From Deltaproteobacteria bacterium (GTDB taxonomy: Bacteria > Desulfobacterota > BSN033 > UBA1163): a DNA stretch of 42,831 nucleotides. The stretch lies in assembly GCA_016874935.1 (NCBI GenBank), contig VGSS01000010.1:1-42831 (forward strand), written 5' to 3'. The notes beneath the pieces are model-generated. The model ran no database searches and was not told where the DNA came from. It worked only from the letters and a program-made list of their open reading frames with translations. This document shows, one piece after another, positions 1 to 42,831 of this stretch (position 1 is the first letter of the stretch; each line of letters opens with the position of its first letter). Position numbers and translations under genes: made by a program.

Positions 1-2
1 CT

Positions 3-113
3 CTGGTGCAAACCGCCAGAAGGCAAGGGGTCCATCCAAGGAAATTCCTACAAACCCTCCTCACCGCTGATACAGCAACTGCTCAAGCCGCTCTGTATAA
101 TAATTCCAGTTGA
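3..113 (+). pseudogene. Possible transposase C-terminal remnant (partial at window edge)
   Basis: An open frame enters from the left edge and stops at TGA 111-113. Its last residues include ARRQGVHPRKFLQTLL followed by a short alanine/threonine-rich tail. The basic, helical look resembles the extreme C-terminus of some IS66-like transposases, but 36 residues are too few to prove it. The next kilobase is decayed and repeat-containing, which fits a mobile-element graveyard. It could also be the end of an intact gene lying outside the window. Confidence 0.25.
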
Positions 114-272
114 CCTCCCGAAAACCCACATGTAAGATAGGGACTAAACTGTTACTAAAGAACGACCGCCGATCTTGATGACTTTCATCTTGCATTCCCT
201 TCATGGCTCATGCTTGTATCAATGTCCGAAACACTATAATGGAACACCTAACAACATGCAAGGTTTTCTTAA

Positions 273-785
273 CGGAGAAAATACCTTATCCAGATTCCAA
301 AGTTCAGCGAGAGGCCCTGTATTGTCCCGATCGAGGTCTCCCATGAGCCTCCACGTTGGTTCTCGGGCTTCTCTCGTCGTAAATCAAAAATATTATTTTG
401 TTCAGAGTGCATGCCGGAGGGTTTCAGTCTCCAGCTGAAGGCCATCGAAAACTTATATCGAGCAGTCGTGGAAGTCCAGCCTGCAGTGATCGTCAGTTTT
501 TCATCTACCCAAAATATCAATGCACTCCAGAAGCGGCTGGGACAAATCGCTCCTGAGCTTAGCGATATTGAGGTGGAGGAACTGGTTCTATACGGAGATG
601 TCGAAGAACGATTGAAGAAAGTTGACCCTGAGCGGCGCTTGGTACCGCTGAATGGGCCAATCGAAGCTATGGCAATGCCTACACACCGGAAAACATCCCA
701 CCCGAACAGATTTAACAACCAGGCCATTGAACAGATAACTATTTTCCAAAATTGTAATATTGCACCCGACGAGTCGCAACCTTAG
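273..785 (+). pseudogene. 5'-truncated gene fragment of unknown function (copy A)
   Basis: The frame is open from 273 (after a stop at 270-272) to TAG at 783-785, but the first ATG is at 411. The residues before that ATG read like coding sequence, for example IPKFSERPCIVPIEV and PPRWFSGFSRRKSK. I read this as a gene that lost its 5' end. I do not recognise the product; the later part has charged stretches such as YGDVEERLKKVDPERR. The C-terminal 60 or so residues recur in a second fragment at about 2132-2365, on the other side of the ATPase gene. The minus-strand frame across this interval is judged a shadow. Function unknown. Confidence 0.4.
574..753 (+). repeat. Direct repeat copy A, flanking the ATPase gene
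   Basis: About 180 bases are repeated at 2131-2310 in the same orientation, with estimated identity a little above 80% (by-eye alignment). Identical blocks include TCGAAGAACGATTGAAGAAA and AATGGGCCAATCGAAGCTAT. The copies preserve the same reading frame over most of their length, so they are homologous gene fragments and not a short target-site duplication. Confidence 0.85.
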
Positions 786-833
786 CTCTCCTTAGAAATG
801 AACCATCATTCAATCAATAAACACCAGAGAGGC

Positions 834-876
834 TGTCATAATCTATCACTTGACATTGGCATTATGACAATATAAT
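834..876 (+). promoter_or_regulatory. Promoter with operator-like inverted repeat for the ATPase gene
   Basis: TTGACA at 850-855 and a perfect TATAAT at 871-876 lie just upstream of the ATG at 887, with 15 bases between them. A perfect 9-bp inverted repeat, TGTCATAAT at 834-842 and ATTATGACA at 861-869, brackets the -35 box, as expected of a repressor site. Only 10 bases separate the -10 box from the ATG, so the transcript would be nearly leaderless. I see no clear Shine-Dalgarno sequence. Confidence 0.5.
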
Positions 877-886
877 ATAGCTTATT

Positions 887-2113
887 ATGGCAACTTATTT
901 TGAAAGAGACTTTGCATCAACAATTCTCAGTGCTCTTAAAAATATGCCCGTCGTCGCCATCACAGGATTGCGACAAACTGGGAAAACCACATTCCTCCAG
1001 CACCAGTTTTTATCCGAGACAAGAAGGTTCATCTCCTTTGACGACTTCGCTCAACTCTCAGCCGCAAAGTCAGACCCCGATCATTTTGTAAACTCCGATG
1101 AGCCTTTGACGATTGATGAGGCGCACAAATGTCCAGAGATCTTTACATCGATTAAAAGAATGGTGGATAGAAAAAGAAAACTGGGCCAGTTTTTGCTTTC
1201 TGGATCAGCCAATTTCACTATGCTTAGGGGAATAACGGAAACTCTGGCTGGCCGCGCCATCTACTTTCAAATGCACCCGTTCAGCCGAAGGGAAATCGGC
1301 AGGGGGGCAGGTGAACAACCCTTCTTGAAAAGGTTCTTTGAGACCCTGCAGATCCCCAAACACAAGGAATTCAAACCGATCGAGCCAGAAGATATTTTGA
1401 AGGGCGGTATGCCCACGGTCTGCCTTGGCGATGTGGAGGATCGAACTTTTTGGTTTAAGGGCTATGAGCAAACCTACCTTGAAAGAGACATCAGACAAAT
1501 CAGCCAGATTGAAAATATTGTCGCTTATCGGAACCTTCTTCATCTGGTAGGCCTGAGAACGGGTCAAATTCTAAATGTGAGTCAACTTGGTAGGGATGCA
1601 AAGCTCACCTCCACCATGACATCGCGTTACATTTCTCTGTTGGAGACATCTTACGTCATTTCGAAACTTAACCCTTATTTGAGGAATAGAGCGAGTCGTT
1701 TGATTAAATCTCCTAAGGTCTATATCAGCGATTCCGGGCTTGCCTGCTTCATGGTGGGGGTTGACAGCTTTTCAATGGATTACCAGGAGCCGCTTCTGGG
1801 AGCCCTATTCGAGACCTATGTCGCTCAAAACCTGTTCGCCATCCTCAGTGCCCGATGGAAAGAGGCTCAGCTCTATTTCTGGTCCATCCAAGGGAGAAAC
1901 GAGGTAGATTTCATCATCGAAGTCGGTCGAAACTGTCTGGCCGTGGAAGTGAAATCATCAGGTCGATGGCAAAAAAAGGATTTTTCAGGATTGGAAGCCT
2001 TCCTGGCGACTACTCCCCATTGTGTGGCGGCGGTGCTTTGCTATAATGGGACGGAAGCAGTGAGGCTCGGAGAAAAACTTTGGGCTTTGCCGTTAGGCCT
2101 TATCCTCTCATAA
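887..2113 (+). CDS. AAA_14/DUF4143-type ATP-binding protein
   Basis: The 408-residue protein has a Walker A motif GLRQTGKT at residues 27-34 and a Walker B-like stretch LTIDEAHKCPE near residue 75. A DUF4143-like C-terminal half ends with EVDFIIE and LAVEVKSS around residues 339-358, the signature of a PDDEXK-like fold. The family consists of ATPases common in bacteria and archaea, strongly subject to horizontal transfer, without an agreed cellular role; transposon-like, regulatory and toxin-antitoxin-like roles have been discussed. Length is typical and the frame looks intact. The gene stands alone with its own promoter and lies between two copies of an unrelated gene fragment. Family assignment is secure; function is not. 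Confidence 0.9.
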   Translation: MATYFERDFASTILSALKNMPVVAITGLRQTGKTTFLQHQFLSETRRFISFDDFAQLSAAKSDPDHFVNSDEPLTIDEAHKCPEIFTSIKRMVDRKRKLGQFLLSGSANFTMLRGITETLAGRAIYFQMHPFSRREIGRGAGEQPFLKRFFETLQIPKHKEFKPIEPEDILKGGMPTVCLGDVEDRTFWFKGYEQTYLERDIRQISQIENIVAYRNLLHLVGLRTGQILNVSQLGRDAKLTSTMTSRYISLLETSYVISKLNPYLRNRASRLIKSPKVYISDSGLACFMVGVDSFSMDYQEPLLGALFETYVAQNLFAILSARWKEAQLYFWSIQGRNEVDFIIEVGRNCLAVEVKSSGRWQKKDFSGLEAFLATTPHCVAAVLCYNGTEAVRLGEKLWALPLGLILS

Positions 2114-2130
2114 ATTGTAACGACATTCAG

Positions 2131-2310
2131 TGGAGAACTGGTCCTTTATGGAGACTTCGAAGAACGATTGAAGAAAGTTCACCCTGAGCGGCGCTTCGTG
2201 CCGCCGAATGGGCCAATCGAAGCTATAGCAATGCCTACAAACCGGGAAATATTCCTCTCGAACAGATTTAACAAACAGAGCATCGAACAAATAATTGCCT
2301 TTCCTAAATT
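2131..2310 (+). repeat. Direct repeat copy B, flanking the ATPase gene
   Basis: This is the second copy of the roughly 180-base repeat at 574-753. It begins only 17 bases after the ATPase stop codon and is followed by sequence with no match in copy A. Confidence 0.85.
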
Positions 2311-2365
2311 TCAATATTACAACCCTAGCGTCGTGACCCAGATGCGGTTTGTAAAAGTAAAATAA
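2132..2365 (+). pseudogene. Gene fragment of unknown function (copy B)
   Basis: The frame is open from just after a stop at 2111-2113 to TAA at 2363-2365 and encodes a homologue of the C-terminal part of the fragment at 273-785. Shared pieces include ELVLYGD, EERLKKV, PERR, NGPIEA and NRFN. There is no plausible start codon or ribosome binding site; a TTG at 2168 lies inside the homologous region and is unlikely to be used. The tail after about residue 60 diverges from copy A. It is probably a non-functional remnant. Confidence 0.4.
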
Positions 2366-2374
2366 GTGATAAAA

Positions 2375-2392
2375 GTGAACTACGTCCCCATC
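2375..2392. repeat. Left arm of 18-bp perfect inverted repeat
   Basis: GTGAACTACGTCCCCATC is the exact reverse complement of 2827-2844. The 470-base interval between the outer ends holds a hairpin and a broken zinc-ribbon gene. A related 12-base core, GGACGTAGTTTA, recurs near 4690 just upstream of the SDR-MaoC gene. Confidence 0.85.
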
Positions 2393-2561
2393 GGCCAATC
2401 CACTGCCTCACACGATTCGGATATTGAAATCTTGTTTCAGTGGAGAAATAAAAAAGGAGCATCTCATCCTGGGCAGAAAGGAAAGCTTTTCTGGACGCCT
2501 CACCAATAAAACGTTAAATTATGCTCAATCATCATGGCATGAACATGTCATTGTATTTTTA

Positions 2562-2588
2562 GGCCCCCGTGTTACTTAAACGGGGGCC
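2562..2588. repeat. GC-rich hairpin, 9-bp stem
   Basis: GGCCCCCGT at 2562-2570 pairs with ACGGGGGCC at 2580-2588 around a 9-base loop. It precedes the zinc-ribbon fragment by about 20 bases. No T-run follows it on either strand, so it is not a convincing intrinsic terminator. Confidence 0.6.
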
Positions 2589-2608
2589 ATAGTTTCTGAG
2601 GGGGCCTT

Positions 2609-2821
2609 ATGATGAGAGATCAAAATTGCATGAATTGCCGAAAGATTCTTTTCAAATAATTATCACCTGATGGGAAACATTGGTTAATGGATGATGAAAC
2701 GAAACTGGACTTCCAATCTGACGAGACTGATCATTTCTTTAAGTGTCCATACTGCGGAGCAAAAAACATTGCCAATATGATAGCTCCTGGGCAAGGGGAA
2801 ATCATTTCTTGGAAGTTGTAA
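2609..2821 (+). pseudogene. Small zinc-ribbon protein gene interrupted by an in-frame TAA
   Basis: From ATG 2609 the frame reads 16 residues containing a CMNC pair, meets TAA at 2657-2659, and continues in the same frame to TAA at 2819-2821. The second part has a second cysteine pair CPYCGAKN, so the whole would be a roughly 70-residue protein with a four-cysteine zinc ribbon. A purine-rich GAGGGGG lies just upstream as a possible ribosome binding site. The internal stop is TAA, so selenocysteine recoding does not apply. It is most likely a point-mutated pseudogene; restart at the internal ATG (about 2690) is possible. Molecular role unknown. Confidence 0.5.
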
Positions 2822-2826
2822 AGGGG

Positions 2827-2844
2827 GATGGGGACGTAGTTCAC
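2827..2844. repeat. Right arm of 18-bp perfect inverted repeat
   Basis: GATGGGGACGTAGTTCAC is the exact reverse complement of 2375-2392. It lies 62 bases downstream of the stop codon of the minus-strand SDR-MaoC gene. Confidence 0.85.
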
Positions 2845-2905
2845 AAATATCACATTTTTCGGCCTCAGGGCTTCTTCTTTTTATTGGCTATTTGACATTG
2901 GGTCT

Positions 2906-4672
2906 TTAGCCCTGCATCGATCCAATCATGTGGGGTTCGCCGCTGTGGGGATCGCGTGCTTCGAATCGTACAGAATGGGAATTGCTCCCTGACACTTGCT
3001 CATACAGCAACCTGATTTCAATCTCTGCAGGCATGAAGATCGGCCGTTTAAACGATGCGTTTACCTCAATTGGAAGCGTAAAGGGCCGCTGGGCTTCGAT
3101 CGCGGCAAGCACTCGGGCGAATGTCCACATGCCGTGGGCAATGGGGCGACGGTATCCGAGGAGTCTCGCTGTCATAGCGTAAAGGTGGTGCGGGTTCCAG
3201 TCGCCTGAAGCTGCTGCGTAGCGTCGGCCGGTATTCTCAGGCACGTGAATCCGGATTGATTGGAACGGTTCCTCATTCTGGATCCATGCTATTGGCGCGG
3301 TCTTGGTGCGGCCGGTGCCACGCCCGGACCGAACCTGTTTGTTTCGCGAAAGAACTGTCGCCGTCCCATTCCACACTTCTTTGCCAGCCACGTCCACGCG
3401 AAATGCGAAATCTATCTCGAATCCACGAATCGTTTCTCGTATCTCTGCGAGCCGACAGGATAGATCGAGCGTTTCATCTGGATTGATCGCTCGCAACAGC
3501 ATGATCCGCTGCTGCGTGTGGATGAGGCCAAAGGGGCTAAATGGGAAAGTCTTCGAAAGTACGATCTCCGCCATCGGCCCAAGAAAAAGACACTCTGGAT
3601 AGGCAGGCGGCACTGCCAGTCCATTCTTCGGGCTCTCACAGACATCACGGAACTTTGTGAGGTGCGTGGCGCTGATTCGCACGCCAGATTGCGACACCTC
3701 AATGGGGGCGAGTGTGTGTTCGCATTCTGAAGTGAGCACACCCTGGGGCCGGCCTGGCATCCGCAACAGCGACCGTAGGTAGATGGCTGCAGTCCCAGGA
3801 CCCTGGTCAATGGTAATATACTTCGGCTCTCCTACCATCTCCACATGTCGCACCTGAGCACTGGATGCCCCCCTACCCTTTGCACCTGTACTCTTCCCCA
3901 TCATCTTCAATAGCAAACCGGGTGCAAACCGGTTGATTCCAACGGCAATCTTTCCGTATGCAGAGAGTACAACTTCACGCCGCCGATGGTAAGATGCCAA
4001 GACAATGGCCCTGGCCGCTTTGTCAGCCTTCCATACAAGCCGCCTGGGGCGCGGATCTTTTCGGTTCTCACGCAGGCGACCATCATTGTCAACACGAACG
4101 ATCTCGCTTTCGACGTACGCTGGGTGTACTGTTGTACAACTTACGCCACTCCCTCGAAGCTCTGCAGACAGGGTTTCCCCGATCATCCGGACAGCCGCCT
4201 TCGATGCCGCATAGACAGCACCCTTCGGAAAGGGAACAAATCCCGCAACACTACCGATCAGCACGACTCGTCCCTCTGTTTTTTGAAGCTCCGGTAACGC
4301 TGCGCGTACCGTTGCCACAAGCCCAAACACATTGACATCGAATTGGCGTTTCCAATACTCAAGGTTGAGATCCTCAATCCGGCCTATCACTGAATAACCC
4401 GCATTGGCAACCGCAACGTCAATCCTCCCCCATGCTTCAGTCATACGGCGCACAGCCGCCGCAATGGATGCTTCGTCCATAACGTCGCACGGAATCGCAA
4501 GCGCCCGCCCACCCATCGCCTCAATGGCGGTAACAGTTTCGCTAAGCTTCTCCTTACGGCGACCGGACATCGCTACCGACGCACCCTCGCGCGCGAACTC
4601 CAAGGCCACAGCGCGACCTATGCCGCTTCCTCCTCCAGTAATCCAAACGACTCGATCCGTAAACCTCTGCAT
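2906..4672 (-). CDS. SDR-family dehydrogenase fused to a MaoC-like hydratase
   Basis: The 588-residue protein joins two enzymes. Residues 1 to about 260 are a short-chain dehydrogenase/reductase with TGGGSGIG at 12-19, a VANAG segment and the catalytic YAASK. The C-terminal half carries the hydratase-2 signature of MaoC/(R)-specific enoyl-CoA hydratases: SGDWNPHH then PIAHGMW, with the expected catalytic Asp and His. Together they suggest reduction and dehydration of 3-hydroxyacyl or polyketide-like thioesters, or a lipid-related substrate; this is inferred from the folds. The gene is visibly richer in G+C than its neighbours, for example around 4561-4620, hinting at separate acquisition. AGGAG lies 7 bases upstream of the ATG. 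It is transcribed divergently from the EFR1-type gene and has no operon partner here. Confidence 0.8.
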   Translation of the reverse strand: MQRFTDRVVWITGGGSGIGRAVALEFAREGASVAMSGRRKEKLSETVTAIEAMGGRALAIPCDVMDEASIAAAVRRMTEAWGRIDVAVANAGYSVIGRIEDLNLEYWKRQFDVNVFGLVATVRAALPELQKTEGRVVLIGSVAGFVPFPKGAVYAASKAAVRMIGETLSAELRGSGVSCTTVHPAYVESEIVRVDNDGRLRENRKDPRPRRLVWKADKAARAIVLASYHRRREVVLSAYGKIAVGINRFAPGLLLKMMGKSTGAKGRGASSAQVRHVEMVGEPKYITIDQGPGTAAIYLRSLLRMPGRPQGVLTSECEHTLAPIEVSQSGVRISATHLTKFRDVCESPKNGLAVPPAYPECLFLGPMAEIVLSKTFPFSPFGLIHTQQRIMLLRAINPDETLDLSCRLAEIRETIRGFEIDFAFRVDVAGKEVWNGTATVLSRNKQVRSGRGTGRTKTAPIAWIQNEEPFQSIRIHVPENTGRRYAAASGDWNPHHLYAMTARLLGYRRPIAHGMWTFARVLAAIEAQRPFTLPIEVNASFKRPIFMPAEIEIRLLYEQVSGSNSHSVRFEARDPHSGEPHMIGSMQG

Positions 4673-4786
4673 GGAGCCTCTCCTAAAAAGGACGTAGTTT
4701 ATTGTCCCGATTTATGCTTCCAAATTATATATCCTTGTGGTAAAAAGGAAAAGGTATATTTTTTATTTTGGAAGGGGACTCTACCC

Positions 4787-5575
4787 ATGAAGACAGAGCT
4801 ATTTGTTTATACCGGGACGGGTAATTCATTATGGATTGCGCGCCAATTAGCTGTGGGATTAGAAGACACGGCTATCAAGTTTATGCCTTTCTTGTCAGGG
4901 GAATTCGAGGTAAATGCGGATCGGATAGGAATTATTTTCCCTGTCCACATCTGGGGGTTACCCCGCCGGGTCATCCGGTTTATCAATCACCTTAAAACGA
5001 AACCAGAAACTTACTTCTTCGCTGTGGCCGTCAATGCTGGGCAGGTAGCGGCCACACTCCTGCAATTACAGAAGTTAATGTCAGCTCAAAAAAAGCAGCT
5101 CTCTTTAGGTTACTCCATCTCTCTGCCTTCCAACTATATCCCGTGGGGAGGTCCAGGGCCGGTTGATACTCAACAGCGGTTATTTAAAAATGCACAGGAT
5201 AAAGTCAAATCCATTGCCCATGCAATATTAAGGGGTGAACGTCAAAAGGTGGACAGAGGTCCCCTGTGGCAGAATATCCTCTTCTCCCGGATCTATAAGA
5301 TGTCTTTCCGGCAGGTTCCTAAAATGGACAAGAAATTCTGGACAGACGATAAATGCAATGGCTGCGAAATCTGTTTTAAAGTCTGCCCTGCTGAAAATAT
5401 CGAGATGAAAAATGAAAAACCTTCATGGCTTCACCAATGCGAACAATGTCTCGCTTGTATTCAGTGGTGTCCGCAGGAAGCGATCCAGTATGGCAAAAAG
5501 ACCGTCAAATACCGGCGCTATCACCATCCCGAAGTCACTTTACAAAACATGCTTGAACAGGCCAATGCCTCTTAG
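4787..5575 (+). CDS. EFR1-type flavodoxin-ferredoxin fusion protein
   Basis: The 262-residue protein has an N-terminal flavodoxin-like domain with the phosphate-binding loop TGTGNS at residues 9-14. Two 4Fe-4S motifs lie at the C-terminus: CNGCEICFKVCP near 190-201 and CEQCLACIQWCP near 218-229. This order matches the EFR1-type ferredoxin family of anaerobes. It is a soluble electron carrier or flavin-linked oxidoreductase, probably cytoplasmic as no signal peptide is visible. Physiological partners are unknown and there is no operon context, since the next gene starts 160 bases downstream. Confidence 0.85.
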   Translation: MKTELFVYTGTGNSLWIARQLAVGLEDTAIKFMPFLSGEFEVNADRIGIIFPVHIWGLPRRVIRFINHLKTKPETYFFAVAVNAGQVAATLLQLQKLMSAQKKQLSLGYSISLPSNYIPWGGPGPVDTQQRLFKNAQDKVKSIAHAILRGERQKVDRGPLWQNILFSRIYKMSFRQVPKMDKKFWTDDKCNGCEICFKVCPAENIEMKNEKPSWLHQCEQCLACIQWCPQEAIQYGKKTVKYRRYHHPEVTLQNMLEQANAS

Positions 5576-5735
5576 GCAAGCCATACTCCTTATAATAGTC
5601 ATATGGTCTCATAGTCCTATAGTTTTATCGTCAATTGACTAACCGACTATCCGACTAACTCAAAGGGTTGACTTTTTCCCCAAATGATTTAATCTGCATA
5701 TAGGGATGGTTGATCAACCATCGGAGGAGATAAAG

Positions 5736-6401
5736 ATGGAGTCAAACGGCGAGAGGCTCAGAGTTTTGGTTTTTGCGAGTGGCGATGCGAAGGGTGGAGG
5801 CTCTGGTTTTCAAGAATTGGTCGAATTCTCCCGAACGAACCCACCGGTCCTTGACGCTCAAATCGTCGGAGTTATTTCCAACCATCAACAAGGAGGAATT
5901 CATCAAAGGGCGGAGGCGCTTCATATCCCTTTTGAGCATTGGTCAGGACCCTTTGATGCCACAGGTTACCGAATCTTCGTTGAAAGATATCAGGCCGACT
6001 TTGTCATGTGCTCCGGTTGGTTAAAGTTTGTCAGAGGACTCGATCCGGCAAAAACAGTCAATATACACCCGGGGCCGCTACCACGGTTTGGCGGTCCAGG
6101 ATTGTACGGGCATTATGTACACGAAGCGGTCATGGCCGCTTATCATCGGGGGGAAATCATCCAGAGCGCAGTAACGATGCATTTTGTTGACGAGACCGCC
6201 TATGACCATGGTCCGATTATCTTCCAGATGCCCGTGCTGATTAGACCTGATGATGATGCTCTGACGCTGGCCAAAAGAGTCAACGAAAAAGAACGCTCCT
6301 GGCAAAGTCATATTTTAAACCTGGTCGTCCATGGATATATTTACCTCAGAAATGGGCAGGTCTTTTATAAAAGCGATGTCCCTAAAAGGCTTTTTTATTA
6401 A
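5736..6401 (+). CDS. purN: Phosphoribosylglycinamide formyltransferase-like protein (PurN)
   Basis: It belongs to the formyltransferase family that transfers formyl from 10-formyltetrahydrofolate to GAR in purine synthesis. The catalytic Asn-His pair sits in NIHPGPLPRFGG (Asn near 109, His near 111) and the catalytic Asp in DHGPIIFQ (near 157), in the spacing of GAR transformylases. I chose ATG 5736 because GGAGGA ends 7 bases before it; the in-frame ATG at 5706 has no such site. The 221-residue length is normal. The loop after NIHP is longer and more glycine-rich than in the E. coli enzyme, so the exact substrate deserves a check. It lies 14 bases before purL, which supports a purine role. 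Confidence 0.8.
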   Translation: MESNGERLRVLVFASGDAKGGGSGFQELVEFSRTNPPVLDAQIVGVISNHQQGGIHQRAEALHIPFEHWSGPFDATGYRIFVERYQADFVMCSGWLKFVRGLDPAKTVNIHPGPLPRFGGPGLYGHYVHEAVMAAYHRGEIIQSAVTMHFVDETAYDHGPIIFQMPVLIRPDDDALTLAKRVNEKERSWQSHILNLVVHGYIYLRNGQVFYKSDVPKRLFY

Positions 6402-6415
6402 ACAGGAGGAGATGG

Positions 6416-9400
6416 ATGTTACATTTTTTTCTGGCAAGAGGTGATCAATTCGAATATTGCTTCAATGTGGAAACTTCCGCACCGTTAGATGTCAATGAGC
6501 TGCCGATCTTAAGACAGGTCTTGGCCGACGGCTTTGTATCGGAAAGTGTCTCCGCGAACTCGACCCACCCCGACGGACACAATTTGGTGGAACTCGGTCC
6601 ACGCATGAATTTTGCGACAGCCTATTCAACAAATATTGTCGCCATCTGCCAAACCTGCGGGCTCGAAAAAGTAACCCGCATCGAACGATCCAGGCGATAT
6701 CGCCTTTCTCCGGGAGCAGATAAGACCCGCTTTATTCAAGAGCATCATGATCGAATGACAGAACATTGGTATGATCGACCCTTGCAGTCGTTTGAAACCG
6801 GATTTCTGCCGGAACCTGTTTTTGAGATTCCTCTGTTGGAAAAGGGCCCGGACGCTCTTCTCGAAATACCGGGACTTGCGATGGACGAGTGGGACAGAAA
6901 TCTCTACTATGATTATTTTGTCAAAGAAGAAAGAAGAAATCCTACGATCGTTGAAATCAGGGATCTGGATAACGCCAACAGCGAGCACTCACGGCATGGC
7001 TATTTCAAAGGAAAACAGATCATCAATGGGGTGGCCATGCCAGAGACGCTTTTGGATATCGTCAAGTCGACTTTAAAGGCAAATCCATCCAACAGCCTCA
7101 TCGCCTTCAAGGACAATTCGAGCGGGATCAGAGGATATGATTGCTGGACCATCCTCCCCGGACAACCCGGAAGACCATCGCCTTTCGAGAAGAAGAAACT
7201 CCAATACCACATCATTTTTACCGCGGAGACGCACAATTTCCCGACCGGGGTCGCTCCCTTCCCCGGCGCAGAAACAGGCACGGGCGGACGGATCCGTGAC
7301 GTCCAGGCAACGGGAAGAGGAGGCCTGGTGGTTGCCGGAACAGCGGCCTACTGCGTAGCCAGCTTGTTGATCCCCGGCTACGATTTGCCCTGGGAAGACA
7401 AGCGATCCGTCTATCTTTCAAATCTGGCTTCCCCTCTCAACATCGAAATCAGGGCGAGCGACGGAGCAAGCGATTATGGCAATAAGTTCGGCGAGCCGTT
7501 GATTCTCGGCTTTACCCGTTCCTTTGACCAGAGGCTTCAAAACGGCGAACGCTGGGCTTGGATTAAGCCGATTATGTTTACGGGCGGAATCGGACAGATT
7601 GATGCCAGGCATGTTGAAAAGGACGAAGCTCAAAGAGGGATGCTGATCGTTCAGGTCGGCGGCCCGGCATATGGAATCGGTGTGAGCGGAGGATCGGCCT
7701 CCAGTAAACTTCAGGGCGAAAATGTTGAAGAGCTTGATTTTAATGCTGTTCAGCGCGGCGATGCAGAGATGGAACAAAAGATGAACCGCGTCATCCGGGC
7801 CTGCATTGAGATGGGAGAAAACAACCCTATCCTCAGCATCCACGATCAGGGAGCGGGCGGACCTGCCAATGTTCTGAAGGAGCTGGTCGAAAAAGCCGGA
7901 GGCAAAATCGAATTGAGGCGCATCAAACTTGGCGATCCGACCTTATCCGTCCTCAAAATCTGGGTTGCCGAATATCAGGAGCGATGCGGCTTCTTGATTT
8001 CCTCCGAGAGAATTGAAGAATTCGAATCCATCTGCGTCAGGGAAAAAGTAAATTGTGAAATCCTCGGGGAAGTGACAGGGGATGGCCGATTCATTGTGCA
8101 CGATGAGAAGGACGATTCAACTCCGGTCAATCTCAACCTCGCAAAGGTTCTGGGCAATATGCCGCAGAAAATGTTCAAGGATGAGAGGATAGACCATTCA
8201 CTGAAACCTCTTGAATGGCCAGAGGATTTATCAGTGGAAGAGGCATTGTCTCGTGTCCTTCGAAACCTTGCGGTCGGATCAAAACGATTTCTCACCAGCA
8301 AGGTCGACCGAAGCGTTACGGGGTTGATTGCCAGGCAACAATGTTGTGGCCCGCTTCAATTAACAGTGGGCGACGTGGCCGTGATCGCCCAGAGCCATTT
8401 CGGATTAACGGGAGCAGCCACTTCCATTGGCGAGCAACCGATAAAAATGCTGGTCAACCCAAAGGCAGGGGCCCGGATGGCCGTTGGAGAGGCGCTGACC
8501 AACCTCGTTTGGGCGCAGATCAGTCGATTGCAGGATATAAAGTGTTCGGCCAATTGGATGTGGGCGCCCAAACTTCCCGGCGAAGGCGCGGCCCTTTACG
8601 ATGCAGTGTGCGCCATGCGGGATCTGATGATCCGGTTGGGGATTGCAGTGGATGGCGGAAAGGACAGTCTTTCCATGGCGACTCGGGTGGGAGATGAAAT
8701 TGTGAAATCCCCCCGTGAGCTGGTTATTTCTGCTTATGCGACCGTGCCCGATATCACGAAGGTGGTCACTCCGGATATCAAAAAACCGGGGCACAGCCGG
8801 CTCATCTTCATTGAAATTGCTAAACAGAAGGCCCGGCTTGGGGGTTCGGCTTTGGCCCAGGTTTATGGACAGATCGGAAACGAATCTCCGGATGTGGATG
8901 ATCCTGAAATGCTTAAACGCGCCTTTCAGGCCATCCAGAAGTTAATGTCAGAAAATTTAATTCTCTCTGGACACGACATCAGCGATGGGGGCCTTATCAC
9001 AACGTTTCTCGAAATGGCCTTTGCCGGAAACTGCGGGTTGAGCATCCGAATGGACGGCCCATGGAATCCCCTGGAAAGACTCTTTTCTGAAGAGTTGGGA
9101 GCGGTCATCGAGTGTCATGTAAGTGGGGTCCGGAAGGCCCTGGAGGTTCTTGACTCTTTTCATCTTCACTCAACCGTCATCGGAGAGACAACGGAGGAAA
9201 AGAAAATTCTCGTAGCCTTTAATTCGCAGAAGGTTCTCGAATCGGATATGCGTGTTCTTCGCCAATGGTGGGAGGAGACATCTTATCAGATCGAGCGCCT
9301 TCAGATAAATCCCCAATGCGCCGATCAGGAGAAGAAGAATATCTTCGACCGAAAGGGGCCAACCTATGTCATTCCTTTTAACCCCGAACCGACGCCGGCG

Positions 9401-10234
9401 CATCTTCTCGAGGTTAAAGACAGACCGGAAGTGGCCATTCTCCGGGAAGAGGGAAGCAACGGCGATCGGGAGATGACCTCCGCATTCTATCACGCAGGGT
9501 TCAAGCCGTGGGACATTGCCATGGCCGATCTGATCAGCGGGCGAATGACGTTGGAGCGTTTCAGGGGGCTTGTCTCTGTCGGGGGGTTTTCTTACGCCGA
9601 TGTCCCGGAAAGCGCCAAGGGGTGGGCGGCAGCCATCCGGTTTAATGAAAGACTAAGGAAAATGTTTGACGATTTTTATCATCGTCCCGACACCTTCTCC
9701 CTGGGGGTGTGCAACGGGTGCCAACTCTTCGCGCTTCTCGGATGGGTGCCCTGGTTGGGAATCCCTGATCATCAACAGCCCCGGTTCGTTCAAAATGCGT
9801 CCGGACGTTTTGAATCTCGCTGGGCGACGGTTAAGATTTTAGAAAGCCCGGCCATTATGTTTAAAGGCATGATCGATTCGATACTCGGGATTTGGGTGGC
9901 TCACGGTGAAGGCAGACTGGTCTTTCCCGAGCCGGCGCTGATGGACGAAGTCATCAACAAAAAACTTGTCTCGCTTGTCTTCGTGGACGATGAGGGCCGG
10001 CAGGATGGAAAGATTCCGGAAAGCTATCCTTTCAATCCGAATGGGTCGCCTTTCGGGATAACCGGACTCTGTACGCCTGATGGACGGCATCTGGCCGTGA
10101 TGCCCCATCCGGAGCGAGCCTTTCTCAAATGGCAATGGCCTTGGATGCCGGGTGATCTGAACGATGAGATCAAGGCATCCCCGTGGATTCGGATGTTCCA
10201 GAATGCGAGAGAGTGGTGCGATGTGGCGAAATAA
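6416..10234 (+). CDS. purL: Phosphoribosylformylglycinamidine synthase, large single-chain type (PurL)
   Basis: It converts FGAR, glutamine and ATP to FGAM in purine synthesis. At 1272 residues it matches the proteobacterial single-chain enzyme. It has an N-terminal PurS-like region, duplicated ATP-binding synthetase halves (THNFPTGVAPFPGAETGTGG and VDGGKDSLSM are typical) and a C-terminal class I glutaminase. That domain has its nucleophile in GVCNGCQLFALLGW (Cys near 1099) and the His/Glu partners in PHPERAF. GGAGG lies 5 bases before the ATG. It forms an operon with the purN-like gene. Small separate PurS/PurQ subunits are therefore not needed. The frame is intact. Confidence 0.97.
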   Translation: MLHFFLARGDQFEYCFNVETSAPLDVNELPILRQVLADGFVSESVSANSTHPDGHNLVELGPRMNFATAYSTNIVAICQTCGLEKVTRIERSRRYRLSPGADKTRFIQEHHDRMTEHWYDRPLQSFETGFLPEPVFEIPLLEKGPDALLEIPGLAMDEWDRNLYYDYFVKEERRNPTIVEIRDLDNANSEHSRHGYFKGKQIINGVAMPETLLDIVKSTLKANPSNSLIAFKDNSSGIRGYDCWTILPGQPGRPSPFEKKKLQYHIIFTAETHNFPTGVAPFPGAETGTGGRIRDVQATGRGGLVVAGTAAYCVASLLIPGYDLPWEDKRSVYLSNLASPLNIEIRASDGASDYGNKFGEPLILGFTRSFDQRLQNGERWAWIKPIMFTGGIGQIDARHVEKDEAQRGMLIVQVGGPAYGIGVSGGSASSKLQGENVEELDFNAVQRGDAEMEQKMNRVIRACIEMGENNPILSIHDQGAGGPANVLKELVEKAGGKIELRRIKLGDPTLSVLKIWVAEYQERCGFLISSERIEEFESICVREKVNCEILGEVTGDGRFIVHDEKDDSTPVNLNLAKVLGNMPQKMFKDERIDHSLKPLEWPEDLSVEEALSRVLRNLAVGSKRFLTSKVDRSVTGLIARQQCCGPLQLTVGDVAVIAQSHFGLTGAATSIGEQPIKMLVNPKAGARMAVGEALTNLVWAQISRLQDIKCSANWMWAPKLPGEGAALYDAVCAMRDLMIRLGIAVDGGKDSLSMATRVGDEIVKSPRELVISAYATVPDITKVVTPDIKKPGHSRLIFIEIAKQKARLGGSALAQVYGQIGNESPDVDDPEMLKRAFQAIQKLMSENLILSGHDISDGGLITTFLEMAFAGNCGLSIRMDGPWNPLERLFSEELGAVIECHVSGVRKALEVLDSFHLHSTVIGETTEEKKILVAFNSQKVLESDMRVLRQWWEETSYQIERLQINPQCADQEKKNIFDRKGPTYVIPFNPEPTPAHLLEVKDRPEVAILREEGSNGDREMTSAFYHAGFKPWDIAMADLISGRMTLERFRGLVSVGGFSYADVPESAKGWAAAIRFNERLRKMFDDFYHRPDTFSLGVCNGCQLFALLGWVPWLGIPDHQQPRFVQNASGRFESRWATVKILESPAIMFKGMIDSILGIWVAHGEGRLVFPEPALMDEVINKKLVSLVFVDDEGRQDGKIPESYPFNPNGSPFGITGLCTPDGRHLAVMPHPERAFLKWQWPWMPGDLNDEIKASPWIRMFQNAREWCDVAK

Positions 10235-10629
10235 TGTAATGGACATCGGGGTCACGCCTGCAATCATGCAATTTAATATGACGCGAGACGAGTTCGGGAT
10301 GACAATAAACCTCACAGTTGCCTTTTAATGGGTGCATAAACGGCCATGGGTAAACCGCTCTTCAAGGCTTCGAACGGCGATTGATTTGACATGTTAGGGG
10401 AATCGGCGGACTTCACCTAAGGTGAACTCCAGCAAGGGTTGGAAATGTATGTGCTGATCGCCTTAAAGGTTCGCCCCGAAACCTTTACGACCGGTTCACC
10501 CATGTCCGCATGACTAAATCTTCTGCAACGTTAAGGTAAACAAATGCTTTGGTTTTATTGTCATGCTAAATCTTGTGCTTCACTCGATTCGTTATTGATT
10601 CAGCATCCAGATAGAAAGGGACGAATACG
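10235..10629. other. Intergenic region, 395 bases
   Basis: No coding sequence with family features, tRNA or other known RNA was recognised. It holds a perfect 15-base palindrome TTCACCTAAGGTGAA at 10412-10426 and a weak hairpin, AAAGGTT (10465-10471) with AACCTTT (10480-10486), lacking a T-run. Either could be regulatory for the downstream redox genes. Confidence 0.5.
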
Positions 10630-11493
10630 ATGAAAGCCATTTGCCTGATTTTGGGAATCACCATCTGTTTATGGGTCTCGGGGGCAGAGACGAAGGGCTT
10701 TAAATTTCCCGAGGTAACAGGTTGGAAGAAGTCAGGAGAGATTCAGACCTTTACCCCAAAAACGCTTTATGAATACATCAATGGAGCCGCAGACCTCTAT
10801 CTGATGTATGAGGTTGAGGAATTGAAGGTAGCCGAATACCAGAATGAGAAGAAGGCCTCTGTCATTGTTGATGTCTATCGCCATAAAACCCCAGTTCATG
10901 CTTTTGGAATCTACAGCCAGGAACGACCCCCGGGAGGAAATTTCTTTGACATTGGACTTCAGGGTTACTACGAGAAAGGTTTTTTTAATTTTCTCATGGG
11001 ACCCTACTATGTAAAGATAAGCGCCACAGATACGGGAACTCAAGACCAGGAGGTTCTGCTCTCCTTTGCAAAAAAGGCGGCAGGGAATTTGGGAGAGAAA
11101 GGGAAGTTTCCTCCCCTTCTGGCCAGTTTCCCGGAGAAACGAAAGGTTGAAAACTCGGAAACATTTATTGCCAAGAATTTTCTTGGCTATCCATTTCTTT
11201 ATTCGGCCTTCACCGCTGATTATGAGCTTCCGGATAAAAAATTTAAACTCTTTCTCATTGAGAGAAGTGACAAGAAGGAATTGGGAAATATGATTCAAAG
11301 GTATCTGGATCAAACCGGAAAAACCGGAAAGGTCGCCGTAGAGGGCCGACACACTTTCTCAGATCCCCATCATGGAGAAATCGATCTTTGCTGGAAAGGC
11401 CACTATATATGGGGCATCATTAATCTTAATGACCTTGCTCTTCGGTCAAACTATCTCAAGCTCTTTGAGGAGGAGCTCAAAAAAAGGAAGTGA
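10630..11493 (+). CDS. DUF6599-like exported protein
   Basis: The 287-residue protein starts with a hydrophobic signal sequence (residues 1 to about 20, ICLILGITICLWVSGAETKG), so it is probably exported. The mature part contains YEYINGAADLYLMYEVEEL, the kind of conserved block seen in DUF6599 proteins. No cofactor motif or catalytic residue set is apparent and the function is unknown. It is the first gene of a cluster with an aldo/keto reductase 34 bases downstream, a DUF362 protein and a membrane polyferredoxin, so it may be an accessory or sensor component. An A/G-rich AGAAAGGGACG precedes the ATG. Confidence 0.75.
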   Translation: MKAICLILGITICLWVSGAETKGFKFPEVTGWKKSGEIQTFTPKTLYEYINGAADLYLMYEVEELKVAEYQNEKKASVIVDVYRHKTPVHAFGIYSQERPPGGNFFDIGLQGYYEKGFFNFLMGPYYVKISATDTGTQDQEVLLSFAKKAAGNLGEKGKFPPLLASFPEKRKVENSETFIAKNFLGYPFLYSAFTADYELPDKKFKLFLIERSDKKELGNMIQRYLDQTGKTGKVAVEGRHTFSDPHHGEIDLCWKGHYIWGIINLNDLALRSNYLKLFEEELKKRK

Positions 11494-11527
11494 CAAGCGA
11501 CTAAAGGCGAGGAGGGAAGGAGAGGAA

Positions 11528-12727
11528 ATGCACAAAAAACTGATAGGTAGAAGAGATTTTATGAAGTCAACCCTGGCTGGAGTCGGTGGACTCTTTTTCC
11601 TCCCTTCGAGTGAGTGGAAGCACGAGATAAAAATTGTTGAATCCAGAGGGAAAGAGAAGAAGTTTGTATATCGCACCCTGGGAAAAACCGGCCTGAAACT
11701 CCCTGTCATCAATATGGGGGTCATGCTTACCGACAACCCAAGCCTGATCCGGGCGGCGCTGGATTCGGGGATTCTGCTTCTCGATACAGCCCATGGATAC
11801 ATGCAGGGCCGAAATGAGGAAACCATTGGAGGAGTGATTAAGGGGCGGCATCGAGATTCATTCTACATTGCCACCAAGATCGGACTCCCCCAGAACCGGA
11901 CCACAGGTCTCTATCTGGAAGGGGCGACAACTGAAGAATTTCTCAAAAGACTTGATATCAGTTTAAAGCGGTTGGGTCTTGATCATGTGGATATCCTCTA
12001 TCAACATGGAGTGTCCAGAAAAGAATCGGTCATGTATGAGCCCATCCTGAAGGCATTTGAACAAGCAAAGAAAGCTGGAAAAATCCGTTTCTCCGGAGTT
12101 TCCACGCACAGCAATGAGCCGGAGGTCATTGATGCGGTGACCGATTCAAAAATCCATGATGTAATCCTGACTGCCTATACCTTTAAACAGAAACATTATC
12201 AAGAAGTGAAAAAAGCCATTGCCAGAGCATCAGCCGAAGGCCTCGGAATCGTCGGTATGAAAGCCGTCCGGGGTGCTTTCCAGCAGCAGCCCACCACCCA
12301 AAATATTGTTGCCTCTTTCAAGTGGATTCTTCAGGATCCGAACGTTCACACAGTGATTGCAGGGTTCACCACCTTCGAGCATCTTGAGACGGATCTTGCG
12401 ATCATGAATGATCTGACGCTTACCGATCAGGAGAAACTGGAGTTGCAAAAAGAAGCTTCTATCCAAGGGTTATACTGTCAGGGTTGTAGACAATGTATTG
12501 GACAATGCCCGGAAAAACTTCCGATCCCGGATTTGATGCGGGCTTACATGTATACTTACGATTACCGGAATGTCGCACATGCTCAGGATCTGATTGGACT
12601 GCTCGATCTTCCCAACAGGGTCTGCGAAGATTGCTCTTTTTGTCGGGTGAAATGCGCAATTGATTTCAACATTCCAAAGAAAATTCGTGATGTGGCCAGG
12701 TTGAAGGATGTTCCGTCCCTCACCTAA
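11528..12727 (+). CDS. Tat-exported aldo/keto reductase with C-terminal Fe-S motifs
   Basis: I place the start at ATG 11528, after GGAGAGG and just past the DUF6599 gene; upstream in-frame ATGs lie inside that gene. The N-terminus has a twin-arginine signal, RRDFMKS at residues 8-14 followed by a hydrophobic stretch. The TIM-barrel reductase domain shows the catalytic Asp and Tyr in DTAHGYM (near 86 and 91), Lys in ATKIG (near 117) and His in YQHGV (near 160). The C-terminus has CQGCRQCIGQCP (near 317) and CEDCSFCRVKC (near 366), suggesting electrons arrive through Fe-S clusters as well as, or instead of, NAD(P)H. Length is about 399 residues. The substrate is unknown. It probably works with the DUF362 and polyferredoxin proteins encoded next. 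Confidence 0.85.
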   Translation: MHKKLIGRRDFMKSTLAGVGGLFFLPSSEWKHEIKIVESRGKEKKFVYRTLGKTGLKLPVINMGVMLTDNPSLIRAALDSGILLLDTAHGYMQGRNEETIGGVIKGRHRDSFYIATKIGLPQNRTTGLYLEGATTEEFLKRLDISLKRLGLDHVDILYQHGVSRKESVMYEPILKAFEQAKKAGKIRFSGVSTHSNEPEVIDAVTDSKIHDVILTAYTFKQKHYQEVKKAIARASAEGLGIVGMKAVRGAFQQQPTTQNIVASFKWILQDPNVHTVIAGFTTFEHLETDLAIMNDLTLTDQEKLELQKEASIQGLYCQGCRQCIGQCPEKLPIPDLMRAYMYTYDYRNVAHAQDLIGLLDLPNRVCEDCSFCRVKCAIDFNIPKKIRDVARLKDVPSLT

Positions 12728-12819
12728 CCTTATAACTCCCCCTTTCCCCTCGGGGGAAGATGGATGGGGGTGTTAGACTATGGGGAAGGGAGGGGTTAAA
12801 AAGGGGAAAGGAGTGATTT

Positions 12820-13743
12820 GTGGATAAGCATGAAAAAATAACTCGACGTAGATTCCTTAAAATGGCTGCCGCAGGAGCAGCATTAGGTGTTGCTGGAAGG
12901 CCATCTTTCTCATTTGCCAAAGAGGAATATGACCTTGCTGTGATCTCCGGAGAACCTGTTGCAGCAACAAAAAAAGCCCTCGAAGTATTTGGGGGAATTT
13001 CCCGCTTTGTAAAAAAAGGAATCCGTGTGGTCTTAAAACCCAACATGTCCTTTGCCCGAACGCCTGATGTCGGTACCACTACCCACCCCCTTGTGGTTGC
13101 CACAGTGGCTGAGGCTTGCATACGTGCAGGAGCCCGCCAAGTTTTGATACTCGACTACACGCTCCATCGGGCTGAACTCTGTCTCGAGAGGACCGGTATT
13201 CGGGAAGCATGCAGGAATATCTCTGGAGTTTATGTTCAGGCTGTCCAGGAAAGAAAGTTTTTTAAAGAGATCCCTATTCCACAGGGCAAGGTGTTAGACC
13301 GGGTGGAGGTTATTAAAGAGGTTTTGGATTGCGATGTCCTCATCAACCTTCCCGTTGCCAAATCCCACTCTGCCACGGGTGTAAGCCTGGGGATCAAAGG
13401 ACTCATGGGCTTGATCTGGGACAGAGAGAGCTTTCACTCCAGAGTAAACATCAATCATGCTTTATCTGATCTTGCAACGGTCATCAAGCCCCAGCTAACA
13501 ATCCTTGATGCCACACGAGCACTGACGACCGGCGGACCCGGAGGCCCGGGAAAAGTGATCAAAACAGACCTCATCATCGCCGGAACGGATCCTGTGGCTG
13601 TGGACTCCTACGGGGTTAGCATCGCCCCCTGGTATGGCCAGAATTTTAAAGGCCGTCAGGTGGAGCATCTCCTCTTTGCCCATCAGCGAGGCATGGGAAA
13701 GATTGATACAGACCAGCTAAAAATCTACAAAGGAACCTTATGA
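12820..13743 (+). CDS. Tat-exported DUF362 domain protein
   Basis: The 307-residue protein starts at GTG 12820, with GGAAAGGAG a few bases upstream. It has a twin-arginine signal, TRRRFLKMAAAG at residues 8-19. The body resembles DUF362 proteins, with segments such as KPNMSFA, LPVAKSHSATG, GIKGLMG and the C-terminal DPVAVDSYG. DUF362 proteins often accompany ferredoxin domains, but their reaction is not established. There is no cysteine motif here, and the ferredoxin part is encoded by the next gene, whose ATG overlaps this stop (ATGA at 13740-13743). Translational coupling implies the two products work together at the outer face of the membrane. Confidence 0.88.
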   Translation: MDKHEKITRRRFLKMAAAGAALGVAGRPSFSFAKEEYDLAVISGEPVAATKKALEVFGGISRFVKKGIRVVLKPNMSFARTPDVGTTTHPLVVATVAEACIRAGARQVLILDYTLHRAELCLERTGIREACRNISGVYVQAVQERKFFKEIPIPQGKVLDRVEVIKEVLDCDVLINLPVAKSHSATGVSLGIKGLMGLIWDRESFHSRVNINHALSDLATVIKPQLTILDATRALTTGGPGGPGKVIKTDLIIAGTDPVAVDSYGVSIAPWYGQNFKGRQVEHLLFAHQRGMGKIDTDQLKIYKGTL

Positions 13744-15338
13744 GGACCATTGTCCAGGCTCTTTCCTTGCTTCTCTTCTCACTCCTCTTCTTCCTTGCTA
13801 CTTATAAGCTTCCGGATTGGCTTCTGGCAGATATCTACCTCCGGCTCGACCCCTTATTAGGTTTGAATGCCATCTTTGCCGCAAGGGAGGTGATTGGCCG
13901 CTCCCTCTGGGGATTGGTGACAATCGGGGCAACTCTTCTCATCGGCAGGTTCTTCTGCGGCTATATCTGCCCCATGGGAATTTCAATCGATTTCCTGAAC
14001 CATCTCTTCTTCCGAAAGAAAAAATATAAAATTTTAAAGACCGAAACAAGTCTCCGGAAAGCAAAATACCTTTTGCTGATCGTCTTTGTCATGGCTGCAA
14101 TCACGGGCCTGTCCCTCGCTTTTCTCATGGACCCTATTGCACTTTTGACCCGTTTTTATACGTTTTTCATCTATCCTCTGGCGATAACCCTGATCAATCT
14201 TCTTCTTGACCTTATCCGCCCATTATCCAAAGCCCTGGGATGGATAACCCTCACTCATCTTCATTACTTTCAACCTGTCTTTTATATGTCTGCCATCACC
14301 TTGCTCATCTTCGGAGGGATCATCGCGCTTAACCTTCTTGCCCCGCGATTCTGGTGCCGTTATCTCTGCCCCCTTGGAGCGATGCTCAGTTTGATTTCTC
14401 CATTGGGAATTTTTAAACGGAGGGTCAGCGAGGAATGTAATGAATGTAAGAAATGCCAGAAGAATTGCCCCATGGGAGCCATTCTGGATGATCCCCGAAA
14501 GACACACCTCCAAGAATGCTTCCAATGCCGGACCTGCGTTCATGTCTGCCCGCAGAACGCCATTACTTTCCCTGCCTCCCTTTCGATTGGTGGAGAATAT
14601 TCAAAGATAGATCTTTCCCGCAGAGGCTTTATCTATTCCCTTGCCGGAGGTTTAGGGGTTGGTTTTTTAGCCACGCATACCCCCTTCACTCGGCTCCAGG
14701 GTAAACATCACCTCATCCGTGCTCCAGGTGCGATTCCTGAAACCGAGTTCCTGCGAACCTGCATTCGATGCGGGGAGTGCATGAAATCCTGCCTGACCAA
14801 TACGCTTCAACCCTGCCTATGGGAATCGGGTTTCTCAGGGCTCTGGACTCCGAAGATGGACCTTCGCCTGGCTCCCTGTGACCAGAACTGTAATGTCTGC
14901 GGCAAGGTCTGTCCCACCCAGGCCATCCGTTCTGTCTCACTTGAGGAGAAGAATCATGCAAAAGTGGGAACCGCCATCTTACTCAAGGAAAAGTGCCTGG
15001 TCTGGGCTCAGAACAAGATCTGTCTGATCTGCGACGAAATCTGTCCATACAATGCCATCGTATTTCGCCCTGTGGAGGGGTATGGTCGGCCCTTTGTCAT
15101 TGCCTCGAAGTGTAATGGCTGTGGGTTCTGTGAACAGAGATGCCCTGTCCTTGGAGATTCAGCTATTGTTGTTGTGCCAGACGGCGAGATCCGTCTTAAA
15201 GAAGGCTCTTATGTGGTTGAAGCAAAAAAACTTCAGCTCGAATTTAAAGCTGATCCTGGAGATGACAAGTTCATTTTAGAAGGATCGGGTTTTAAACTCG
15301 ATGGGGATACGGGGGAGAAAAAGAAAGTAAAGTATTAA
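13740..15338 (+). CDS. Membrane polyferredoxin, NapH-NapG-like fusion
   Basis: The 532-residue protein begins with about five hydrophobic segments (residues 1-225) carrying the paired motifs CGYICPMGI and CRYLCPLGA, typical of NapH/CcoG-type membrane ferredoxins. Next come CNECKKCQKNCP and CFQCRTCVHVCP. A second module starts near residue 295 with SRRGFIYSLAGGLGVGF, resembling an internal twin-arginine/membrane segment, and continues with APGAIPETEFLRTCIRCGEC as in NapG/MauM periplasmic ferredoxins. Three more cysteine clusters follow: CNVCGKVCP, CLICDEICP and CNGCGFCEQRCP. The natural reading is a fusion of quinol-side NapH and periplasmic NapG, passing electrons to the exported reductase or DUF362 partner. 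Its TAA overlaps the convergent trpS stop within TTAA 15335-15338. Confidence 0.87.
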   Translation: MRTIVQALSLLLFSLLFFLATYKLPDWLLADIYLRLDPLLGLNAIFAAREVIGRSLWGLVTIGATLLIGRFFCGYICPMGISIDFLNHLFFRKKKYKILKTETSLRKAKYLLLIVFVMAAITGLSLAFLMDPIALLTRFYTFFIYPLAITLINLLLDLIRPLSKALGWITLTHLHYFQPVFYMSAITLLIFGGIIALNLLAPRFWCRYLCPLGAMLSLISPLGIFKRRVSEECNECKKCQKNCPMGAILDDPRKTHLQECFQCRTCVHVCPQNAITFPASLSIGGEYSKIDLSRRGFIYSLAGGLGVGFLATHTPFTRLQGKHHLIRAPGAIPETEFLRTCIRCGECMKSCLTNTLQPCLWESGFSGLWTPKMDLRLAPCDQNCNVCGKVCPTQAIRSVSLEEKNHAKVGTAILLKEKCLVWAQNKICLICDEICPYNAIVFRPVEGYGRPFVIASKCNGCGFCEQRCPVLGDSAIVVVPDGEIRLKEGSYVVEAKKLQLEFKADPGDDKFILEGSGFKLDGDTGEKKKVKY

Positions 15339-16321
15339 AGCCACTCCGATTTAACGCCGATTTTTCTTCTCACCTCATCCATCACTTCTGATGCAATGGC
15401 TTTACAGTGAGCGGCTCCCGATTTTAAGACATCGACAATATATTCCGGTCTGGCGTTCATCTCTTTAACACGAGCCTGAATCGGCCCCAACTCCTCAACC
15501 ATATTTTTATAGAGAATCTCTTTACACTCGATGCATCCGATCCCTGCTGTCCGGCAGCCCTGCTCAACACCTGAAATTTCATCCGGTTTCGAAAAGGCCT
15601 GATGCATCGTAAAGATATTGCAATGTTCCGGATGTCCGGGATCGCTCCTCCGCTCCCGATGCGGACAGGTGGCTGCGCTCCTTAATTTCTCCCGGATAAC
15701 TTCAGGAGCCTCAAGTAGTCCAATGGCATTATTCATCGACTTGGACATCTTGGCCTGTCCATCGGTCCCGGCAATTCGGGGAGCGGTGGACAGGAGAACC
15801 TTGGGTTCGGGGAAGGTCTCTCCATAACGGGTGTTGAACTTTCGGGCAATTTCCCTCGAGAGCTCCACATGCTGGGTCTGATCTTCTCCCACCGGGACAT
15901 ACCCCGCCTTATAGATAAGGATGTCAGCCGCTTGAAGCACAGGATAGCCCAGAAGTCCCATATTGATATTCTGCCGGTGCTGTTTCGACTTCTCTTTGAA
16001 CTGGGTCATCCTTTCCAGCTCTCCGATAGGGGTAACGCTGTTAAAGACCCAGGCCAGTTCAGTATGCTCGGGCACATGCGACTGAACAAAGACGATGCAT
16101 TTATCTGGAGTCAACCCGCAGGCGACAAGGATGGTGGCGGTTTCCAGAATCCTCTTCTGCATCAACTCCATCTCATATTCAATCGTGATGGCATGATAAT
16201 CCACGACAGAATAGATGCAGTCATAACGCTCTGTCAATTGAACCCAGTTGCGAATGGCCCCCACGTAATTCCCGATATGAATCTCGCCCGAGGGCTGAAT
16301 TCCGCTGAAAATCCGATCCAT
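15335..16321 (-). CDS. trpS: Tryptophan--tRNA ligase with a probable 4Fe-4S site
   Basis: A class I aminoacyl-tRNA synthetase of 328 residues that charges tRNA-Trp. HIGN is at residues 15-18, and KMSKS follows GTDGQA near residues 190-196. The C-terminal part has cysteines 234, 256, 263 and 266 in the pattern C-x21-C-x6-C-x2-C (ending CRTAGIGCIEC). The Thermotoga maritima enzyme is known to bind a 4Fe-4S cluster through C-x22-C-x6-C-x2-C at nearly the same place. I infer that this enzyme also carries a cluster near the anticodon-binding region. The selenoprotein gene ends 15 bases upstream on the same strand, so the two are probably cotranscribed. Confidence 0.96.
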   Translation of the reverse strand: MDRIFSGIQPSGEIHIGNYVGAIRNWVQLTERYDCIYSVVDYHAITIEYEMELMQKRILETATILVACGLTPDKCIVFVQSHVPEHTELAWVFNSVTPIGELERMTQFKEKSKQHRQNINMGLLGYPVLQAADILIYKAGYVPVGEDQTQHVELSREIARKFNTRYGETFPEPKVLLSTAPRIAGTDGQAKMSKSMNNAIGLLEAPEVIREKLRSAATCPHRERRSDPGHPEHCNIFTMHQAFSKPDEISGVEQGCRTAGIGCIECKEILYKNMVEELGPIQARVKEMNARPEYIVDVLKSGAAHCKAIASEVMDEVRRKIGVKSEWL

Positions 16322-16336
16322 GGGTTACTCCTTCCA

Positions 16337-16798
16337 TTAACTCTTATTTAAAAACTCGCTGAGAATCTGGGCGGTCTTTTCTACGATGGCCGTGCACTTT
16401 TCCCGGCCTCCTGAAGTCAGCCACTTCTTGTTTTCCTCAGGATCATCCAAATGAAGACCGACCAGGTCATAACAGTTTCTGCTTCCGAATTCCTTCTCGA
16501 ATTGCTCCCAGAATTGCTGACATTTCTCATAAACCTTTAAAAGGGTTTCCCGGTCCTTGGGATCGGTTCTGCCCATCTTCATTCCAATGGCCATAATCGA
16601 CGCAGTAAAGGCTCCGCAGAGCGACCCTTTCCGACCCACCCCTCCACCGAATCCGGTAGCTATTCTGGGGAGGAAAGAATCCTCATAGCCCAAATACTCC
16701 TTGAAACTCAAGGAGACCGACTCCGCTCAGTTGTACCCCTGACCAAAATAACCTTTGGCTTTCTCCGAAACCGATTTTGCATCCATTTTTTCTTCCAT
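16337..16798 (-). CDS. C-GCAxxG-C-C family selenoprotein (in-frame UGA as selenocysteine)
   Basis: From ATG 16798 the frame reads 23 residues ending KGYFGQGYN, meets TGA (bases 16729-16727), and continues without another stop to TAA at 16337, 153 residues in all. The start is set by AGAGGAG (complement of 16805-16811), 6 bases upstream. The text around the TGA, GYN-U-AESVSLSF then PRIATGFGGGVGRKGSLCGAF, matches the C-GCAxxG-C-C redox family, in which the TGA position is the first conserved Cys. The remaining cysteines are at 61, 93, 109 and 135. A SECIS-like hairpin follows the UGA. Selenoprotein members of this family are known. A standard caller would start at 16711 and lose the active residue. 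It probably acts in redox chemistry; the substrate is unknown. Confidence 0.88.
16697..16715 (-). promoter_or_regulatory. Bacterial SECIS-like hairpin after the UGA codon
   Basis: In the mRNA, 11 bases after UGA, CUCCUUG pairs perfectly with CAAGGAG around the loop AGUUU. The apical loop begins 18 bases after the UGA and has G at its second position followed by U. This satisfies the usual description of bacterial SECIS elements (loop about 16-37 bases after UGA, G among the first two loop bases), which bind SelB. It lies inside the coding region, as bacterial SECIS elements do. Confidence 0.8.
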
Positions 16799-17239
16799 GA
16801 CCATCTCCTCTGTTTGAAAATAATTCCATTTTAAATGAACTAAACTTTTTTTTCAAACTACCTTAATCTTTCTATCGATTTTTTCAATACAAACGGGTTT
16901 TTCCATTGAAATAATCAATTTGACTTATGAAAAAATTTTAGCGAGGATCAGTTTGTTTTATTTTTCCCAAAGCAAGAGTATTTATAATTCGAGTCTGTCC
17001 ATAAACTAAAGGTTTCCAGAAAGATTGTCATTCCGGCGAAAGCCGGAATCCAGGGTTCCCGGTGAAAATCGGGATCCAGTCTTTGAGTTGGTTCCCGACT
17101 TTCGTCGGGACGATGTCTGGATGCCCCCGTATCAAGCACGGGGCAAGCTCCTTAAGTCCGGCATAACGGAAAAAGACATTTATAAACAGACTCTAATTCA
17201 TCATCCTATGAAAAATCAATCAAGAAAAAGGAGGTCACC
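16799..17239. other. Divergent intergenic region between selenoprotein gene and yedE
   Basis: This 441-base gap contains both 5' regions, an AT-rich segment at about 16815-16990, and the MITE-like element at 16991-17193. No gene was found. AT-rich stretches such as TTGACTTATGAAAAAATTTT near 16920 could host promoters, but I cannot assign one with confidence. Confidence 0.5.
16991..17193. repeat. MITE-like element with imperfect terminal inverted repeats
   Basis: The ends GAGTCTGTCCATAAA (16991-17005) and TTTATAAACAGACTC (17179-17193) are inverted repeats matching at 13 of 15 positions. Inside are hairpins of a dispersed type: ATTCCGGCGAAAGCCGGAAT (17030-17049), a TTCCCGACTTTCGTCGGGA stem, and CCCCGT with ACGGGG near 17127-17142. 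There is no coding capacity. It fills most of the gap between the divergent selenoprotein and yedE genes, so it may affect their promoters. Confidence 0.65.
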
Positions 17240-18334
17240 ATGTCAAAGGCAGTCCAATTTTTTGGTTCCCGTTGGGGAATCATTTCAGTAGGGGCTTTTA
17301 TCGGGATTTTTGCTCCCCTTTTACAGAAGTGGGGGAATCCGGCTAACATGGGAGTCTGTGTAGCCTGTTTCGATAGAGACATTGCAGGCGCTCTTGGGCT
17401 TCATCGGGCAGCCGTTGTCCAGTATATGCGGCCTGAAATCATCGGTTTTGTCCTTGGGGCGCTGATCGCCGCCTATGCATTTAAGGAATTTCGGGCGCGG
17501 GCTGGCTCTGCCCCCATTGTTCGATTTGTCCTTGGGGCTTTTGCCATGATCGGAGGTCTGGTCTTTTTGGGATGCCCGTGGCGGGCCGCGCTCCGTCTGG
17601 CCGGAGGCGATGGGAATGCAATCTTTGGCCTGCTCGGACTGATCGGAGGAATATGGGTGGGCACACTCTTTCTGAAAGGCGGTTACAACCTGGGACGGTC
17701 TCAAAAAACTCATACCTCGGTTGGATGGTTGTTGCCATTAATTATGCTCGGGTTCCTTGTTCTGATGCTGATCTTTCCACAGGTTCAGGGGCAGGAAAAA
17801 AGCGGAGTCCTATTTTACAGCGTCAAAGGTCCAGGATCCATGCACGCCCCGCTTATCGTATCGTTAGTGGTTGGCCTCTTGATTGGATTCTTGGCACAGA
17901 GAAGCCGGTTCTGCACCATGGGGGCGATCCGGGATTTTGTCCTGTTTAAACAAATCCATCTCCTTCTGGGGTTTATTACCCTTGTCGTGGTCGCCTTCAT
18001 CGTCAATCTGATATTGGGACAGTTTAACCCCGGTTTTGAAAAACAACCGGTGGCTCACACGATGAGCCTCTGGAACTTCGGCGGCATGGTCCTGGCGGGA
18101 TTGGCCTTTGCCCTTGCAGGAGGCTGTCCGGGACGACAGCTCTTCCTTGCTGGTGAAGGCGATGGGGATGCAGCGGTTTTTGTACTGGGGATGATCGTTG
18201 GAGCGGGTTTTGCACATAACTTCGGCCTGGCCAGCTCTCCGGATGGAGTCGGTCCCTACGGTATTCCGGCTGTAATCATTGGGCTTCTCACCTGTCTGTT
18301 TATCGGCTTCACCATGCGAAAAGAAGTCGCCTAA
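17240..18334 (+). CDS. yedE: YedE-family putative selenium transporter
   Basis: An integral membrane protein of 364 residues with about ten hydrophobic segments. It has two YeeE/YedE-type half-motifs, GCPWRAALRLAGGDGNA around residue 113 and GGCPGRQLFLAGEGDGDA around residue 294. The N-terminal GNPANMGVCVACFDRDIAGALG block is typical of the selenium-associated YedE branch. The family is inferred from gene neighbourhoods to import selenium compounds; YeeE relatives transport thiosulfate. AAGGAGG lies 6 bases before the ATG. It heads a same-strand run with TusA-like, YedF, class V aminotransferase and DUF3343 genes, and the divergent neighbour is a predicted selenoprotein, which strongly supports selenium over sulfur as cargo. 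Confidence 0.88.
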   Translation: MSKAVQFFGSRWGIISVGAFIGIFAPLLQKWGNPANMGVCVACFDRDIAGALGLHRAAVVQYMRPEIIGFVLGALIAAYAFKEFRARAGSAPIVRFVLGAFAMIGGLVFLGCPWRAALRLAGGDGNAIFGLLGLIGGIWVGTLFLKGGYNLGRSQKTHTSVGWLLPLIMLGFLVLMLIFPQVQGQEKSGVLFYSVKGPGSMHAPLIVSLVVGLLIGFLAQRSRFCTMGAIRDFVLFKQIHLLLGFITLVVVAFIVNLILGQFNPGFEKQPVAHTMSLWNFGGMVLAGLAFALAGGCPGRQLFLAGEGDGDAAVFVLGMIVGAGFAHNFGLASSPDGVGPYGIPAVIIGLLTCLFIGFTMRKEVA

Positions 18335-18350
18335 AAAAGGAGAAGAAAAA

Positions 18351-18569
18351 ATGAGCAAAATCATTGATGCCCGAGGGCTTTCTTGTCCACAGCCTGTTCT
18401 TCTGGCTCTGAATGAGATTAAAAAGATCAACAAGGGAGAGATTGTCATCCTCGTGGATACGGACACTTCCAAAGAGAACGTTTCCCGAGCAGCAACAACG
18501 CAGGGGTGGGATGTGAAAAGTATCGAGTCGGAAGGAATCGGATACCGCCTCACCATTTCGAAGGGGTAA
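18351..18569 (+). CDS. TusA/SirA-like sulfurtransferase (chalcogen carrier)
   Basis: A 72-residue protein of the TusA family with the conserved motif DARGLSCPQP, where Cys12 would carry persulfide or perselenide. I set the start at ATG 18351 because AAAAAGGAG lies just upstream and the family begins here; the longer frame from 18279 runs inside yedE. It lies 16 bases after the yedE stop and is translated from the same operon. Its likely role is to receive selenium or sulfur taken in by YedE and hand it to downstream enzymes such as YedF or a selenophosphate synthetase encoded elsewhere. Confidence 0.9.
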   Translation: MSKIIDARGLSCPQPVLLALNEIKKINKGEIVILVDTDTSKENVSRAATTQGWDVKSIESEGIGYRLTISKG

Positions 18570-18807
18570 GGACAGGGACTTTCATTTCAATATAAGGATT
18601 TAGCCATTAGGTATGGAGGAGGTGAGAGCCAATGACATGCAAATTTCATTTCCGTCTCTGGTCCTTGGTCCCAGAAACCCATGGGGCTGGGATCACACCC
18701 TCGACGAGGCAAGGGGAAGATTGGGTTGGTCGGACAAGAGGCTCTCATCTTTCCGAAGGACATATCTCAGGGTCTCAAGGGTAACCTAAATTAAAGGAAG
18801 GTATACG
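18570..18807 (+). other. Gap in the selenium operon; possible structured RNA or 58-codon frame
   Basis: This 238-base gap is long for an otherwise tight operon. TGAGAGCC (18623-18630) and GGCTCTCA (18741-18748) are perfect inverted repeats enclosing smaller stems, including GGTCCCAG with CTGGGATC (one G-U pair) and CCTC-GAC-GAGG. An ATG frame at 18613-18789 would encode 58 residues (MEEVRANDMQISFPSL start) but has no clear ribosome binding site and no known family features. I could not match it to a known riboswitch. It could be a leader element for yedF or noise. Confidence 0.3.
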
Positions 18808-19389
18808 ATGAAACAGATCGATTGTCGTGGATTGGCGTGCCCGCAACCGGTCATTACTACCAAAAAGGCGCTTGGGGAGATGGCACAGGGTCAGTTGACG
18901 GTTATTGCCGATAATCCATCAGCCCGAGATAATGTGGAGCGGTTCGCCCAGAGCCAGGGGGCCATTGTGAATATTGAAAAGAAAGGAAACGATTTTTATC
19001 TCCATATCGAGAAAAAAAGCGCCTGCGATCTTGTTGCATCCACCCAAATAGTTGAGAAAGTGGTCGTCTACATTAACTCTGATGTTCTTGGAGTTGGAGA
19101 AGAGGCTTTAGGCGCTACCCTGATCCGGTCATTCCTACACGTTCTCTCGGAAATGGAAACCAAACCATCAACCATTATATTTATTAACTCCGGAGTTCGC
19201 TTGGCCACCGAGGGATCTGTGGTTTTAGAAGACCTCCAAAGCCTTTCGGAAAAGGGGGCGGCCATTCTCTCCTGCGGAACCTGTCTCGATTTCTATGGAA
19301 TCAAAGAGAAGCTCAGGGTTGGTATCATCTCCAATATGTATGACATTGCCAAATCTCTTTTCGAAGCTGATCGATTAATCAGGCCGTGA
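18808..19389 (+). CDS. yedF: Selenium metabolism protein YedF
   Basis: A 193-residue protein with an N-terminal TusA-like domain, DCRGLACPQP with Cys11 as the carrier residue (residues 1 to about 70), joined to a DsrE-like C-terminal domain containing FINSGVRLATEGS and CGTCLDFYG. This two-domain layout defines the YedF family, long linked by genome context to SelD and selenium-dependent molybdenum hydroxylases. It probably relays selenium between YedE/TusA and a selenide-using enzyme in the cytoplasm. AAAGGAAGG precedes the ATG. No selD gene is seen in the window, so that partner must be elsewhere. Confidence 0.92.
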   Translation: MKQIDCRGLACPQPVITTKKALGEMAQGQLTVIADNPSARDNVERFAQSQGAIVNIEKKGNDFYLHIEKKSACDLVASTQIVEKVVVYINSDVLGVGEEALGATLIRSFLHVLSEMETKPSTIIFINSGVRLATEGSVVLEDLQSLSEKGAAILSCGTCLDFYGIKEKLRVGIISNMYDIAKSLFEADRLIRP

Positions 19390-19433
19390 ACGATTATTGA
19401 CAGGAACTGGTAATCCAGATAAGGTGAAGAGAG

Positions 19434-20588
19434 ATGATCTATTTTGATAATGCTGCCACTTCCTGGCCAAAACCTCCTGAGGTGAAAGAGGCGATGGTCA
19501 GATTTATGGACGAGATCGGCGCCAATCCAGGCCGCTCCGGCCATCTGCTTTCGATTGAAGCGGCAAGAATTATTTACGATGCAAGAGAAGCCCTGTCAAA
19601 CCTCTTCAATGTCAAAGACCCATCCCGAATCGTCTTTACCCTGAATGCCACCGAGTCCGTCAATTTAGCCTTAAAGGGTATTCTTCGCCCTGGCGATCAT
19701 ATCATCACCAGTAGTATGGAACACAATTCTGTGATGAGACCCCTCAGGGATTTGGAAAAAAGGGGGATCGGTTTGACAGTGATTCCCTGCTCCCCGACAG
19801 GGGAGTTAGACCCAGGGGATGTCAAAAAGAAGATTCAATCCCATACGAAAATGATTGTCATCAATCACGCCTCCAACGTGACAGGAACCCTGCTTCCAAT
19901 CAGGGAAGTCGGGGAGAGCGCCCGTGAGAATGGTATTCTTTTCCTTGTGGATGCGGCACAGACGGCTGGAGCCTATCCCATTGATATAGAGGGTGACAGA
20001 ATTGACCTACTCGCCTTCACTGGCCATAAGAGCCTCTATGGACCTCAGGGGACAGGGGGATTGGTCATCGGAGAAAATGTCAACATTCAAGACCTGACCC
20101 CCTTGAAGCACGGGGGAACAGGAAGCCGGTCCGAATTTGAGTTGCAGCCCGATTTTTTACCGGACCGCTATGAAAGCGGAACGCCCAACGCAGTCGGTAT
20201 CGCCGGGCTTCTTGCCGGCGTCCAATTTGTTCTGAAGAAAAGAACAGAGCCTATTCGCCAATATGAAACCCTTTTAATCGGGAATTTGATTGAAGGGTTG
20301 AGAGAGATTCCAGGGATTTCCTTCTACGGCCCTGAAAATCTCACAGACCGGATGGCCACTCTCTCCTTTAATATCAAAAACCTCTCTCCGTCGGAGGTAG
20401 CTTTTCGCTTGGAGAATGAGGCTGGCATCCTCTGCCGACCCGGGCTCCATTGCGCTCCCTCGGCCCACAAAACCATCAGAACCTTTCCGGAGGGAACGGT
20501 CCGGTTAAGCCTCGGCTATTTCAATACCCTCGAAGAGGTTCATCTGGCAATTAAAACCATTGATCGTATTGCACGGAGCAACAGTTAA
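19434..20588 (+). CDS. Class V aminotransferase, cysteine desulfurase/selenocysteine lyase-like
   Basis: A PLP enzyme of 384 residues close to the cysteine desulfurase family found beside YedE/YedF (the EF2568 type). The PLP lysine is in TGHKSLYGPQG (Lys near 199), the aspartate in LVDAAQTAGA, and a catalytic-loop cysteine in RPGLHCAPSAHK (near 340). It would release sulfur from cysteine or selenium from selenocysteine as a bound persulfide or selenide. Its place between yedF and the DUF3343 gene points to selenium supply, and sulfur supply to the adjacent lipoate genes is also possible. AAGGTGAAGAG precedes the ATG, and 2 bases separate it from the next gene. Confidence 0.88.
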   Translation: MIYFDNAATSWPKPPEVKEAMVRFMDEIGANPGRSGHLLSIEAARIIYDAREALSNLFNVKDPSRIVFTLNATESVNLALKGILRPGDHIITSSMEHNSVMRPLRDLEKRGIGLTVIPCSPTGELDPGDVKKKIQSHTKMIVINHASNVTGTLLPIREVGESARENGILFLVDAAQTAGAYPIDIEGDRIDLLAFTGHKSLYGPQGTGGLVIGENVNIQDLTPLKHGGTGSRSEFELQPDFLPDRYESGTPNAVGIAGLLAGVQFVLKKRTEPIRQYETLLIGNLIEGLREIPGISFYGPENLTDRMATLSFNIKNLSPSEVAFRLENEAGILCRPGLHCAPSAHKTIRTFPEGTVRLSLGYFNTLEEVHLAIKTIDRIARSNS

Positions 20589-20590
20589 TT

Positions 20591-20812
20591 ATGCCTTACG
20601 CTGTCATCCTCTTCTCATCCACCCACCATGCGATCCGGGCTGAAAAGAAAGCCAAGGAGAATGGATTCTCCGTAAAACTCATCCCGGTTCCTCGACACCT
20701 CAGTTCGGACTGCGGGGTGTGCCTTCGTTTTTCCTGCGAAAAGAGGGAAACCCTCGAGTGCCTTCTCCAAAAAGAGGGTGTGAAAATGGAAGGGGTGCAT
20801 CTCCTCGAGTAA
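20591..20812 (+). CDS. DUF3343 protein, putative Se/S carrier
   Basis: A 73-residue protein with the DUF3343 layout: a short beta-alpha start (YAVILFSSTHHAIRAEKKAK), the LIPVPRHLSSDCG segment and a cysteine pair in DCGVCLRFSC. The family is regarded as a possible selenium or sulfur carrier because it travels with YedF, SelD and the class V aminotransferase; biochemical proof is thin as far as I know. It starts 2 bases after the preceding stop codon and closes the selenium operon before a repeat element. Confidence 0.85.
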   Translation: MPYAVILFSSTHHAIRAEKKAKENGFSVKLIPVPRHLSSDCGVCLRFSCEKRETLECLLQKEGVKMEGVHLLE

Positions 20813-20849
20813 TTTTCTATCCGGTTTTGTCATTCTTCAACCTCCTCTA

Positions 20850-20930
20850 TGTCATTCCTGCGCATGCAGGAATCCAGGTTCCTTGTCTTCCCATGAATAA
20901 TTCTGGATTCCCGTTTTCACGGGAATGACA
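20850..20930. repeat. Dispersed palindromic repeat (TGTCATTCC family), copy 1
   Basis: An inverted repeat 81 bases long, starting TGTCATTCC and ending GGAATGACA, with inner AATCCAG and CTGGATT. Each half contains its own small hairpin, CCTGCGCATGCAGG on the left and CCCGTTTTCACGGG on the right. It separates the DUF3343 gene from the lipoate ligase gene. A second copy with the same ends lies at 24818-24884, and a related half-unit lies inside the element at 16991-17193. Confidence 0.8.
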
Positions 20931-20985
20931 AACCTTTCTTCTTCTCGTTGAAGCCCCTTGGGAATTGAGTTATAAAATATATCCA

Positions 20986-22542
20986 ATGGAAACCTGGCGA
21001 CTTCTGGATACCGGAGCGCGTTCGGCCGCTGAGAATATGGCCCTCGATGAGGTGCTCCTTGAACTAAAAGCCGGGGAGAGGATCCCTCACACGCTTCGTT
21101 TTCTTCAATTCTCAAAACCTGCGGTCCTGGTCGGCCATCACCAATCCGTCGAAGAAGAAATTCGCCTCGATTACTGCCGGAACAAAGGAATCGAGATCAA
21201 CCGGAGGCTCACCGGAGGAGGTGCCCTCTACTGGGGGACAATGGAGCTGGGCTGGGAGATCTATATCTCCAAAAAAGATCCCAGGATTCCTGCGAGGATC
21301 GAAGACCTTTATCATAAGATGGGAGAGGCTTCTGCAAATGGGCTGAGGCGTCTGGGGATCAGGGCACATTTTCGTCCCAGAAACGATGTGGAGGTAGGTG
21401 GCAGAAAGATTTCAGGAACAGGTGGAACCGAGCTTTCCGGAGCCATTCTGTTTCAGGGGACGCTCCTTGTCGATTTCGATGTCGATGAGATGCTCAGGGC
21501 ACTGAGAATTCCCACTGAGAAGCTTCAGGACAAAGAGATCCAATCGGTTAAGGAAAGGGTGACCTGTTTGAAATGGGAGCTGGGTCGCACGCCTTCGCTG
21601 TCAAGCATTAAAAACTCCCTGGTCAAAGGTTTTCAAGAAACCTTTGGAGTCCGGTTCAATCCCGGACCTTTAACTCCTAAAGAAGAAGACCTGCTGAAAG
21701 AGAAGCTCCCTCACTTCTCTTCTCTGGAATATATCTTTAAGGTGAGAGAATCCCTGTCGAGAAGAAAGACCCTCACCTCCATTCTGAAGGCCCCTGGCGG
21801 ATTGATCCGGGCCTCAATCGCCATCGATACGAAAACACAGGTGATCAATCAGATCCTGATCACGGGCGATTTTTTCGCCTATCCCAAGAGGGCGATCTTC
21901 GATCTTGAAAGTCTTCTGAAAAATTCGAAGGCCACGCCTTCCAATATCGAGCGGATCATCCGGAGTTTTTTCTCCGAGGAAAAACCCCGTATCCCCGGAG
22001 TCAAAGAGGATCATTTCATCCAGGCCGTTGAAGAGGCGCTTCAGAAAACGGATCTCCTCCCATTTGGTTTTGGCGAGAGTGAAACCCGCCATCTCTTTCC
22101 CGTCTTGAAGCCATTTAAAGAAGTAAAAAAGCCCGAAGTTCTCCTCCTTCCCTATTGCGCCAAGGAGGTGGACTGTTCCTACCGCTATCAGAGAGGCTGT
22201 CAGGAATGCGGCCGCTGTTCCATAGGAAAGGCTTTGGAGATGGCAAGATCCTTTGGGATGGACTCCATCACCATCCAGAATTATGAAGATCTTGAAGCGA
22301 CGCTTCGCCGAACCAAACGTTCGGGCGCTACCAGTTTCATTGGCTCTTGCTGTGAGCCTTTCTATGGCAAACACAGACCGGACTTTGAAAGGATCGGGCT
22401 CCCCGGTATTCTTGTGGATGTGGAGAGAAGCACCTGTTACGACCTGAACCGGGAGAAGGAGGCTCACTTAGGAAGCTTTGAAAACCAGACCCACCTCAAC
22501 CTCCCTCTTCTTGAAAGGGTTTTAAAATATGTCCACGGCTGA
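20986..22542 (+). CDS. Lipoate-protein ligase LplA-LplB with C-terminal DUF116 domain
   Basis: It attaches lipoyl groups to carrier proteins. Residues 1 to about 240 form an LplA domain with RRLTGGGALYWG and the catalytic-lysine motif GGRKISGTGG. An LplB-like accessory domain follows (SSLEYIFKVRESLSRRKTLT, then the APGGLIRASI stretch). Residues from about 380 match a cysteine-rich DUF116 domain, with YCAKEVDCSYRYQRGCQECG and GSCCEPFYGKH. ATG 20986 is chosen because homologues begin near METWRLLDTG; a TTG at 20965 is a possible alternative. It overlaps the next gene by 14 bases. With LipT-like and two radical SAM proteins this resembles the sLpl(AB) type. The DUF116 fusion is unusual and may shuttle sulfur or electrons. 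Confidence 0.88.
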   Translation: METWRLLDTGARSAAENMALDEVLLELKAGERIPHTLRFLQFSKPAVLVGHHQSVEEEIRLDYCRNKGIEINRRLTGGGALYWGTMELGWEIYISKKDPRIPARIEDLYHKMGEASANGLRRLGIRAHFRPRNDVEVGGRKISGTGGTELSGAILFQGTLLVDFDVDEMLRALRIPTEKLQDKEIQSVKERVTCLKWELGRTPSLSSIKNSLVKGFQETFGVRFNPGPLTPKEEDLLKEKLPHFSSLEYIFKVRESLSRRKTLTSILKAPGGLIRASIAIDTKTQVINQILITGDFFAYPKRAIFDLESLLKNSKATPSNIERIIRSFFSEEKPRIPGVKEDHFIQAVEEALQKTDLLPFGFGESETRHLFPVLKPFKEVKKPEVLLLPYCAKEVDCSYRYQRGCQECGRCSIGKALEMARSFGMDSITIQNYEDLEATLRRTKRSGATSFIGSCCEPFYGKHRPDFERIGLPGILVDVERSTCYDLNREKEAHLGSFENQTHLNLPLLERVLKYVHG

Positions 22543-23638
22543 AATGCCTATTGCGGGATCGTACGATATTCTGGTCGTCGGGGCTGGACCTGCCGGGTCA
22601 AGTGCGGCTCGCGCAGCGGCTCAGAAAGGGGCCACTGTTCTCATGGTGGACAGGAGACAGCGGATCGGCTTGCCTGTCCAGTGCGCTGAATTTGTGCCCC
22701 AGGCTATTTCCCGTTATGTTGGCTTTTCTTCAAAATGCATTGCTCAAACCGTTGAAACTATGATCACCCATCTCCCCGATCAACGGTCTTATGAGATGAA
22801 GAGTCCCGGGTTTATGCTTGACCGCTCCTTGTTCGACAAAGAGTTGGCCGCCTCAGCCGTTCTCTCCGGTGCAAAAATCTCTACGGGGACAAGAGCTGTT
22901 GAATTCTCTCCGGAAGGATTGGTAATTGAACGGGGAGGAAAACATGAATCGGTCCGGGCAAGGGTGATCATCGGTGCGGATGGAGTCCGCTCATCCGTTG
23001 CCCAATGGGCCGGATTGCCTCCCGGCAGGACGACCATTGCCCTCCAGTATGAGGTCGTTCTCCCTCATCCGCAGAATCATGTGGACATATACTTCCGTAA
23101 GGATTACGAAGGAGCTTATGCCTGGTTTTTTCCAAAAGGGAAAACAGCAAATGTCGGCATAGGGGTTATCCCTCAAAGAACGCCTTTGCTGCCAAATCTG
23201 ATGGAAGGTTTTCTCAATCGCCTCGTTGACTTAAAAAAAATGGGCAGGATTGAGGTCATCGGAAAAACAGGTGGCGCCATCCCTTGTGAGAAACCAGGAC
23301 AAACCGTTTTCGGCAACATCATGCTTGCCGGAGATGCCGCAGGACATGCCCACCCTATTACGGGCGCTGGAATCCTCAATGCGGTCCTCGGAGGGAAGAT
23401 GGCCGGAAGGATTGCTGCGGAGTCATTGGCCAAAGGGGATCTCAACCATTTATGCCAATATGAGATGGAGTGGAGGGAGGCATTTGGAGCTTCCCTCTCC
23501 TACGGAGCTTTCAAGCGGGACTCCCTTGAAGAGAACTGGAATAAATCGGACATCGACTTTGAAAGTCTGATCCGAAAAACCTGGGTTGGGTTTAAAGAGT
23601 ATTATAAGGATCGAAGAAAGTCAGGGCTAAAGCCCTGA
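22529..23638 (+). CDS. FAD-dependent oxidoreductase, geranylgeranyl reductase-like (LipT-type)
   Basis: A 369-residue flavoprotein with an N-terminal FAD-binding Rossmann motif DILVVGAGPAGSSAARAA and a second FAD motif, MLAGDAAGHAHPITGAGI, near residue 270, as in geranylgeranyl-reductase-like enzymes. The context (ligase upstream, two radical SAM genes downstream) matches LipT, the flavoprotein of the sLpl(AB)/LipS1/LipS2 lipoate pathway, thought to supply electrons for sulfur insertion. Alone it could be a lipid reductase. It overlaps the ligase gene by 14 bases. Its last codons (SGLKP and stop) lie inside a palindromic repeat at 23621-23679, so the repeat has captured the gene end. Confidence 0.8.
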   Translation: MSTAEMPIAGSYDILVVGAGPAGSSAARAAAQKGATVLMVDRRQRIGLPVQCAEFVPQAISRYVGFSSKCIAQTVETMITHLPDQRSYEMKSPGFMLDRSLFDKELAASAVLSGAKISTGTRAVEFSPEGLVIERGGKHESVRARVIIGADGVRSSVAQWAGLPPGRTTIALQYEVVLPHPQNHVDIYFRKDYEGAYAWFFPKGKTANVGIGVIPQRTPLLPNLMEGFLNRLVDLKKMGRIEVIGKTGGAIPCEKPGQTVFGNIMLAGDAAGHAHPITGAGILNAVLGGKMAGRIAAESLAKGDLNHLCQYEMEWREAFGASLSYGAFKRDSLEENWNKSDIDFESLIRKTWVGFKEYYKDRRKSGLKP

Positions 23639-23679
23639 GTTACAGATAGGATAGTTTTGTAACTTAGCCCTTTAGGGCT
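23621..23679. repeat. REP-like double palindrome at the end of the flavoprotein gene
   Basis: TCAGGGCT-AA-AGCCCTGA (23621-23638) and AGCCCT-TT-AGGGCT (23666-23679) are two palindromes, joined by the inverted pair AGTTACA (23638-23644) and TGTAACT (23658-23664). The TGA stop of the upstream gene is within the first palindrome. Confidence 0.75.
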
Positions 23680-23698
23680 GACACCGAAGGAGCACCTC

Positions 23699-24718
23699 AT
23701 GAGTCAGAAAGTTAGCCCTGAATATGTCCAGACCAGTCTGGCCGCCTCGCTCACGCTGGGTTTTCAGCAGGGGCTCTTCCATCGCAATGCCAAATTAAAA
23801 GGTCTCAATCTTCTCCTTCACTATGAAGAGGGTTGCCTTGGGAGATGCCATTTCTGCGGGCTTTCAAGATCGAGGCTTGAAGGACCAAAGGGAAAGACCT
23901 TCATCCGTGTCGACTGGCCCCTCTATACGCTCGAAGAGATCATTGGGAGAACGAAAGGTAAAGACCAGATCCATCGGGTCTGCATCTCAATGATTACCCA
24001 TCCGAAAGCCCTCGAGGACACGATCCATGTCATAAAACGGTTTAAAGAAGAGACGGATCTCTTTATCAGCGTCCTCATCACACCAACTCTCATTCATAAT
24101 ATCGAGTCCCTCGAAGCAATGAAACACGCCGGTGCAGACCGGATCGGAATTGCCATCGATGCAGTGACACCCCAACTTTTCGATCGCCTGAGAGGGAAAG
24201 GCGTTAACGGCCCCCATCGCTGGGATCATTACTGGGATGTGGTCCGGATGGTCGTGGAAGTCTTCGGGAAATTCTATGTCGGAATTCATCTCATCGTGGG
24301 TCTTGGCGAAACAGAGAGGGAGATGGTCCAGGCCATTCAGAGAGGACAGGACATGGGTGCCTATACCCACCTCTTCTCATTCTTTCCGGAAAAGGGAAGC
24401 CCAATGGAAAATCATCCCTCTCCTCCCCTTGATCAATATCGGAGAATTCAGCTTGCCCGATGGATCATCAATGAGGGCCTGGGCTCAATTGGTCAGATGA
24501 GGTTTGACGAACAGGGCAAACTGGTCGATTTTGGAACCGATATTGAACTCCTTGCCGAGATGGGAGAGCCTTTTATGACCTCCGGATGCCCTGGCAGGAA
24601 TGGGAAAGTGGCCTGCAATCGTCCCTATGGAAATGAGCGACCATCCGGCCCAATTCGGAATTTTCCGTTCATGCCGGAGCTGGAAGATATTGAAGAGATA
24701 AAAAAACAACTGGAATAG
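23699..24718 (+). CDS. Radical SAM protein, LipS1/LipS2-type lipoyl synthase component
   Basis: A 339-residue radical SAM protein with cysteines 46, 50 and 53 in CLGRCHFCGL, followed by (beta/alpha)6 barrel features such as HLIVGLGETEREMV. Late cysteines lie in TSGCPGRNGKVACNRPYG, where auxiliary Fe-S binding is plausible. In the LipS1/LipS2 pathway two radical SAM proteins insert two sulfur atoms into protein-bound octanoate. The adjacent second radical SAM gene, ligase and LipT-like gene match that set. Which of the two is S1 or S2 I cannot say by eye. An A/G-rich GAAGGAGC precedes the ATG at 6 bases. Outside this context it would be annotated only as a BioB-like radical SAM protein. Confidence 0.75.
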   Translation: MSQKVSPEYVQTSLAASLTLGFQQGLFHRNAKLKGLNLLLHYEEGCLGRCHFCGLSRSRLEGPKGKTFIRVDWPLYTLEEIIGRTKGKDQIHRVCISMITHPKALEDTIHVIKRFKEETDLFISVLITPTLIHNIESLEAMKHAGADRIGIAIDAVTPQLFDRLRGKGVNGPHRWDHYWDVVRMVVEVFGKFYVGIHLIVGLGETEREMVQAIQRGQDMGAYTHLFSFFPEKGSPMENHPSPPLDQYRRIQLARWIINEGLGSIGQMRFDEQGKLVDFGTDIELLAEMGEPFMTSGCPGRNGKVACNRPYGNERPSGPIRNFPFMPELEDIEEIKKQLE

Positions 24719-24817
24719 TGGAATGATGGAATATTGGAATAATGGGTTTTTTAAATCAGAATGCTTTTCATCATTCCATAATTGATGGTCTCGATAAAAG
24801 TCTGAAAAGAAGATTTT

Positions 24818-24884
24818 TGTCATTCCTGCGGAAGCAGGAATCCAGATTCAGAAGACTGGATTCCGGATCAAGTCCGGAATGACA
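24818..24884. repeat. Dispersed palindromic repeat (TGTCATTCC family), copy 2
   Basis: A 67-base element with the same ends as 20850-20930 (TGTCATTCC and GGAATGACA, with inner AATCCAG/CTGGATT). Its hairpin CCTGCGGAAGCAGG is a variant of the hairpin in copy 1. It separates the two radical SAM genes. Confidence 0.8.
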
Positions 24885-24924
24885 CCCTTTAGTCATGCTG
24901 AACTTGGCTCAGCATCTATTAATC

Positions 24925-25881
24925 ATGATTAGCAAACCTATCCAAACCCCTTTAACCGACCTCCAATCTGAGGCTTTTCGACTCCGAACTCTCCACTTCG
25001 GCAGCCAACTCACCTTTTCCATTCCTGGTACGGTTTCTTATCAGGATGGTACTCTTCCTTTTCAAAAAGATTGTTTTACGGCAATCAGCGTCACAGGGAC
25101 CCATTGCGATCTCCATTGCAGCCACTGCAAGGGAAAGCTCCTCGAATCGATGATCCCCGCAAATGATCCCGAGACCTTTTCCCGTACCGTCGATCAGCTT
25201 CGGTCTCGCGGTGGTGTTGGGATCCTCGTAAGCGGTGGAGCGAACCGTGATGGCGAAGTCCCACTTGAGAAATTCGTTCCTTCAATCAAGGAGATCAAGG
25301 AGAAGGACCCCTTCTTTAAAATCATCGTCCACACAGGCCTTATTAAAAGAGAAATGGCAATGGAATTGAAAGAGGCAGGGGTAGACCAGATTCTGATCGA
25401 TGTCATTGGCGATGATGAAACGATTCGAGAGGTTTACCATCTGAATAAAAAGGTTGAAGATTATGAAGAGACACTCTGGATGTTAAAAAAAATGGGCCAC
25501 AGGCTCGCCCCCCATATCATCATCGGCCATCACTTCGGAGAGATCAGGGGGGAATGGAGAGCGCTGGATATGATTACCCGGGTCGGTGTGGAGACTATTG
25601 TATTGGTTGTCCTCAAGCCTTTGGTTGGGGAAAAATCTTTCAGAATTCCGACGTCAGAAGATACCTCAAAGGTTTCAGCCATCGCCCGAATCCTCAACCC
25701 AAAAACACCGATTCGGTTGGGCTGCATTCGGCCAGCACATCCCTCAAAGATGGAAATGGAAAAAGGAGCCATCGACTCCGGTGTCAACACCATCGCCTAC
25801 CCCCTTCAGGGGACGATCAACTACGCAAAAGAGATCGGCCTCGAAACCCACTTCATCCAGATGTGCTGCAGCTTGATTTAA
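24925..25881 (+). CDS. Second radical SAM protein, LipS1/LipS2-type lipoyl synthase component
   Basis: A 318-residue radical SAM protein from ATG 24925, with the cluster motif CDLHCSHC at 61-68 (Cys 61, 65, 68). ATG 24895 is in frame but lies directly beside the repeat element, so I prefer 24925. The C-terminus has MCCSL and an earlier cysteine in RLGCIRPAH. Together with the preceding radical SAM gene it completes the pair expected for the LipS1/LipS2 octanoyl sulfur-insertion system. The two genes are separated by a repeat, so they may have different transcription units. No lipoyl acceptor protein gene (GcvH, LbpA, E2) is seen in the window. Confidence 0.75.
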   Translation: MISKPIQTPLTDLQSEAFRLRTLHFGSQLTFSIPGTVSYQDGTLPFQKDCFTAISVTGTHCDLHCSHCKGKLLESMIPANDPETFSRTVDQLRSRGGVGILVSGGANRDGEVPLEKFVPSIKEIKEKDPFFKIIVHTGLIKREMAMELKEAGVDQILIDVIGDDETIREVYHLNKKVEDYEETLWMLKKMGHRLAPHIIIGHHFGEIRGEWRALDMITRVGVETIVLVVLKPLVGEKSFRIPTSEDTSKVSAIARILNPKTPIRLGCIRPAHPSKMEMEKGAIDSGVNTIAYPLQGTINYAKEIGLETHFIQMCCSLI

Positions 25882-25882
25882 C

Positions 25883-25927
25883 TTGACAATCTTTTTTTTT
25901 AATTATAAGCTCTTACTGTAAGAGCTT
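25883..25927 (+). promoter_or_regulatory. Promoter and palindromic operator of the PIN-type TA module
   Basis: TTGACA at 25883-25888 and TATAAG at 25904-25909 (15-base spacer) form a promoter. A perfect 21-base palindrome at 25907-25927, arms AAGCTCTTAC and GTAAGAGCTT around one T, overlaps the end of the -10 box and the start site. This is the expected place for an antitoxin ribbon-helix-helix repressor to bind. Confidence 0.7.
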
Positions 25928-25946
25928 ACATGAAAGGACGTGGACT

Positions 25947-26183
25947 ATGAGAATAACGACACACATCCCTGATCCAATTGCAAGGGATGCAAAGATTATG
26001 GCCGAGAACGAGAAAAAATCGGTCTCGTCAATCATTGCTGAAGCCCTTGCATACTACATCAACGAAAAAAGGAAAAAGAAGCTGGGCAGAAAGGTGCTTG
26101 AGATGGCAGGTAATGTACGGGTATCTGCGGAAGTCTACAAAGAATTGGAAAGGGGGCGTATGGACTCCAATGATAGGACTTGA
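25947..26183 (+). CDS. Ribbon-helix-helix antitoxin of a VapBC-like module
   Basis: A 78-residue protein whose start, MRITTHIPDPIARDAKIMAE, followed by KSVSSIIAEALAYYINE, looks like a ribbon-helix-helix DNA-binding antitoxin. It is preceded by AAAGGACG and by a palindromic operator at 25907-25927, consistent with autoregulation. It overlaps the downstream PIN toxin gene by 14 bases, so both are translated together. The C-terminal part is charged, as expected for the toxin-binding tail. Confidence 0.75.
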   Translation: MRITTHIPDPIARDAKIMAENEKKSVSSIIAEALAYYINEKRKKKLGRKVLEMAGNVRVSAEVYKELERGRMDSNDRT

Positions 26184-26571
26184 TACAGGGTTCTTTGTAA
26201 CATTACTCAGAAAGGGCTCGAAAGCGGTGGGAGTATGGAAAGGAATCATAGATGGCGATGAATCCGTGGTTTCCTGTCTGACCCTTTTTGAACTGCAAAG
26301 ACTATCTCTTAAGGGGGCAATAGAACCCAATGCTGTGGATACTCTTCTTGAGGCCATTCGGGCCATTTGTAAAGTGGTCTGGCTTGACAAAACCGAGATA
26401 CTCACAGCAGCCGCTACCATCTCACAAAGCTATGGAATCCACTCGATCGATTCTTTAATCCTTGCAAGTCTAACCACTTTGAATGTCAAAACGATTTATA
26501 CCACCGATTCTCACATTGAAAAATATAAGAAAAAAGGTATTAATATTGTCAACATGGTTGCATTTCTATGA
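26170..26571 (+). CDS. PIN-domain toxin (VapC-like ribonuclease)
   Basis: A 133-residue PIN-domain protein. The expected acidic residues are visible: Asp in MIGLDTG, Glu in TLFELQRL, Asp in HSIDSLILAS and Asp in YTTDSHIEKY. Such toxins are Mg-dependent ribonucleases restrained by the adjacent antitoxin. I use ATG 26170 because it gives the standard PIN N-terminus and a start in the antitoxin tail; the longer frame from 25978 runs inside the antitoxin gene. Its target RNA is unknown. It is followed 17 bases later by mutY. Confidence 0.85.
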   Translation: MIGLDTGFFVTLLRKGSKAVGVWKGIIDGDESVVSCLTLFELQRLSLKGAIEPNAVDTLLEAIRAICKVVWLDKTEILTAAATISQSYGIHSIDSLILASLTTLNVKTIYTTDSHIEKYKKKGINIVNMVAFL

Positions 26572-26588
26572 CCTGACACTAACTCACC

Positions 26589-27638
26589 GTGAAGCCATTT
26601 CCCACCACCAAAAGAGTTCAGACCAACCTGCTTCGCTGGTTCAAGAAAAACAAAAGAGATCTTCCCTGGAGAAGGACCCGTGATCCTTATGCCATCTGGG
26701 TTTCGGAGGTCATGCTTCAACAGACCCAAGTGGCTACAGTCATTCCTTACTACGAAAAATTTTTAAAAACCTTTCCCACAGTTCGGTCGTTGGCCGGAGC
26801 TAATCTGTCAAAGGTGTTAAAAGTCTGGGAGGGACTGGGATACTATTCAAGGGCAAAAAATCTTCTTCAGGCTTCTCGGATTATTGCAAACCACCTCAAA
26901 GGGAAAATCCCTGAAAATCTAAAAGACCTCCTTGGTCTTCCCGGAGTTGGAAGATATACGGCGGGAGCGATTCTCTCCATTGCATTTAATCGAGAGGTAC
27001 CCATTCTCGACGGAAATGTGAAGAGAGTTCTATCAAGACTCTTTGCCATTTCAGGTCATCCTAAAAAGACAGAAGAATATTTATGGTCCCTCTCAGAATC
27101 TTTGATCCCAAAAGGTTCTCCAGGCGCTTTCAACCAGGCCCTCATGGATCTCGGTTCTATGATCTGTACTCCTAAAAATCCGAATTGTCTTAGTTGCCCC
27201 CTCAAAAACCTCTGTAAGGGATACCTTTCAGGAAAACCTGAAAGTTATCCCCTCCGGTCCGTTAACAAAAAGGTTCCTCACATCGAAGCCATCGCCGCAG
27301 TGATTCAAAAAGATGGAAAGGTCCTCATCCATCAAAGACCGCCTCATGGCCTCTTAGGCGGACTATGGGAATTTCCAAATTGGCGGATAGAGAGAAAAAA
27401 AGACTTAAAGGAGTATTTAAGGCAGATGGTTAAACGTCAGATCGGGTTAATTGTTAAATGTAAAGAGCCCCTCGGCTCTTTCAAACAGACTTATTCCCAC
27501 TTCAAACTCACACTCCATGTCTATCACTGCCAGATTGTGGACGGAATCGGAAACGGGAAATGGATCCCCATCAAAAAATTAAAGCTTTTCCCTATGTCCA
27601 AGATAACCCGCAGAATTTCTGAAAAGCTATTGCATTAA
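26589..27638 (+). CDS. mutY: A/G-specific adenine glycosylase
   Basis: It removes adenine mispaired with 8-oxoguanine. The 349-residue protein has the catalytic Glu40 in SEVMLQQTQVAT, a helix-hairpin-helix GLPGVGRYTAGA, the catalytic Asp in VPILDGNV (near 140), and the Fe-S motif CTPKNPNCLSCPLKNLC (C-x6-C-x2-C-x5-C). The C-terminal NUDIX-like domain contains LLGGLWEFPNW, which recognises 8-oxoG. It starts at GTG 26589 with a weak ribosome binding site, 17 bases after the PIN toxin stop. Length and motifs are complete. Confidence 0.95.
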   Translation: MKPFPTTKRVQTNLLRWFKKNKRDLPWRRTRDPYAIWVSEVMLQQTQVATVIPYYEKFLKTFPTVRSLAGANLSKVLKVWEGLGYYSRAKNLLQASRIIANHLKGKIPENLKDLLGLPGVGRYTAGAILSIAFNREVPILDGNVKRVLSRLFAISGHPKKTEEYLWSLSESLIPKGSPGAFNQALMDLGSMICTPKNPNCLSCPLKNLCKGYLSGKPESYPLRSVNKKVPHIEAIAAVIQKDGKVLIHQRPPHGLLGGLWEFPNWRIERKKDLKEYLRQMVKRQIGLIVKCKEPLGSFKQTYSHFKLTLHVYHCQIVDGIGNGKWIPIKKLKLFPMSKITRRISEKLLH

Positions 27639-27724
27639 ATTATTTTTTGATGTATCCATAACCATAGAGAATTTATCACATTGATCGGGCTCTCAAAAAG
27701 GCGGTTCGGGGAAAAGGAGGTTGC

Positions 27725-28075
27725 ATGAAGATGACCCCGAAAAAAGGTCATATTGAAGAGAAATTTGTAAAAAGAATTTCCTCATTGTTCCCGGATCAGA
27801 TCGTCAAGGTCACTTTTTTCGGTTCAAGGGCCAAAGGCATTCCCAAACCCGGGTCAGATTATGACTTCGTCATTGTTCTGAGGGAAAAAGAAAGAAAGAT
27901 TATTGATGGAATCTATCAGGTGGTTACAGACTTTCTGATTCAATATGGTGTTGACATCTCTCTCAAGATTTACAAAGAAAATGAATTCCTGAGGATGGCC
28001 TCCTTTCCAACTCCATTTATCGCATCCATTTTAAAAACAGGGAAAGAACTGTGGAGCCAAAAACCAAAGACTTAA
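27725..28075 (+). CDS. MNT-type nucleotidyltransferase
   Basis: A 116-residue minimal nucleotidyltransferase with the motif GSRAKGIPKPGSDYDF, which fits GS-x10-D-x-D of the MNT family. It overlaps by 25 bases with a HEPN gene and has AAAAGGAGG upstream of ATG 27725. In better-studied MNT-HEPN pairs the MNT protein AMPylates the HEPN toxin and so acts as antitoxin. That role is inferred here; the HEPN partner lacks the RX4HXY motif. Confidence 0.85.
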   Translation: MKMTPKKGHIEEKFVKRISSLFPDQIVKVTFFGSRAKGIPKPGSDYDFVIVLREKERKIIDGIYQVVTDFLIQYGVDISLKIYKENEFLRMASFPTPFIASILKTGKELWSQKPKT

Positions 28076-28476
28076 TCATCATTCAAATCGAAAAGAGCAA
28101 TGAAAAACTGAAGGCTGCGCAAGTTCTCCTCAGGGAAGGGTTTGTAGATGATGCCATTTCAAGGGCTTATTACTCCATGTTTCATGCAGCAAGCGCTGTT
28201 CTTTTTGCAGAAGGAATAACGGTCGAAAGCCATAGCGCCTTAAAAACCATGTTTGGCCTTCACTTCGTTAAGACCGGAAAGATAGATAAAAAATATGGCC
28301 GTTCGCTCAACAGGTTGAAAGATGAAAGGGAAAATGGGGATTATGATATATTCACCTCGTTTGATTTCAAGGATGCCGGAGATGATATAAAAGAGGCTGA
28401 GAGGTTTTTAGAAGAGATGAAGAAGTATCTTTTCCAACAGCATGGCATCCGGTTTCCCCAAAAAACCAAAAATTGA
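28051..28476 (+). CDS. HEPN-domain protein, partner of the MNT nucleotidyltransferase
   Basis: A 141-residue helical protein with the HEPN signature SRAYYSMFHAASAVL (R-x6-H spacing), typical of the group that pairs with MNT proteins. It starts at GTG 28051 inside the MNT gene, with which it overlaps by 25 bases, so the two are translationally linked. HEPN proteins are often RNases or nucleotide-binding partners. Here it is a likely toxin or substrate-binding subunit; the activity cannot be read from the sequence. Confidence 0.85.
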   Translation: MEPKTKDLIIIQIEKSNEKLKAAQVLLREGFVDDAISRAYYSMFHAASAVLFAEGITVESHSALKTMFGLHFVKTGKIDKKYGRSLNRLKDERENGDYDIFTSFDFKDAGDDIKEAERFLEEMKKYLFQQHGIRFPQKTKN

Positions 28477-28739
28477 GATTCTCTCCCCTGTCCCGCCTCC
28501 ACCGCCGCATTCGCCGAACAGTTAGGTGAGGGAATAAGAATATGAATCGCTCCGACACAGCCGTGGTTATTGAATGAATAAGTCGTTAAGAGTAGGAATA
28601 GGCTGAAAGCTTGCAGAGTATAGAACTGGACTGAATTTTTCAGTCAAGTTTTTAAAACTGTATTGGTTGTAATTGGGGCGTCCTCCTTAAAAATTTGGCC
28701 CTGATTTCCCCCGGCGAAACCTTCCGTATCATCAATTCT

Positions 28740-30875
28740 TCACTTCACTAACCCAAAATCAATATGCCTCCTTTCCACATCGACCCGCTCCACCTTCACC
28801 TTGACCGGATCTCCGATCCTGAAACGCTTGTTTGTCCTTTCTCCCAAAAGGCAGTACTTATCCTCATGATAGTGATAATAATCATCGTGGACACTGGTCA
28901 CTCTCACCAGACCCTCCACAAAGATCTCTTTCAGCTCAACGAAAAAGCCAAACGCGGTCACCCCGCTGATCACCCCTTCAAATTCCTCACCGATCTTATC
29001 CTTCATAAACCGGACTCGATAACGACCCAAAATCTCCCTCTCCGCCTCCATCGCCACCCTCTCCCGGTTAGAAAGATGGTCAGCCTTCTTGGCCAATTCT
29101 TCTTCTGAGGTTCGAATTTCTTCTTTTGATAAAACTTTTTTCAGGAGCCGGTGGACGATCAAATCAGGATACCTTCGGATGGGAGAGGTAAAATGGGTAT
29201 AGGCATCAGAGGCCAGGCCAAAATGTCCTATATTTCGCGACGAATACTTGGCCCATTTCATCGATCGGAGAAGGATATGATGGATCACACCCTGATCAGG
29301 CCGCCCCTTAGCCTCCAGAAGAACCCTCTGAAACTCTCTGGAAGAGTGGTCGGCATCTTTTCTCATTCTGTATCCCAGATGGGAGATAAATCTCCGGAAT
29401 TCATCGATGGACTCTCCGGATGGAGGCTCATGAATCCGGTAAAGGAAAAGAATTCCTTTCTCCTTCATAAAATGGGATACGGCTTCGTTGGCCGCGATCA
29501 TAAATTCTTCGATGATCTGATGGGCAAGATTTCTCTCCGAGCGGATGATCTCCTCAGTCTCTCCCTGGAGATTGAGGATGATCTCCGGCTCCGGAAGGTC
29601 AAAATCGAGGGTTCCCCTTTCCATCCTTCTCTGACGGAGTTTCTGAGAAAGCTCCTCCATCCGTTTCAGTGACGGAATGAGGTGATTGAATTTCAGGATT
29701 AGCGCCTCGTCCCCATCCACCAGAATTCGTTTCACGATCGTGTAGGTCAGCCTTTCGTTACTCCGTATAACGCTTGGATAGAAACGAAATCCTTTCGGCT
29801 CACCGTTTGGATAATATTTCAACTCAACCGTCAGGGTGAGGCGATCCGCCCTTGGATGAAGGCAACAGATCTCGTTGGAGAGTTCGGGAGGAAACATGGA
29901 AATTGCCCGGTCCGGGAAATAGACGCTCGTTCCCCTAAAATAAGCCTCCTCGTCCAATGAAGTCCCTTCCTCCACATAGTGGCTCACATCGGAGATCGAA
30001 ACATAGAGATTCATCCCGCCGTCGCTGTCTTCTTCGATGGAGACCGCATCATCGAAGTCCTTTGCATTCTCCCCGTCAATCGTAAAAGTGGGGATCCCCC
30101 TCAAATCAATACGCCCGCTTTCATCCTCTATGCCTGGCGAAGAAGGAAGGCTTCTCACTTCTTTTAAGGCAGCCGGGGAGAATCGATGGGGAAGGTCATG
30201 CTTATGGATGATGATCTGAGGTAAAATCTCCGGGTCATCCGGATATCCCAAGATATGTGTCACCCGGCCTTCGGGCCTTGCCCTCTCGGTGGGATATCGG
30301 GTGATCTCAGCCACCACGATCTGGTTGGGTCGGGCCTTCTTTGTCTGACCCTCCGGGATAAAAACTTCTTGAAGGAGTCGCTCATCCTCTGGAATGACAT
30401 AGGAATAATTCGTGGCCTTCATAAACCTACCCACGATCTTGCGTAATCCCCTCTCCAGAATCCGGATGACGCTCCCTTCCTTGCCTTTCTTTCGGATCGA
30501 CTCCACCCTCGCAACGACCCGATCCCCATGCATGGCTTCTTTAAGATTCCTTGGATTAACAAAGATATCCTCTTCCCCCTCCTTTTCCGGAATGACAAAA
30601 CCATATCCGTCAGGATGGCATCTGACCTTGCCCACCATCAGATTCATCTTGAGAGGAAGGCCATAGCGGTTTCCTCGAATCCTGACGATCTTCCCCTCAT
30701 CGGCCAAATCCCTCAGCCGTTCTCTTAGGGATCTTCTCTCCTCATTTCCCAAACCAAAGCGCTGGAGAATTTCTCTCAAAAGCAGAGGGCGGTCTTCCTC
30801 CTCCATCAACCGGAGAATCTCTTCCGCCGTAAGGATTTTTTCCCTGTCTTTTATCTTTTTCTCTTTCCTTCGCAT
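28740..30875 (-). CDS. rnr: Ribonuclease R
   Basis: A 3'-5' exoribonuclease of 711 residues. It has an N-terminal winged-helix region (ILTAEEILRLMEEEDRPLLL), cold-shock domains, the RNB catalytic block around residue 270 (DGENAKDFDDAVSIEED, acidic metal ligands), and a C-terminal S1 domain (EFEGVISGVTAFGFFVELKE). It degrades structured RNAs and takes part in RNA quality control. The gene is alone on the minus strand, with no downstream terminator clear to me. Motifs and size are complete. Confidence 0.96.
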   Translation of the reverse strand: MRRKEKKIKDREKILTAEEILRLMEEEDRPLLLREILQRFGLGNEERRSLRERLRDLADEGKIVRIRGNRYGLPLKMNLMVGKVRCHPDGYGFVIPEKEGEEDIFVNPRNLKEAMHGDRVVARVESIRKKGKEGSVIRILERGLRKIVGRFMKATNYSYVIPEDERLLQEVFIPEGQTKKARPNQIVVAEITRYPTERARPEGRVTHILGYPDDPEILPQIIIHKHDLPHRFSPAALKEVRSLPSSPGIEDESGRIDLRGIPTFTIDGENAKDFDDAVSIEEDSDGGMNLYVSISDVSHYVEEGTSLDEEAYFRGTSVYFPDRAISMFPPELSNEICCLHPRADRLTLTVELKYYPNGEPKGFRFYPSVIRSNERLTYTIVKRILVDGDEALILKFNHLIPSLKRMEELSQKLRQRRMERGTLDFDLPEPEIILNLQGETEEIIRSERNLAHQIIEEFMIAANEAVSHFMKEKGILFLYRIHEPPSGESIDEFRRFISHLGYRMRKDADHSSREFQRVLLEAKGRPDQGVIHHILLRSMKWAKYSSRNIGHFGLASDAYTHFTSPIRRYPDLIVHRLLKKVLSKEEIRTSEEELAKKADHLSNRERVAMEAEREILGRYRVRFMKDKIGEEFEGVISGVTAFGFFVELKEIFVEGLVRVTSVHDDYYHYHEDKYCLLGERTNKRFRIGDPVKVKVERVDVERRHIDFGLVK

Positions 30876-30935
30876 AGATTAATCCTTGGCTCCTAACCCC
30901 AAACCCCAAACTGATGATTCATTCCTCTTCTTAAA

Positions 30936-30970
30936 AATCGAAAAGGGGCGCAGAGAGCCCCTTTTCGATT
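30936..30970 (-). terminator. Intrinsic terminator downstream of the YIP1-like gene
   Basis: A 14-bp perfect stem, AATCGAAAAGGGGC (30936-30949) with GCCCCTTTTCGATT (30957-30970), encloses a 7-base loop. Read on the minus strand it is followed by TTTTT, placing it 26 bases after the stop codon of the YIP1-like gene. Confidence 0.85.
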
Positions 30971-30996
30971 AAAACCAAAACCTCCCATGCGCCAAT

Positions 30997-32073
30997 CTAT
31001 ACCCCTACCCCCCGGAACAATCCCAACCCTCCCAGGAACATGGGGAGGAGGATCGCGGCAAGGATGCCTAAGCCAACTGCAACAATAAGAGGAAGAAGGA
31101 CAGCCAGAACCGCTTTGCCTGTGGTGATGCCATGGCCCTCCCTCACCCCGAAGATGATGAGGACAATCATGTAGACCGACCCGACGAAACTCCCGATAAA
31201 CGGCACGATATCGAAGAGATGGGCACAGAAGGAATAGGAGACGGCACGAAAAGTCGCCTGATACCCATTCTTATTCCCGCCTACGATCATGAGGCAGAGG
31301 TGCGTGATGGCGCTTCCGATGAAAATGGAGGAGGTTACCATCAAGGGGATCCCGATCAGAGAAAGGGTAAGGAATAGGTTATACGGAATCAGGGCATGGA
31401 TCTGGGGTGGGATGAAAGCGGAAAAAAGAAACCATTGATAGGCCATTGATGCCCCGAACCCGACAATCCCTGAGATAATCCCGTAGATGAGGGGAGACCA
31501 GTATCCTTCCCCCGCCGAAACCTTTTTAAAAAATCGGGTGGGGGAGAAAAGAGCTTCCTTCGTCGTTCTCATATAGGCCCAGAAGAATCCCCCTCCGCTC
31601 TCCCACGGGGAGATCTTCTCTTCCATTGAAATCTCACGAACCTGGCCTTCGAAGGAACGCGCTATCTCCTGATATTGCATAAACTTTGAGATGATGATGC
31701 CGCATTTGACGCAATCATTGCTTTCAGGCTGTTCAAACCCGCATTGGGGACAGGTTACCATAGGACCGGCATAGGGCTTCACTTCTGGTTTGGGTTGGGG
31801 CGGAGGTTCGGGCTCTCTGGAAATTTCCGCAAACTCTTGGAGGGGTTCCTCTTCGACCCTCACCCTTCCCCCAATCTCTTCAAAGACCTTCAAATACCTC
31901 TCCATCTCTTCCTTCGATATCCCCTTCTTCACCACAACGGGGACTCTCTGGAGCAGGCTCTCTGCCTTCTCCGGAGTGACGTTAAATCTCTTTTGAAGCC
32001 CCTGGATTAAACGAGTCTCCTCTTCCGACCCGGCCACCTTCAGCCCTAAGAAAACCACCTTGTAAAGACCCAT
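30997..32073 (-). CDS. YIP1-family membrane protein with N-terminal zinc-ribbon region
   Basis: A 358-residue protein with three parts. The N-terminal portion has a small basic fold, KVVFLGLKVAGSEEETRLIQG onward, which I do not recognise with certainty. A zinc ribbon CPQCGFEQPESNDCVKCG sits near residue 112. The second half has about five hydrophobic segments resembling the YIP1 family, with a characteristic GVREGHGITTGKA loop. The cellular role of bacterial YIP1-like proteins is unknown. AGGGAGGTG precedes the ATG and a strong terminator follows the gene. Confidence 0.75.
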   Translation of the reverse strand: MGLYKVVFLGLKVAGSEEETRLIQGLQKRFNVTPEKAESLLQRVPVVVKKGISKEEMERYLKVFEEIGGRVRVEEEPLQEFAEISREPEPPPQPKPEVKPYAGPMVTCPQCGFEQPESNDCVKCGIIISKFMQYQEIARSFEGQVREISMEEKISPWESGGGFFWAYMRTTKEALFSPTRFFKKVSAGEGYWSPLIYGIISGIVGFGASMAYQWFLFSAFIPPQIHALIPYNLFLTLSLIGIPLMVTSSIFIGSAITHLCLMIVGGNKNGYQATFRAVSYSFCAHLFDIVPFIGSFVGSVYMIVLIIFGVREGHGITTGKAVLAVLLPLIVAVGLGILAAILLPMFLGGLGLFRGVGV

Positions 32074-32223
32074 CTGTTCACCTCCCTGTTCAGGACCCTA
32101 CCGGTTTTAGGATAGTTACCACATTCGACTTCAAACTACAAGAATTATTTATTGAGGAAAGGGGGCGTTGACGAAAGGCCAATTGGGGCCCATAATGGCG
32201 GCAAGACATTATGTCTGATTACA

Positions 32224-32410
32224 GAGATTAATAGTTTAATCTCCGTAATCTAAATTGAACTACCACCAGCTACAAGCTGGTGGATTCACGGCTGACTAAA
32301 GTCAGCTAAAGGCAAAACAATCAGCACAGAAATTCTCACGAGGGAAAATCTGAAAAACCTGTAAACAATGCGCATACTGAAGTCTTCGCCTAAAGGCGAG
32401 GGTTTTTCTC
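32224..32410. repeat. Cluster of small palindromes, possible decayed IS200/IS605-like end
   Basis: The 411-base gap before the LOG gene holds four hairpins: GAGATTAA/TTAATCTC (32224-32243), CCACCAGCT/AGCTGGTGG (32263-32283), GCTGAC/GTCAGC (32291-32306) and TCGCC/GGCGA (32386-32399), the last followed by GGGTTTTTCT. Palindromes ending in a short stem and T-rich tail resemble the ends of IS200/IS605 or miniature palindrome-associated elements, but no tnpA or tnpB remains. The last hairpin may also act as a terminator. Confidence 0.45.
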
Positions 32411-32484
32411 CCCGAGTGAGACAATAATCTTAGCAATCAGGTTTAATCCGTAATTTTTACCTTAGAATTATACCAGGAGGGAAT

Positions 32485-33318
32485 ATGCCGAACAACCATC
32501 AGTATGTCGTCGACAAGATAACGGCTCAGGAATCGTGGAGGATGTTCCATATCCTGGCGGAGTTTGTGGAAGGGTTTGATGCACTGGCCAGATATCATCC
32601 GGCTGTATTCATCTTCGATTCCACCCGTGCTAAACCCGGGGACGAAGTCTACCAGAAGGCAGAGCGAATTGGACAGCTCCTCGCAAAGAATGGATTCAGT
32701 GTGATCACGGGTGGAGGCCCGGGGGCCATGGAGGCGGCAAATAAAGGGGCCTCTCTCGCAGGAGGTAAATCGATCGGCCTAAACATAGAACTTCCGCTGG
32801 AACAGAAGCCCAATCCCTACGCCAATATCACTTTAAAATACCGTTACTTCTTTGTCCGGAAGGTGATGTTTGTTAAATATGCGGTGGCCTATATCATCCT
32901 CCCCGGCGGTTTTGGAACAATGGACGAACTCTTTGAATCGGTCACCCTCATTCAAACCCACAAGATCAAACCCTTTCCGGTGATTCTGGTCGGCTCGAAT
33001 TATTGGAAAGGGCTTCTGGACTGGATCAAGGAAGTGGTCTTGAAGGAGGGCGGAATCTCTCCCACCGATCTGGATATTCTTCAATTGATCGATGACCCGG
33101 AAGAAATCGTCCGAACCAATGGAGCCGAGATTGAGAAAGGGTTTGTGCGCATCAGCGTCAAGGAGATTGATGAATGCTTCGTAGGCGTCTCCGTCCTGAA
33201 GTGCTTTGACCGCCTTATTGCAAATCAAGAGATGAGCAATGCTGGCCGGCATATCGATTCCCCTTTTGTGCCCCTTCCTTCTTTTTCAGGTTCGATTCTC
33301 AGCGCATGGCATTCTTAA
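32485..33318 (+). CDS. LOG-family protein (TIGR00730-type Rossmann fold)
   Basis: A 277-residue protein with the LOG motifs GGGPGAMEAANKGA (near 76) and PGGFGTMDELFE (near 142), which bind nucleoside monophosphates. The family includes cytokinin riboside 5'-monophosphate phosphoribohydrolases and related bacterial nucleotide hydrolases; the natural substrate here is unknown. GGAGGG lies 6 bases before the ATG. The protein is somewhat longer than typical, with a C-terminal tail whose end overlaps the convergent lipoprotein gene by 20 bases. Confidence 0.9.
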   Translation: MPNNHQYVVDKITAQESWRMFHILAEFVEGFDALARYHPAVFIFDSTRAKPGDEVYQKAERIGQLLAKNGFSVITGGGPGAMEAANKGASLAGGKSIGLNIELPLEQKPNPYANITLKYRYFFVRKVMFVKYAVAYIILPGGFGTMDELFESVTLIQTHKIKPFPVILVGSNYWKGLLDWIKEVVLKEGGISPTDLDILQLIDDPEEIVRTNGAEIEKGFVRISVKEIDECFVGVSVLKCFDRLIANQEMSNAGRHIDSPFVPLPSFSGSILSAWHS

Positions 33319-33826
33319 AGTCCTGATCGCTCAGGATCGCAACGACAATCTTATAAACAGCACCCTCCACGGCTCTGGGTAAGTTCCCGGAAGCATTATT
33401 TCCTTCGTAGGTTTTGGACCATGATCCGTCGCTCTTCTCAACCCTTAAGCGGACGATACAGCGTTGTGAGAACGACCCCCAGAAAAGCCCTACGCTTTCA
33501 ACAGCTATCTTAAAGGTTGTTACACCTTCAGGTTGAACCTGCACTCCCCTGCTTTTGAGTTCGCTTTCTAACTGGCTTACAACTAAACCCGTCCATTGTC
33601 TATAATCTGCGAAATATTTATGGCTGCCCTGAGTGGCAATGAGTGTGAGCTTGGAATCGGCCACCACGTTGACAAAAGAGACCTCCCACTTTGCATCGAT
33701 CGACCCCACTACATCCGTCTTGACGGGAATTGTCCCCCTGGGATAGACAACATGGGAACACCCCGAGAAAAGAAGGACCAGTAACAGGATCAACAACGGA
33801 CAGACAATTTTAACTGATTTAACCAT
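33299..33826 (-). CDS. Conserved hypothetical lipoprotein
   Basis: The 175-residue protein has a hydrophobic signal ending in the lipobox LLFSGC, so it is probably lipid-anchored after processing. The mature part, with KWEVSFVNVVADSKLTL and a repeated YEGNNASGNLP region, is not recognised. No cofactor motif is seen. GGAGAATGAGGAGATGG overlaps the ATG as ribosome binding site. It is transcribed convergently with the LOG gene. Confidence 0.75.
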   Translation of the reverse strand: MVKSVKIVCPLLILLLVLLFSGCSHVVYPRGTIPVKTDVVGSIDAKWEVSFVNVVADSKLTLIATQGSHKYFADYRQWTGLVVSQLESELKSRGVQVQPEGVTTFKIAVESVGLFWGSFSQRCIVRLRVEKSDGSWSKTYEGNNASGNLPRAVEGAVYKIVVAILSDQDFKNAMR

Positions 33827-34002
33827 CTCCTCATTCTCCTTTCTGCAATATTTTCACAACCTGCTCGATGAAACATCACCACGCAGGTCCTCATTTTTAA
33901 TGTTCCTATTATCCTATTTACCCTTTCCCCGAATTTGTTTTATATTAATCTCAAAACGATGGTTGGTCAAGGATATTTAATATGCTAAAATGGGTCTGAA
34001 CA

Positions 34003-34584
34003 ATGCCTCTTGAATTCGAATCCCTCACTCATGGAAAGATTGCATTCGGTTTCTTCAATATCGAAACCGATATGATCCTCCTCAATCAATACTTCTTCTT
34101 TGCGGAGGATTTCTGTCATTATATATCGCAAGCTGCACAGGCCAATGAGCGTATCTTTAAAAGATCATGGGGGATATATCCTTTTCAAAATGGAGCGGAT
34201 ATTGGAAATCTGATGGGTGCAATTTACGGAAGTGACCACAGAGGGTTTATTGGAGAGGTCTATAATCTCTTTCCTTCTCCGAAACATCAGGAAGACTTCA
34301 AGCAGAAACCAGAAGGTAACCATACTCGCGTTTTGATGGAAAGATTAATCCAGAAATATGCCTCAAAAATAAGCATCCACTTTGTGATGGATCAGAAGTC
34401 CGAACAAATTACCATTGGCGAATATCTCTTTGATAAACTTTCTTTCCATGAATTGATCAAATACATCTGGATGGGAGGTTTTCCCCGCTGGAAGGACAAT
34501 CTTCGGCCTGACTATGTTTTGTCGATAGGAAAAGTGATTGATCAATCCACGAATTCTCTTTTCTACGGCCTGAGCTTAAAATGA
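34003..34584 (+). CDS. Conserved hypothetical protein
   Basis: The 193-residue frame starts at ATG 34003 with no strong ribosome binding site. It has a mixed composition with an aromatic N-terminal block (IAFGFFNIETDMILLNQYFF) and no signal peptide or transmembrane segment obvious to me. I do not recognise a family. It lies 12 bases before the nucleoside hydrolase gene, so the two are likely cotranscribed, but nothing links its function to nucleosides beyond this. Confidence 0.65.
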   Translation: MPLEFESLTHGKIAFGFFNIETDMILLNQYFFFAEDFCHYISQAAQANERIFKRSWGIYPFQNGADIGNLMGAIYGSDHRGFIGEVYNLFPSPKHQEDFKQKPEGNHTRVLMERLIQKYASKISIHFVMDQKSEQITIGEYLFDKLSFHELIKYIWMGGFPRWKDNLRPDYVLSIGKVIDQSTNSLFYGLSLK

Positions 34585-34596
34585 GAAGAGGAAGCC

Positions 34597-35523
34597 ATGA
34601 CAAAGAAGGTGGTCATTGATTGCGATGTAGGGGTGGATGATGCCCTTGCCCTTATTCTTGCTTTTCATTCACCGGAGTTGGAAGTGAAGGCAGTGACCGG
34701 AGTGAATGGGAATGTCCCGCTGGACACGGTTTTTACCAATATTCAAAAAATGCTTTCTTTCATCCAGCCTGCTTGTAAGCCTTTGATAGCGAGAGGGGCG
34801 AATCAACCTTTGAAGGGAGAAACCATTCACGCCCATTCCGTCCACGGTCAAGATGGTCTGGGCGGGGCTAAAATTCAATGCGAGGATGGAAAGACATGGT
34901 GGCAGAACTATCCGCGCCATGCGAGCGAACTCATTCTGGAGATGGCCCATCAGCATCCGGATGAAATCACACTCGTTGCCGTAGGCCCCCTCACCAATCT
35001 CGCATTAGCTCTTAAGCAAGACCCTGCGGGAATGAAGAAACTGAAAGAGCTGGTGATCATGGGAGGAGCGGTGCGGACGAGAGGCAATGTCACCCCGTAT
35101 GCTGAATTCAATATCTATTCCGATCCAGTAGCCGCAAAAATCGTTTTTGAATCAGGAATTCCGATCACCCTCGTTCCGCTTGATGTCACCCATCAGGTCT
35201 TCCTCACACCTCGCTGGATGGAAGAAAAGGCCAAACCTCTCAACACCCCTTTTTCCAATTTTCTCATTGAAGCCACAGGGTATGACATTGAAACCCATCG
35301 TTTCAGAAATAGAGATACCATCTTTCTCCACGATCCTCTGGCTGTGGCCGCGGTGATCGAACCTACGTTGGTTAAAATGGAGAGACTTTCCCTTCAGGTG
35401 GAGATACAGGACGGGGAGTATTATGGAAAGATCAGCGAAGTGAAAAAGGGACCGGAAATCGATGTATGCCTTGGAGTGGATGCAGAGAGGTTTTTAGAGC
35501 TTTTTGTGTCGGGACTGAGATAA
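34597..35523 (+). CDS. Inosine-uridine preferring nucleoside hydrolase
   Basis: A 308-residue IUNH-family enzyme that cleaves the N-glycosidic bond of nucleosides. The N-terminal calcium-binding motif DCDVGVDDA is at residues 8-16. Further family features are MGGAVRTRGN, AEFNIYSDPVAA and the catalytic-loop HDPLAVAAV. No signal peptide is visible, so it is cytoplasmic. GAAGAGGAAG precedes the ATG. With the PfkB kinase gene next (about 110 bases downstream) it could form a ribonucleoside salvage pair, in which ribose is released and phosphorylated. Confidence 0.92.
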   Translation: MTKKVVIDCDVGVDDALALILAFHSPELEVKAVTGVNGNVPLDTVFTNIQKMLSFIQPACKPLIARGANQPLKGETIHAHSVHGQDGLGGAKIQCEDGKTWWQNYPRHASELILEMAHQHPDEITLVAVGPLTNLALALKQDPAGMKKLKELVIMGGAVRTRGNVTPYAEFNIYSDPVAAKIVFESGIPITLVPLDVTHQVFLTPRWMEEKAKPLNTPFSNFLIEATGYDIETHRFRNRDTIFLHDPLAVAAVIEPTLVKMERLSLQVEIQDGEYYGKISEVKKGPEIDVCLGVDAERFLELFVSGLR

Positions 35524-35538
35524 TCATGGAAGGGACTT

Positions 35539-35608
35539 ATGTAGCCGCACCCTTTAGGTTGCGTTTCCTAAATCGCAGGCTGAAGCCTTTTAATGGGTGC
35601 GGCTACAT
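35539..35608. repeat. 14-bp inverted repeat between nucleoside hydrolase and kinase genes
   Basis: ATGTAGCCGCACCC (35539-35552) and GGGTGCGGCTACAT (35595-35608) are exact inverted repeats around 42 bases. They could form a long hairpin in the transcript. This is the same class of short dispersed palindrome as those at 23621 and 20850, though of different sequence. Confidence 0.8.
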
Positions 35609-35632
35609 GTTATGAACTTAAGGTGGAAAACG

Positions 35633-36559
35633 ATGTCTACAAAGATTCTTGTCCTCGGCAGTTCGAATGTTGATCTGATTCTCAGAGTTCCCCGTTTCCA
35701 CCACCCAGGGGAAACGATCCGAGCAGATAATCTCACGACCGTCTTTGGCGGCAAGGGCGCCAATCAGGCGATCGCATCAAAACGGTTAGGGGCTGAGGTG
35801 ACCTTTATCACCAGGTTAGGCAACGACTATTACGGAAAGTCTTATCGTCGCTATTTGATCGAGAAGGGGCTTAACCAAAAATCTATTCTCGCGGATAAAA
35901 AAGTCCCAACAGGCATGGCTTTCATCGAATTGGACCCAAAAGGAGAAAACAGGATCGTCGTCTCTCCAGGTTCCAACAGTTCCCTCTCCGTTGATGATTT
36001 AAGGAGGTGTGACCCGCTCTTCGGGAAGATCAAAGCCTTTGTCACACAATTGGAGATTCCCATCGAAACCGTTAGAATGGGGTTGAAGATGGCAAAAAGA
36101 TATGCCGCCCTCTCTCTTCTCAATCCTTCGCCCTCTCGCCCTCTCTCCGCCGAAATCCTTTCTCTGACAGATTTTCTTGTCCCCAACGAATTGGAGGCTC
36201 AGTCCCTCACAGGTTTAAAGATGAGGAAAGACCAAGACCTACCGAGGATAGCTGCGAGATTGCTGAAGATGGGTGTAAAAAATGTAGTAATCACGTTAGG
36301 CCCCAAAGGCCTCTTTTTCAAAAACCGTGACGAAGAAATCCGGATCAAAGCCTTCAGGGTGAAGGTAGTCGACACCACAGCCGCAGGAGACGCCTTTATG
36401 GGAGGCCTTGCCTGTGCCCTCTCTGAAGGGAAACCGATACGGGAAGCCCTAATATTTGCCAACACCGCCGGCGCCTTCGCCACGACCAAGTTAGGCGCCC
36501 AACCCTCCCTACCTTTTAAAAAAGAGGTTGAAACTTTCATCAAGAACCAATCGAAGTAA
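35633..36559 (+). CDS. PfkB-family carbohydrate kinase, ribokinase-like
   Basis: A 308-residue PfkB kinase with the N-terminal GSSNVDLIL, an FGGKGANQAIASKRLG sugar-binding motif and the C-terminal signature DTTAAGDAFMGGLACAL, whose Asp is the catalytic base. Ribokinase is the best guess, from GGKGANQA and the neighbouring nucleoside hydrolase. The start is ATG 35633, with AAGGTGG 6 bases upstream, and not the GTG at 35597 inside the repeat hairpin. Confidence 0.85.
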   Translation: MSTKILVLGSSNVDLILRVPRFHHPGETIRADNLTTVFGGKGANQAIASKRLGAEVTFITRLGNDYYGKSYRRYLIEKGLNQKSILADKKVPTGMAFIELDPKGENRIVVSPGSNSSLSVDDLRRCDPLFGKIKAFVTQLEIPIETVRMGLKMAKRYAALSLLNPSPSRPLSAEILSLTDFLVPNELEAQSLTGLKMRKDQDLPRIAARLLKMGVKNVVITLGPKGLFFKNRDEEIRIKAFRVKVVDTTAAGDAFMGGLACALSEGKPIREALIFANTAGAFATTKLGAQPSLPFKKEVETFIKNQSK

Positions 36560-36603
36560 ATAACATCAATGGTCTTGTGTATGATCAGCCCCACTTTCGA
36601 TGT

Positions 36604-37029
36604 TTAACTTCTATGATTTTCAATAATCTTAATGAGATCGATATAAAAGGCGATGATATCTTTCAGTTCATTGATCAGAACATCATAGAGCGTTTCTGTG
36701 TCTATATGGTTGTAGAGGTGGACAATCCTGTTTCGGAACTGGCTTATTTTGATGTAGGTCTTAGCCTTATCTTTTGGGAGGTAACCGCCCTCATTTAAGA
36801 TCTCGATGATTTCTGCATTTGTATTGGGTGTCTTGAGGCCAAGGGAGGCGATAATATAGCTGCCTATGTCAAGAAGTGCCTGTATAGACGTCTGAAGCCT
36901 GTGCAGGGTGGAGTCTATATTTCTGAAATCGGATGTGAATTCTTCAAATGTCTTATCCTTTAAAATATTTAACTTATCAAGGTTATCTATGATCACATCA
37001 AGTTTTGTCTGGATGTCCCTCTGGTTCAT
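36604..37029 (-). CDS. hepT: HepT-like HEPN toxin (RX4HXY)
   Basis: A 141-residue helical protein of the DUF86/HepT family. RNRIVHLY fits the RX4HXY motif exactly, as in the Shewanella oneidensis HepT ribonuclease, where the tyrosine is the site of AMPylation by MntA. It lies downstream of mntA in the same operon, with an ATGA overlap at 37026-37029. It is a likely RNase toxin held inactive by MntA. Confidence 0.93.
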   Translation of the reverse strand: MNQRDIQTKLDVIIDNLDKLNILKDKTFEEFTSDFRNIDSTLHRLQTSIQALLDIGSYIIASLGLKTPNTNAEIIEILNEGGYLPKDKAKTYIKISQFRNRIVHLYNHIDTETLYDVLINELKDIIAFYIDLIKIIENHRS

Positions 37030-37457
37030 GGCCTGGCATACCTCTTAATCCGACCCTGCAATTGACGTTTTTCTATATATCGAAGGGTAGGTTCAAAGTC
37101 ACAGAAACGAATGATCACCCCTGTTTCAAACCTTATCCTGAACGGAGGATCGCTATCATAAAGGAGAATGCCGGTTCTTAAGACATTGTGCTGAAAGAGG
37201 GTCCCCTTACTGTTAAGGTCTATCAAGTCTACCTCTTTAACCCCCAGTGCCTTAGCCAACCTGTAAGCCAAATAATCTTCCTCATGAAGGAGTTCTCTTC
37301 CATCGGGAGCGTTGCTTTTCAAAAGTACTGCAATATCGGCATCGCTCTCTGGAGTTATTTTGCCGGAGACATGGGAGCCAAATAGATAGGCGGAAGAAAT
37401 ATAAGGGTAATCATTAAAAACATCCTTTAGTTTTTCGAACTGGGCATGAAGTTGCAT
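37026..37457 (-). CDS. mntA: MntA nucleotidyltransferase antitoxin
   Basis: A 143-residue MNT protein with GSHVSGKITPESDADIAV, fitting GS-x10-D-x-D, the catalytic signature of antitoxin nucleotidyltransferases. It is encoded just before hepT with a 4-base overlap, the canonical order of MntA-HepT modules. It would AMPylate the HepT tyrosine. The tail beyond residue 100 is slightly longer than in minimal MNT proteins. Confidence 0.93.
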   Translation of the reverse strand: MQLHAQFEKLKDVFNDYPYISSAYLFGSHVSGKITPESDADIAVLLKSNAPDGRELLHEEDYLAYRLAKALGVKEVDLIDLNSKGTLFQHNVLRTGILLYDSDPPFRIRFETGVIIRFCDFEPTLRYIEKRQLQGRIKRYARP

Positions 37458-37871
37458 TTTCTTCCTCCCCTACCTTCTATCTTTAATCAAAACGCCGTCC
37501 CTTGTCAATGAGGAAAAATAGTCTCATGAACAGCAGTTATGCCGAGGAAAGTGATGGAGATAGCTGCGGCTCTTTCGTGACCGGAGTGAGAAAATATTTT
37601 GACACAACCATTCACTACCCTGATAGGTTATTTAATAAACTGGCTCTTTCTTTTCTTGCATTTCGTTCGATTGCCAAAAGAACAAGAATGAGACTGAAGG
37701 CCGCAATCGTCATTATCAAGGCAAAGAAATGAGGCTCCTATCGTTGCAAGTTTCAACCTTGCCTCTGCTTGTCTTGCTGACGACTCCGCCACAAAAGATT
37801 ACATTGGATTTAGTCTCATTTCTAGGTTAGTATTTGTATTGGAATACGGCCATCAAGAGTGGAATGGTATC
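37458..37871. other. Intergenic region, 414 bases
   Basis: No gene, RNA or clear repeat was recognised. A frame of 76 codons at 37502-37732 lacks a ribosome binding site and any family resemblance, and I judge it fortuitous. Promoters for mntA (minus) and cysE (plus) must lie here. Confidence 0.45.
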
Positions 37872-38549
37872 ATGTGGGAGCGACTGAAGGAAGATATTCA
37901 GACGATAAAAGACCGGGACCCTGCGGCAAAGAACTATGTGGAGATCTTTCTCTGCTATCCGGGTCTTCATGCCATATGGCTTCACCGGATTGCCCATTTT
38001 TTATATAAAAAAAGATGGTACACCACTGCCCGTCTGATCTCTCATCTCAACCGGAGTTTGACGGGAATTGAGATTCATCCCGGAGCAACGATCGGCAGGC
38101 GTCTCTTTATTGACCATGGCATGGGAGTGGTGATCGGGGAAACCACTGAAATTGGCGATGATTGCCTCATCTATAAAGGCGTTGTCTTTGGCGGCACCAC
38201 GCTTGAAAAAAAGAAGCGCCACCCCACCCTTGGAAACCGTGTTATTGTGGGGTCGAACTCCACCATCCTGGGATCTATCATGATCGGGGATGGAGCAAAA
38301 ATTGGGTCCGGCTCTGTGGTGGTTAAGGCTGTTCCACCCGGTGCGACGGTGGTCGGTGTTCCGGGTCGCATTGTTGAGTCACTCACCCCCGAGAAAATGG
38401 ATCTTGATTTCGAACATGGGAATCTTCCGGACCCGCTGTCGGATATTATGAAGATGCTTCTCCAGCTCCACGGCAAACTGGAAGAGAGGGTCAAACGGTT
38501 AGAACGGCTGGAAGATCTGAATAGCAAAAACATTCCCAGCGAGGATTAA
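37872..38549 (+). CDS. cysE: Serine O-acetyltransferase
   Basis: It makes O-acetylserine, the first committed step of cysteine synthesis. The 225-residue protein begins with a helical SATase domain ([17 protein letters not shown]) and continues with the left-handed beta-helix hexapeptides [20 protein letters not shown] and the [19 protein letters not shown] segment. I choose ATG 37872, preceded by a weak GTGG site, because the family begins here; an upstream in-frame TTG at 37839 adds 11 unusual residues. The stop codon shares a base with the iscU-like start (TAATG at 38547-38551), so cysteine supply and Fe-S assembly appear coupled. Confidence 0.93.
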
Positions 38550-38974
38550 TGATGGCAAAGTATCCGAAATTTTTGATGGACCATTTTCAGAATCCTAAAA
38601 ATGTCGGGGAGATCTCCGATGCAGATGGGGTTGGAACCGTAGGCAATGCCTCCTGCGGCGATATCATGCAGATGTATATTAAGGTGGATGGCAACAAAAT
38701 CACCGAGGCAAAATTTAAAACCTTTGGCTGTGGGGCAGCCATTGCAACCAGTTCCATTCTGACAGACCGGATCAAAGGGGCTACGATTAATGAGGCCCTG
38801 AAGATTTCCGAAGAGACATCAAAGGAGGTTCTCTCCCAGTTGCCAAAAGAGAAAACCCCCTGTTTCACCATTGCCATGGACGCATTGAGGCTGGCCATTG
38901 AGGAATACCGTTGCAAGATGACAGGAATCCATGAAAAGGGCGGCTTCGATGCCACAAAGTTGGAGAAAGATTAA
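38549..38974 (+). CDS. iscU: IscU/NifU-like iron-sulfur scaffold protein
   Basis: A 141-residue U-type scaffold that assembles Fe-S clusters. The three ligand cysteines are visible in GNASCGDIM, FGCGAAIATSS and KTPCFTIAMDAL. The start can be ATG 38549 or the next codon ATG 38552 (MAKYPKF). The gene overlaps the end of cysE by a single base. An iscS-type desulfurase is absent from the immediate neighbourhood; the class V enzyme at 19434 is the nearest candidate. The protein ends in a variable tail (GGFDATKLEKD). Confidence 0.92.
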   Translation: MMAKYPKFLMDHFQNPKNVGEISDADGVGTVGNASCGDIMQMYIKVDGNKITEAKFKTFGCGAAIATSSILTDRIKGATINEALKISEETSKEVLSQLPKEKTPCFTIAMDALRLAIEEYRCKMTGIHEKGGFDATKLEKD

Positions 38975-39000
38975 AGAGTTTATTGGGTTCGTTGGGTCTA

Positions 39001-39039
39001 TTGGGTTATTGGGTTAACCCAAGTAACACAATAACCCAA
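39001..39039. repeat. Palindromic spacer repeat
   Basis: TTGGGTTATTG (39001-39011) and CAATAACCCAA (39029-39039) are exact inverted repeats, with TTGGGTT units repeating nearby (38983-39016). The element lies between the iscU-like and QueG-like genes. Confidence 0.7.
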
Positions 39040-39072
39040 GCAACTCAAGTAACTCGATTCAAGGAGAAAGCG

Positions 39073-39981
39073 ATGACAAAGGTGGAAAAGGTTGTTTTTC
39101 TTAAAAACCCGAACAGTGTCCTCGAACAGCTCATTAAAAACTTCATTCACGAGAATAACCAGAACCGGAGAACCCAACTGGACAATGGACTCTACTGGGA
39201 AGATCCCCTGGTCGGGTTTGCCTCGGGAACCGATCCACTCTTTTTTCAATTCAAGTCGTTGATTGGATCATTCCACCTTACCCCGAGAGAGATCATCGCT
39301 GCTGCCTTAAAGGAGAAAGGGAGAGAACTTCTTCTCCCCGAGTACGAGCAGATCAGCGTCATTTCATGGATATTACCCACTGCCGAGGACACCCGGAAAA
39401 GTAATCGCAAGGAAGAAAAATTTCCTTCCAAACTCTGGGCCTACACAAGGGATTTCGGCGAGGCCTGCAATGGCGCTTTGCGAAGACATGTGGTGGGATT
39501 TCTGGAGGATTTAGGTTTTGTGGCGGTTGCCCCTCTCCTGATGCCCACGTTTCGATACTTCCGGGATGAAAAGGTGGGCTGGGCTTCTCCCTGGTCAGAG
39601 CGCCATGTCGCCTACACCTGCGGCCTCGGAACCTTCAGCCTCAACGATGGCTTTATCACCCAGAAAGGAATGGCGGTTCGCATTGGAAGTGTTGTCACAC
39701 TTCTGAAACTGACCCCGAGCGACAAGAAGTACGGCCACTATAAAGAGAATTGCCTCCCCTTCCGGAACGAAAAATGCGGGAAGTGCATCCCGAGATGCCC
39801 TGCCGGAGCCATCTCAGAAGAAGGACATGATAAAGATAAATGCCAGGAATACATCAATTCCGAGCCATTAAAAGCAAAGCGGCTCGAATATGGTTTGCAG
39901 AACCCTCCTCCTGCCTGCGGCCTCTGTCAGACCGGGGTGCCCTGCGAATTCGAAATCCCCAGGCCCAACCTGATCGCCTGA
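39073..39981 (+). CDS. QueG-like 4Fe-4S protein
   Basis: A 302-residue protein with a C-terminal ferredoxin motif CGKCIPRCPAGAI (a fourth cysteine just before it in ENCLPF) and late cysteines in CGLCQTGVPCE. The segment AYTCGLGTFSLNDGFIT is like the QueG (epoxyqueuosine reductase) core, but the N-terminal part is different from QueG and lacks a cobalamin motif that I can recognise. It may reduce a corrinoid or other substrate. ATG 39073 is chosen because AAGGAG lies 6 bases upstream; the longer frame from 38983 crosses a repeat. Confidence 0.75.
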   Translation: MTKVEKVVFLKNPNSVLEQLIKNFIHENNQNRRTQLDNGLYWEDPLVGFASGTDPLFFQFKSLIGSFHLTPREIIAAALKEKGRELLLPEYEQISVISWILPTAEDTRKSNRKEEKFPSKLWAYTRDFGEACNGALRRHVVGFLEDLGFVAVAPLLMPTFRYFRDEKVGWASPWSERHVAYTCGLGTFSLNDGFITQKGMAVRIGSVVTLLKLTPSDKKYGHYKENCLPFRNEKCGKCIPRCPAGAISEEGHDKDKCQEYINSEPLKAKRLEYGLQNPPPACGLCQTGVPCEFEIPRPNLIA

Positions 39982-40214
39982 CCCGTTCAAATGATAAATC
40001 AACATAGGGAATGTTTCCTCTGAAAAAAATGTAAATTGACATAAATATTTCTTGACTTATTCAGTAAGCTTGTATTAAATTATTTCCTATAAATTTAATA
40101 GGGGGCGAACTGGTTACCAGTTCGCCTTTTTTTATGCATTGAAGAATAATGTAAAAAAATTGACTTAACTTATTGAATAAATATGTTCTATTTTATTTTA
40201 AAAAGGAGGGAACG
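39982..40214. promoter_or_regulatory. Leader region with two promoter-like sites and a hairpin between them
   Basis: TTGACT at 40052-40057 is followed by a TATTAA-like box near 40073 and then by the terminator hairpin at 40104-40133. A second TTGACT at 40160-40165 precedes TATGTT at 40182-40187 (16-base spacer), which would start transcription just before AAGGAGG at 40204-40210. The arrangement suggests that the first transcript is cut short and only the second reaches the gene, but this is inferred from sequence alone. Confidence 0.35.
40104..40133 (+). terminator. Intrinsic terminator before the molybdopterin oxidoreductase gene
   Basis: GGCGAACTGG (40104-40113) and CCAGTTCGCC (40117-40126) form a 10-bp perfect stem around TTA, followed by seven T residues (40127-40133). 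It lies about 120 bases after the QueG-like stop codon. It may terminate that gene or attenuate a leader transcript. Confidence 0.88.
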
Positions 40215-42770
40215 ATGGAGATCAGAAGAAGGGATTTTTTGAAGGTGGGGGTTGCTACAGGGGCATCGATTGCCATCAATGGTTTGACGCTAAACGCCTT
40301 TGCCAGCGCTAAGGAGGCGAAAATCGGAACAGGAGGGACCGAACCGGGTAGCTGGATCCCATCGACCTGTCAGGGGTGCACGCAGTGGTGTCCGATCGAG
40401 ATATTCGCGCAGGAGGGACGAGCCGTAAAGGTCAGAGGCAATCAACTCAGCAAAGTTAACGATGGCTACTGTTGTGTGAGAGGCCATTTGATTCTCCAGC
40501 AGATTTATGACCCTGATAGAATTAAGGTCCCCATGAAAAGGACCAACCCGCAAAAGGGCAGAGGGGTTGATCCCAAATTCGTCCCCATCTCATGGGATGA
40601 AGCAATGGATCTGATAGCCGAAAAAATTATAGAGCTTCGTAAGAATAACGAGCCCCATAAATACCTGCTCATGCGCGGGCGCTACTCGGACCATAATGCG
40701 ATCCTTTACGACAACCTGACCAAGGTGATCGGGTCTCCCAATAATATTTCTCACAGTTCCCTCTGTGCAGAGGTTGAGAAGATGGGGCGTTTTTTCACCG
40801 AAGGCTACTGGGGGTATAGCGAATACGATCTGGATAAAATGAAATATCTTCTGGTCTGGGGATGTGATCCCGTCTCATCGAACCGAAATATTCCCATTAC
40901 AACGAATAAGCTGAGCAAGCTTCTTGAAGAAGGAACCGTCATCGTGGTAGACCCTCGTATGAATAACACCGCAGCCAAAGCACATGACTGGATCCCCATC
41001 AAACCCGGCGAAGACGGCGCGCTTGCTTCGGCTATGGCCCATGTGATTTTAACCGAAGGACTGTGGAACAAAGAGTTTGTGGGTGATTTCAAGGATGGGA
41101 AAAACCAGTTCAAGGCGGGGCAGACCATTGATGAGGCCGCTTTTATCGAGAAATATACCAACGGTCTTGTCAAATGGTGGAATATTGAACTGAAGGATAA
41201 AACACCTGATTGGGCTGTACCCATCACCGGGCTTTCCAAAGATCAGATCGTCCGCATTGCAACAGGTTTTGCGAAGGCCGCTCCGCAATGCGCCGTCTGG
41301 TACGGACCGACCATGATGCCACGCGGCACCTATGCGGCCCTGGCCATCCATGCCCTGAACGGACTTGTGGGCGCGAGTGACACCGAAGGCGGCGTGGTCA
41401 CCGGAGCAGGCGCTCCGAGCAGCAGTTATCCCAAGTTTGACAAGTATCAGGATGACGTGGCCAAGGCCGGAGTGAAGCATAAAAAGATTGACCAGAGGGG
41501 CACCCTCAAATTCCCCAACCTTGCCTCCGGCAGACCCGGAAGCGGAGTGTCCACCAATAATGTGCCCAATGCGATCCTGGCAAACGATCCCTACGATATC
41601 AAGGTGGCGGTCGGTTATTTCAACAATTTCAATTTTTCCGGAACCGAGGCCGGACGTTGGGACAGGGCCATGGCCAAGATACCATTTTTTGTGCATATCG
41701 TGCCGATGGTTTCGGAGATGACACAGTTTGCGGATATCGTATTGCCCGCCGCGCTGCATCACTCGGAAGAATGGGCCATTTCGAGGAATAAGGGAAATAT
41801 GTACGGCCATATCTCCATTCATCAGCCCGTCATCAAGCGCATGTTTGATGCCAAGGGCGCTGAAACCGAGATCGTGTGGTTACTGGCGGAAAAACTTAAG
41901 GCGAAAGGTTTTTCAAACATTTATGACTGGCTCTATAACGAGTACAAGGACCCCGAAACCGGTAAGAACCCCACTAGCGCAGAAGAATTTGCCCTCTATG
42001 CGACAAAGATTCGAAGCCATAGGGCGTGGGACCCTGCCCAAAACAAGGATTATAAAGGAGACAGGCCCAATGGCTGGGAAGACTTCAGGAAGAAGGGCGT
42101 CGTCAACTCACCGCGATTTGAATTTCGTAAAAAATGGGGGACCCCGGAACAGGGCAACTTCCCCACGGCAACTAAAAAATTCGAGTTTTACAGCGCAACC
42201 CTCAAGAAGTCCCTCACCGAACACGCCGAGAAAAATAAGACAACCATCGACGGTGTTCTGGAAGCGACAAACTATGAAGCCCGTGGAGAAAAAGCGTTTG
42301 TGCCTCACTATGAATCACCCCGCAGGCACGGAGACCGCTCTCAATATCCATTTGATCTCATCGATATGAAATCCCGGCTCAACCGGGAAGGCAGAAGCGC
42401 CAACCTGTCTTGGTACTATGCCTTTAAAAAATGCGACCCGGGGGATTTAAACTATGAGGATGTCATCCATATCAATCCCGCTGATGCTAAAAAACTCGGG
42501 ATCAAGGAAGGTGACACTGTCAAGGTGACTTCAACCATCGGCAGCCTCCAGATTCGCGCCCATCTATGGGAAGGGGTGCGCCCCGGTTCGGTGGCGAAGT
42601 GCTTTGGCCAAGGACACTGGTCTTACGGCCGATTGGGAACAAAGGACTTCTCAAAATTTGAGCCGAGAGGGGCAAATTTTAACGAGATTATGCCGGATGA
42701 TTATGATTACCTGAGCGGATCCACCGCACGAAACGGCGGATTTACTGGTGTAAAAATCGAGAAAGCCTAA
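40215..42770 (+). CDS. Tat-exported molybdopterin oxidoreductase, ArrA/PsrA-like
   Basis: The 851-residue catalytic subunit belongs to the DMSO reductase family. RRRDFLK at residues 4-10 starts a twin-arginine signal. The Fe-S cluster ligands are in CQGCTQWC (Cys 52, 55 and 59) with the next cysteines at 86 and 87, a pattern like ArrA. ISHSSLCAEVEKMGRFF suggests that Cys184 is the Mo ligand, as in NapA, PsrA/PhsA and ArrA enzymes. The C-terminal half has the usual molybdopterin-binding segments. Candidate substrates are arsenate, polysulfide, thiosulfate or a related oxyanion; I cannot tell which. The start is ATG 40215 with AAGGAGG upstream. The next gene begins a ferredoxin subunit. Confidence 0.88.
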   Translation: MEIRRRDFLKVGVATGASIAINGLTLNAFASAKEAKIGTGGTEPGSWIPSTCQGCTQWCPIEIFAQEGRAVKVRGNQLSKVNDGYCCVRGHLILQQIYDPDRIKVPMKRTNPQKGRGVDPKFVPISWDEAMDLIAEKIIELRKNNEPHKYLLMRGRYSDHNAILYDNLTKVIGSPNNISHSSLCAEVEKMGRFFTEGYWGYSEYDLDKMKYLLVWGCDPVSSNRNIPITTNKLSKLLEEGTVIVVDPRMNNTAAKAHDWIPIKPGEDGALASAMAHVILTEGLWNKEFVGDFKDGKNQFKAGQTIDEAAFIEKYTNGLVKWWNIELKDKTPDWAVPITGLSKDQIVRIATGFAKAAPQCAVWYGPTMMPRGTYAALAIHALNGLVGASDTEGGVVTGAGAPSSSYPKFDKYQDDVAKAGVKHKKIDQRGTLKFPNLASGRPGSGVSTNNVPNAILANDPYDIKVAVGYFNNFNFSGTEAGRWDRAMAKIPFFVHIVPMVSEMTQFADIVLPAALHHSEEWAISRNKGNMYGHISIHQPVIKRMFDAKGAETEIVWLLAEKLKAKGFSNIYDWLYNEYKDPETGKNPTSAEEFALYATKIRSHRAWDPAQNKDYKGDRPNGWEDFRKKGVVNSPRFEFRKKWGTPEQGNFPTATKKFEFYSATLKKSLTEHAEKNKTTIDGVLEATNYEARGEKAFVPHYESPRRHGDRSQYPFDLIDMKSRLNREGRSANLSWYYAFKKCDPGDLNYEDVIHINPADAKKLGIKEGDTVKVTSTIGSLQIRAHLWEGVRPGSVAKCFGQGHWSYGRLGTKDFSKFEPRGANFNEIMPDDYDYLSGSTARNGGFTGVKIEKA

Positions 42771-42790
42771 GAGGAAGGAGGTCAAACGAA

Positions 42791-42831
42791 ATGGCGAAAA
42801 AACAACTTGGAATGGTCATCGATCTGTTGAA
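42791..42831 (+). CDS. Ferredoxin beta subunit of the molybdoenzyme, start only
   Basis: ATG 42791 follows GGAAGGAGG by a few bases and reads MAKKQLGMVIDLL before the window ends. This beginning is typical of the four-cluster ferredoxin subunits encoded next to DMSO-reductase-family catalytic subunits. Only 13 codons are visible, so the call rests on context. Confidence 0.6.
   Translation, partial: MAKKQLGMVIDLL

Follow-up and report, generated by a model that had tools for sequence, protein, structure and literature searches.

Family context and the gene under study

The C_GCAxxG_C_C proteins (PF09719/TIGR01909) are already recognized as a family with selenoprotein members. NCBIfam names TIGR01909 'C-GCAxxG-C-C family (seleno)protein', 'C-GCAxxG-C-C family protein' forms one row in the selenoprotein table among the parts of PMC9312934 at hand, and the accessible portion of PMC13188914 tabulates the C_GCAxxG_C_C selenoproteins as form 1 and form 2. 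The existence of selenoprotein members, stated in the original prediction, agrees with these listings. As the accessible tables of PMC13188914 carry no Sec motif for either form, the protein described here is not assignable to form 1 or form 2. The string 'GCAxxG' is absent from the retrieved passages of the GOS paper PMC2398784, and the literature found under the family name held no description of its function. Two further NCBIfam families, NF045669 (DVU_1555 family) and NF045501 (HUGP/GUXX-star fusion selenoprotein), are related to our protein, but its scores (54.1 bits against a cut-off of 103 and 55 bits against 325) fall far under the membership thresholds. By profile comparison the only convincing solved relative of the domain is a distant one, split-Soret cytochrome c (1h21), which is reported in the available text of PMC5701242 to have an extra iron centre.

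In the window, the whole stretch of 42,831 nucleotides that was analysed, an open frame on the reverse strand runs from ATG 16798 to a TAA ending at 16337 with exactly one internal TGA (16729-16727, codon 24), reproducing the predicted coordinates (Table 1). With the TGA read through, residues 22-148 of the product match PF09719 (cut-off 27 bits), and TIGR01909 is likewise exceeded (cut-off 47.4 bits). The protein shares with the family the conserved cysteines, the GGG and CGA motifs and scores above both curated cut-offs, and differs from the family at large in belonging to a subgroup with the motif G(Y/F)N-U-AES. The family pattern of a conserved Cys or Sec, the CGA cysteine and two further cysteines is represented by U24, C61, C109 and C135 in all 17 orthologs, and these four columns are invariant in 25 of 25 aligned family rows. 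Genes at least 64% identical were confined to its own taxonomic family among matches at E 1e-12 in 395 genomes of the phylum, and the eight matches in plasmid records were every one below 60% identity. The gene is therefore a correct, well-supported addition to a known selenoprotein family, a firmly supported subgroup of a catalogued group; the description of it as undetected applies at most to simple gene callers, as the family is already named '(seleno)protein' in NCBIfam and listed in reviews.

An AGAGGAG stretch lies a few bases 5' of the ATG. The first in-frame start 3' of the TGA is TTG 16711, 15 nt after it, so a mechanical list of open reading frames truncates the gene there, just as had been expected of a standard caller; annotation that treats TGA as stop starts at this TTG or later and loses the first 29 residues including Sec24. 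A promoter-like site at 16856-16828 on the same strand was discarded, being at chance level (two sites found in the region, where shuffled sequence gives 1.4 on average).

Table 1. Features of the selenoprotein locus and its neighbourhood in the window
Feature	Coordinates	Strand	Basis
trpS, tryptophanyl-tRNA synthetase, downstream, 15-base gap	15335..16321	-	TIGR00233 315.7 bits
C_GCAxxG_C_C family selenoprotein gene, 153 aa, predicted Sec24	16337..16798	-	PF09719 104.4, TIGR01909 84 bits, TGA read through
Predicted bacterial SECIS hairpin CTCCTTGA-GTT-TCAAGGAG	16697..16715	-	starts 11 nt past TGA; six upper pairs in 17/17 orthologs
In-frame TGA, codon 24, predicted selenocysteine, first conserved Cys column	16727..16729	-	TGA in 17/17 orthologs
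Shine-Dalgarno-like AGAGGAG region 5' of ATG	16799..16818	-	sequence
YedE-type putative selenium transporter, divergent neighbour	17240..18334	+	TIGR04112 490.3 bits
TusA-like protein (longest ORF from 18279; ATG 18351)	18351..18569	+	PF01206 63.3 bits
YedF, TusA + DsrE domains	18808..19389	+	TIGR03527 223.4 bits
Class-V aminotransferase, cysteine desulfurase family	19434..20588	+	TIGR01977 479.7 bits
Putative Se/S carrier (PF11823, DUF3343)	20591..20812	+	PF11823 92 bits; no NCBIfam match

Conservation of the in-frame TGA and of the coding signal around it

Among the 17 genomes of the taxonomic family that were searched, 16 contained some relative and 15 an ortholog proper, giving a set of 17 orthologous genes with the window's own included; one genome (G001) had no match and another (G015) had a split-Soret-like cytochrome only. 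The other 16 orthologs are 64-94% identical to the window protein. Eight named loci come from metagenome-assembled genomes under the labels Deltaproteobacteria, Thermodesulfobacteriota, Syntrophaceae or 'uncultured proteobacterium'; their stretches exactly duplicate 8 of the 17 orthologs and so add no independent count. Codon 24 is TGA in all 17 genes, never TAA or TAG, and each gene has this single TGA, always within G(Y/F)N-U-AES.

Codons were compared pairwise among the 17 orthologs in ungapped alignment. Ahead of the gene, at codons -45 to -25 (5' of the ATG), 3.5% were identical, 3.9% synonymous and 92.6% non-synonymous, while the coding stretch before the TGA (codons -16 to -1) gave 43%, 31% and 26%, respectively. 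Beyond the TGA the corresponding shares were 63/20/17% across the hairpin codons (+1 to +12), 32/44/25% at +13 to +37 and 39/31/30% at +38 to +127. As the shares are alike on both sides, constraint on the protein is about as strong in the stretch preceding the TGA as in that following it, and it fades near the ATG. These data bear directly on the reading of the TGA as a genuine stop, with the protein beginning at TTG 16711 or later and the upstream piece left as a dead leader. The nearby TTG is compatible with it, as is the absence of selC from the assembly (see below), but a dead leader would hardly conserve its codons through synonymous changes, keep TGA in all 17 genes or be aligned with a cysteine in relatives, and we regard a true stop as very improbable.

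Exchange of selenocysteine and cysteine at column 24

The 32 family matches included 30 members with loci that could be aligned, and column 24 was U in 24 and C in 5 of these; the lone exception was the split-Soret-like cytochrome, in which a nearby Cys was left unaligned. In the wider phylum, 116 of 395 genomes had a match with E no higher than 1e-12. A set of 20 new loci from phylum relatives was read, which were the best-scoring ones and not a random sample; in two (L083 and L084) the stretch starts past the column, and of the 18 readable ones 7 had TGA there and 11 had Cys. Among another 11 loci fetched for other reasons, 3 had U at this column and 8 had C. The comparison with Cys-containing homologues that had been proposed hence places the TGA of GYN-U-AESV exactly at the first conserved cysteine, a position at which relatives alternate between Cys and Sec and all 17 orthologs keep TGA. 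The 17 Sec-keeping orthologs together with the phylum-wide Cys relatives provide material for studying the function of Sec at the first cysteine position, whether catalytic or metal-binding.

The same genome encodes a second C_GCAxxG_C_C gene (L052, G000:C2:21768-22187) with TGA at the first Cys (GFH-U-SES), which exceeds the TIGR01909 cut-off and is probably a further selenoprotein; its counterpart in another genome (L113, G002:C20) likewise has TGA at the first Cys. Two more paralog groups in the taxonomic family (L041, L042, L043, L045, L046 and L050) also carry TGA at this cysteine, and in five of these six paralogs an 8-pair stem (G-U allowed) follows with its loop 18 nt past the TGA, the stem of L041 being shorter or bulged. 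An in-frame TAG read as pyrrolysine was considered for four loci of relatives; in three of them the TAG is C-terminal, like an ordinary stop. The fourth, a distant member (L106, G235:C13:24598-25032), has an in-frame TAG right before the CGA motif (GGMG-TAG-VCGA), for which pyrrolysine, sequencing error and decay cannot be told apart.

The SECIS-like hairpin

The hairpin past the TGA forms 8 bp with a 3-nt loop or, alternatively, 7 bp with the loop AGUUU, and the latter form starting 11 bases past the TGA is the one originally proposed. The bSECIS rules quoted in the accessible part of PMC13188914 are a loop of 3-9 nt, a stem of 4-16 bp, a G within the first two loop positions, a UGA-to-loop distance of 16-37 nt and an MFE of at most -7.5 kcal/mol. 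The hairpin agrees with these rules, with a UGA-to-loop distance of 18-19 nt and an MFE of -13.7 kcal/mol for 48 nt, as predicted. Taken singly it is only modestly above chance: synonymous recoding of the same 15 residues placed a stem of 8 or more pairs within the permitted range in 362 of 5000 trials and reached at least equal folding stability in 154 of 5000, such stems also occurred in other parts of the ortholog genes (46 of 1649 in-frame positions), and shuffling of dinucleotides yielded z scores between -1.0 and -1.5. A scan of the window with Rfam at gathering scores returned no match. The hairpin is therefore weak evidence alone, and its near-invariance across the 17 orthologs is the strong part.

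Serine and leucine have six codons each. The hairpin codons TCC, TTG, AGT, TTC and AAG nevertheless recur in 16, 16, 17, 14 and 17 of the 17 orthologs, respectively. The six upper pairs are standard in every ortholog, the two lowest are lost in 4 and 1 orthologs, and one pair is altered on both sides, from G-C to A-U, in L034. The covariation is too sparse for significance: out of 500 shuffles, between 46 and 65 attain each of the five measures. Sliding the pairing partner by 1-3 bases lowered hairpin pairing in the 17 orthologs from 96% to 37-62%, a test biased towards the hairpin because the structure was derived from the same sequences. Conservation, and not the lone hairpin, carries the case for Sec.

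Selenium machinery and the genetic code

The genome encodes selA (626.1 bits), selB (371.4 bits) and selD (388.1 bits), each above its cut-off. Its selD (L018, G000:C187:1840-2766) is a selenoprotein gene too, since it carries a TGA of its own in GUAAK, which fits the UxxK motif given for SelD in the consulted part of PMC9312934. The original prediction had asked for selA, selB, selC and selD and held that a lack of selB or selC would count against it; three of the four genes are present, whereas selC is absent from the assembly (206 contigs, 90.9% complete), where no candidate passed the Rfam threshold among the 150 scored of 412 first-look candidates. With the selC of G005, the closest relative by the selenoprotein, as DNA query, only chance matches of 15-23 bases were obtained (E at least 0.46, all 6 candidates scored), and ARAGORN detected no tRNA-Sec in 11 loci of the genome, in the window or in L075. 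In relatives the picture is different. ARAGORN called tRNA-Sec in the 10 loci covered, and selC scored at least 76 bits in 15 of the 17 family genomes, the remaining two being G007 with a marginal 47.0 bits and the window's own genome with none. The 3.7-kb neighbourhood of selC in G005 has no long match in the window's genome; what matches there are pieces of about 30-100 bases, several of them with many hits. In G005 and in G016 the distance from selC to a contig end is no more than about 550 bases. The absence of selC here is likely an assembly gap.

An open frame alone cannot separate Sec from another residue, which leaves room for a changed genetic code in which TGA is read as Trp or Cys. 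TGA is, however, the terminator of 5 of the 15 open reading frames of the window that were counted as genes (of the 7 among them that were compared with families, only YedF ends in TGA). In addition, the genome has selA, selB and selD, and the TGA is followed by a SECIS-like hairpin; we give a changed code next to no probability. Taken together, the TGA in all 17 orthologs, the Cys/Sec exchange, the coding constraint on both sides, the conserved hairpin and the presence of selA, selB and selD support the selenoprotein reading, and codon 24 of the 153-residue protein almost certainly specifies selenocysteine, although the insertion itself is something we infer. SelB with Sec-tRNA(Sec) would read the UGA as selenocysteine, aided by the hairpin 11 nt downstream.

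Possible role of Sec24

Sec24 would replace the first of four conserved cysteine positions (Sec24, Cys61, Cys109 and Cys135), and most likely it serves as the reactive selenol in a helical thiol/selenol redox protein of the cytoplasm, with one of the other cysteines as the resolving residue. From the family name and from what most selenoproteins do, we lean, with some reserve, towards a catalytic role for Sec24; the redox role, the cell location and the partner of the protein are likewise what we infer.

In a second reading the protein still contains selenocysteine, but Sec24 would join Cys61, Cys109 and Cys135 in coordinating an iron-sulfur or other metal centre and would not be a catalytic selenol. 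A profile built from 25 family members finds 1h21 at E 4e-5 with the first Cys and the CGA Cys aligned, an extra iron centre is reported for split-Soret cytochrome c, the four positions are conserved throughout the family, and the split-Soret-like cytochrome of G015 matches both PF09719 (45.7 bits) and 1h21. Against this, Cys109 is unmatched in the G015 cytochrome, its first Cys is unaligned and its PF09719 match begins only past that residue; it also differs from the window protein in having CxxCH haem motifs, which the latter is without, and a leader-like N-terminus. A search of the PDB with the single sequence gave weak matches only and no solved relative (best E 0.12). The AlphaFold model, which consists of helices only and carries no metal, is of moderate quality (mean pLDDT 73.6, below 50 at residues 51-59), and Foldseek found no solved fold for it at E 0.001 or better, a null that says little because the model is only moderate. 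By analogy with most selenoproteins we prefer a redox-active selenol, and we consider a ligand role for Sec24 unlikely.

The extra iron centre of split-Soret cytochromes may be [2Fe-2S]. As might be the case in this relative, the four positions might bind an iron-sulfur centre with selenocysteine as a natural ligand, making a compact selenol-ligated cluster protein that could act alongside YedE and YedF in the sensing or handling of selenium; this specific version is more doubtful still than metal ligation in general. The redox-active selenol remains our preferred reading.

Gene neighbourhood

All genes that the original prediction placed in the divergent cluster are present, YedE, YedF, the TusA-like protein and the DUF3343 protein, but their order is YedE, TusA-like, YedF, a cysteine-desulfurase/SclA-like enzyme that had been omitted, and the PF11823 protein. 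This enzyme resembles the selenocysteine lyase SclA but stays below the model cut-off (NF040779, 379.1 bits against 525). Across the ortholog loci, yedE occurs within 1.5 kb in 6 of 17, so that the link to a selenium cluster is common to only part of the orthologs. At the same distance trpS is the more frequent neighbour, found in 11 of the 17 loci; a functional meaning of this neighbour, which might be sought in the near-cognate relation of UGA and tRNA-Trp, was dropped as speculative. The gap between the divergent genes contains an inverted-repeat-like stretch at 17025-17150, ATTCCGGCGAAAGCCGGAAT, which has the look of a dispersed repeat.
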